Origin: a virus | Reading direction: 5' to 3' (one strand) | DNA: 36,082 nt | Virus record (IMG/VR): IMGVR_UViG_3300028025_000899 | Span: 1 to 36,082 of that record | Part shown: positions 1-36,082 of the stretch, piece after piece | Layout: each line of letters starts with the position of its first letter | Position numbering within the stretch: position 1 is the first letter of the stretch | Translations under genes and position numbers: made by a program | Notes under the pieces: model-generated | What the model saw: the letters and a program-made list of their open reading frames with translations, nothing else | Database searches by the model: none | What the model was told of the DNA's origin: nothing

Positions 1-207
1 ACAATACAAAAAGGATGGGCAGACCTGCAAGGTTACACATCAGAAGGAAGGTATGTTGCAGTTGAAGTAAAAAAAATAGGTGATAAGTTAAGTGTTGAAC
101 AAAAAGAAAGATTAGAAGATATCCATAATTGTCAGGGATTAGTATATATTTGTACTGAAAAAGATAATCAGCCTGTACTAATTGAATGGACAAAAATAAA
201 ATTATAG
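1..207 (+). CDS. VRR-NUC nuclease, 3' fragment (variant allele of 35725-36039)
   Basis: Open from the first base in frame 1 to the TAG at 205-207. It encodes the last 68 residues of the same protein found whole at 35725-36039. The core motifs GWADLQGY and VAVEVKK followed by SVEQKER are present. Compared with the full copy, only one residue differs (Val for Leu at the SxEQ position); the other differences are silent. It is partial only because the contig begins here. See the full copy for function. Confidence 0.88.
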   Translation, partial: TIQKGWADLQGYTSEGRYVAVEVKKIGDKLSVEQKERLEDIHNCQGLVYICTEKDNQPVLIEWTKIKL

Positions 208-250
208 AGCAATATTGGCTTAATGATGAAGTCAATCAGGCATTTGCAAA
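1..250. repeat. Left end of contig overlap (closing repeat, copy 1)
   Basis: Matches 35833-36082 at a constant offset of 35832. Bases 124-250 are identical to 35956-36082 over exactly 127 bp. Bases 1-123 differ from 35833-35955 at 12 sites (3, 6, 36, 42, 51, 63, 69, 81, 84, 87, 94, 123), all but one at third codon positions. An exact 127-bp overlap is what a de Bruijn assembler with k=127 leaves on a circular contig. The diverged lead-in looks like an allele from a related strain. This does not look like a true biological terminal repeat. Confidence 0.9.
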
Positions 251-668
251 GATGCAGCCTGAAGAATTGCAATATGATTTGAAGATAGAAGTGTTTATGG
301 TTTTATTAGAAATGGATGATGCGAAGTTAGATGGACTATATGAAAGGAATGAAATTAGATTTTACATAGTTAGAACTATGCTAAATATGATTAAATCTGA
401 TAGAAGCCAATTTTGGAAGAAATACAGGAACTATACAGAATTTAATGGTAAGGAAGTTGCAGAGGTAGAAAATGAAAGTGTAATTGATGTAATGGAGCAG
501 GGGATTGAGAAACTTCATTGGTATCAAAAGGAAATATTAAGGCTATACACTTTTGATTTTAATAAGAACGCAAAGGAATTAAGCAGACAGACAGGAATAC
601 CTTATATGTCAATCATAAGAACTTTGAAACAAACTAAAACTGAACTAAAAAAACACATACGGAAATGA
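186..668 (+). CDS. Sigma-70 region 4-like phage protein
   Basis: A 160-residue acidic/basic mixed protein. The C-terminal third reads as a region-4-type helix-turn-helix: a stretch around residues 112-160 with KEILRLY, then AKELSRQTGIPYMSIIRTL, ending in a lysine-rich helix. This resembles sigma-like proteins of Bacteroidota phages that bind promoter DNA or RNA polymerase. The N-terminal part (QPEELQYDLKIEVFMVLLEM) looks like a region-2-like helical segment, but I cannot assign it firmly. The ATG overlaps the end of the VRR-NUC gene by 22 bp. A truncated second copy starts at 36018. It may be the regulator acting at the paired promoters, but that is inference. Confidence 0.7.
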   Translation: MDKNKIIEQYWLNDEVNQAFAKMQPEELQYDLKIEVFMVLLEMDDAKLDGLYERNEIRFYIVRTMLNMIKSDRSQFWKKYRNYTEFNGKEVAEVENESVIDVMEQGIEKLHWYQKEILRLYTFDFNKNAKELSRQTGIPYMSIIRTLKQTKTELKKHIRK

Positions 669-904
669 TTCAAATAATCTTAACAAGTATCTGTGCATCA
701 TTATTTTTTAATACTATCCACAACCTACATCGTAAATGGGGAATCAATTTCAAGCCTTTCAGTTGTGGAAGTTGCTTGGCTTCGTGGATTGGGGTTGTAC
801 TATATTTCTCACCTGAACTGATTGTAAATATTGCAAGTGTTTTATTTATATCAGGTTTTATGGCATCTATTGTTGAAACATTAATTTATAAAATATGGAA
901 TTAG
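665..904 (+). CDS. Small membrane protein with CxxC-x3-W motif
   Basis: A 79-residue protein whose ATG overlaps the preceding TGA (ATGA). Residues 3-20 and about 40-75 are hydrophobic and likely span the membrane. Between them is PFSCGSCLASWIG, a CxxC motif followed by Trp-Ile-Gly. This arrangement recalls the DUF1360-like family of small membrane proteins, but the match is from memory and modest. It sits between a DNA-binding protein and a small hypothetical. Function unknown. Confidence 0.65.
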   Translation: MIQIILTSICASLFFNTIHNLHRKWGINFKPFSCGSCLASWIGVVLYFSPELIVNIASVLFISGFMASIVETLIYKIWN

Positions 905-1188
905 AACATAGAGATTTTTTAAATCAACACATCAATAATTATGAAACTGCTCAAAGTGGTTTTCTTAGGAATCTAGATTTAGGTATTATGAAAATGTATG
1001 AGCATATATATAGAACATACATAGACCCTAATTTTATTTTGACTATTTGGTGCGGCAATTGTAGAATGGATATGGTATTAAGACTATATAAGTACTATGA
1101 TAAAGTATTAGATGAAGATTTAAATATGATACAAAAAGAAATTTTAGAACCCAAAAAGCGTGGTCGCAAACCAAAGACAAATGGCTAA
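895..1188 (+). CDS. Conserved phage hypothetical with AT-hook-like tail
   Basis: A 97-residue protein starting 10 bp inside the previous gene. The centre holds WCGNCRMDMVLRLYKYYD, a CxxC followed by a helical amphipathic stretch. The last 12 residues (KKRGRKPKTNG) form a KRGRKPK run of the AT-hook type, which binds the minor groove of AT-rich DNA. I recognise the overall pattern from Bacteroidota phages but not its function. DNA binding is inferred only from the basic tail. Confidence 0.7.
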   Translation: MELEHRDFLNQHINNYETAQSGFLRNLDLGIMKMYEHIYRTYIDPNFILTIWCGNCRMDMVLRLYKYYDKVLDEDLNMIQKEILEPKKRGRKPKTNG

Positions 1189-1663
1189 TTATATACACCC
1201 AACCGCAATAATAGGAGACAATGTTGTACTAGGAGACAACAATTACATAGGTGCTTATTGTATTATAGGAGACCCTGCGGAACATAAAAAATATTGGGAT
1301 AAGCCAAAAGGCAAAGTTATTATAGGAAATAATAATATTATTACAGGATTAGTTACAATAGATGCAGGTACTGAAGATATTACTTATATTCAGGATAATT
1401 GTTTTATAATGAAACACGCACACATAGGACACGATTGTACAATTTTTAATAATGTTACAATAAGTTGTGGTGCAAAGATTGGTGGACATTCTATTATAGA
1501 AGAAAATTCAAACATAGGATTAAACGCAGTATTGCATCAGTACACACATATTGAAGAAGGTTGTATGATTGGAGCAAGTGCATTTATAAAAGGTAAGACA
1601 GAACCATTTACAAAATATGCAGGAGTTCCTGCAAGAAAATTAGGAGAAAATAAACCTAGATGA
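1181..1663 (+). CDS. LpxA-like hexapeptide-repeat acyltransferase
   Basis: A 160-residue protein taken from the ATG at 1181, which overlaps the previous stop by 8 bp; a GTG at 1160 is possible but less likely. It is built of hexapeptide repeats: IHPTAIIGDNVVLGDNNYIG, then VIIGNNNIITGLVTID, then AHIGHDCTIFNNVTIS and GGHSIIEENSNIG. The first block is very like LpxA (UDP-GlcNAc O-acyltransferase), including the catalytic-type His in MKHAHIGHDC (HIGHD). The protein is shorter than LpxA (about 260 residues) and lacks its C-terminal helical domain. It heads a sugar cassette with the next two genes, so an acyl or acetyl transfer to a sugar is likely. The substrate is unknown. Confidence 0.85.
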   Translation: MANYIHPTAIIGDNVVLGDNNYIGAYCIIGDPAEHKKYWDKPKGKVIIGNNNIITGLVTIDAGTEDITYIQDNCFIMKHAHIGHDCTIFNNVTISCGAKIGGHSIIEENSNIGLNAVLHQYTHIEEGCMIGASAFIKGKTEPFTKYAGVPARKLGENKPR

Positions 1664-2241
1664 ACGCAGTAATATATTTAAACTATCAAAATAGAAACAT
1701 TGAAACTTTGTTTCATAACATTAAAAATGCAGGTAAGCATATAGACTTAATTAGCATTATAGATGAAACAGGCATAGCTTATGCAATCAATAAAGGATTG
1801 ATGCAATTAAACAATTTTGATTATGTTACGATTATGGGCAATGATATACTAGAGCCTGATAATTGGTTGGTAACTAGAAATCAATTTATGCAGGATAAAA
1901 CGATTGGCATATGCTCAATTCCTTTAGATGGCTTCAATGGTGATTCATTAGATTTGATTGGTAATTTTACAATATCAAAAGAAACAATAAATAGACTAGG
2001 CGCATTTAATGAAGAATTAGACCCATATGGAGCAATAGACTTAGACTACTGTACTAGATGCAGGGCATCAGGATTACATACAAAGTTCATCCCATTGACT
2101 AAAGCTACCCATATTGAACAGAATGGTAGTGATGCTTATGGATATAACAAAATGGATTTAGTTAAAAAGACTTGGGATTTGCATAATAAAAATGTATCTG
2201 ATTATTCAAATGGAACTAAAGCATATTATATTCCTTTATGA
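1660..2241 (+). CDS. GT2-like (GT-A fold) glycosyltransferase
   Basis: A 193-residue protein starting 4 bp before the previous stop (ATGA). It has the GT2 layout: an N-terminal beta-strand (MNAVIYLNYQN), YAINKGL near 41-47 where family members keep xxNxG, and MGNDILEPDNW at 59-69 in the place of the DxD nucleotide-sugar/metal site. IDLDYCTRCRASG then resembles the ED-D motif region. It is shorter than bacterial GT2 enzymes. The acyltransferase and a second glycosyltransferase flank it in an overlapping run. It probably glycosylates a host surface polymer, a virion protein or DNA; the acceptor cannot be told from sequence. Confidence 0.8.
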   Translation: MNAVIYLNYQNRNIETLFHNIKNAGKHIDLISIIDETGIAYAINKGLMQLNNFDYVTIMGNDILEPDNWLVTRNQFMQDKTIGICSIPLDGFNGDSLDLIGNFTISKETINRLGAFNEELDPYGAIDLDYCTRCRASGLHTKFIPLTKATHIEQNGSDAYGYNKMDLVKKTWDLHNKNVSDYSNGTKAYYIPL

Positions 2242-3233
2242 GAATACTAGCAATTACAAACAAATTTAGTGGGGTTGGTTATCATAGAATAATGATGCCA
2301 TTAGTAAATATGCGCAAAGACTATTGTTTGATAACAGATACAATCAATGAGGCAGTATTTGATAATAACTATGACATAGTTTTATTTAATAGATTTTTAG
2401 CTTCAACAGATGCTAAACTATTAGTGAAGATGAAGATAAAATATAACTTCAAACTAATAGTAGATAATGATGACTATTGGATTTTACCACCTTCGCACGT
2501 TCTTGCACAAAGATACAGGGATAGTAATATTACAGAAATCATTACAGAGTATATGAGGGTTGCAGACCTTTGCACCTGTACGCACGAAAGACTAGCTGAA
2601 GAAATATATAAGTTTAATTCTAATGTAGAAATAATTCCTAATGCTTTACCATATGGTGAAGAACAGTTTCAAGATGATAAAATAGAATCTGATTTGGTTA
2701 GGTTGTTTTGGGCAGGTTCAGGTACTCACGTTCCTGATTTAGACATTCTTAGGAATCCAATGAAGAAGATTAATTTTCCTATACGAACAGTCATTGCAGG
2801 TTATAATCTAGGGGAAAAGCATTTGTGGGATAGAATGATTGCGGTGTTCACAAACGGATTAAAACTGAACCCAACTATCTATGACTATGCAGAAATAAGT
2901 AAATATATGGGTGCTTATGCTGATTCTGACATTAGTATAATACCATTGGTAGAAAATAAGTTCGGTGCTATGAAATCAAACCTGAAAGTATTAGAGACTG
3001 CAGCAAAGAAGAATCCTGCAATAGTTAGCAACGTACATCCTTATAAGGATATGCCTGTATGCTATGTAAACAATCAACAGGATTGGTACAAATGGATTAA
3101 GCTACTGACCTTTGATGAAGCAGCTAGGATTGAATATGGACAGAAGCTATTTGATTACTGCAATACCAACTTTAACCTGCACACCATAAATAATAAAAGA
3201 TTTGCTATTTATAATAAATTAATAGGGAAATGA
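2238..3233 (+). CDS. GT-B fold glycosyltransferase (GT1/GT4-like)
   Basis: A 331-residue protein overlapping the previous gene by 4 bp. It begins MRILAITNKFSGVGYHRIMMPL, the usual first strand and glycine loop of GT-B enzymes. KLIVDNDDYW and the later VADLCTCTHERLAEEI and IIPNALPYGEEQF mark the domain boundary. LFWAGSGTHVPDLDIL opens the C-terminal nucleotide-binding domain. DISIIPLVENKFGAMKSNLKVLETAA holds the Lys/Glu-containing donor site typical of GT4. It pairs with the GT2-like gene. Sugar donor and acceptor are unknown. Confidence 0.85.
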   Translation: MRILAITNKFSGVGYHRIMMPLVNMRKDYCLITDTINEAVFDNNYDIVLFNRFLASTDAKLLVKMKIKYNFKLIVDNDDYWILPPSHVLAQRYRDSNITEIITEYMRVADLCTCTHERLAEEIYKFNSNVEIIPNALPYGEEQFQDDKIESDLVRLFWAGSGTHVPDLDILRNPMKKINFPIRTVIAGYNLGEKHLWDRMIAVFTNGLKLNPTIYDYAEISKYMGAYADSDISIIPLVENKFGAMKSNLKVLETAAKKNPAIVSNVHPYKDMPVCYVNNQQDWYKWIKLLTFDEAARIEYGQKLFDYCNTNFNLHTINNKRFAIYNKLIGK

Positions 3234-3757
3234 TGACTTTTACAGAATTAGATACAAAAGGTAGGCTTAGGTCTAAAGCTAAATTCTTATGTGAAAAATG
3301 TAATTGTGAAACTATTCAAAGAATAGAAGAAGTAAAAAGAAGGGGTTACTTATGTAAAAGTTGCAAATTAAAAGAAAATAGCATTAAAGAGTTTAAATAT
3401 AAAGATATAGAATTGACCTGTGCTAATATATTGAAGTCTAGGATGAATAAAAGATATATTAAAAGAGGATTAAATTGTACTTTAACAGGTGTAGAAATAT
3501 TGAATTTAGTTAAGTCTAAATGCCATTATTGTGGTGATTTATCTAGTAATGCTTTTATATATAAACAACCAAATTTTGAATATATATTTTATTATAATGG
3601 TATTGATAGGATTGATAGTTCAAAAGGATATATTAAAGGCAATGTTTTAACTTGTTGTAAAACTTGCAATGTTTCAAAAATGGATATGAATTATGAAAAA
3701 TTCATTGAGCATATTAGTAAAATATATAAAAATTTAATAGAAGATGCCAATATATAA
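3230..3757 (+). CDS. HNH endonuclease with N-terminal zinc-binding motif
   Basis: A 175-residue protein. Residues 21-45 carry CEKCNC and CKSC, a zinc-ribbon-like pair. The C-terminal half is an HNH-type nuclease: CHYCG near residue 98, NGIDRIDSSKGY, then GNVLTCCKTCNVSKMDM with the second Cys pair. This resembles free-standing phage HNH enzymes, often mobile, that act as DNA nicking or cutting enzymes. It starts 4 bp before the previous stop and overlaps the next gene by 14 bp, so it is built into the operon rather than obviously inserted. Two starts (3230, 3233) are possible. Confidence 0.85.
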   Translation: MMTFTELDTKGRLRSKAKFLCEKCNCETIQRIEEVKRRGYLCKSCKLKENSIKEFKYKDIELTCANILKSRMNKRYIKRGLNCTLTGVEILNLVKSKCHYCGDLSSNAFIYKQPNFEYIFYYNGIDRIDSSKGYIKGNVLTCCKTCNVSKMDMNYEKFIEHISKIYKNLIEDANI

Positions 3758-4166
3758 ATGTGAATCTAATGGTAAGTACAGAATAGGTACAGGTAGTTGC
3801 ATATATGACACAGAAGAAAAAGCTGCTAAAGTATGGGCAGCAATTATAGCTAGTGGTAAATATGAAGAAACTTATAATGACTATCCTGAATCAGCTAGTA
3901 ACAATGCAAAGAGGGCATTAAAATGGGCAGATGAAAATGGTTGGGGTGAATGTGGAACTGCAGTAGGTAAAGCTAGGGCAAACCAATTAGCGAATAAAGA
4001 AAACATATCTAGGGATACCATAGCTAGGATGGCATCATTCAAAAGGCATCAACAAAGTAAAGATGTACCATACTCTGAAGGATGTGGTGGGTTAATGTGG
4101 GATGCTTGGGGTGGTACTTCAGGCATTGAATGGGCAATAAATAAGCTAAAGCAAATAGATAAGTAA
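3744..4166 (+). CDS. Conserved phage protein, ASNNAKRAL / GCGGLMWDAWGG type
   Basis: A 140-residue protein with two parts. Residues 1-40 (YKCESNGKYRIGTGSCIYDTEEKA) form a short segment that I associate with N-termini of several Bacteroidota phage proteins. Residues about 47-135 contain YPESASNNAKRALKW, GTAVGKARANQLAN, TIARMASFKRHQ and EGCGGLMWDAWGG, a strongly conserved phage domain that I recall from larger head-associated or protease-associated proteins. Its biochemical role is not known to me. It lies just upstream of the packaging genes. Confidence 0.7.
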   Translation: MPIYKCESNGKYRIGTGSCIYDTEEKAAKVWAAIIASGKYEETYNDYPESASNNAKRALKWADENGWGECGTAVGKARANQLANKENISRDTIARMASFKRHQQSKDVPYSEGCGGLMWDAWGGTSGIEWAINKLKQIDK

Positions 4167-4348
4167 TGGAATACCATATTCAATTTGGCAGATTCAGAAT
4201 ATCATTAGGGGTATTAACAGAAACAATACAACTAGGTATTTCAATAGGATATTCAGTAGATGAATTCGCACAATTACATAAGAGTTTAAACATAGGATTT
4301 GTATTCGTATCTTTAAACTTTATAATAATGAATGAAGAAACACACTAA
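4166..4348 (+). CDS. Small hypothetical protein
   Basis: A 60-residue open frame whose ATG shares a base with the previous TAA and whose end overlaps the HNH gene by 17 bp. The sequence is rich in hydrophobic residues (FRISLGVLTETIQLGISIGY and NIGFVFVSLNFIIM) without a clear membrane span or motif. The tight fit between its neighbours is the main reason to keep it. No function recognised. Confidence 0.5.
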   Translation: MEYHIQFGRFRISLGVLTETIQLGISIGYSVDEFAQLHKSLNIGFVFVSLNFIIMNEETH

Positions 4349-4589
4349 ACTATATTTAGATTATTTTGGATATGGCATAGAAGATTTTATCCCTTGTGAA
4401 TCCTGTGGTGCAAAGGCAGTTGACATACACCATATAGAAGCAAGGGGAATGGGCGGTGATAAAAAGGCAGACAATATAAATAATCTGATGGCACTATGTA
4501 GGCAATGTCATTTAGTTATGGGGGATACTAAGACACATATGGAATATTTAAAAAGCAAACATAAAGAGAAATTAAATGGCAAAAGGTAA
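4332..4589 (+). CDS. Small HNH endonuclease next to terminase
   Basis: An 85-residue HNH protein. It has CESCG at 22-26, VDIHHIEARGMGG with the HH pair at 33-34, NNLMALC with the central Asn, and CRQCH at 56-60. This is the compact HNH type encoded beside terminase genes in many phages, where it assists or stimulates genome cleavage during packaging (as for HK97 gp74). The position about 500 bp before the terminase small subunit supports that role, as inference. Confidence 0.88.
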   Translation: MKKHTKLYLDYFGYGIEDFIPCESCGAKAVDIHHIEARGMGGDKKADNINNLMALCRQCHLVMGDTKTHMEYLKSKHKEKLNGKR

Positions 4590-4698
4590 AAGCGATTCAT
4601 CAAAAGTTTCATTTGGTAAGCGCAAAAGAGGACAGGCAAAAAAGTCTTATAACAAACATACACCCAAACCAAAACCATCAAGGGGACAAGGCAAATGA
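4576..4698 (+). CDS. Small highly basic protein (40 aa)
   Basis: A 40-codon frame beginning with ATG inside the end of the HNH gene and ending at TGA 4696-4698, where the next gene's ATG overlaps (ATGA). It is extremely basic and polar: MAKGKSDSSKVSFGKRKRGQ at the start and KHTPKPKPSRGQGK at the end. Small basic proteins of this kind with a PKPKP-RGQG tail occur in Bacteroidota phages near packaging genes. DNA or RNA binding is plausible from charge alone. The double overlap with neighbours favours a real gene. Confidence 0.7.
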   Translation: MAKGKSDSSKVSFGKRKRGQAKKSYNKHTPKPKPSRGQGK

Positions 4699-5048
4699 TA
4701 ATACTACCTGCACAAATAGAAGGATTAACATCTAGAAAGGATAAAACCATTAAAGTTACCTTTGGCACACAGGAACTATCCCCTGTTGATGCTGCACAGG
4801 TATTTCAATTAAATCAAAGATTCTGTTACATAGCTATCAAAGAAGAATCATTTCAACAGGATGAATTAGATAATCTAGATAGTATTAAGACAGACCTAGA
4901 ATCAAACAAGACCCCATCACAAAGATTGAGGGGTATTTTATATATAAACTATCAACAGAGCAACGAAGGATACAAAGATTTTACAACTTACTACATAGCA
5001 AAGATGGAATTACTTTGTGAGCATTTTAAATCTAAATTAGATAAATAA
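4695..5048 (+). CDS. Conserved hypothetical phage protein
   Basis: A 117-residue protein starting at an ATGA overlap. The N-terminus (MIILPAQIEGLTSRKDKTIKVTFGTQELSP) reads as a beta-rich strand pattern. The rest is helical, with SKTDLESNKTPSQRLRG-like spacing and a C-terminal amphipathic helix (KMELLCEHFKSKLDK). This family is common just before terminase genes in Bacteroidota phages and may bind DNA. I know no function for it. Confidence 0.7.
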   Translation: MIILPAQIEGLTSRKDKTIKVTFGTQELSPVDAAQVFQLNQRFCYIAIKEESFQQDELDNLDSIKTDLESNKTPSQRLRGILYINYQQSNEGYKDFTTYYIAKMELLCEHFKSKLDK

Positions 5049-5067
5049 ACAACACAATAGCAGCACA

Positions 5068-5433
5068 ATGGCAGCAAAGGATATAATAGAGCATCAGTTC
5101 CCTAAAGGAGTTTCAGGGAATCCAAATGGCAGACCTAGAAAATATGTCAGCTTATTGAAGGAACAAGGGTACAAGCTATCAGAAATAAACGATAGCATTC
5201 AGGCTTTAATGTCTATGGATGAAGAAGAACTTAAATCAGTAAGCACAAATGATAAAGCAACTGTACTAGAAAAGACAATAGCAAAAGCCATATTAAAATC
5301 TATGAGCAATGGCAGCTTGTATTCTTTGGATACTTTGTTAACTAGAGTATATGGAAAACCAAAGGAACAGATGGATATAAAATCAGATAATAAAATAGAG
5401 GTTGTTTTTGTGAATGGTAAAACCATTTTATAA
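5068..5433 (+). CDS. Terminase small subunit-like protein (DUF5681-type N-terminus)
   Basis: A 121-residue protein directly before the large terminase, sharing one base with its start. Residues 11-23 (FPKGVSGNPNGRP) are the signature of DUF5681-type phage proteins, which usually sit in the small-terminase position. The central part is helical (LLKEQGYKLSEINDSIQ, KTIAKAILKSM), and YGKPKEQMDIKSD is a typical tail. Expected role: recognise phage DNA and deliver it to the large subunit. The assignment rests on motif plus position. Confidence 0.82.
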   Translation: MAAKDIIEHQFPKGVSGNPNGRPRKYVSLLKEQGYKLSEINDSIQALMSMDEEELKSVSTNDKATVLEKTIAKAILKSMSNGSLYSLDTLLTRVYGKPKEQMDIKSDNKIEVVFVNGKTIL

Positions 5434-6584
5434 TGCGCATAGAATTACCAACACCACATTGTAATCAAGAAAAAATCCTAGAATGTGAAAAAAGATTCAG
5501 GGTAGTGATGTGTGGTAGAAGATTTGGTAAATCAGAACTATCACAGGTACTTTCTGTTACATATGCCGTTAAAGGTCTGTCTGTTGCTTATATAACCCCT
5601 ACTTATGGATTAGCTAAGGTTTTTTTCAGTAAACTTACAGAATCCCTAGAATTGCCTAAAAACAAGTCTGATTTAAAAATAGACTTCCCTAATGGCGGAC
5701 AGGTAGAATTCTTTACAGGTGAAAGATTAGATAATCTAAGAGGTAGAAAATTCCATTTGGTTATTGTAGATGAAGCATCCTTTATCCCTGACCTAGAAGC
5801 AGGATGGCAAAATAGTATTAGACCAACCCTAACTGACTATAAAGGGAAGGCAGTATTCCTATCTACCCCTAGAGGGAAAAACTATTTCTATAGCCTGTTT
5901 ATGAAAGATGGGGAACAGGATTGGGCATCATTTAAATTCACTAGTTACGATAACCCATTCATAGACCCAAAAGAAATTGATGAAGCTAGGATGCAACTGC
6001 CAAACGTAGTGTTTGAGCAGGAATATATGGCTAATCCTTCAGAAAATAGCGCAAACCCATTTGGGAATAAATTTATACAGGATTGTATCAAGCCAATTAG
6101 CAACCAACAAATAGTTTCTTTTGGTATTGACCTTGCAAAGTCTGTAGACCATACAGTAATCATAGGTCTTGATAATGCAGGGAATGTGGCTTATTTTGAC
6201 AGGTATCAAATGGATTGGCATAATACTAAGGAGAATATAAAAAGGCTGCCTAAATGCCCTATATTGGTGGATAGTACAGGTGTAGGAGACCCTATACTAG
6301 AAGACCTACAAAGGGAAGGTATTGCAATAGAAGGTCTAAAGTTCACGAGTTCAAGTAAGCAGCAACTTATGGAAGGTCTTGCAACTGCCATACAACAACA
6401 AAAGATAGGATTCCCTGAAGGCGCAATCACAAATGAACTGCAAGTCTTTGAGTATCAGTTCACATCTAATGGGGTTAGGTACTCTGCACCATCAGGATTC
6501 CACGATGACTGCGTTATGGCATTGGCTTTGGCTTGGAATAATTTCAATATGAAAAGGGGTAATGGCAGGTATTCTATGATGTAA
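5433..6584 (+). CDS. terL: Terminase large subunit
   Basis: A 383-residue packaging motor. The ATPase has an adapted Walker A at 26-34 (MCGRRFGKS) and Walker B with catalytic Glu at 109-114 (LVIVDE). The RNase H-like nuclease follows, with acidic positions in FGIDLAKSVDH (about 231), ILVDSTGVGD (about 277) and the terminal HDDCVMALA (about 356). Length and motif order are normal for a compact large terminase. It closes the packaging run; the next 120 bp contain a promoter rather than a gene. Confidence 0.97.
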   Translation: MRIELPTPHCNQEKILECEKRFRVVMCGRRFGKSELSQVLSVTYAVKGLSVAYITPTYGLAKVFFSKLTESLELPKNKSDLKIDFPNGGQVEFFTGERLDNLRGRKFHLVIVDEASFIPDLEAGWQNSIRPTLTDYKGKAVFLSTPRGKNYFYSLFMKDGEQDWASFKFTSYDNPFIDPKEIDEARMQLPNVVFEQEYMANPSENSANPFGNKFIQDCIKPISNQQIVSFGIDLAKSVDHTVIIGLDNAGNVAYFDRYQMDWHNTKENIKRLPKCPILVDSTGVGDPILEDLQREGIAIEGLKFTSSSKQQLMEGLATAIQQQKIGFPEGAITNELQVFEYQFTSNGVRYSAPSGFHDDCVMALALAWNNFNMKRGNGRYSMM

Positions 6585-6587
6585 TTA

Positions 6588-6677
6588 CCGTTCATCAGCT
6601 TTATTTGCCGTTCATCACAAAGTTTAAAAATAGTTTACAAAATGTTTGGAATGTGTATATATCTTACACTATCTTTG
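6588..6677 (+). promoter_or_regulatory. Promoter with paired CCGTTCATCA boxes (copy 1)
   Basis: Two identical boxes CCGTTCATCA lie at 6588-6597 and 6608-6617, 20 bp apart start to start. After 27 nt comes TTTG at 6645-6648, then 21 nt, then TATCTTTG at 6670-6677. The last two fit the Bacteroidota -33 (TTTG) and -7 (TAnnTTTG) elements. The expected transcript would begin about 6684, some 25 nt before the ATG at 6709. The same arrangement is found at 31777-31865. The boxes are probably an activator or repressor site. Confidence 0.8.
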
Positions 6678-6708
6678 ATTTATCAAACAAACCCAAAAAA
6701 CCAACATT

Positions 6709-6942
6709 ATGACAAAGCAACAATTAATCGACAATGCAACTGCAAAGAATTTCAGAGTAGAATTTAGTGAAGACAGATTTGGTAATATACTTATTGGTAT
6801 AAATAAAAACAATAATTGTTACCATTGGTTTGAAATATTTGGAGGTGATATTTTTTTTAACCATACTTATTCAATGAATACAGGTAAAACTAATAAAGGT
6901 ACAATGCACGGATTAAGAGTTTTAAATTCATTAAATAACTAA
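6709..6942 (+). CDS. Small hypothetical protein, first gene after promoter
   Basis: A 77-residue protein starting at the first ATG behind the promoter. It reads FRVEFSEDRFGNILIGINKN, then NCYHWFEIFGGDIFF, a compact alpha/beta pattern with no recognised motif. The start is supported by the A-rich leader (AAACCCAAAAAACCAACATT). Being first behind a strong promoter, it is likely abundant. It precedes a membrane microprotein and the methyltransferase. Confidence 0.65.
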   Translation: MTKQQLIDNATAKNFRVEFSEDRFGNILIGINKNNNCYHWFEIFGGDIFFNHTYSMNTGKTNKGTMHGLRVLNSLNN

Positions 6943-6984
6943 CCCAAAGAAGTCAGGGGTGCGGCTGAACAACGCACATTTATT

Positions 6985-7062
6985 ATGAAAAACAAAAACA
7001 CACAAGCAGTAATTATTCTTATATTTGCATTCTTAGTAGTTGCAATATTTCAAAACATTTAA
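6985..7062 (+). CDS. Membrane microprotein (25 aa)
   Basis: A 25-codon frame from ATG 6985 to TAA 7060-7062, two bases before the methyltransferase ATG. It has a short polar head (MKNKNTQ) and one hydrophobic span (AVIILIFAFLVVAIF), the shape of a single-pass membrane peptide. The preceding 40 bp contain a small GTGCG/CGCAC inverted repeat. Its position between two genes in the same unit makes it plausible, but the length gives weak statistical support. Confidence 0.45.
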   Translation: MKNKNTQAVIILIFAFLVVAIFQNI

Positions 7063-7063
7063 T

Positions 7064-7993
7064 ATGAAACACGCAAGTTTATTCTCAGGAATAGGAGGAT
7101 TTGATTTAGCTGCTGAATGGGCAGGTTGGGAAAACGTATTTCATTGTGAATGGAATAAATTCGGTCAACAAGTTCTTAAATATCATTTTCCAAATTCAAT
7201 TAGTTACAATGACATCACAAAAACAGACTTTAAAGTACATGCAAATGAGATTGACATTCTCACAGGAGGATTCCCTTGCCAACCATACTCACAGGCAGGT
7301 AAAAGACTTGGAAAAACCGATGAAAGACATCTCTTTCCTGAAATGCTTAGATGCATTAAAGAAGTCAAACCAAGATGGATTATTGGCGAAAACGTTCGTG
7401 GACTTATTAGTTGGAATGAAGGGTTGGTATTCAACGAAGTGCACGATGACTTGGAAAGGGAAGGTTATGAAGTCCAATCGTTTCTTATTCCTGCTGCAGG
7501 TGTCAACGCACCGCATCAAAGATACAGAGTTTGGTTTGTTGCCTACTCCAACAACAAGGAACGATGCAGGAAGGTCAACGACAATAGAGAATGGGAAAGT
7601 ATTGAACAAAAGTCATACAACAGGCACAGTTTATGGAATAACATTAGGTCAATTATTAAAGGCAGGGATGTTGCCAACACCGAGTGCATTCGACTACAAC
7701 ACAGCTCAAAGACAAGACAAATATCAGGAGAGGAAACAAATGCAAATGGACAAGGGAGTGAATCTACATTACCCATTAAAACAAATGGTAATGGATATAA
7801 ATCCCAATGGGAAAACTTCCCAACTGTCAGTCCAATTTGTGGAGGAGATGATGGGATTTCCGAAGGATTGGACAAAATTACCTTTTCTAAATGGAGAAAA
7901 GAATCAATAAAAGCATATGGAAACGCTATAGTTCCACAGGTAGCATACCAAATATTTCAGGCTATTAATGAGTTTGAAATGCAAAATATTTAA
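7064..7993 (+). CDS. dcm: DNA cytosine-5 methyltransferase
   Basis: A 309-residue enzyme from the ATG at 7064. The C5-methyltransferase motifs occur in order: motif I LFSGIGGFDLAAEWAG (6-21, S-adenosylmethionine site), motif IV GGFPCQPYSQAG with catalytic Cys72, motif VI ENVRGL (109-114), motif VIII QRYRVW (152-157), and motif IX-X ESIKAYGNAIVPQVAYQIF (281-299). The region between 160 and 270 is the target-recognition domain. No restriction enzyme is nearby, so it likely protects phage DNA from host restriction. The same DNA is open in the +1 frame for 254 codons (see the separate entry). Base use is somewhat less AT-rich than in neighbouring genes, suggesting recent acquisition. Confidence 0.95.
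   Translation: MKHASLFSGIGGFDLAAEWAGWENVFHCEWNKFGQQVLKYHFPNSISYNDITKTDFKVHANEIDILTGGFPCQPYSQAGKRLGKTDERHLFPEMLRCIKEVKPRWIIGENVRGLISWNEGLVFNEVHDDLEREGYEVQSFLIPAAGVNAPHQRYRVWFVAYSNNKERCRKVNDNREWESIEQKSYNRHSLWNNIRSIIKGRDVANTECIRLQHSSKTRQISGEETNANGQGSESTLPIKTNGNGYKSQWENFPTVSPICGGDDGISEGLDKITFSKWRKESIKAYGNAIVPQVAYQIFQAINEFEMQNI
7146..7910 (+). CDS. Nested +1-frame reading frame inside the methyltransferase gene
   Basis: A 254-codon frame, +1 relative to the methyltransferase, from ATG 7146 to TAA 7908-7910. It has segments resembling parts of phage C5-methyltransferase-associated proteins as I remember them: GWYSTKCTMTWK and SNRFLFLLQVSTHR, two LLPTP motifs (GLLPTPTTRNDAG, GMLPTPSAFDYNT), and QLSVQFVEEMMGFPKDWTKL near the end. 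The main frame is nonetheless complete. Possible explanations: an overprinted second protein, the relic of a frame switch between two methyltransferase lineages, or an alternative C-terminus reached by frameshifting. Antisense frames here are also partly open, so chance openness cannot be excluded. Confidence 0.45.
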   Translation: MNGINSVNKFLNIIFQIQLVTMTSQKQTLKYMQMRLTFSQEDSLANHTHRQVKDLEKPMKDISFLKCLDALKKSNQDGLLAKTFVDLLVGMKGWYSTKCTMTWKGKVMKSNRFLFLLQVSTHRIKDTEFGLLPTPTTRNDAGRSTTIENGKVLNKSHTTGTVYGITLGQLLKAGMLPTPSAFDYNTAQRQDKYQERKQMQMDKGVNLHYPLKQMVMDINPNGKTSQLSVQFVEEMMGFPKDWTKLPFLNGEKNQ

Positions 7994-8001
7994 GAACATA
8001 G

Positions 8002-8062
8002 ACCACCCTATTTAAAACATTAATAACCTGATAGTAATTAGTAAAACTTGGGGTGGTTTTTT
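8002..8062 (+). terminator. Possible terminator with long loop after the methyltransferase
   Basis: ACCACCC at 8002-8008 pairs perfectly with GGGTGGT at 8051-8057, directly followed by a T-run (GGTTTTTT). The intervening 42 nt are AT-rich and could hold a weaker inner hairpin. The 7-bp GC-rich stem plus U-tract fits an intrinsic terminator, though the loop is longer than usual. Confidence 0.55.
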
Positions 8063-8073
8063 AAATTAAACTT

Positions 8074-8322
8074 ATGACAAAAAATAACTACACAATGAAT
8101 CAAGAATATTTAATAAGACTTGAAAATGAATGTCTTATTGAAAAGATTGCTAAACTAGAAAAAGAATTAGCAGATAAGGAATTAGCTATTAAGATGCTTA
8201 AAAAAGATTTAGAACCATTTTTAACAGAGCAACAAAAGAGACAGGACTACATAAATAGAAGGGATGCAATAGATTTAAAACTTGCTCAAATGATGGCTAA
8301 TTTTCATAATCAAAAAAATTAA
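8074..8322 (+). CDS. Coiled-coil small protein
   Basis: An 82-residue protein that is almost entirely predicted helix. A heptad-like stretch from about residue 12 to 50 (LIRLENECLIEKIAKLEKEL, then KELAIKMLKKDLEPF) is typical of a coiled coil. The ATG at 8074 follows a T-rich terminator tail; an internal ATG (8095) is an alternative. It is likely an oligomer or a binding partner in the tail module, but function is unknown. Confidence 0.65.
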   Translation: MTKNNYTMNQEYLIRLENECLIEKIAKLEKELADKELAIKMLKKDLEPFLTEQQKRQDYINRRDAIDLKLAQMMANFHNQKN

Positions 8323-8326
8323 CACA

Positions 8327-8455
8327 ATGAAAGAAACATTAATATTTACATATGAACTATTAAAGTTTACAATTATTTCAGTTCCTTTAGCTTGTTTAGT
8401 ATATTTAATAGCAGTATCTTTATCTAAAATCAAGCAATTATGTGGGACAAAATAA
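8327..8455 (+). CDS. Small membrane protein (42 aa)
   Basis: A 42-codon frame from ATG 8327 to TAA 8453-8455. A central hydrophobic run (FTIISVPLACLVYLIAVSL) predicts a single membrane span, flanked by Lys-containing ends (SKIKQLCGTK). It starts four bases after the coiled-coil gene's stop and overlaps the next gene by 16 bp. The tight packing supports it. Function unknown. Confidence 0.5.
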   Translation: MKETLIFTYELLKFTIISVPLACLVYLIAVSLSKIKQLCGTK

Positions 8456-9111
8456 ATGTTTGGCAATACCAACAGATATACAATGCTTTAAATACAAAGG
8501 AAAAGGATGCAACTGATTTAGACCTAGAAGTCAAATTGGTAGGGATAGTCAATAATATGACTGAAATGCAAATAGACAGTCTACCTTTGAATGAATATAA
8601 AGAGTTGAGTAAAACCATAGCTTTCTTAAATCAGGCGATAGAAGGCGCACCTAAGAAGTATATAAACATATCACACAATAAGAGGTACAAGATTAATTAC
8701 GATGTCAGTAAGATGCCATTCGCAAGGTATATAGAAAGCAAGGTATTTAGCGAAGACCTGTACGGTAACCTACATAAGTTAGCAGCTACAATGGTAATAC
8801 CACAGAAGCGAAAGTTTGGTATTTGGTTTAATGAGAAGTACGATGCTAGTAAGCACGAGGAATACTCAAATGATATGTTGACTGCAAGGTTCGTAGATGT
8901 GTATCATTCGTTGGTTTTTTTTTATCAAGTATACAGAAATTGGATAGAAGTTTCAAAGGGTTATTTGGTGAAGAAGATGGTGGAAGCAGGGATGCAGGAA
9001 GCACAGGCGAAAGAGGTGGTTCAAAGTTTATGCATTATTTTGGATGGCAATATAGCACCAAACTTATTGCCGAGTACGAAAATTGCACAGTTAGCGAAGC
9101 CTATGAATTAA
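8440..9111 (+). CDS. Tail assembly chaperone, short (G-like) product
   Basis: A 223-residue protein starting MWDKINVWQYQQI, a soluble helical protein in the position of the phage tail assembly chaperone. Around residues 157-161 the message runs through nine T's (8915-8923). A second frame, -1 to this one, stays open from there to 9194 and carries a distinct conserved domain. The pair matches the lambda G/GT layout, in which a -1 frameshift makes a small amount of fusion protein needed for tail assembly around the tape measure. The zero-frame C-terminus (NWIEVSKGYLVKKMVEAGMQ) also looks like real protein. Confidence 0.75.
   Translation: MWDKINVWQYQQIYNALNTKEKDATDLDLEVKLVGIVNNMTEMQIDSLPLNEYKELSKTIAFLNQAIEGAPKKYINISHNKRYKINYDVSKMPFARYIESKVFSEDLYGNLHKLAATMVIPQKRKFGIWFNEKYDASKHEEYSNDMLTARFVDVYHSLVFFYQVYRNWIEVSKGYLVKKMVEAGMQEAQAKEVVQSLCIILDGNIAPNLLPSTKIAQLAKPMN
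8915..8923 (+). other. Probable -1 ribosomal frameshift site (T9 run)
   Basis: Nine consecutive T's give the heptamer T TTT TTT in the zero frame (gtT TTT TTT then TAT). A one-base slip back after the second TTT moves reading to TTA TCA AGT and on without a stop to 9194. The expected fusion is about 161 + 90 = 251 residues. A downstream stimulatory structure was not established. Confidence 0.6.
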
Positions 9112-9194
9112 GTACAATAGAATGTTTAAACATACTAGCGTATTTAAAAGCTAAAACAGATTACGATAATGAGCAGATAAAAAAAGTAAGATAG
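8922..9194 (+). CDS. Tail assembly chaperone -1 frame extension (T-like domain)
   Basis: An open -1 frame from the T-run to TAG 9192-9194, with no good ATG of its own. After a hydrophilic Gly/Glu-rich linker (GEEDGGSRDAGSTGERGG) it contains HYFGWQYSTKLIAEYEN, then VSEAYELSTIECLNILAYLK. The latter is a helical domain of the type found at the C-terminus of tail chaperone or pre-tape-measure proteins in Bacteroidota phages. It extends 83 bp beyond the zero-frame stop. Best read as the T half of a G/GT pair, made only by frameshifting. Confidence 0.65.
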   Translation, partial: LSSIQKLDRSFKGLFGEEDGGSRDAGSTGERGGSKFMHYFGWQYSTKLIAEYENCTVSEAYELSTIECLNILAYLKAKTDYDNEQIKKVR

Positions 9195-9222
9195 TTTTCA
9201 TAGTTGGATTTTTTGGTTTACT

Positions 9223-9256
9223 TCCCCATCCCTAAAAAGGTGGGGATAGTTATTTT
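9223..9256 (+). terminator. Possible terminator after chaperone frame
   Basis: TCCCCA at 9223-9228 pairs with TGGGGA at 9241-9246, with inner CC/GG pairs and an A-rich loop (CCTAAAAAGG). A weak T-rich tail (TAGTTATTTTAA) follows. It is preceded by TAGTTTTCATAGTT (9192-9205), nearly repeated before the terminator at 17864. Confidence 0.5.
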
Positions 9257-9280
9257 AAGCCTGTTATACTATTTATTAGT

Positions 9281-9949
9281 ATGAGCATATCCAAAGCACA
9301 GGCACAGGCAATAGCAGATGGCTTCCTAAATACATTAGGTGAACAACCTATGAAAGAGGGAGAAATGCCTGTTGCTGAAAGATTGTTAAAGGATTTTGGT
9401 GCAGACTTCATTAAAACTGCACAGGCTAATCTTAGGGCAAATGGGTCTATTGCTTCAGGTGCTATTGATGATATTAGAATGTACTTTAGTAAATTTGGTA
9501 CAACCTATAGTATTTCTTTAGGATACCCTAAATCAGAAAAGGCTTCTAAGTATTGGGATTTTATAAACAAGGGTGTAAAGGGAACTAAAAATATTAAGGC
9601 TGATTCAAAAACACCTTATAAATTTAACCCATCTAAAAAAAGCATTCCTATTTCAGCAGTACAGGGATGGCTAGGATATAACAAATTAAAAGCAACTTCA
9701 GTAAGACCATACAGGAAATTAGGGGTAGAAGCTAAAGCAATAGATGCTAAAAAGTCTTTAGCCTATGTGGTAGCTAGGTCTATACATAGAAAAGGTATCA
9801 GGTCTACCCATTATTTTGACAATGCCCAAAAAGAGGTATTCGGTAAAAACTTCTATGAGATAATGGAAGCTGCATTAGGTAAAGATATTCAAATTAAAAT
9901 AAGACAAATCGGTAAAGAAATAAACAATGGCAATAACAATACAAAGTAG
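9281..9949 (+). CDS. Putative minor tail or tail-completion protein
   Basis: A 222-residue basic protein. The N-terminal half is helical with Ala-rich segments (KAQAQAIADGFLNTL, DFIKTAQANLRANGS). The middle has YSISLGYPKSEKASKYWDFINKGVKGT, and the end is lysine-rich (IQIKIRQIGKEINNGNNNTK). The conserved WDFINKGVKGT and the phage tail context suggest a neck or tail-completion component, similar in size to HK97 gp10-like proteins. The assignment rests mainly on position. It overlaps the next gene by 23 bp. Confidence 0.55.
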   Translation: MSISKAQAQAIADGFLNTLGEQPMKEGEMPVAERLLKDFGADFIKTAQANLRANGSIASGAIDDIRMYFSKFGTTYSISLGYPKSEKASKYWDFINKGVKGTKNIKADSKTPYKFNPSKKSIPISAVQGWLGYNKLKATSVRPYRKLGVEAKAIDAKKSLAYVVARSIHRKGIRSTHYFDNAQKEVFGKNFYEIMEAALGKDIQIKIRQIGKEINNGNNNTK

Positions 9950-11153
9950 TCCTGCACCTTATTCAAGTATGCATAATGACTTGTGGTATGTTTCAAGTTC
10001 AAACTTAGTCAATCAGACTGCATTTAAATTCGTGTATGATGTGTACGTTAATGGCGCACAGGTGAGTAGAACTAAAGTATATCCTGCACCATCTGCAGAA
10101 GGCAGCTATGGTATATTTAATCCTTCCCCTATGGTAAGGTCATTTGTTACTAACTATTTTGAGCCATCAGGTTCATCAATCCTAGTAGCTTCTAATGACA
10201 AAATAAAGGTTGATTCTACCATTCAAATAGGTGAGGAGTATGTAAGTGGTGGTAACTTAATAACCAACCTTAATTTAGTTTCTAGTGCATTAAGTGCGTA
10301 CAATTACTATCCACCATTATTTGCAGACATATTATTTACTAATGAAGATAATCCATTGGTGCTATCTGATTATTATGACAATCTATTAATAGAAAACTTT
10401 ACAGATGATTGGTTAACAGAAAGGGATACAAATAATATTACGATTGAATACGGTGATAATTTTTATGCTACATTCTTTAGGGTAACTGCAGGTGCTTATT
10501 CAGCTAAAATAGATGTCCTTAGTGAAGCAGGTTCTATACTTGATACTGCTAGTGGTTCAATCACATTTAGCGGACAGATGAACCTATTTAACTGCTCTGC
10601 TGCTAGTATTAATACTTTTGCAGGTAGAAGTTTGATAACAGAATCTGCTTATGCATATGATGTATATATCAAATTAGGTGCAGCTGAATCTAGAAAGTTA
10701 AGATTTACACAGAGGTGTTATCCTAAATACAGACAATACAACCTTAACTTTTTAAATAGATTAGGCGGTTGGGATACAATGAAATTCGCATTAGTAAATA
10801 GAAGGTCTAGTGAGTTCACAAAAACAAGCTACAGAAAAAACGAATATCAGCTATCAGGCAATGCAATGACTAACATTGATGCTTATAACAAGTACAATGA
10901 AAGCACAGTTAACTATGCCATTCAACATAAGGATATGTTCCATTTAATATCTGATTGGGTAAGCCAACAGGATTATGAATGGTTAGCACAGTTAATGTCT
11001 AGTTCTATTGTTTATATGGAAGTACAGGGTGCATTTTTCCCTGTTACAATTAGCAACAATAACTATCAATACAAACTAGAAAGTGCAGATAAGTTATTTA
11101 ATTTTGAAATAGACATTGAAGTATCTAAATATGTAAACAGTCAATTCAGATAA
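9927..11153 (+). CDS. Phage tail structural protein
   Basis: A 408-residue protein, beta-rich and uncharged overall, starting MAITIQSSPAPYSSMHNDLW. It contains FKFVYDVYVNGAQVSRTKVYP and NPSPMVRSFVTNYF near the start, and NLNFLNRLGGWDTMKFALVN in the second half. I recall this family from Bacteroidota phages and flavobacterial prophages as a structural tail protein. No enzyme motif is visible. Its last base is shared with the next gene's ATG. It lies between the chaperone and another large tail protein, so a distal tail or tail-wall role is likely. Confidence 0.65.
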   Translation: MAITIQSSPAPYSSMHNDLWYVSSSNLVNQTAFKFVYDVYVNGAQVSRTKVYPAPSAEGSYGIFNPSPMVRSFVTNYFEPSGSSILVASNDKIKVDSTIQIGEEYVSGGNLITNLNLVSSALSAYNYYPPLFADILFTNEDNPLVLSDYYDNLLIENFTDDWLTERDTNNITIEYGDNFYATFFRVTAGAYSAKIDVLSEAGSILDTASGSITFSGQMNLFNCSAASINTFAGRSLITESAYAYDVYIKLGAAESRKLRFTQRCYPKYRQYNLNFLNRLGGWDTMKFALVNRRSSEFTKTSYRKNEYQLSGNAMTNIDAYNKYNESTVNYAIQHKDMFHLISDWVSQQDYEWLAQLMSSSIVYMEVQGAFFPVTISNNNYQYKLESADKLFNFEIDIEVSKYVNSQFR

Positions 11154-13258
11154 TGGTTAGTACAGAAATATACATAGAAGATTATAAATTAGAATTATCT
11201 AAAGAATTAAACACAGAGTTTAGTTATGTCATTGATGATATTTCTGATTTCGGTTCAAAGAATACATCTTTTTCAAAGACTATTAATATAGCAGGTAATT
11301 CTACAAATAACAGAGTATTTGGATTTGTATTTGATTTGGGTAATGCTAACTTTACAGATGACACATTGCCTAATGTTAATTATAATTATAATGCTGCAAA
11401 GGCTGCACAATGTAGAATCTTTATTGATAAAATACAGGTGTTTAAAGGCACATTAAGAATACTAGAAATTATTGTAGATGGCAAAGCTATTGAATATCAA
11501 TGTTCTGTATTTGGTGAATTGGGCGGTTTTATAACTGCATTAGGAAATAAAAGATTAGCAGGTAATGATAACCCTACTGATGATTTAAATTTTGAATCTT
11601 ATAATCATACGTTTACGGAAGCAAATATAACTGCTAGTTGGGAAGTATCAGGAGCAAGGGGAACTAACAACAGTTCAGGTTATGGTTCAGGGTATTACTA
11701 CCCATTAATAGATTATGGAACATATAGAAATGCAAATAATAGAGACTACAATGTAATGACATTTAGACCTGCATTATTTGTTAAAGAATATTTAGAAAAG
11801 ATTTTAGCAGATAGTGGATATAGTTACGAATTCCCATTGTTAAATACAGAGGCTTTTAAAAGATTAATTATTCCACATAATCAAAAGGTGCTATCTACTA
11901 CTAGCAATGTGCAATTAGAAGCTACCCCTGATATATATACTTACACAGGTACAGGAACTTTAATTAGTTTATTTTGTACTGCTAGTTCATTAGGTAACTT
12001 TACTTTAGGTAGTGGTTATATTTTTACATACACAGGCGCAACTAAGGTAATGAATTTAGATTTGCGTGTTAATGGCTTATGGGAAATTGGTAATGTAGCT
12101 ACTTTAAATGTAAGAAAAAATGGTGTTATCATTGGAAGCTATTATGTTGGTTCAGGATTTTCAACAAAATACTTTAATGCTAATATTAACTTAACAGGTG
12201 TAACATTCAATACAAGTGATACACTAATTATACAAATGGAATGGTCAGGTTCTGCAGCTTATAAATTAAATGTACTTGCAAATAGCACATTAAGTTTAAC
12301 TACTACAAGTGCAGATATTGTTCCTATTAATTATAATGAATCAGTTAAATTAAATAGTGCAATTCCTAGAGGGATATTCCAAAAGGATTTCTTTTTAAGT
12401 ATTTGTAAGATGTATAATCTTTATGTCTATGATGATATATTTAATGATAAAAAGATTTATATAAAACCATACATTGATTTTTACCCAACAATAAGTGCTA
12501 ATGCTTTAGATTGGTCTGATAAAATAGATAGGTCTAAGCCATTAAGCATCAAGCCAATGAGTGAATTAAATGCAAGGTACTACCAATATAAATACAAAGA
12601 TGATTCAGACTATTACAATGAAAACTATAAAAAGAAATATAATCAAAACTATGGCGATAGGTTATATGATACTAATTATGATTTCAGTAAAGATACAGAA
12701 TCACTTGAAGTAATATTTGCATCAAGTCCATTAGTACAGATAACAGGAGAAGAAAAAAGAGTAACACAAATATTTAAACTATCTAACAATAATACTAAGG
12801 AAGACCAAATGGATAGTGTTATTAGAATAATGCAGGTTCAAAAAATAACAGGGGTACATAGTTGGCATATACTAAATCAAAATAATAGTGGAAACTTGCA
12901 TACAGGCACATACTATGGATATGCAGGACATTTACATTTTAATGGTAGCGGAATACCAACAGAAGATATAAACTTTGGTGCGCCAAAAGAAATATATATT
13001 ACTACAACATCTTATCCAACTGCTAATCTATTTAATGTATACCATAGTGAATACATAGCTGAAATAACAGATAAAAATAGTAAACTATTAACCTGTTCTG
13101 CTTTATTAAATACATTAGATATTAACAACCTAGACTTTAGTAAATACATTTGGATAGATGGTGTACTGTTCAGATTAAATAAAGTAGAAGGATATAATCC
13201 TATGGAATATACCACAACGAAAATAAGTTTATTAAAAGTAATTGAAATATCATACTAA
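11153..13258 (+). CDS. Large tail protein
   Basis: A 701-residue protein. The N-terminus (STEIYIEDYKLELSKELN, then DISDFGSKNTSFSKTINIAG) is a pattern shared by tail proteins of Bacteroidota phages in which an early domain packs against the tail tube. The rest is beta-rich with many Asn, Tyr and Thr, including a Gly/Ser/Tyr patch near residue 180. It could be a distal tail or tail-associated protein that contacts the host, but no hydrolase motif is seen. It ends on the ATG of the tape measure gene. Confidence 0.65.
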   Translation: MVSTEIYIEDYKLELSKELNTEFSYVIDDISDFGSKNTSFSKTINIAGNSTNNRVFGFVFDLGNANFTDDTLPNVNYNYNAAKAAQCRIFIDKIQVFKGTLRILEIIVDGKAIEYQCSVFGELGGFITALGNKRLAGNDNPTDDLNFESYNHTFTEANITASWEVSGARGTNNSSGYGSGYYYPLIDYGTYRNANNRDYNVMTFRPALFVKEYLEKILADSGYSYEFPLLNTEAFKRLIIPHNQKVLSTTSNVQLEATPDIYTYTGTGTLISLFCTASSLGNFTLGSGYIFTYTGATKVMNLDLRVNGLWEIGNVATLNVRKNGVIIGSYYVGSGFSTKYFNANINLTGVTFNTSDTLIIQMEWSGSAAYKLNVLANSTLSLTTTSADIVPINYNESVKLNSAIPRGIFQKDFFLSICKMYNLYVYDDIFNDKKIYIKPYIDFYPTISANALDWSDKIDRSKPLSIKPMSELNARYYQYKYKDDSDYYNENYKKKYNQNYGDRLYDTNYDFSKDTESLEVIFASSPLVQITGEEKRVTQIFKLSNNNTKEDQMDSVIRIMQVQKITGVHSWHILNQNNSGNLHTGTYYGYAGHLHFNGSGIPTEDINFGAPKEIYITTTSYPTANLFNVYHSEYIAEITDKNSKLLTCSALLNTLDINNLDFSKYIWIDGVLFRLNKVEGYNPMEYTTTKISLLKVIEISY

Positions 13259-15036
13259 TGGCAGAGAATTTAAATTTAAATGTAAACGTAAATACTTCAG
13301 GTGCTGAAGGCTCAATAGGCTCACTTAAAAAGCAACTTAGAGAAGCGCAGAATGAAGTGGTCGCATTGTCAGACAAGTTTGGTGCTACATCTGCAGAAGC
13401 GGTTAAAGCTGCAACAAAAGCAGCAGAACTTAGGGATAGGATAGGTGATGCTAAAGCATTGACTGATGCATTTAATCCTGATGCCAAATTTAAAGCATTG
13501 ACTGCTTCTCTATCAGGTGTTGCAGGTGGATTTGGTGCAGTACAAGGTGCGATGGCTTTATTTGGCGCAGAAAGTGATAATGTACAAAAAACATTATTAA
13601 AGGTTCAGTCAGCAATGGCACTTTCACAAGGTTTACAGGCAGTAGGTGAAAGTATAGATTCATTTAAACAATTAGGGGTAGTAATTAGAACACAGGTTGT
13701 AAGTGCATTTAGTACACTAAGAGGTGCAATAATAGCGACAGGTGTTGGCGCATTAGCAGTTGGGTTAGGTTTACTAATAGCAAACTTTGATAAAGTAAAA
13801 GAAGTAATTAATAATCTATTCCCATCATTAGGAGAATTTGCTGATAGAATAAAACTTATTGTACAAGGGTTTACTGATTTTATAGGATTAACAAGTCAAG
13901 TTAAAAGAGATGCTGAAGCATTTAAAAAAACTACAACTGAAGCAATAGATATTTTAGATAATAGAATTAAAGTACTTCAATCTTTAAATGGTAAAGAAGA
14001 AGAAATATATAATGCTAAAAAAGAAAGAATTGAAAAAGAATTAAGTTTAATTAAGGGAGCAACTGCTGAAGAAATTAAAACTAAAAAAGGATTAGAAGCT
14101 GATTTAATTGTTTTAGATAATAATGAAGCATCTAGAAGAAAGAAAAAAGCAGAACAAGAAGAAGCAGATAATTTAAAATCATTAGAAGAAGGTAGAGCAA
14201 GAAGAAAAGAAATTGAAGATTTTGATACTCAACTTCAGCAAAGATTAATGGAAATTGATGAAGAAAGAGCTACTAAAAAAAGGGAGTTAGATTTTCAAAG
14301 AATCCAAAATTTAATTACAGATTTAGATTATGAAAATGGATTAAAGGATAATGATTTTCAACATGATTTACAAAGACTTGCAAATAAAGAAGCATATATT
14401 GCTGAACTAAAAGCTATTGAATTATCAAACTTAGATTTAACTGAAAAAGAAAGAATAGACATAATTGCTAAATATGCAAAGCAAGAACAGGATATTGATA
14501 AAGATATTACTGAAACTAAAAGAGCAGAGACTGAAGCTAGAATTGAATTGCAATTTGCAGTTACTAATGCTGCAGGTGCAGCAGGTAGATTATTACAAAG
14601 TATTGCAAGTGAAAATAAAACATTAGCTATTACAGGAATTATACTTGAACAAGCAGCTGCAATTGCATCTATAGCAATTAATGCCAAAAAGAACTTTGTA
14701 AAAGATGGTGGTATAAAATCACCTTTAGCATATGCAAATTTAGCAGCAGCAGGTATTGCAGCAGCATCTGCAGTAGTAGCTGCAAAGAAAGGTATTGCAG
14801 CAATTAATTCATCAAGTTTAAGTGATAGTAGTGGGGTTGGAAGTACAGGTATGCCATCTATTTCAACACAAGCACCAATGTCACCAACTGCACCAACTGC
14901 ACAGGTAACCCAATTAAATCAACAGACAATTAACGATATTGGGAATCAGGCAGTAAGGGCATATGTAGTTGAAAGTGATATTACTAGCAGTCAAGAAAGA
15001 ATAACTGCAATAAGACAAAGAGCAAGATTTAGTTAA
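13258..15036 (+). CDS. Tail tape measure protein
   Basis: A 592-residue protein of tape-measure type. It starts with a polar N-terminus (NLNLNVNVNTSGAEGSIGSL) and long Ala/Lys/Glu coiled coils (LRIGDAKALTDAF-like segments and a highly charged helix about residues 215-410). Two hydrophobic segments occur, AIIATGVGALAVGLGLLIA and a C-terminal Ala-rich run (ANLAAAGIAAASAVVAAKKG). Tape measures set tail length at roughly 1.5 angstrom per residue, which would give a tail near 90 nm. That is inference from length only. It lies upstream of the capsid genes, an unusual order. Confidence 0.9.
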   Translation: MAENLNLNVNVNTSGAEGSIGSLKKQLREAQNEVVALSDKFGATSAEAVKAATKAAELRDRIGDAKALTDAFNPDAKFKALTASLSGVAGGFGAVQGAMALFGAESDNVQKTLLKVQSAMALSQGLQAVGESIDSFKQLGVVIRTQVVSAFSTLRGAIIATGVGALAVGLGLLIANFDKVKEVINNLFPSLGEFADRIKLIVQGFTDFIGLTSQVKRDAEAFKKTTTEAIDILDNRIKVLQSLNGKEEEIYNAKKERIEKELSLIKGATAEEIKTKKGLEADLIVLDNNEASRRKKKAEQEEADNLKSLEEGRARRKEIEDFDTQLQQRLMEIDEERATKKRELDFQRIQNLITDLDYENGLKDNDFQHDLQRLANKEAYIAELKAIELSNLDLTEKERIDIIAKYAKQEQDIDKDITETKRAETEARIELQFAVTNAAGAAGRLLQSIASENKTLAITGIILEQAAAIASIAINAKKNFVKDGGIKSPLAYANLAAAGIAAASAVVAAKKGIAAINSSSLSDSSGVGSTGMPSISTQAPMSPTAPTAQVTQLNQQTINDIGNQAVRAYVVESDITSSQERITAIRQRARFS

Positions 15037-15056
15037 TATTTAAAAAAAATATATTT

Positions 15057-15650
15057 ATGAATATGGAATTACCTTTATATATGTTGGAAATATCTGATGA
15101 TTTAAATGATGATGCAGAAGTGCAGTTCGTTTCATTAGTAGATAGACCTGCAATTCAAAAGAATTGGAATGCGTTTAAAAATGAACAGAAGTTTCAAATT
15201 ATTAGTGAAGATAAGCGTATTATTAGTGGTTGCGCTATGTTGGCTGATACTCCTATCTTTAGAAGCGATGCTACTTTTGGGGATTACTATGTTGCTTTTT
15301 CTAAAGACACTATTACAAAGATTGTTCAGAAATACTTTAAAAAAGGCTATCAGAATAATGTTAACCTGATGCACGACCCTAACCAAATTGAAACAGGGGT
15401 TACAATGTTTGAAAGTTTCATTAGTGATAAAGCTAGGGGTATTGAACCAATGAAAGGTTTTGAAGATGCGCCTGATGGGAGTTGGTTCGTATCTATGCTA
15501 GTAGAAAATGATGAGGTATGGGATAAGGTCAAGCAGGGTATGGTTAATGGATTTTCTATTGAAGGGATATTTAACTATGCTCCTAAAGTAACTGAAGAAG
15601 AAGTTAAAATGCAAAGAATCAAAGACATATTAAGTCAGGTTGATTTTTAA
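15057..15650 (+). CDS. XkdF-like prohead protease domain protein
   Basis: A 197-residue protein of the XkdF family, regarded as a capsid maturation serine protease-like protein. It starts MNMELPLYMLEISDDLNDDAEV, then QFVSLVDRPAIQKNW, GCAMLADTPIFRSD, VNLMHDPNQIE with an active-site-type His, FESFISDKARGIEP, and DGSWFVSMLVEN followed by VKQGMVNGFSIEG with the family's FSxEG box. It sits directly before the scaffold-like protein and the capsid gene, as expected for prohead maturation. The second Met (15063) is an alternative start. Confidence 0.85.
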   Translation: MNMELPLYMLEISDDLNDDAEVQFVSLVDRPAIQKNWNAFKNEQKFQIISEDKRIISGCAMLADTPIFRSDATFGDYYVAFSKDTITKIVQKYFKKGYQNNVNLMHDPNQIETGVTMFESFISDKARGIEPMKGFEDAPDGSWFVSMLVENDEVWDKVKQGMVNGFSIEGIFNYAPKVTEEEVKMQRIKDILSQVDF

Positions 15651-15693
15651 GTGATAAATATTAATAATTATAAACATTTAAATAAAAAGAAAA

Positions 15694-16299
15694 ATGAACA
15701 CAAAAGAAGCATTATTGCAAATAAGAGCCTTATTTGAAAATATGCCACAAGTTGTTGAGCCTGTAGCTCCTGTTGCTGAAGTAGCACCTGAAGTTACAAA
15801 GGTAGAAATGGCTGAATATTCTTTAGTAGATGGAACTAAGGTTATGATATCTGCTTTAGAAATCGGTGGTATGGTTACATTAGAAGATGGTACTCCTGCT
15901 CCTGTAGGTGAGCATCAATTAATGGATGGTACATCTATTACAGTTGATGAATTAGGTGCTATCGTAGAAATTGAATCACCTAAGTCTGATGTTGTAGAAG
16001 AAGAACCTGTAGCACCTGCTGCACCTATTCCTCCTGCACAAGATACAACTGCAATGATTGCAGAATTAAAGGAAGATTACGAAAAGAAAAAAATGGAATT
16101 AGAAGCAAAAATTGCTGAATTAGAGAGCAAAGTAAAACAAGGGTTTGCACAAGTAGCTGAATTAGTAGAAGCACTTTCAAACACCCCAACTGCAGAGCCT
16201 ACTCAAAAAGCAGCAAACGCATTTCAATCTTATGTAACTACTAATGATAGTAAGTACGAAAGAATTGAGAAATATAGAAACGCAATTTTAAACAAATAA
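15694..16299 (+). CDS. Probable scaffold protein
   Basis: A 201-residue acidic protein between the protease and the capsid gene. It has Pro/Ala/Glu-rich linkers (VVEPVAPVAEVAPEVTKVEM and VEEEPVAPAAPIPPAQD), two short beta motifs (YSLVDGTKVMIS and LEDGTPAPVGEHQLMDGT), then a helical coiled coil (KEDYEKKKMELEAKIAELES). That composition and position are typical of scaffolding proteins that shape the prohead and are then removed. The two VDGT/LEDGT-type repeats are a family hallmark. Identification rests on context and composition. Confidence 0.72.
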   Translation: MNTKEALLQIRALFENMPQVVEPVAPVAEVAPEVTKVEMAEYSLVDGTKVMISALEIGGMVTLEDGTPAPVGEHQLMDGTSITVDELGAIVEIESPKSDVVEEEPVAPAAPIPPAQDTTAMIAELKEDYEKKKMELEAKIAELESKVKQGFAQVAELVEALSNTPTAEPTQKAANAFQSYVTTNDSKYERIEKYRNAILNK

Positions 16300-16310
16300 A
16301 TTTATAAACA

Positions 16311-17261
16311 ATGGCATTTTCAGTAAGCACATTAGCGAACTATACTAAAGAGAACGAAGCATTATTGGTTACTTCTTCAGTATTAGGCGCAAAAACTGCA
16401 GCTTTAATTAAAAGCGCAGGTAACGTAATGGTTGGTGTAAAGTCTGCAGAGACAATCAACATTATGGACACAGATGCATTTTTCCAAGCAGGTGGTACTT
16501 GTGGTTGGAACGCATCAGGTACAACTTCTTTCACACAAAGAACTGTAACAGTAGGTAAAATCAAAGTACAAGAAGCATTATGTCCTAAGACATTAGAATC
16601 TAAGTATTTACAAAAGGCATTACCTACAGGTTCTCAATACGATTCAATTCCTTTTGAGCAAGAATTTTCTGACAAGAAAGCAAAGACTATTGCTTCTCAA
16701 TTAGAAACTGCTATTTGGCAGGGTGATACTGCATCTGCAAACGGTAACTTAAACAAGTTTGATGGTTTAATCAAATTGATTGGTGCTGCTTCAGGTGTTG
16801 TTGATGCAAACGTATCAGGATTTATTTCAGGTGCGCCTTTAACAGCTATCAATGCTTCAAACGTAGTATCTTTGTTTGATGGTGTTTACAGAGCAATCCC
16901 TGCAAAAGTAGTTGCTGCTGATGATATGGTTATCGTATGTGGTATGGATACTTTCAGAACTTACACTATTGCATTGAAGAACGCAAATATGTTCAACTAT
17001 GCATTTGATGGTAAGGCTGATTCTGAATTTGTACTTCCTGGCACTTCAATTAAAGTTGTAGCTTTACAAGGTCTTAATGGAACTAACGATGTTTACGCAA
17101 TGCGTTTAAGCAATTTGTTCTTAGGTACAGACTTATTGAACGAAGAAGAAAAATTTGAAATCTTCTTTGCTAAAGAAGCTGATGAAGTAAGATTTGCTGC
17201 AGAATTCAAAATGGGTGTGAACGTTGCATTCCCTGATGAAATCGTAAAGGTAACTATCTAA
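16311..17261 (+). CDS. Major capsid protein
   Basis: A 316-residue protein that follows the scaffold and precedes a terminator, the usual place of the highly expressed capsid gene. It begins MAFSVSTLANYTKENEALLV, with FTQRTVTVGKIKVQEALCPK and QLETAIWQGDTAS, matching a capsid family common in Bacteroidota phages. Codon use in this gene differs from its neighbours, favouring AAC, TTC and TCT, which suggests selection for strong expression. It forms the icosahedral shell. Fold (HK97-like) is assumed from family, not shown. Confidence 0.88.
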   Translation: MAFSVSTLANYTKENEALLVTSSVLGAKTAALIKSAGNVMVGVKSAETINIMDTDAFFQAGGTCGWNASGTTSFTQRTVTVGKIKVQEALCPKTLESKYLQKALPTGSQYDSIPFEQEFSDKKAKTIASQLETAIWQGDTASANGNLNKFDGLIKLIGAASGVVDANVSGFISGAPLTAINASNVVSLFDGVYRAIPAKVVAADDMVIVCGMDTFRTYTIALKNANMFNYAFDGKADSEFVLPGTSIKVVALQGLNGTNDVYAMRLSNLFLGTDLLNEEEKFEIFFAKEADEVRFAAEFKMGVNVAFPDEIVKVTI

Positions 17262-17268
17262 TTATAAA

Positions 17269-17297
17269 GGGGAGTTGAAATATACTCCCCATTTTTT
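17269..17297 (+). terminator. Terminator after major capsid gene
   Basis: GGGGAGT at 17269-17275 pairs with ACTCCCC at 17284-17290, a perfect 7-bp stem with an 8-nt loop, followed at once by ATTTTTT. This is a clear intrinsic terminator 8 bp after the capsid gene's stop. Confidence 0.85.
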
Positions 17298-17318
17298 AAA
17301 ACAATAAAATAATATAAT

Positions 17319-17837
17319 ATGCCGTGCGCATTAACACAAGGATATACCTTAGATTGCCGTGATTCACTAGGTGGTATTACGGAAGTTTATTTTATTGCAA
17401 GTTCAGATGTAACTTCTACTACCGAAGCTAGTGGTGTAATTACTGCTTTAACAAAGGCGGTAGGTAAAAGATTCTATAAATACGAGTTAACAAAAGGGAC
17501 ATCTATGTTCACAGAGAATGTAGCATCAAATGTTCAAAATGGTACTTTGTTTTTCACACCTGAATTAACAATAATTTTAAATAAGCTACAAGCTAATACA
17601 AGAAACGAAATCTTGTTATTGGCTCAAAATAGACTTGTAGCAGTTGCAAAAGATAACAATGGCAAGTATTGGTATTTAGGCAAAACAAGAGCATTAGATT
17701 TGACTGCAGGTAATGCTGCATCAGGTACTGCTGAAGGTGATAGAAGTGGTTACACTTTGACTTTTACAGGCGCAGAACCTGCATTAGCACCTGAAGTAAA
17801 TAGCGCAGTCGCTTCTGCCCTTACAACTGCAGGATAA
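17319..17837 (+). CDS. Major tail tube-like protein
   Basis: A 172-residue protein starting MPCALTQGYTLDCRDSLGG. It shows a beta-rich tube-protein pattern (EVYFIASSDV, AVGKRFYKYELTKGTSMFTE, WYLGKTRALDLTAGN, DRSGYTLTFTGAEP). It lies between two strong terminators, as expected for an abundantly made structural gene. I recognise this type as the tail tube (major tail) protein of Bacteroidota siphophages. The start ATG follows an A-rich leader. Confidence 0.8.
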   Translation: MPCALTQGYTLDCRDSLGGITEVYFIASSDVTSTTEASGVITALTKAVGKRFYKYELTKGTSMFTENVASNVQNGTLFFTPELTIILNKLQANTRNEILLLAQNRLVAVAKDNNGKYWYLGKTRALDLTAGNAASGTAEGDRSGYTLTFTGAEPALAPEVNSAVASALTTAG

Positions 17838-17863
17838 AGTTTGTAGTTTTTCATAGTTTAGTT

Positions 17864-17895
17864 CCCCTGCCTAGTTTTCTAGGTGGGGGTTTTTA
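17864..17895 (+). terminator. Strong terminator after tail tube gene
   Basis: CCCCTGC followed by CTAG at 17864-17874 pairs with CTAGGTGGGGG at 17879-17889 (11 pairs, two of them G-U), with a TTTT loop and a following TTTTT. It is preceded by TAGTTTTTCATAGTT (17844-17858), nearly the same block as before the 9223 terminator. Confidence 0.85.
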
Positions 17896-17903
17896 TTTTA
17901 AAA

Positions 17904-17940
17904 TGATTGATAAATGACTAATATATGATTGATAAGTGTC
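17904..17940. repeat. Pair of direct repeats TGATTGATAA-type
   Basis: TGATTGATAAATGAC at 17904-17918 and TGATTGATAAGTGTC at 17926-17940, 22 bp start to start (about two helical turns). They lie in the 202-bp gene-free stretch between the tail tube terminator and the next gene. They may be protein-binding sites. Confidence 0.55.
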
Positions 17941-17944
17941 AAAA

Positions 17945-17997
17945 AGTAAAGTTATTGACTTACTTTATTAGAACATAAGTCAAGTTTTACCTTTACT
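17945..17997. repeat. Compound inverted repeat upstream of neck/portal genes
   Basis: An outer arm AGTAAAG (17945-17951) matches CTTTACT (17991-17997). An inner arm TTGACTTA (17955-17962) matches TAAGTCAA (17976-17983) with a 13-nt loop. The inner and outer arms are both perfect. It could be an operator or an RNA hairpin in the leader of 18040. The rest of the stretch (17998-18039) is AT-rich with a TTTG at 18005 but no convincing -7 box. Confidence 0.6.
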
Positions 17998-18039
17998 GAT
18001 TCATTTTGTAAATATTTATATAATTGCTATTTATAATTG

Positions 18040-18414
18040 ATGATACATTTAACTAAAGGCGAAACTAATACTATTGTTATGACATTAACTGAAAAGCAGT
18101 TATTGACTAACCCTAATTATTTATTTGTGTTCACGAATAGGAGTAGTAATAATGTCATTAAATTCGTAGTATTAAACGCAGCAGATACAAGTTTATATAA
18201 AGACAGATTTAATCAGTTTAGCATAGTTACAAATACTAAGTTTAAAAACGCATTAGAAGGTCAGTACACATACGAAATATATGAACAGGCTAGTACTACC
18301 AATTTAGATATTACAGGCTTAAATAAGCTAGAAACAGGGATTATGTGGCTTTCGGGTTCTACCTTGACATATAACCAATATACAACAACAGACACTTATA
18401 CAATTAGACAATGA
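18040..18414 (+). CDS. Conserved phage structural protein before portal
   Basis: A 124-residue protein from ATG 18040 (MIHLTKGETNTIVMTLTEKQ; an in-frame TTG 3 bp upstream is less likely). LTNPNYLFVFTNRSSNN and FKNALEGQYTYEIYEQ are recurring patterns in a small beta-rich family of Bacteroidota phages that sits among virion genes. It overlaps the portal gene by 4 bp. A head or fibre-adaptor role is possible; no function known. Confidence 0.7.
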   Translation: MIHLTKGETNTIVMTLTEKQLLTNPNYLFVFTNRSSNNVIKFVVLNAADTSLYKDRFNQFSIVTNTKFKNALEGQYTYEIYEQASTTNLDITGLNKLETGIMWLSGSTLTYNQYTTTDTYTIRQ

Positions 18415-20393
18415 TAGATTTAAGAGTATTAACATTCGCAGAAGCTAGACAACCTGAATTCAAAGAGAAGAAAGGTATAGATGGTGGATACATTAAATAT
18501 GGCGAAAACAATGACTATCCTGAATATATAGTAGATTTATATAATAAGTCTTCTAAGCATAGTGCCATTATTAAAAGTAAGGTACATTATATTACAGGCA
18601 ATGGTTGGTCAGGTCAGCCTGATGCACAGGCATTCATAGACAAAGCAAATAGAGTTGAATCTTTAAATGATTTAACTAGAAAAGTATCTTTAGATATTGA
18701 AATCTTTGGTGGTTCATTTTTAGAAGTCATTTGGGATTTATCAGGCAATCTTGCAGAAATTTGGCATTGTGATTACACAAAGATGCGCACAAATAAAGAT
18801 AATACGCAGTATTGGTATAAAGAAGATTGGAAGGATAACAAGGTAAAGCCTGAAGTAATTGCTGCATTTAATCCTAAGCAACCAACAGGTAAGCAGATTT
18901 TATATGTTAAGGAATACAGACCTAACATTGGTATTTATGGATTGCCTTCATACTTTGCTGCATTAAACTATATTGAATCTGACATTGAGGTATCTAAGCA
19001 TATTTTAGGAAATGCACAGACAGGGTTTTCTGCTAGTAAACTTATTACTTTACCAAATGGTGAGCCTAATGATGAAGAAAAACGCAATGTAGATAATAGA
19101 ATTAGAAAAACCTATAGCGGTGCAGATGGCAAAAAGTATATGATTGCCTTTGTGAATGATATATCTAGAAAGCCTGTTATTGATGATTTAGGTACAAGTG
19201 ATTTAACAAAAGAGGACTTTGGTAAGATAGATGAATTGATTCAGACTAATATTTTTAGTGGGCATCAGGTTACTACCCCTTCAATTATGGGTATTGCTGA
19301 AGCAGGTAAGTTAGGCACTAGAACAGAAATGCGTGATGGCTATGAAATATTTAAGAACACTTATGTGAATGCTAAACAAATGCATTTAGAAAGTATCTTT
19401 AATATGTTAGCTAAATTAAAAGGGGTAACAAGTGAAATTAAGATTATTCCTACAGAACCAATAGGTATTGAATTTAGTGAGGCTACAATAGCTGCTAATG
19501 CGCCTAAAGAATGGATACTAGAAAAGATTGGTATTGATATGACTAAATATGCACCTGCTGCAGATGTTAACGCACCTGTACAGGAATTGTCAGTTAATGA
19601 GCATATCAAAGGTTTAAAAGGTCGTGAATGGCAGAATATGCAGCGCATCATTCGTGAATTTTCTAAAGGTAAAATAAACAGAGAACAAGCTACTGCAATG
19701 CTTAAAACAGGATATGCTTTAAGTGATGAAGAAGTGAATCTATGGTTAGGTGCAGAATTAGATGCTGAATTTGCAGCGCAAGACTTTAGTGTATTTTATG
19801 AGTTTGGAGAAAGTCAAGATGCGTACAATATTTGGAAATCTAAAAAGCGTTTTAGCGAAGAATCAGACTTTCATATGTTCGCAGATGTGAATCAATTAGA
19901 ATCTGACATTCTAGACCAAATTGCAAAGCAAAAGGATATTACACCTGAAGTATTAGCAGAGGTTTTAGATGAAAGCGTAGATACAATTAATACTATTTTA
20001 AGAGACCTAGAAGATAGAAAGATATTAAAGGTTAGCGAAGAAAAAATAGGGAAGGGAATAAATAGCAATATCATTATTTCTAGGGAGTTGGTGCAACCAT
20101 TAAGCAAGACAGTTGGTAATGTAAAACCACAGACTACTGAAATTTTAGTAAGATATTCTTATGATTGGAAATCAGGATTTAATGATTCGGATTTATCAAA
20201 TAGCAGACCATTTTGCAAAGAATTAATTAGAGCAAAAAAGCTATATAGTAGAAGCGACATAGAACAAATTTCAGCAAGATTAGGATACTCTGTATGGGAT
20301 AGAGCAGGTGGTTGGTGGACAATGCCTAGCGGTGAACATAGTGAATCTTGCAGACACGAGTGGAAAACAAACATAGTTACAAGAAAAAAATAA
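18411..20393 (+). CDS. Portal protein with unusual C-terminal extension
   Basis: A 660-residue protein. Residues 1 to about 400 are a phage portal, the dodecameric ring through which DNA enters and leaves the capsid: IKYGENNDYPEYIVDLYNKS, SAIIKSKVHYITGNGW, IEIFGGSFLEVIWD, and helical ILGNAQTGFSA. It then continues far beyond a normal portal. About 480-560 reads as a winged helix (ESDILDQIAKQKDITPEVLA, ILRDLEDRKILKVSEE). The last 75 residues (RPFCKELIRAKKLYSRSDIE, GYSVWDRAGGWW, SCRHEWKT) form a Cys/His-containing domain resembling C-termini of MuF-like minor head proteins. A fusion of portal and head protein is likely. Confidence 0.85.
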   Translation: MIDLRVLTFAEARQPEFKEKKGIDGGYIKYGENNDYPEYIVDLYNKSSKHSAIIKSKVHYITGNGWSGQPDAQAFIDKANRVESLNDLTRKVSLDIEIFGGSFLEVIWDLSGNLAEIWHCDYTKMRTNKDNTQYWYKEDWKDNKVKPEVIAAFNPKQPTGKQILYVKEYRPNIGIYGLPSYFAALNYIESDIEVSKHILGNAQTGFSASKLITLPNGEPNDEEKRNVDNRIRKTYSGADGKKYMIAFVNDISRKPVIDDLGTSDLTKEDFGKIDELIQTNIFSGHQVTTPSIMGIAEAGKLGTRTEMRDGYEIFKNTYVNAKQMHLESIFNMLAKLKGVTSEIKIIPTEPIGIEFSEATIAANAPKEWILEKIGIDMTKYAPAADVNAPVQELSVNEHIKGLKGREWQNMQRIIREFSKGKINREQATAMLKTGYALSDEEVNLWLGAELDAEFAAQDFSVFYEFGESQDAYNIWKSKKRFSEESDFHMFADVNQLESDILDQIAKQKDITPEVLAEVLDESVDTINTILRDLEDRKILKVSEEKIGKGINSNIIISRELVQPLSKTVGNVKPQTTEILVRYSYDWKSGFNDSDLSNSRPFCKELIRAKKLYSRSDIEQISARLGYSVWDRAGGWWTMPSGEHSESCRHEWKTNIVTRKK

Positions 20394-20397
20394 TAAG

Positions 20398-20973
20398 ATG
20401 TCATTAAATACATTATTCATATCGGTACAGAGTATTAAAGATAGAACAGGTCTACACGCAAATGTAGATGAAAAATTAGTTTTACCTGAAATCAAGACTG
20501 CACAGGATATGTATATTTTACCTGCATTGGGTAGTACATTATATAACAGATTACAGGATGGAGTTAATAACTGCACCTTAAATATGGATGAACAAGGTTT
20601 ATTAGATAACTATGTTACTGATTGCCTTATCTATTATGTTATGAGTGAATTGCCAATGGGGTTATCATATCAATTTTATAACAAAGGATTGCTTCGCAAA
20701 GGTGGGGATAATCAAGAAAATCCATCAATGCAGGATATGATTGATGTGGCAAATAGATACAGGACTAGAGCAGAATTTTACAAGCAAAGATTGATTAAAT
20801 ATTTAAGACAGAACAACACAATGTTCCCTGAATATTTAAACTTTACTAGTGGAATAGACACAATAGTTCCTGATTTAGAAGGTTACACAACATCACTTTA
20901 TTTAGAAGATGATTGTGCTTGTTGGGATAAAAAACCTTTATCAGAAAAATATCAAGGTAAAATAGGTTGCTAA
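20398..20973 (+). CDS. Head-tail connector-like protein (DUF6712-like)
   Basis: A 191-residue helical protein following the portal. It starts MSLNTLFISVQSIKDRTGLH and then has ENVDEKLVLPEIKTAQD-like spacing, YILPALGSTLYNRL, LDNYVTDCLIYYVMSELPMG and SYQFYNKGLLRKG. This arrangement is typical of the first head-tail adaptor of Bacteroidota phages. A C-terminal CACWD and GKIGC add cysteines. It probably binds the portal ring from below. Confidence 0.78.
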   Translation: MSLNTLFISVQSIKDRTGLHANVDEKLVLPEIKTAQDMYILPALGSTLYNRLQDGVNNCTLNMDEQGLLDNYVTDCLIYYVMSELPMGLSYQFYNKGLLRKGGDNQENPSMQDMIDVANRYRTRAEFYKQRLIKYLRQNNTMFPEYLNFTSGIDTIVPDLEGYTTSLYLEDDCACWDKKPLSEKYQGKIGC

Positions 20974-20974
20974 T

Positions 20975-21103
20975 ATGAGCAAAGAAGCAAATATTAAAAA
21001 TCAAAATAAGCTAAAAGTTTATTTAGAAAAAACAAAAAAGAATGACATTAAATCAAATAGTAAAAACAATAACAACATTCGCAAACAATCACGAGCAAAT
21101 TAA
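20975..21103 (+). CDS. Small basic protein (42 aa), overlaps next gene
   Basis: A 42-codon frame beginning at ATG 20975, one base after the connector's stop (TAATATG), and ending at TAA 21101-21103. It is very basic and asparagine-rich (MSKEANIKNQNKLKVYLEKT, then KSNSKNNNNIRKQSRAN). The last 62 bp overlap the next gene in another frame, so part of its sequence may be only a shadow. Position right behind a stop favours it; composition does not. Confidence 0.35.
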   Translation: MSKEANIKNQNKLKVYLEKTKKNDIKSNSKNNNNIRKQSRAN

Positions 21104-21464
21104 GTTCGTATATTTTGGGGATGTATGGGAAAGGTTAAGTAATGGTGAAGTTACTTATCCTGCTATGTTCTTTACTTTAACTGATGCTCAAATATTAGCT
21201 AAACAAATACAATATAATTTTTCTATCTATGTAATGGATAGAATGTTAATGGAAGAAACAAATGAAACAGAGGTATTAAGTGATATGACTTTAATAGGTC
21301 AGGATTTGGTTGCTGAATTAAGAGACCCTATTTATAATTGGATTGCTAGTGATAACATGACTGTTTCATTTTATACGGAATCAGACCCTGATTATTTAGC
21401 AGGTGTTAAAATAGACTTTTCATTAACATTATCTTCATTAAACGATACCTGTCAAATACCATAA
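21042..21464 (+). CDS. Tail terminator / neck-like protein
   Basis: A 140-residue alpha/beta protein: NQIVKTITTFANNHEQIKFV, YFGDVWERLSNGEVTYPAMF, FSIYVMDRMLMEETNETEVL, and DMTLIGQDLVAELRDP. The helix-strand-strand-helix shape, size and position between connector and fibre genes fit tail terminator proteins that cap the tail tube below the head. I recognise the family from Bacteroidota phages but cannot place the exact role. Confidence 0.68.
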   Translation: MTLNQIVKTITTFANNHEQIKFVYFGDVWERLSNGEVTYPAMFFTLTDAQILAKQIQYNFSIYVMDRMLMEETNETEVLSDMTLIGQDLVAELRDPIYNWIASDNMTVSFYTESDPDYLAGVKIDFSLTLSSLNDTCQIP

Positions 21465-21465
21465 T

Positions 21466-23055
21466 ATGCAAAGTAAAAAGATAAACGAATTAGGAACTAA
21501 CCTTTCACCTTCAATTTATGATTTAACAGTAGTAGGTGATGCTGCAACAGGGCAATTAAAAAAGATTACATTAAATCAGATTGCAAGTTTATTTGGTTCT
21601 GTAGGTGGGGTATCTAGTGTTGCTATGACTGTACCAACAGGATTAACTGTAACAGGTTCACCTATTACAACAAGTGGTACATTGGCAGTTACTTTAACTG
21701 CAGGATATTCTATACCAACAACGGCTAAACAAGCAGATTGGGATACGGCATTTACAGATAAATACAAATGGGATGGTGGTGCTTCAGGATTAACTGCTTC
21801 TACAGGTAGGACAAGTTTAGGTGCAACAACTATAGGAAGTAACTTTTTTACATTAACTAATCCTAGCGCAGTAACTTTTTTAAGGGTTAATGCGGATAAT
21901 AGTATTTCTGCTTTAGATGCTGCTACATTTAGAAGTGCCATTGGCGCAGGTACAAGTTCAACAACAGGAACAGTTACTTCAGTAGCTGCATTGACATTAG
22001 GTACTACAGGAACAGATGTTTCTTCATCAGTTGCTAATAGTACTACAACACCTGTAATTACTTTAAACATTCCAACTGCTAGTGCTACAAATCGTGGTGC
22101 TTTAAGCAGTGCGGATTGGACAACTTTTAACAATAAAGAATCTGCTATTGCAGCAGGTACAACTTCACAATATTGGAGAGGGGATAAATCGTGGCAGACA
22201 TTAGATACTACTGCAGTAACAGAAGGTACAAATCTATATTATACTGATGCAAGGGTAAGAGCAGCAGTAAGTTTAACAACTACAGGTTCAAGTGGTTCTG
22301 CTACATATAGTTCATCAACAGGTGTATTTAATGTTCCTACATATACATTATCAGGGTTAGGTGGTCAAGCGCAATTAGATGGTACAGGATTTGTGAAGGC
22401 ATCAGGCACTACAATAACTTATGATAATAATACTTACTTAACTACAAGTTCTGCATCAAGCACTTACCTATCGTTATCAGGTGGAACATTGACAGGTGCT
22501 TTAAATGGCACTTCAGCTTCATTTTCAGGTAATATAACTGTATCTTCAAATAATACTTCAGGTGGTGGGATTATATTATCTGATGATGGGGATATTGTTG
22601 ATTTAAATGATGCTTATTGTTCAATGAGGTTTACTGCAGGTGTAAGAATATTTTCAGGTAATAGAACAGGTTCGCCTGTTATTACTTTGTCAAATACAGG
22701 TGTAATTAGTGCATCAAGTGCCACATTTACAGGTTCAGTAATTGATTATAATAGTTTCAATACTCAAACATCAAATTATACATTAGTATTATCTGATGCA
22801 AGTAAGATTATTGAAATGAACGTAGGTAGTGCTAATACAGTAACAATACCTAACAACTCAAGTGTGGCTTTCCCTATTGGAACTGAAATAACAGTATTAC
22901 AATACGGAGGAGGTGTTACTTCAATAGCAGTTGCAGGTGGTGTATCAATAGTAAGTAAAGACAATGCAAACATAATTGCTAATAGATATTCAGGTGTAAC
23001 CTTACTTAAAAGAGCAACTAATGAATGGTATTTAATTGGTAATATAGTAATATAA
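21466..23055 (+). CDS. Tail fibre protein
   Basis: A 529-residue fibre-like protein, Ser/Thr/Gly-rich and poor in charge. The N-terminus (MQSKKINELGTNLSPSIYDL, then GQLKKITLNQIASLFG) is a virion-attachment pattern. The shaft has ATNRGALSSADWTTFNNKES, TSQYWRGDKSWQTLDTTAV and TNLYYTDARVRAAVS, modules common in phage fibres. The SADW-TFNNK module recurs in the fibre at 23812. The C-terminal 110 residues look like a receptor-contacting tip. Probably binds the host surface. Confidence 0.82.
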   Translation: MQSKKINELGTNLSPSIYDLTVVGDAATGQLKKITLNQIASLFGSVGGVSSVAMTVPTGLTVTGSPITTSGTLAVTLTAGYSIPTTAKQADWDTAFTDKYKWDGGASGLTASTGRTSLGATTIGSNFFTLTNPSAVTFLRVNADNSISALDAATFRSAIGAGTSSTTGTVTSVAALTLGTTGTDVSSSVANSTTTPVITLNIPTASATNRGALSSADWTTFNNKESAIAAGTTSQYWRGDKSWQTLDTTAVTEGTNLYYTDARVRAAVSLTTTGSSGSATYSSSTGVFNVPTYTLSGLGGQAQLDGTGFVKASGTTITYDNNTYLTTSSASSTYLSLSGGTLTGALNGTSASFSGNITVSSNNTSGGGIILSDDGDIVDLNDAYCSMRFTAGVRIFSGNRTGSPVITLSNTGVISASSATFTGSVIDYNSFNTQTSNYTLVLSDASKIIEMNVGSANTVTIPNNSSVAFPIGTEITVLQYGGGVTSIAVAGGVSIVSKDNANIIANRYSGVTLLKRATNEWYLIGNIVI

Positions 23056-23420
23056 TGAAATTGTTAAGACAAGGAATAATAATGTCTGCACAGGGCAGAA
23101 CAACAACAGGGGTTGATATTAACAACTATACAACAACTGCTAACATTACAAACGTAACTGTTAATGGTGTTGCTATTACTGATGTAACCTTTCCTGTAAC
23201 TGCAGGTAATAGTGCGAATGGAATAACAAATCAATTAGGAACTTATACAATAGTGGTAAGTTATAATAATGCTAGTGGTGATTATGTAAATGTAACAGAT
23301 ACTAAATTGAATGTAAATTGCGCTAATGTAGCAGGTTCAAGTAGGACTTTTGCAGGTCAAATAACTAATGGGTATTATCCAAGTATAATAATTGAAATGG
23401 GGGATGGTACTTGTCCATAA
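23055..23420 (+). CDS. Fibre-associated small protein
   Basis: A 121-residue beta-rich, Asn/Thr-rich protein sharing one base with the fibre's stop. NITNVTVNGVAITDVTFPVT and YTIVVSYNNASGDYVNVTD predict an immunoglobulin-like or similar beta sandwich. It ends in IIEMGDGTCP, with Cys residues near the end. It lies between two fibre genes and is probably a virion decoration or adaptor. I do not recognise the family. Confidence 0.6.
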   Translation: MKLLRQGIIMSAQGRTTTGVDINNYTTTANITNVTVNGVAITDVTFPVTAGNSANGITNQLGTYTIVVSYNNASGDYVNVTDTKLNVNCANVAGSSRTFAGQITNGYYPSIIIEMGDGTCP

Positions 23421-23443
23421 TTAAAAAATAAAAATTAAAAAAT

Positions 23444-23812
23444 ATGTCTTGTTCATCAACAACTGCAGATTTAAGACCTGCACAATATAATGTCCAAATA
23501 TGGAGAAACGATACTTGGGCGCAGGTATTTGCTATAACTGCAAATAATGTAGCAGTAAATCTATCAGGTAGTACGATTACTATTCAGGTAAGAAAGACTG
23601 CTAATGCTTCAGCTATTGATTTAACCCTATCAACTGCTGATAGTTCAATAACTATTGGTGGTGCTAGTAACAATCAAATTACTTTAAATAAGCAAGTAAC
23701 TATTGCTGCAGGAAGCTATTTATATGATATGAACGTAGCTTTTCCTAGTGGCGAAGTGAAAACATATGTTTGGGGTACTTTTTTTGTTCAAGAAGATATA
23801 ACTAAAATCTAA
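23444..23812 (+). CDS. Baseplate/fibre adaptor-like protein
   Basis: A 122-residue protein (MSCSSTTADLRPAQYNVQIW, then RNDTWAQVFAITANNVAVNL, SGSTITIQVRKT, AAGSYLYDMNVAFPSGEVKT, YVWGTFFVQEDITK). The order of a W-R-N-D-T-W start, a STITIQVR strand and a terminal TYVWGTF-x4-D is like N-terminal domains of upper baseplate (BppU-like) proteins that carry receptor-binding proteins. It shares one base with the long fibre's ATG. The role as fibre adaptor is inference. Confidence 0.65.
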   Translation: MSCSSTTADLRPAQYNVQIWRNDTWAQVFAITANNVAVNLSGSTITIQVRKTANASAIDLTLSTADSSITIGGASNNQITLNKQVTIAAGSYLYDMNVAFPSGEVKTYVWGTFFVQEDITKI

Positions 23813-26800
23813 TGGCAGATATTAACGTAACAGAGGAAATAATAGATATAAACGTAACTGAAGAAGTTATAACGATTGAAGCACCTACAGGTGCATATCC
23901 TTTTCCTAATGCGGTTTATTCTGTATTTGGAAGGGTAGGCGCAATAGTATCTGCTGAAGGCGATTATAATTTAACACAATTAGGTGATGTTACTTTAACA
24001 AGCCCTGCAAATGGTCAGGTGTTAAAGTACAATGGTACGCAATGGGTAAATAGTACGGATGCTGATACAGGCATAACTACTTTAAATACTTTAACGGCAT
24101 TAAGTCAAACTTTTGCAACAGGCACAAGTGGTACTGATTTTAATATTATAAGTGCATCAAGTACACATACTTTTAATTTTCCTAATGCTTCGGCTACTAA
24201 TAGAGGGTTATTATCAAGTGCAGATTGGTCAACTTTTAACAATAAGCAAAACGCTATTACCTTAACAACAACAGGTACAAGCGGAGCAGCAACCTTTGTT
24301 AGTGGTACTTTAAACATACCACAATATCAAGGGGTTTTAACTAACCCTGTAACAGGTACAGGTACTACAAACACTTTACCAAAGTTCACAGGTGCTTCTA
24401 CAATAGGTAATTCAAATGTAAGTGATAGTGGTACTTTAATAACTTTAGGTTCTAATACTACAATATCAAATGGTGGATTACAAGTTGGTACAAATAGTTT
24501 AGGACTTAATACAGTCAGAGTTGGTAAAAATTTAACAGGTGGAACTGCTATTAATGCAATTTTAAATGACGGAGCAATTCAAAGTGATGTAACTTTAAAT
24601 GTTTTTAATTATCGTTCAGGCTTAAGAACTGCTGCTGCTTCATTTACATTAACTTCTTTTACTCATTTTTTTGCAGACCAAACTTCAATAGGTGCAGGTT
24701 CATCAATTTCTATACAAGAAGGTTTTGTTGTAAATAGCAATATGACGGGTGCTACAAACAACTATGGGTTTAGAGGTTTAATCCCAAGTGGTGCAAATCG
24801 TTGGAACTTATATATGGATGGTACTGCTGCTAACTTTTTAAATGGTTCATTATTAATTGGCACTACTACAACAGGTACATATCAATTAGATGTTATGATA
24901 TCAGGAACTGCAGGTATCATTGATGTAGCAAAATTTGGTGCTTTAGGTAATGGTGGTGCAGGTAGAGGTGTTGGTATAGTATTAGGAGCATCAGGTAGTA
25001 GTAGTACTGTTTCAGTAGCAAGATTAGTAGGTTATCAAGAGACTGCATCTGCAACTGCAAATAACGCTTCATTTGCTATTCAAGTAGCAAATTCAAGTGG
25101 TACATTGACTGAATATTTAAGAATTAATAACGTTGGTAGTGTTGGAATAGGCACTACATCTTTAGCAGGATTTAGTTTAAGAGTAGCAAAAAATATTACA
25201 GGAGCAACATCTGGTATAGGAATATCTCAAGGAGGTATTATTCAATCTGATGTTACATCTGGATGGGGATATTATAATAGTCTTTCAACGGCTGCAGCTA
25301 CATTTACAATAGGAACATATAGACACTACTTTACCGAACAAGGCACATTAGGTGCAGGTTCAGTTATTACTATACAAACTGGATTTGAGGCTAGTTCAAG
25401 TTTAATTGGTGGTACTAATAATTATGGATTTAGGGGTGCTATTCCTGCAGGAACTAATAGATGGAATTTGTTTATGGATGGTACTGCTGCTAACTATTTG
25501 GCAGGAAACTTAGGTATTGGAACAACAGCAGTAGATACAAGTATATTTAGAGTATTAAAGAATTTAACATCAACTACACCAACTGCGGTTAGTGTAGGTG
25601 GAGAAATTCAATCAACAGGTACAGGTCAAAATAATTATATTAGTACAAATGCTACAACTGCAGCCGCATCATTTACTGCTGCTGCTATAAGGCATATCAA
25701 TATACAACAAGGTACATTCGGTGCAGGTAGTACAGTTACTGACCAATATGGTGTAATTGTTGGAGCAAGTATGGTAGGTGCTACATCTAACTTTGGATTC
25801 TTTGGTGATATACCAAGCGGAACAAATAGATGGAACTTATTTATGAATGGTACTGCCAATAACTATATGGCAGGTTCATTGGGAATAGGTTCAACAAGTT
25901 TAGCAGGATATACTTTAAGAGCAAGTAAAAATATAACAGGCGGTACTACATCATACGGAATGACTATTGATGGTCAGATTCAATCAGATGTTACTACACA
26001 GGCTTGGATATTTCAATCAAACGTATCTACTGCTGCTGCAACTTTTAACATTGCAGGTGGTGTAAGACACTTCTTTGCAAGAGGTGTCACTATGGGTGCA
26101 GGTAGTACAATGGGGAATCAATTTGGATTCCACGCAGATTCTTCTTTAACAACAGGTTCATCTAACTTTGCATTTTATAGTGGATTAGCTGCAGGAACAA
26201 ATAGATGGAATATCTATATGGATGGTAATGCTAACAACTATATGGCAGGTTCATTGGGTATAGGTACTACAACTGTTTCAAGTGTACATAGATTAAATTT
26301 AGGAGGTTCAATAACAGGTGCAGTCAATACTTTTGGGATTGGTAATGCTGGGACTATTGCATCTGATGTAACAAATTCTCATAGTACTTATTTATCAAGT
26401 CCTTCTACTGCAGCGGCTGCATTTACTTTAAGTACATTATTTCATTTTAGGTCTTTTCAAGGTACAATTGGAGCAGGTTCAATAATTACAAATCAATATG
26501 GTTTTTATGCAGAATCTAACTTAACAGGTGCTACTAATAACTACGGATTCTTTGGTAACATTCCAAGTGGCACTAACAGATGGAACTTATATATGGCAGG
26601 AACGGCATATAATCATTTAGCAGGTAGATTGGGAATAGGTCAAACATTTGCAACTTCAACAAATCTTGTTGTAAACTTACCAATAACAGGAAGTACAACT
26701 TCTAACGGTATTTTTCAATTTGGAACAGTTCAATCTGATTCTACTTCTGCTGCTTATGGATTTAGAAATCAATTAAATACCGCAGCTGCTGCATTTACAT

Positions 26801-27438
26801 TAGCTACATATAGCCATTATTCTTCACAAGGAGGAGGTACAGTAGGAGCTGGTTCTACAATAACAAGTCAAATTGGGTTTTGGGCAGAGTCTACAATGGC
26901 TGCACAAGCTACAAACAACTACGGCTTTTATGGTAGTCTTGCATCTGCGACTAATACTTGGAACTTGTATATGGCAGGAACGGCTGCTAACTATATGGCA
27001 GGGAATCTTAGAATTGGCACTACTACAACAGATGGTACAAGTTTATTAGAAGTAGCAGGTAATGTTAATTTTAATGGCAGTGGCTCTAGAAGTGTAGCAA
27101 TAACAAGAGATGGTGGAAGTACATTGTTATTACAAAGTTCTGTAACTGCAACAGGTTCATTTATATTTACATCAACCAATGGACCTTTAAATTTAGGTGC
27201 AAATAATACAAACAACTTTGTAACAATAACTACAAGTGGACAACTTGGAGTAAATTCTACAACCCCTAACGCTTCTGCAAGATTACAAATAGATTCAACT
27301 ACTCAAGGTGTCCTTTTACCGAGAATGACTACAACGCAAAAGAACGCTATTAGTACACCTGCGGCAGGTCTTATGGTTTACGACACAACATTAAATCAAA
27401 TGTCATATTACAATGGCACAACTTGGATAAACTTTTAA
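23812..27438 (+). CDS. Long repetitive tail fibre (1208 aa)
   Basis: A 1208-residue fibre. The first 150 residues hold ADINVTEEIIDINVTEEV, VYSVFGRVGAIVSAEGDYNL and SADWSTFNNKQNA, shared with the fibre at 21466. The body has six diverged repeats of about 123-126 residues. Each contains an IQSDVT-type turn, STAAATFT, an aromatic/His patch (RHYF, RHFF), GAGS, NNYGFRG-like and NRWNLYMDGTA-N-Y-x-G-LGIGT blocks. The C-terminus ends LLPRMTTTQKNAISTPAAGL, then VYDTTLNQMSYYNGTTWINF, a common fibre end. No intramolecular chaperone is seen. Probably the main host-binding fibre. Confidence 0.85.
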   Translation: MADINVTEEIIDINVTEEVITIEAPTGAYPFPNAVYSVFGRVGAIVSAEGDYNLTQLGDVTLTSPANGQVLKYNGTQWVNSTDADTGITTLNTLTALSQTFATGTSGTDFNIISASSTHTFNFPNASATNRGLLSSADWSTFNNKQNAITLTTTGTSGAATFVSGTLNIPQYQGVLTNPVTGTGTTNTLPKFTGASTIGNSNVSDSGTLITLGSNTTISNGGLQVGTNSLGLNTVRVGKNLTGGTAINAILNDGAIQSDVTLNVFNYRSGLRTAAASFTLTSFTHFFADQTSIGAGSSISIQEGFVVNSNMTGATNNYGFRGLIPSGANRWNLYMDGTAANFLNGSLLIGTTTTGTYQLDVMISGTAGIIDVAKFGALGNGGAGRGVGIVLGASGSSSTVSVARLVGYQETASATANNASFAIQVANSSGTLTEYLRINNVGSVGIGTTSLAGFSLRVAKNITGATSGIGISQGGIIQSDVTSGWGYYNSLSTAAATFTIGTYRHYFTEQGTLGAGSVITIQTGFEASSSLIGGTNNYGFRGAIPAGTNRWNLFMDGTAANYLAGNLGIGTTAVDTSIFRVLKNLTSTTPTAVSVGGEIQSTGTGQNNYISTNATTAAASFTAAAIRHINIQQGTFGAGSTVTDQYGVIVGASMVGATSNFGFFGDIPSGTNRWNLFMNGTANNYMAGSLGIGSTSLAGYTLRASKNITGGTTSYGMTIDGQIQSDVTTQAWIFQSNVSTAAATFNIAGGVRHFFARGVTMGAGSTMGNQFGFHADSSLTTGSSNFAFYSGLAAGTNRWNIYMDGNANNYMAGSLGIGTTTVSSVHRLNLGGSITGAVNTFGIGNAGTIASDVTNSHSTYLSSPSTAAAAFTLSTLFHFRSFQGTIGAGSIITNQYGFYAESNLTGATNNYGFFGNIPSGTNRWNLYMAGTAYNHLAGRLGIGQTFATSTNLVVNLPITGSTTSNGIFQFGTVQSDSTSAAYGFRNQLNTAAAAFTLATYSHYSSQGGGTVGAGSTITSQIGFWAESTMAAQATNNYGFYGSLASATNTWNLYMAGTAANYMAGNLRIGTTTTDGTSLLEVAGNVNFNGSGSRSVAITRDGGSTLLLQSSVTATGSFIFTSTNGPLNLGANNTNNFVTITTSGQLGVNSTTPNASARLQIDSTTQGVLLPRMTTTQKNAISTPAAGLMVYDTTLNQMSYYNGTTWINF
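24802..26961 (+). repeat. Protein-level repeats in long fibre, 369-378 bp
   Basis: Repeat anchors (the Trp codon of N[RT]WN) lie at 24802, 25462, 25831, 26206, 26581 and 26959. Spacing is 369-378 bp except the first gap of 660 bp, which contains an inserted segment (residues about 360-450). DNA identity between units is low; the repetition is at protein level. Not a CRISPR or tandem DNA array. Confidence 0.8.
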
Positions 27439-27448
27439 ATAATATAAA

Positions 27449-27763
27449 ATGACAAATTTTCAATGGGTAATCCCACAAGATTCAATGGTAACGGCTAAAA
27501 GCCTAGATGGCTTAACAGATGTAGTGGTAACAGTAAATGCATACAGAGAAATTTACGATGGTACAACATCAACACAGATTCCTGTTTGTATTGGCTTAAC
27601 ATCACCTGCAGAAGGCTTTATTCCTTATGACCAATTAACAAAAGATATTGTAGATGGTTGGTTAGATGCAGGAACAGACAAAGAAGCAATAGATGCTGAA
27701 TTAGCAGTTCAATTAGAAAATATAAAAAATCCTAAGGTACAAGTGCTACCTAATCCTTTTTAA
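27449..27763 (+). CDS. Small conserved phage protein after fibre
   Basis: A 104-residue acidic protein: MTNFQWVIPQDSMVTAKSLD, GLTDVVVTVNAYREIYDGTT, YDQLTKDIVDGWLDAGTDKE, AELAVQLENIKNPKVQVLPN. The order of a QWVI start, VVxxVNxxR and a C-terminal helix is a pattern I have seen in fibre-adjacent phage proteins of many groups. No function known; a fibre assembly role is possible from position. Confidence 0.65.
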   Translation: MTNFQWVIPQDSMVTAKSLDGLTDVVVTVNAYREIYDGTTSTQIPVCIGLTSPAEGFIPYDQLTKDIVDGWLDAGTDKEAIDAELAVQLENIKNPKVQVLPNPF

Positions 27764-27766
27764 TCT

Positions 27767-27774
27767 TATATTTG
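27767..27774 (+). promoter_or_regulatory. Possible -7 box before lysis module
   Basis: TATATTTG fits the Bacteroidota -7 consensus TAnnTTTG and lies 16 bp before the ATG at 27791. No clear TTTG is found 19-21 nt upstream, so this may be a weak or regulator-dependent promoter, or chance in AT-rich DNA. Confidence 0.35.
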
Positions 27775-27790
27775 TTAAAAATATATATTT

Positions 27791-27949
27791 ATGTTACAAT
27801 TAAGCGAAAAAGACTTGAACGAGCTTCAAGCATTTATCAACAAAATCCCAACTGAATTTGGGTTGCCATTGTTAAACTTCTTTGGTAAGTTAGCAGAAGA
27901 CCAAAAGCCTAAAGATGAGGCTAAGGTTGTAGATTTAAAAGAAGACTAA
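27791..27949 (+). CDS. Small acidic protein (52 aa)
   Basis: A 52-codon frame from ATG 27791 to TAA 27947-27949. The first 35 residues form an amphipathic helix with a conserved look (EKDLNELQAFINKIPTEFG, LPLLNFFGKLAED). The tail is acidic and lysine-rich (EAKVVDLKED). The next gene starts one base after the stop. Function unknown; it may belong to the fibre or lysis unit. Confidence 0.6.
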   Translation: MLQLSEKDLNELQAFINKIPTEFGLPLLNFFGKLAEDQKPKDEAKVVDLKED

Positions 27950-27950
27950 A

Positions 27951-28124
27951 ATGACACAAGATAGCAGTCAAGCATTAGTTAATACAGGCATCAGTTTAAC
28001 TGCAGCTTCATTAACACTAACACAGGTACAACCATTTGTAACTTTGGTAGCAGGTTTGACTGCTATTATTTCAGGTGTCTTTGCAATTCGTTATTACTAC
28101 AAAGCAAGTAAAAAATATGACTAA
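27951..28124 (+). CDS. Holin-like small membrane protein (57 aa)
   Basis: A 57-codon frame from ATG 27951 to TAA 28122-28124. It has a polar N-terminus and two hydrophobic segments (TGISLTAASLTLTQV and FVTLVAGLTAIISGVFAI) ending in a basic tail (RYYYKASKKYD). Two spans with a charged end match small class II holins that open the inner membrane at lysis. It overlaps the next gene by 8 bp. Function is inferred from shape and place. Confidence 0.55.
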   Translation: MTQDSSQALVNTGISLTAASLTLTQVQPFVTLVAGLTAIISGVFAIRYYYKASKKYD

Positions 28125-28647
28125 GAATTTATTGTTAATTGTATTATTGGCAGTAGTTATTCTATTATTATTTACTACTCCAAAATATAGTAAGGATACA
28201 ATCACAATAAAAACTGATACTGTATTCAATGTTAAAACATTGATTAAATATAAAAAGGGGGATTCTATCCCATACAAGATAATACAGCTAGATTCTGTAC
28301 AGATTCCTGTACACGATACAATACGCATAATTAACGAGTATGCGCAGGTTAAAGCGTATTCAGACACAATAAATCTAGATTCAAATACGTTCTATATTCA
28401 GGACACAATTACACAAAATAAAATAATAGGCAGGGGGTTTGAAGCTAAACTTCAAGAAAAAACTATATATATTACAAAGACATTAAAGCCTAAAACAGAA
28501 TTCCTAATAGGAGGCGAAATAAGGAACTATAATAATGTTTTAGGTGCTAGTATAGGGGTAGGGTTAAAAGTACCAAATAAGGGACTTATAATCGTAAACT
28601 ATGGCACACAGGGTTATTCATTAGGTTACTATAAAAAATTATTTTAA
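28117..28647 (+). CDS. Membrane-anchored periplasmic phage protein
   Basis: A 176-residue protein from ATG 28117, preferred over upstream in-frame non-ATG starts because it gives a clean N-terminal anchor (MTKNLLLIVLLAVVILLLF). After the anchor come DTITIKTDTVFNVKTLIKYK, DSIPYKIIQLDSVQIPV and GEIRNYNNVLGASIGVGLKV, a beta-rich part predicted outside the cytoplasmic membrane. It is a widespread but uncharacterised family in Bacteroidota phages, always near lysis genes. It may act like a spanin. Confidence 0.62.
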   Translation: MTKNLLLIVLLAVVILLLFTTPKYSKDTITIKTDTVFNVKTLIKYKKGDSIPYKIIQLDSVQIPVHDTIRIINEYAQVKAYSDTINLDSNTFYIQDTITQNKIIGRGFEAKLQEKTIYITKTLKPKTEFLIGGEIRNYNNVLGASIGVGLKVPNKGLIIVNYGTQGYSLGYYKKLF

Positions 28648-28648
28648 A

Positions 28649-28918
28649 ATGGCATTACCTGTATCGTTTAAGGACTTTGCAAAAAATCCTGTAGTTGCAA
28701 CTTTGTTTATTGTGCTATGTGGAATATCAGCTTTATATATTGATGTACGTTCTACATTTAAAGACCAAATAACAAGTCAAGGTGTTAAGGTAGAAAAACT
28801 AGATGAAAAGGTAGATATTATGCAGGTGGCATTAAGAAGATGCGATTCATCTTTGGCATCTGCAACTGCTAAATTAAGCACTTTAGAAAGTTTAGGTAAA
28901 ATACAATCTATTAAATAA
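28649..28918 (+). CDS. Single-pass membrane protein with coiled coil
   Basis: An 89-residue protein with a hydrophobic span near residues 14-30 (VVATLFIVLCGISALYI) and a downstream coiled coil (VKVEKLDEKVDIMQVALRRC, then LASATAKLSTLESL). An N-terminal membrane anchor plus periplasmic coiled coil is the layout of an i-spanin. The last base is shared with the ATG of the next gene, which carries a lipoprotein-like signal. I infer a possible i-spanin but see no definitive motif. Confidence 0.55.
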   Translation: MALPVSFKDFAKNPVVATLFIVLCGISALYIDVRSTFKDQITSQGVKVEKLDEKVDIMQVALRRCDSSLASATAKLSTLESLGKIQSIK

Positions 28919-29235
28919 TGAAATATTTGTTATTTATATTTTTAATGGGGTGTACGGCATCTGCTCAAAACCAAAGCGAGGACATAAGACAGGACATTGA
29001 GTTTCAAAAGTTAATGAATAAGGTAGCTGAAACAAATAATTTGTCTGTACAAGTACAAGCAAAAGCAAGTAAAAAAGAGGCGGAATTAGTTACAAAAACA
29101 GTTGCAACAATTATATCAATGAAGGGCGTAATTAAAGATTTAAAAACTGAATTAAATGAAGTTAAAAGCAAGTTGGATTCTGTTACTATTGATACAGGTA
29201 GCAAATTTGTCTTATTGCCAATATCCTATAACTAA
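28918..29235 (+). CDS. Lipoprotein-like secreted coiled-coil protein (possible o-spanin)
   Basis: A 105-residue protein with signal MKYLLFIFLMGCTASAQNQ. FLMGC has the shape of a lipobox with Cys12 as lipid site, though cleavage after Ala17 by signal peptidase I is also possible. The rest is a coiled coil (LMNKVAETNNLSVQVQAKAS, VIKDLKTELNEVKSKLDSV). Together with the preceding anchored protein it resembles an i-spanin/o-spanin pair. Its last 80 bp overlap the next gene in a different frame. Confidence 0.55.
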   Translation: MKYLLFIFLMGCTASAQNQSEDIRQDIEFQKLMNKVAETNNLSVQVQAKASKKEAELVTKTVATIISMKGVIKDLKTELNEVKSKLDSVTIDTGSKFVLLPISYN

Positions 29236-29548
29236 AAAGATTGGGGAGGATACGGTTGTAATAATGACTTTAAAACAGGGCGAACAGATTAATAAAACTT
29301 TTAATAAGTATAATCAAGATTTAACTTTAACAAAGGATAGTTTAAAAATAAAGCAATTAAAGTATGACAGTTTATTCAATTCAATTTCTTTGGTCAAAGA
29401 TTCTTTTTATAATTGGAAGTGGAAATATACAGAAAATAAAAGGATTTATGAAGCATATAATGTTAATCAAGCAAAGATTGAAAAGCTACATTCAGTAAGC
29501 AAATTAATATTAATAGGAATAATTATTTTACAATTTAGTCAATTATAA
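29156..29548 (+). CDS. Secreted/membrane protein with out-of-frame overlap
   Basis: A 130-residue protein starting inside the previous gene in another frame. It has a signal sequence (MKLKASWILLLLIQVANLSY, then CQYP), then ITKKIGEDTVVIMTLKQGEQ, a pattern of periplasmic phage lysis-associated proteins, then a charged coiled coil. It ends with a hydrophobic helix (VSKLILIGIIILQFSQL). Two hydrophobic ends around a coiled coil suggest a protein tied to membranes at both ends. The 80-bp overlap recalls Rz/Rz1-type nested spanin genes. Confidence 0.6.
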   Translation: MKLKASWILLLLIQVANLSYCQYPITKKIGEDTVVIMTLKQGEQINKTFNKYNQDLTLTKDSLKIKQLKYDSLFNSISLVKDSFYNWKWKYTENKRIYEAYNVNQAKIEKLHSVSKLILIGIIILQFSQL

Positions 29549-29549
29549 T

Positions 29550-29765
29550 ATGAAACAATTTTTTACAGAAGATAATGGTCGTTTAAGTATGAAAAGACTT
29601 TGTGGTTTACTATGTGTTATAGCATTATGTGTTACTATGTACCATAATAGCTTTAGTGAAGAACATACTGCTCCAAGTACAATACTTGTAGAATCAGTAG
29701 CTTTATTAGCATTCGGTTGTTTAGGCTTAACTTCAATAGAGAAAATCTTTAAGAAAAATGACTAA
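29550..29765 (+). CDS. Probable holin
   Basis: A 71-residue protein: MKQFFTEDNGRLSMKRLCGL, two hydrophobic spans (LCGLLCVIALCVTMYHNSF and TILVESVALLAFGCLGLTSI), and a basic C-terminus (EKIFKKND). The TEDNG-x-S-x-x-R-L start and two spans match proteins often labelled holins in Bacteroidota phages. It lies just before an endolysin, as expected. It overlaps the next small gene by 8 bp. Confidence 0.7.
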   Translation: MKQFFTEDNGRLSMKRLCGLLCVIALCVTMYHNSFSEEHTAPSTILVESVALLAFGCLGLTSIEKIFKKND

Positions 29766-29844
29766 TTACGAAAAAAAAATTTTACTCATATGTGCAATAC
29801 TTTGGGTAGGGGTATTAATATATTTTACAATTAAAATGTTATAA
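29758..29844 (+). CDS. Membrane microprotein (28 aa)
   Basis: A 28-codon frame starting in the holin's last codons (ATGacTAA) and ending two bases before the endolysin ATG. MTNYEKK precedes a single hydrophobic span (ILLICAILWVGVLIYFTI) and ends KML. Its exact fit between holin and endolysin suggests a real member of the lysis set, perhaps a holin partner or antiholin. The small size gives limited support. Confidence 0.5.
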   Translation: MTNYEKKILLICAILWVGVLIYFTIKML

Positions 29845-29846
29845 AA

Positions 29847-30353
29847 ATGAAAGACCAAAAAACTTTAGAACGAATCCAATTGCTACATCCTAAGTTAAGA
29901 GAAGAAGCATTAACTATGTATGATGAAATTGTTGCAGCTTTAACAGGCACGGCAGCTTGTCGCTTTGCTTATACCCTAAGAACATTTGCAGAACAAGATG
30001 CATTATTTGCTCAAGGTAGAACAAAGGCAGGTGCTATTGTTACTAAGGCTAAAGGCGGTCAGTCTTACCACAATTATGGATTAGCTATTGATATTGTTTT
30101 GTTAGTTGACAAAGATAATAATGGTACTTTTGAAACTGCAAGTTGGGATTTAAAGACTGACTTTGATGGCGATGGCAAGAGTGATTGGCAAGAGATTGTA
30201 GCTATTTTTAAAAGATATGGCTACGAGTGGGGTGGCGATTGGAAGTTTAATGATGCACCACATTTCCAAAAAACATTTGGTAAGTCAATTGCAGAATTAC
30301 AAACATTACATAAAACAGGCAAAGTTGATAAGAATGGCTTTGTACTAATTTAA
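29847..30353 (+). CDS. M15-family endolysin (D-Ala-D-Glu-type peptidase)
   Basis: A 168-residue zinc peptidase of the M15 (VanY/L-Ala-D-Glu) type that cuts peptidoglycan stem peptides. The metal site is SYHNYGLAID with His75 and Asp82, and the third ligand is in DAPHFQ (His139). CRFAYTLRTFAEQDALFAQG, with its R-x-F-x-E-Q, is the usual substrate-binding segment. A DFDGDGKSDWQEI insert resembles a calcium-binding loop, unusual in this family. No signal peptide, so holin-dependent release is expected. Confidence 0.92.
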   Translation: MKDQKTLERIQLLHPKLREEALTMYDEIVAALTGTAACRFAYTLRTFAEQDALFAQGRTKAGAIVTKAKGGQSYHNYGLAIDIVLLVDKDNNGTFETASWDLKTDFDGDGKSDWQEIVAIFKRYGYEWGGDWKFNDAPHFQKTFGKSIAELQTLHKTGKVDKNGFVLI

Positions 30354-30357
30354 ACTT

Positions 30358-31092
30358 ATGCTAAAAACAAAACGCAGGAGACTATACTTTGATATTGAAG
30401 TAAGTGCAAACGTGGGTTTATTTTGGCAGTCAGGGTTTAAATTACAAATTGGAACAGAGAACATAATTAAAGAACGTGCAATTATTTGTATCTGTTATAA
30501 GTGGGAAGATGACAAAGATGTCTATTATCTGCAATGGGATAAAAACCAATGTGATAAAAAGTTACTTCAAGAATTTATAAGTGTAGCAAATGAAGCTGAT
30601 GAATTAGTTGGACACAATGGCGATAAGTTTGACCTAGCTTGGATTCGCACAAGATGTTTACTGCATAAAATAGATATGTTTCCAACATATAATACAATAG
30701 ATACTTTAAAAATAGCACGTTCTAAGTTCAGGTTTAATTCAAACAGGCTAGATTATATTGGAAAGTTTTTAGGCTTAGGTCAAAAAAATCATACTAACTT
30801 TGATTTATGGAAAGACATAATGCTAAAGAATTGTACTAAGTCTATGAACACAATGATTGATTATTGTATTCAGGATGTGGTTCTATTAGAGAAAGTTCAC
30901 AAGGCATTAAATAACCATATACCTGCTAAGACCCATTACGGAGTTATATTTGGAGGTGATAGAGGTAGCTGCCCTGAATGTGGTAGTGATGAAGTTATAA
31001 AAAACAACAGAAGGGTTATGGCTTCAGGGTTAGTTAAGATACAAATGAAATGTAAAAATTGTGGTAAGCTACATTCTAAAACTGATAAATAA
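30358..31092 (+). CDS. DnaQ-like 3'-5' exonuclease with C-terminal zinc ribbon
   Basis: A 244-residue nuclease. Exo I motif: YFDIEVS with Asp12 and Glu14. Exo II: GHNGDKFDLAWIRTR (about 85-99). Exo III: YCIQDVVLLEKV (about 170-181) with Tyr and Asp, giving the DEDDy set. The C-terminal 40 residues contain CPECGSDE and CKNCGK, a four-Cys zinc ribbon that likely binds DNA. It probably processes DNA ends for recombination or acts in replication with the ERF protein. It is the first of the DNA-metabolism block. Confidence 0.87.
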   Translation: MLKTKRRRLYFDIEVSANVGLFWQSGFKLQIGTENIIKERAIICICYKWEDDKDVYYLQWDKNQCDKKLLQEFISVANEADELVGHNGDKFDLAWIRTRCLLHKIDMFPTYNTIDTLKIARSKFRFNSNRLDYIGKFLGLGQKNHTNFDLWKDIMLKNCTKSMNTMIDYCIQDVVLLEKVHKALNNHIPAKTHYGVIFGGDRGSCPECGSDEVIKNNRRVMASGLVKIQMKCKNCGKLHSKTDK

Positions 31093-31295
31093 TGAGCAGA
31101 ATATTATATTCAATCATAGATGACCTTTTATCTAGAGAGGATAAAGGTATAAAGGAATATGGGACTACAATGGATAGGACTGATTTAACCGAACAGGATT
31201 GGTTGCAACACGCATACGAGGAAGCATTAGACTTAGCTATTTATCTTAAAAAAATTATAAAAACTAAACAGAATGAGGTATCCAAAAGGCTTTAG
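31092..31295 (+). CDS. Small protein, MazG-like pattern
   Basis: A 67-residue protein: SIIDDLLSREDKGIKEYGTT, then MDRTDLTEQDWLQHAYEEAL and DLAIYLKKII. The acidic ExxExxD-like spacing in YEEALDLAIYLKK resembles short MazG-like nucleotide pyrophosphohydrolases. The pattern is familiar from phage proteins sitting in replication blocks. It overlaps its neighbours by 1 and 23 bp. Enzyme activity is only a suggestion. Confidence 0.6.
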   Translation: MSRILYSIIDDLLSREDKGIKEYGTTMDRTDLTEQDWLQHAYEEALDLAIYLKKIIKTKQNEVSKRL

Positions 31296-31464
31296 CAAAT
31301 TGACATTATTACAACAAGAACAATGGTTAGTAAATAAATTACAAGAGGTTTACCAATTAGAAAACCAAATTAAATTAACACTAGGTAAAATAAGAGGTGG
31401 CGAAGTATTAATATTTAAAGATATTGATAGACCTGATTTAGCTTTAATGAAAGATGAAGATTAA
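31273..31464 (+). CDS. Small helical hypothetical protein
   Basis: A 63-residue protein (MRYPKGFSKLTLLQQEQWLV, then NKLQEVYQLENQIKLTLGKI), mainly helical with Gln/Glu/Leu, starting 23 bp inside the previous gene and overlapping the next by 11 bp. It looks like a short helical hairpin that could bind a partner protein. No family known to me. Confidence 0.55.
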   Translation: MRYPKGFSKLTLLQQEQWLVNKLQEVYQLENQIKLTLGKIRGGEVLIFKDIDRPDLALMKDED

Positions 31465-31723
31465 AATTATATATAAGAAGCTAGGCAGAGAACAAGCACA
31501 CGGCATTGCCGAAAGTGATGGTATTATATATATAGACCCTAGACTAAAGGGTAGAAAAAAAATGGAAATTTTAATACACGAAATTTTCCACCTGTTAAAT
31601 CCTGAAGATACAGAGGAACAGGTCATAGAAAAAAGCATTACACTTACTAAAATGCTATGGGCATTAGGCTACCGACAGGTAGATAATAGCAAACATTTAC
31701 CCCTACAGGATGGCAGCAAATAG
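31454..31723 (+). CDS. Very small zincin-like protein (HEIFH)
   Basis: An 89-residue protein with HExxH at residues 42-46 (ILIHEIFHLLNPED). After it comes EEQVIEKSITLTKMLW, where a Glu could be the third zinc ligand. The N-terminal part (KIKIIYKKLGREQAHGIAES, GIIYIDPRLKG) forms strands like those preceding the active helix in small metallopeptidases of the ImmA/IrrE or WLM/SprT type. It is about half the normal size. It could cut a host repressor or serve in lysis, but nothing proves activity. Confidence 0.6.
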   Translation: MKIKIIYKKLGREQAHGIAESDGIIYIDPRLKGRKKMEILIHEIFHLLNPEDTEEQVIEKSITLTKMLWALGYRQVDNSKHLPLQDGSK

Positions 31724-31737
31724 CTAATATTTTAGCC

Positions 31738-31771
31738 TGTCCGGTTTTCTGTCCGGACAAAATATCGGACA
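31738..31771. promoter_or_regulatory. 34-bp near-perfect dyad (TGTCCGGACA core)
   Basis: A palindromic core TGTCCGGACA (31750-31759) is flanked at 5 bp on each side by TGTCCGG (31738-31744) and TCGGACA (31765-31771). The whole 34 bp is symmetric about the core, with 15 of 17 positions pairing when a G-T pair is counted. It could be an operator for a dimeric regulator with two half-sites, or a strong hairpin. No T-run follows, so an ordinary intrinsic terminator is less likely. It sits 6 bp before the CCGTTCATCA boxes. Confidence 0.7.
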
Positions 31772-31776
31772 ATTTA

Positions 31777-31865
31777 CCGTTCATCAGTCCCATTTACCGT
31801 TCATCAAATTTTTTAGAAATTTAGTACATAATATTTGGATAGTATGTAGATAAGTTGTAGTTTCG
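31777..31865 (+). promoter_or_regulatory. Promoter with paired CCGTTCATCA boxes (copy 2)
   Basis: CCGTTCATCA at 31777-31786 and 31797-31806 (20 bp apart), then 27 nt, TTTG at 31834-31837, 20 nt, and TAGTTTCG at 31858-31865 (one mismatch to TAnnTTTG). Spacing of boxes and of box to -33 is the same as at 6588-6677. It would drive the replication block starting at ATG 31902. Confidence 0.78.
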
Positions 31866-31901
31866 TTATGTCATTGATTGATTACCAAAAACAAAACAAC
31901 T

Positions 31902-32111
31902 ATGAAAAGTTACATTAAAAGAACTAACAAGAAAACAAATGAAGAATTGTACTTTATGGGTTATGTACCATTAGGTGCATTGGGTCAGGCAGAACATTGG
32001 ATTCCTACACCACACGAAATTGAGTTATTAGAATCAAGTGATATATTCGTTAAATTAACTACTTCTACTGAAGGTAAATACAGATATCAATTAATATTAA
32101 AAACTTCATAA
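31902..32111 (+). CDS. Small hypothetical protein, first gene after promoter 2
   Basis: A 69-residue protein from ATG 31902 (MKSYIKRTNKKTNEELYFMG). An in-frame TTG 24 bp upstream is less likely because an A-rich leader precedes this ATG. YVPLGALGQAEHWIPTPHEI and EGKYRYQLILKTS suggest a small beta-rich fold. No motif recognised. It is the first gene of the second promoter's unit. Confidence 0.65.
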   Translation: MKSYIKRTNKKTNEELYFMGYVPLGALGQAEHWIPTPHEIELLESSDIFVKLTTSTEGKYRYQLILKTS

Positions 32112-32126
32112 TAACCAAAAATAAAT

Positions 32127-32345
32127 ATGAAAAATCTACTAGAAAAATTAAAACCTGAAGTTTTAAACGAAATTGAAAAATCTGCTGACAAATATCCATT
32201 AGCAGTTATGGAATTAAAACAAGAACTAGAAAAGCTATATTATGTAATTGATGTTAGATATGGGGATATCGTACAATTAGATACTTATTTTCTATGTGCT
32301 TTTAATAGATTACCAAATAATGGTTGGGAACATTTCATTAATTAA
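32127..32345 (+). CDS. Small helical hypothetical protein
   Basis: A 72-residue protein (MKNLLEKLKPEVLNEIEKSA, then KYPLAVMELKQELEKLYYVI, DVRYGDIVQLDTYF, FNRLPNNGWEHFIN). It is a helix-rich N-terminal half with a Trp-containing tail. I have seen similar proteins in flavobacterial phage replication blocks, without known function. The start follows an A-rich leader. Confidence 0.6.
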   Translation: MKNLLEKLKPEVLNEIEKSADKYPLAVMELKQELEKLYYVIDVRYGDIVQLDTYFLCAFNRLPNNGWEHFIN

Positions 32346-32355
32346 AAACAAACAT

Positions 32356-32631
32356 ATGCAAAAAGAACTACACTCCTACACAGAATTATGTGCCAAATAC
32401 GGTACAGAAACTATTGATGCTTTAGATAGCTTCATCTATTGGCAAATGCAATACAAAGGCAGAGTTAATGTAAATAATACATTAGTATCTGTAGAAGATT
32501 ATTTCAAATTCTATAACAAAAAGCCAACCTTATTTGCAGGGTATGATTATGAAGATGATGCTTTTACATTTGGACAATGGATGCAGCATCAGGCAGAAAT
32601 AGAATATAATAAAATGGCAGAAATTGAGTAA
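32356..32631 (+). CDS. Small acidic hypothetical protein
   Basis: A 91-residue protein from ATG 32356 (MQKELHSYTELCAKYGTETI); upstream in-frame codons exist but would run through the previous gene. FIYWQMQYKGRVNVNNTLVS and FGQWMQHQAEIEYNKMAEIE show Trp/Tyr/Gln-rich helices. No motif; a protein-protein contact role is possible. It sits before the ERF gene with an A-rich leader. Confidence 0.6.
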   Translation: MQKELHSYTELCAKYGTETIDALDSFIYWQMQYKGRVNVNNTLVSVEDYFKFYNKKPTLFAGYDYEDDAFTFGQWMQHQAEIEYNKMAEIE

Positions 32632-32649
32632 CTTTAAAAAAAACAAACA

Positions 32650-33195
32650 ATGAACTTAGTAAAAATTCAAGCTGAATTAAAAGCACCAAAAGGACAATTC
32701 AATGCATTCGGTAAATATAAATACCGAAATGCAGAGGATATTATTGAAGCAGTAAAACCTATTTTAAATAAATATGATACTGCATTAGTTATAAGTGATG
32801 AAGTAGTACAGGTAGGTGATAGAACCTATATTAAAGCTACTGCAACATTACTTGATGGAACTGATGATAGTATTAGTGTTAGCGGTTGGGCTAGGGAAGA
32901 AGAAGTTAAGAAAGGTATGGATGCTGCACAGATTACAGGTAGCACATCTAGTTATGCTAGGAAGTATGCTTTAAATGGTTTATTTGCAATAGATGACACA
33001 AAGGATGCAGATGCTACAAATGAGCATAAGGATGAATTAGGTGAAGAAAAAAGATTGGAACTGATTGTACTACTAGAAAATACAATTTACGATAGTACAA
33101 CCAAAGATTCAATAGCAAACAGGATAAGCCAATATACTACCTTAGAGCAGTATAACAAAGCATTAAAAAGTATTAAAGAAAATCAAATAAAATAA
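32650..33195 (+). CDS. erf: ERF-family single-strand annealing protein
   Basis: A 181-residue recombinase of the ERF superfamily, which binds single-stranded DNA and anneals complementary strands during phage recombination. The core is GQFNAFGKYKYRNAEDIIEA with VKPILNKYD, then VVQVGDRTYIKATATLLDGT, and AAQITGSTSSYARKYALNGL followed by FAIDDTKDAD. The G-S-x-x-S-Y-x-R-K-Y-A box is the ERF hallmark. The C-terminus is acidic and helical, as in SSB-interacting tails. Works with the DnaQ-like and VRR-NUC nucleases. Confidence 0.93.
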   Translation: MNLVKIQAELKAPKGQFNAFGKYKYRNAEDIIEAVKPILNKYDTALVISDEVVQVGDRTYIKATATLLDGTDDSISVSGWAREEEVKKGMDAAQITGSTSSYARKYALNGLFAIDDTKDADATNEHKDELGEEKRLELIVLLENTIYDSTTKDSIANRISQYTTLEQYNKALKSIKENQIK

Positions 33196-33196
33196 T

Positions 33197-33394
33197 ATGG
33201 AAAATCAATGGGGAATTAAAATTAGTAGAATAGCATTACCTGAACAAAAGCCATCTTTTAATCAATGGGTTAGGATGCTAAATGTATCTTCTAATTATAA
33301 AGATAATAGTAAGTTTTATCATTCTTTAAACACACAATACAATTTTTCTAAAATTAAAAACAAACAAAATGAGCCAACAAACACAGGTGCTTAA
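33197..33394 (+). CDS. Small hypothetical protein
   Basis: A 65-residue basic protein (MENQWGIKISRIALPEQKPS, FNQWVRMLNVSSNYKDNSKF) starting one base after the ERF stop and overlapping the next gene by 26 bp. It has two Trp and many Asn/Lys; probably a small binding protein. Not recognised. Confidence 0.5.
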   Translation: MENQWGIKISRIALPEQKPSFNQWVRMLNVSSNYKDNSKFYHSLNTQYNFSKIKNKQNEPTNTGA

Positions 33395-33581
33395 TCACCT
33401 TAAAAAAGAACCATTAACCCCATTAGTGGCATTAAGAAAGTATGGGACATTAAGACTAGCAGCATTAGTATTTAACCTTAAAGATGAAGGGCATAATATT
33501 ATTACCGAAAGAGTAAATGTAGGTACTAAGAAAAACCCTAAGTTTGTAGCAAAATATTCATTAATTAAAAACACAAAGTAA
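33369..33581 (+). CDS. Winged-helix-like DNA-binding protein
   Basis: A 70-residue protein of the small helix-turn-helix family common in phages: MSQQTQVLNHLKKEPLTPLV, then ALRKYGTLRLAALVFNLKDE, GHNIITERVNVGT and FVAKYSLIKN. The order QVLxHL, then a TLRLAA recognition helix, then xxGHxIxT wing matches that group. It likely regulates or assists phage replication. It starts inside the previous gene and shares a base with the next. Confidence 0.72.
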   Translation: MSQQTQVLNHLKKEPLTPLVALRKYGTLRLAALVFNLKDEGHNIITERVNVGTKKNPKFVAKYSLIKNTK

Positions 33582-33775
33582 TGTCAGAAGAAAAAAAGAA
33601 GTATGGTGCTTGGAAAAAAGAAACAACTAAAGGTATTGTAATTAACTTTACAATAGAAGGCAAAAGATATTCAATGTGGGAAAACAAATATAAAGATAAA
33701 AATTCCCATCCTGATTATCAGATTTATGAAGATACTTATGTAATGAAAAGTGAAAACAAAGATTTAGAATTTTAA
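33581..33775 (+). CDS. Small hypothetical protein of replication block
   Basis: A 64-residue, mostly beta protein (KKYGAWKKETTKGIVINFTI, EGKRYSMWENKYKDKNSHPD, YQIYEDTYVMKSE). GAWKKETTKG and MWENKYK are recurring in small proteins of Bacteroidota phages that sit between a HTH gene and a DnaA-like gene. A single-strand-binding or protein-contact role is possible. No function established. Confidence 0.6.
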   Translation: MSEEKKKYGAWKKETTKGIVINFTIEGKRYSMWENKYKDKNSHPDYQIYEDTYVMKSENKDLEF

Positions 33776-33777
33776 TT

Positions 33778-34206
33778 ATGACAAACAAAGAAGAAATATA
33801 CGCAGCATATGTGATGCAAAAAGATAGCTTTAACTACCTACAAAATCTTTTAATTAAAGAAGGAGTTATTTTAGATGATGTTAGAATACCTGTTACTGAT
33901 AAAACTATTAAGCCTGAAAAGATTGTTCAGTTAGTTGAAGAAGTATTTAGTACAGATATCAAAGCAAACAATAGAAAACAAAAAACAGTCTTTGGCAGAC
34001 AGGCAGCAGCTTATATGTTGCGTATGTACACAAGGTTGAGTTTATCAGAAATTACATCATATATTGGTGTAAAAGACCATACTACAGTATTATATTCTAT
34101 AACTAAATGCAGGGATATTATGGCTACTGAATATTGGTTTAAAGAAAAAATAGAACAACTTTGTGAAGAAATGGATAAATATGCTTTATATTTGTCTACA
34201 AAATAA
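33778..34206 (+). CDS. DnaA domain IV-like protein
   Basis: A 142-residue protein lacking any ATPase. Residues about 57-115 are like DnaA domain IV: NRKQKTVFGRQAAAYMLRMY, TRLSLSEITSYIGVKDHTTV, LYSITKCRDIM. KDHTTVLYSI matches the GRDHSTVLxxI motif that grips the DnaA box, and the basic helix follows R-x-x-A-x-Y-x-L-R. The first 55 residues are helical and not DnaA. It may recognise an origin in the phage, or act as a competitor on the host origin. It precedes the kissing-loop element and the replication initiator-like gene. Confidence 0.82.
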   Translation: MTNKEEIYAAYVMQKDSFNYLQNLLIKEGVILDDVRIPVTDKTIKPEKIVQLVEEVFSTDIKANNRKQKTVFGRQAAAYMLRMYTRLSLSEITSYIGVKDHTTVLYSITKCRDIMATEYWFKEKIEQLCEEMDKYALYLSTK

Positions 34207-34211
34207 TCAAG

Positions 34212-34297
34212 AACTAAGTCGCATTTAGTTTATAAACAATATTGGGGGGATGATGAACTGCTAATGCGACTAGCAGGGAATCTGAACCCCATTTTTA
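34212..34297 (+). ncRNA. Kissing-loop leader RNA (two complementary-loop hairpins)
   Basis: Hairpin 1: AACTAA (34212-34217), loop GTCGCAT (34218-34224), TTAGTT (34225-34230). Hairpin 2: CTGCTA (34258-34263), loop ATGCGAC (34264-34270), TAGCAG (34271-34276). Each stem is a perfect 6 bp, and the two 7-nt loops are exact reverse complements. A run TGGGG (34243-34247) can pair with CCCCA (34287-34291), followed by TTTTTATTTT, terminator-like. The element fills the 95-bp gap directly before ATG 34302. Probably a leader RNA or an origin structure; not recognised as any known class. Confidence 0.65.
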
Positions 34298-34301
34298 TTT
34301 T

Positions 34302-34937
34302 ATGTCAAAAGACCCTGCATTTTTATTCTACCCTAATGATTACATAGGGGGAACTATGGGTATGACCTTTGAAGAAAAAGGTGCATATATGGAACTGCTA
34401 ATGTTACAATTTAATAGAGGTCATATGACCACACATATGATAGGTCAAACAGTAGGTCAAATTTGGGTCAAGATACAGGACAAATTCGTAAAAGATGCTG
34501 ATGGTCTATGGTATAATGAAAGGTTAGATATGGAAAAAGAACGTAGAAAAACTTTCACGGAATCTAGGCGCAACAATGTTTTAGGTAAAAATCAACATAC
34601 TAAAAACAAAGAAAAAGAAGTAGGTCATATGACCAAACATATGACAGGTCATATGGAAAATGTAAATATAAATGTAAATACTAAAGATTTATTTATAAAT
34701 AATATAAAAGAGTATCAAGAAATTTTAGGTGATTCATTTACAGAATTTGTTGACTATTGGTGCGAACCAAATAAAAATGGTAAATTGCGTTATGAGTTAG
34801 AAAAATTCTTTGATGTAAAAAGAAGAATTAATACTTGGACTAAAAACAAACTAAGATATGGAAATTCAAAAACACTTAACCCAACTGCCACAAGCAGGGA
34901 ACGAATGGATGCCCTTGCAAAGTGGGTTCATAGTTGA
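34302..34937 (+). CDS. Replication initiator-like protein (DUF1376-like)
   Basis: A 211-residue protein. The N-terminus (MSKDPAFLFYPNDYIGGTMG, MTFEEKGAYMELLMLQFNRG) is the DUF1376-like fold found in phage replication or primosome proteins. FVKDADGLWYNERLDMEKER is the usual end of that domain. The C-terminal part (ELEKFFDVKRRINTWTKNKL) is a basic helical domain. It carries two copies of a GHMT-HM peptide encoded by near-identical 29-bp DNA. Expected role: start replication, perhaps by loading host helicase. It overlaps the next gene by 80 bp. Confidence 0.75.
   Translation: MSKDPAFLFYPNDYIGGTMGMTFEEKGAYMELLMLQFNRGHMTTHMIGQTVGQIWVKIQDKFVKDADGLWYNERLDMEKERRKTFTESRRNNVLGKNQHTKNKEKEVGHMTKHMTGHMENVNINVNTKDLFINNIKEYQEILGDSFTEFVDYWCEPNKNGKLRYELEKFFDVKRRINTWTKNKLRYGNSKTLNPTATSRERMDALAKWVHS
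34419..34651. repeat. Repeated palindromic element in replication gene (possible origin)
   Basis: The 29-bp block at 34419-34447 is repeated at 34623-34651 with two differences (27 of 29). It consists of palindrome GGTCATATGACC, a spacer, CATATGA, and GGTCA 24 bp after the first GGTCA. More GGTCA copies lie at 34455 and 34466, and the second block extends into GGTCATATG. Like the lambda origin inside gene O, these may be iterons in an initiator gene. They are in the same reading frame (GHMT-HM), so protein-level repetition is the alternative. Confidence 0.5.
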
Positions 34938-35598
34938 TAATGAAATAGCTGAAGCATTCAAAGGGAACAAATTAAATCTAGTTTCACCCATTACCCTGAA
35001 AGAAAATTTAGCTTACATCTTCACATTATTAGGATTTACTAAATATCCTGATACACAGGAAATGGTTGTGATTGAAGATTTCATTAGAACTAGCTACCCA
35101 TTGTTCACAGTTGAAGAATTTAGATTAGCATTCAAAATGGCAGTACAGGGTAAATTAGATTGTAGTACAGAACACTATGAAAAGTTTAGTCCTAAGTTTA
35201 TTGGTCAGGTTATGTCAGCCTATACAAAAAAAGCAGTACAAGTAAGAAAAATGATAAAACCTATTATAAAAGAAATTGAGCCGCCGAAATTATCAGATGA
35301 TGATATTGTATCATTTACGCAGAAAGAATGGCTAGAATCGCCTAAAAATGACTTTAACAGGGTATTTAATGCTAATAAGGTATTTGCAATATTACTAAAG
35401 CAGGGCAAATTAAAATTTGAGGAACACGAAATGTTACAAATTATCAGGATGGTTAGAGAAGATAACCTAATGAAAATGAATAAATTAGTTGGATTAGATG
35501 CAAAAGAGTTTAGTAAAAAACTAAAAGATGATGATTTTATTGATACACAATGTAAAAAATTAGCACTTGTCAAATACTTTGAGGGTCTTTCAGGTTAA
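34858..35598 (+). CDS. Helical replication-block protein (possible helicase loader)
   Basis: A 246-residue, mostly helical protein. It starts at ATG 34858, 80 bp inside the previous gene; a later ATG at 34909 is an alternative. LAYIFTLLGFTKYPDTQEMV, EEFRLAFKMAVQGKLDC and YEKFSPKFIGQVMSAYTKKA are a conserved pattern of Bacteroidota phage replication blocks. The remainder has charged coiled segments. Its place after the initiator-like gene, where lambda has gene P, suggests a helicase loader or partner, but no motif proves it. Confidence 0.65.
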   Translation: MEIQKHLTQLPQAGNEWMPLQSGFIVDNEIAEAFKGNKLNLVSPITLKENLAYIFTLLGFTKYPDTQEMVVIEDFIRTSYPLFTVEEFRLAFKMAVQGKLDCSTEHYEKFSPKFIGQVMSAYTKKAVQVRKMIKPIIKEIEPPKLSDDDIVSFTQKEWLESPKNDFNRVFNANKVFAILLKQGKLKFEEHEMLQIIRMVREDNLMKMNKLVGLDAKEFSKKLKDDDFIDTQCKKLALVKYFEGLSG

Positions 35599-35749
35599 GT
35601 ACACTTACTGTGGTAGTGTAAAATATTGCTACACAATTAACTTTTTTGACTGTTTTCCAACTAGGCAGGATGCCATTGATGGCACTAATAGACTTAAATT
35701 TAAAAAACAATTTTATGATTTACTATGGACATATCGGCTAACGACCTAA
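35567..35749 (+). CDS. Small hypothetical protein with non-ATG start
   Basis: An open frame of about 60 codons without an ATG; possible TTG starts are at 35567 and 35579. The body reads RVFQVKYTYCGSVKYCYTIN, FFDCFPTRQDAIDGTNRLKF, KKQFYDLLWTYRLTT, a short alpha/beta pattern with three Cys. It overlaps the previous gene by 32 bp (or 20) and the next by 25 bp. The compact amino acid pattern looks real; the start is uncertain. Confidence 0.5.
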   Translation: MSNTLRVFQVKYTYCGSVKYCYTINFFDCFPTRQDAIDGTNRLKFKKQFYDLLWTYRLTT

Positions 35750-36039
35750 CTAAATGGGCAAAGAAAAATTTAGAATATATTGGATATAGACTTAACAGAG
35801 TAAACAATATACCATACGGAAAACGTAAAGGAACTATCCAAAAAGGATGGGCAGACCTGCAAGGTTATACATCTGAAGGAAGATATGTTGCAGTAGAAGT
35901 TAAAAAAATAGGAGACAAATTAAGTCTTGAACAAAAAGAAAGATTAGAAGATATTCATAATTGTCAGGGATTAGTATATATTTGTACTGAAAAAGATAAT
36001 CAGCCTGTACTAATTGAATGGACAAAAATAAAATTATAG
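35725..36039 (+). CDS. VRR-NUC nuclease
   Basis: A 104-residue single-domain VRR-NUC protein. Motifs: YRLNRVNNIPYGKRKGTIQK, GWADLQGY with active-site Asp at about 44, then VAVEVKK with Glu and Lys (the D-E-x-K set), and SLEQKERLEDIHNCQG. Related free-standing phage enzymes are nucleases that may resolve DNA junctions. It is the last gene of the replication block; its end overlaps the sigma-like gene (ATG at 36018). A variant fragment lies at 1-207. Confidence 0.92.
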   Translation: MDISANDLTKWAKKNLEYIGYRLNRVNNIPYGKRKGTIQKGWADLQGYTSEGRYVAVEVKKIGDKLSLEQKERLEDIHNCQGLVYICTEKDNQPVLIEWTKIKL

Positions 36040-36082
36040 AGCAATATTGGCTTAATGATGAAGTCAATCAGGCATTTGCAAA
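35833..36082. repeat. Right end of contig overlap (closing repeat, copy 2)
   Basis: Counterpart of 1-250. The last 127 bases equal 124-250 exactly; the 123 before them differ at 12 sites. If joined, the unique length is about 35832 bp. Confidence 0.9.
36018..36082 (+). CDS. Sigma-like protein, 5' fragment (same gene as 186-668)
   Basis: ATG at 36018 begins the same protein as at 186 (MDKNKIIEQYWLNDEVNQAF), cut by the contig end. Identical over all 65 bp to 186-250. On the circle it is the same gene. Confidence 0.9.
   Translation, partial: MDKNKIIEQYWLNDEVNQAFA

Follow-up and report, generated by a model that had tools for sequence, protein, structure and literature searches.

The gene at positions 7,064 to 7,993 of the 36,082-nucleotide stretch analysed here (the window, positions 1 to 36,082 of IMG/VR virus record IMGVR_UViG_3300028025_000899) very probably encodes a single two-subunit C5-cytosine methyltransferase in two overlapping reading frames, with a catalytic alpha subunit in frame 0 and a nested beta subunit in the +1 frame which would carry motif IX and the recognition region. 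Judged by sequence comparison, the two genes are an overprinted pair, both frames being open beyond chance and both being under purifying selection. In the proposed arrangement, alpha, with motifs I-VIII and the helix of motif X, would bind AdoMet and act as the catalytic large domain, while its frame-0 stretch over the variable region would be a disordered passenger, with no small domain. Beta would be translated from an internal ATG at 7209 and would supply motif IX together with a recognition region containing LPTP modules, which may select the target, and the two proteins would assemble into an active heterodimer. Phage methyltransferases usually serve to protect against host restriction, and by the same token the enzyme might methylate the phage DNA and let it evade host restriction. 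No restriction gene was recognised next to the methyltransferase among those neighbouring ORFs that were searched. The features concerned are as follows.

7064..7993, plus strand: alpha, the large subunit, a putative C5-cytosine methyltransferase of 309 aa with motifs I-VIII and X (PF00145, M.HhaI, AF2 model)
7265..7291, plus strand: alpha motif IV, GGFPCQPYS, with the catalytic Cys72 at 7277-7279 (invariant in alignment A4)
7388..7396, plus strand: alpha motif VI, ENV, residues 109-111 (invariant in A4)
7511..7543, plus strand: alpha motif VIII, PHQRYRVWFVA (H151, R153 and R155 invariant in A4)
7916..7966, plus strand: alpha motif X, YGNAIVPQVAYQIFQAI, past the beta stop (G286, N287 and A288 invariant; helix with pLDDT of about 95)
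7146..7910, plus strand: +1 ORF with a GTG start, 254 codons, the portion before 7209 probably untranslated (+1 stops in relatives)
7209..7910, plus strand: beta, the proposed small subunit, +1 frame, 233 aa, ATG at 7209 (conserved +1 ATG, phrog_1008, +1-frame constraint)
7536..7550, plus strand: beta LPTP box 1, LLPTP
7559..7828, plus strand: variable region, disordered in the alpha model, with probable target-recognition modules in beta (codon-position pattern, alpha model)
7668..7682, plus strand: beta LPTP box 2, MLPTP
7824..7874, plus strand: beta motif IX, LSVQFVEEMMGFPKDWT (MGFP..WT invariant in alignment A3; best beta-profile site on single-chain C5 methyltransferases)

In profile searches alpha matches PF00145 with an E value of 5.4e-50, the match ending at profile position 226 of 324, as well as TIGR00675 and phrog_363, and a sequence search among solved structures finds M.HhaI (8e-23). 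Motif I, motif IV (PCQ), motif VI (ENV), motif VIII and motif X are all present in the chain. The original prediction had credited frame 7064 with all C5-methyltransferase motifs, which holds for I, IV with Cys72, VI, VIII and X and fails for motif IX, located in the +1 frame. Neither the alpha alignment nor the profile places motif IX in frame 0, and alpha's own chain has no recognition domain, residues 201-262 being disordered in the AF2 model (pLDDT below 50). When compared with single-chain enzymes, the alpha profile aligns over motifs I-VIII (4e-42) and again at motif X and passes over motif IX. The AF2 model has high confidence for the motif X helix and for most of residues 1-165, can be superposed on the large domain of M.HhaI over 165 columns (Foldseek 1.5e-15) and contains no small domain; the alignments used for structure prediction left out rows from annotated phage records. 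Alpha is homologous to the large domain of the single-chain enzymes M.HhaI and M.HaeIII, which differ from it in that one polypeptide carries every motif as well as the recognition domain. Two minus-strand ORFs, 7289-7609 and 7543-7875, also lie over the alpha gene.

No stop interrupts the +1 frame between 7110 and the one that ends at 7910, a span that includes the 254 codons from the GTG at 7146, as originally described. The +1 product matches phrog_1008, "DNA methyltransferase" (E 2.8e-20, residues 25-245), which bears out the suggestion that this frame reads like other phage methyltransferases; it has no match in profile searches of Pfam or NCBIfam, and the beta profile finds none among PDB sequences. 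A tblastn search with the +1 product returned 15 phage records, the best with 36% identity (E 7e-21), and the betas of Paenibacillus, Streptomyces, Mycobacterium, Salmonella and Pseudomonas phages match phrog_1008 too, although the family record is silent on members nested in another methyltransferase gene. MGFP..WT is invariant across the 57 betas of A3, and the beta profile aligns best with single-chain enzymes at motif IX (NGKTSQLSVQFVEEMMGFPKDWT with the stretch ending LTVREYARIQTFPDDW), with a weak score (E 0.009) at the expected place. The reading of one segment as CGGDDGIS in one frame and VEEMMGFP in the other was correct, with the coordinates (7838-7861 and 7839-7862) shifted by 2-3 bases from those first given. 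Since motif IX is missing from frame 0 and present in the +1 frame, the pair looks like two subunits of one enzyme. The AF2 model of beta alone is of low confidence (pLDDT 58), and such a poor fold of the lone chain would fit a subunit with an obligate partner, without being proof of it.

M.EaeI is a close system alongside M.EcoHK31I, and in enzymes of the M.EcoHK31I type, which have YGGCCR specificity, both polypeptides are needed for activity. Lee, Kam and Shaw are said to have described in 1995 that the small ORF of EcoHK31I lies inside the large ORF in another frame, which would be a likeness to the nested ORFs of the window. M.EcoHK31I consists of a large polypeptide with motifs I-VIII and X, in which the recognition domain is predicted, and a small one with motif IX (PMC3404938). 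Alpha, with I-VIII and X and without IX, matches its large subunit, and beta, like its small subunit, carries IX (weak profile score, MGFP..WT invariant). The constrained variable region, however, is in beta here, whereas the recognition domain is predicted in the large subunit there, and M.EcoHK31I belongs to a restriction-modification system, whereas the gene described here is a phage gene next to terminase. We do not claim EcoHK31I membership, since the two are likened by the published motif split only and the recognition domain is placed differently. In another two-polypeptide C5 methyltransferase, M.AquI, alpha has motifs I-VIII and beta has IX-X (PMC3404938); the window differs from it in having motif X in alpha. 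The M.AquI division is found in overlapping ORFs of the actinophages Vash (Streptomyces) and Darrell (Mycobacterium), where the alpha frame stops after motif VIII, beta contains IX and X, and both ORFs are annotated as methylases. Rhodococcus phage ReT1v-2 (L216, about 1000-2170) shows a division unlike that of the window, with motifs I-VIII, IX and X in frame 0 and the LPTP region alone, with several boxes, in the +1 frame. Frame switching between methyltransferase lineages, which had been raised as one origin of the overlap, is partially supported by these other splits of IX and X. With just 4 bases from one start codon to the other, the overlap is almost complete in Salmonella phage S9-5 and Pseudomonas phage phPA-G. 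Of 5,426 complete E. coli genomes, 4 (H81-H84) also have the S9-5 version (L214), with one "DNA cytosine methyltransferase" annotated beneath the match.

IMG/VR was scanned separately with alpha alone and with the +1 product alone, which gave about 100 loci, nearly all of them encoding both frames, the second +1 relative to the first; 37 loci found by alpha alone show the same +1 overlap, so the pairing is no selection effect. Of 93 distinct viral homologues, nearly all have an open +1 frame of about 170-410 codons, which begins no later than alpha codon 60 and ends about 20-30 codons short of the alpha stop. The open length rises with alpha length (250-475 aa), and the longest +2 open stretch is usually 23-60 codons. 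The viral exceptions are L045 (an 11-G run) and L001 (near codon 39), which change frame, L047, which ends at a contig edge, and L031 and L039, with one extra stop each. One phage contig has tandem alpha/beta overlapping methyltransferase genes (L098, 494-1777, and L099, 2419-3327).

A search with the beta alignment against 84,980 bacterial and archaeal species found 65 loci, all with alpha and beta in the +1 overlap and a few with additional frame breaks. Most are from Bacteroidota, and the others are from Bacillota and from Dehalococcoidales, Spirochaetales, Burkholderiaceae and Parcubacteria MAGs and a Heimdallarchaeota MAG fragment, where the taxonomy of the contigs may reflect binning errors. 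The alpha/beta segments of five loci in bacterial genomes (L131, L158, L161, L169 and L205) switch frame midway, and these may be decaying prophages, assembly errors or natural frame switches. In Bacteroides contigs L152-L155 (alpha at about 3750-5000), alpha contains three TGA codons with beta open, two of the three lying exactly at conserved Trp positions (AE*MGW, FSR*R), so either TGA is read as Trp in the prophage or alpha alone is decaying; no tRNA gene was present in the 8.5-9 kb examined. Among Pseudomonadota, 38 of 398 genomes have a profile match, about 20 of these being clean betas, each over an alpha, and the weaker matches, with stops inside and located in single-chain methyltransferases, serve as negative controls. 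With a proteobacterial beta as the query, 124 phage records were matched. Within the genomes searched, phages and prophages from many bacterial phyla have kept the two-frame reading.

It is improbable that beta is a real overprinted protein with some other function, for example anti-restriction or regulatory, and no enzyme subunit. The missing Pfam and PDB sequence matches would agree with such a role, but motif IX is in beta exactly where alpha is without it, the same frame in other phages carries motif X too, and beta has never been seen apart from alpha, either at the 65 genome loci or at the roughly 25 loci from Pseudomonadota. For beta as the small subunit, the position of the start codon was examined in 62 representatives with less than 85% identity, in which synonymous codons were shuffled within each alpha for comparison. 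Stops in the +1 frame of relatives occur at alpha codon indices 9, 14, 37, 45 and 50, with almost none after index 53. A +1 ATG at index 43-60 is present in all 62 representatives (shuffles: mean 39.9, maximum 51), and in 50 of them at index 46-49 (shuffles: mean 29.4, maximum 37). A few +1 ATGs sit ahead of the index-50 stop, so the first usable start in those sequences is later. A Shine-Dalgarno-like sequence accompanies the beta start in 17 of 24 non-Bacteroidota members against 9.2 expected, L156 (AGGAGGACTTTTATG) and L110 (GGAGGGATATACGAGATG) being clear cases.

The conserved +1 start and the Shine-Dalgarno excess favour internal initiation over programmed frameshifting, which would join the N-terminal part of alpha to the C-terminal part of beta and so place motifs I-VIII, the recognition region and motif IX in a single chain. 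The uniting of IX with I-VIII is a point for frameshifting, as is L045, in which the 11-G run (2020-2032), a phase-variable tract or a sequencing error, fuses the N-terminal part of alpha in frame with beta. We regard it as very unlikely all the same, because its product would be without motif X, though X is conserved downstream in frame 0, because the +1 ATG is conserved, and because Shine-Dalgarno sequences precede the beta starts in Firmicutes-type members. The frameshift-made variant of the original prediction thus received no positive support, given the conserved start, L045 being an in-frame fusion in one contig.

Both frames of the proposed pair carry marks of selection. In the 62 diverged homologues, 7 stops were observed in the +1 frame and 372 were expected under the shuffles, whereas the +2 frame has 1012 stops against 1072 expected. 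Chance or codon bias as the origin of the +1 ORF is ruled out by the synonymous shuffles and the single-chain controls. The +1 residue identity, taken from pairs with less than 55% alpha identity, is 0.316 against 0.229 in shuffles for the motif IV-VIII stretch (z 36), 0.185 against 0.112 for the variable region (z 34) and 0.597 against 0.257 for motif IX (z 51), compared with 0.27 against 0.25 before the overlap and 0.26 against 0.23 after it (z about 5); the z values overstate the signal and are not probabilities, and more weight belongs to the effect sizes and the stop counts, since the +2 control is also above shuffles, less strongly (z up to 28; motif IX 0.416 against 0.214), because it shares bases with the +1 codons in sequences that are themselves related. 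Conservation of the +1 frame at motif IX even exceeds that of alpha (0.597 against 0.512).

For pairs that share 80-97% identity in alpha, differences at third codon positions were set against those at first positions. This ratio is 8.7 ahead of the overlap and 10.5 beyond the beta stop, whereas inside the overlap it falls to 1.84 across motifs IV-VIII, 0.34 across the variable region and 0.32 at motif IX, which means that alpha dominates the first half of the overlap and the +1 frame dominates from the variable region through motif IX. Rates pooled from 19 non-overlapping pairs are less extreme for the variable region (0.28, 0.19 and 0.19), and single pairs diverging with the +1 pattern have 38/10/4, 9/1/0 and 10/3/1 differences at positions 1/2/3. 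Overprinting, as suggested in the original prediction, is therefore strongly supported by the +1 openness in relatives, the shuffles and the codon-position ratios. The codon-position check proposed there gave the +1 pattern over the variable region and motif IX and the alpha pattern outside, and instead of a product with no protein matches and a frame with scattered stops, we found the phrog_1008 match and a frame open in almost all relatives.

A +1 frame that merely survives from an ancestral reading and is now untranslated is highly improbable, for although the frame division varies among lineages, as might be expected of a relic, purifying selection on the +1 frame still acts between sequences 75-98% identical in alpha. 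It is hardly credible that the open frame and the family resemblance are by-products of alpha conservation and codon use, as the weak +1 similarity near motif IV in some single-chain methyltransferases (matches with stops) might suggest, given the stop deficit, the +1-type codon-position pattern where alpha is least conserved and the stops that close the +1 frame in single-chain enzymes.

In the two-subunit reading, which we prefer, the LPTP boxes of beta are proposed as recognition modules. Each beta has 0-4 boxes with a spacing of about 40 residues, their number following beta length (r 0.83), and the average is 1.8 per protein against 0.11 in shuffled sequence. L013 and L018 have largely different variable regions (53/45/60 differences at positions 1/2/3 of 108 codons) and a near-identical flank (5/2/11 of 113 codons), and L046 and L062 likewise have largely different variable regions, with 113 flanking codons without any difference. 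Such swapped regions between near-identical flanks are as expected if recombination exchanges recognition modules.

More tentatively, the pair may represent a large class of phage and prophage methyltransferases with catalytic and recognition subunits in two frames, in which the +1 frame holds repeated, swappable LPTP modules, each about 40 residues long, and the handover of motifs IX and X between the frames has moved repeatedly. The catalytic frame could tolerate module gain, loss and exchange because its reading there would be a disordered passenger, and the locus offers a natural test of a catalytic frame tolerating the evolution of specificity in the other frame. To our knowledge, bacteria and their phages rarely have long same-strand gene overlaps in which both products are of known function. 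Here the double coding extends over about 700 bases and is conserved across many phyla, and the two products fill in for each other's missing motif. The apparently new points are how widely the overlap occurs, the evidence for a recognition region in beta made of repeated exchangeable modules and the lineages that split the motifs differently, and no paper describing this widespread overlap was found in the open-licence literature. In the annotated phage records examined, frequently a single ORF of the pair carries a name, which leaves "incomplete" methyltransferases and unexplained beta relatives in the databases, and phage methylation is not predictable from alpha alone.

Further genes in the window include a hexapeptide-repeat transferase and two proteins without a Pfam match at 1160-3233, upstream of terminase; the latter two resemble glycosyltransferases by eye and would be an unusual cargo beside packaging genes. 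A protein with a VRR-NUC nuclease domain is encoded at 35725-36039, and in Bacteroides phage BKO1-TP3 a VRR-NUC gene is located two genes upstream of the methyltransferase.
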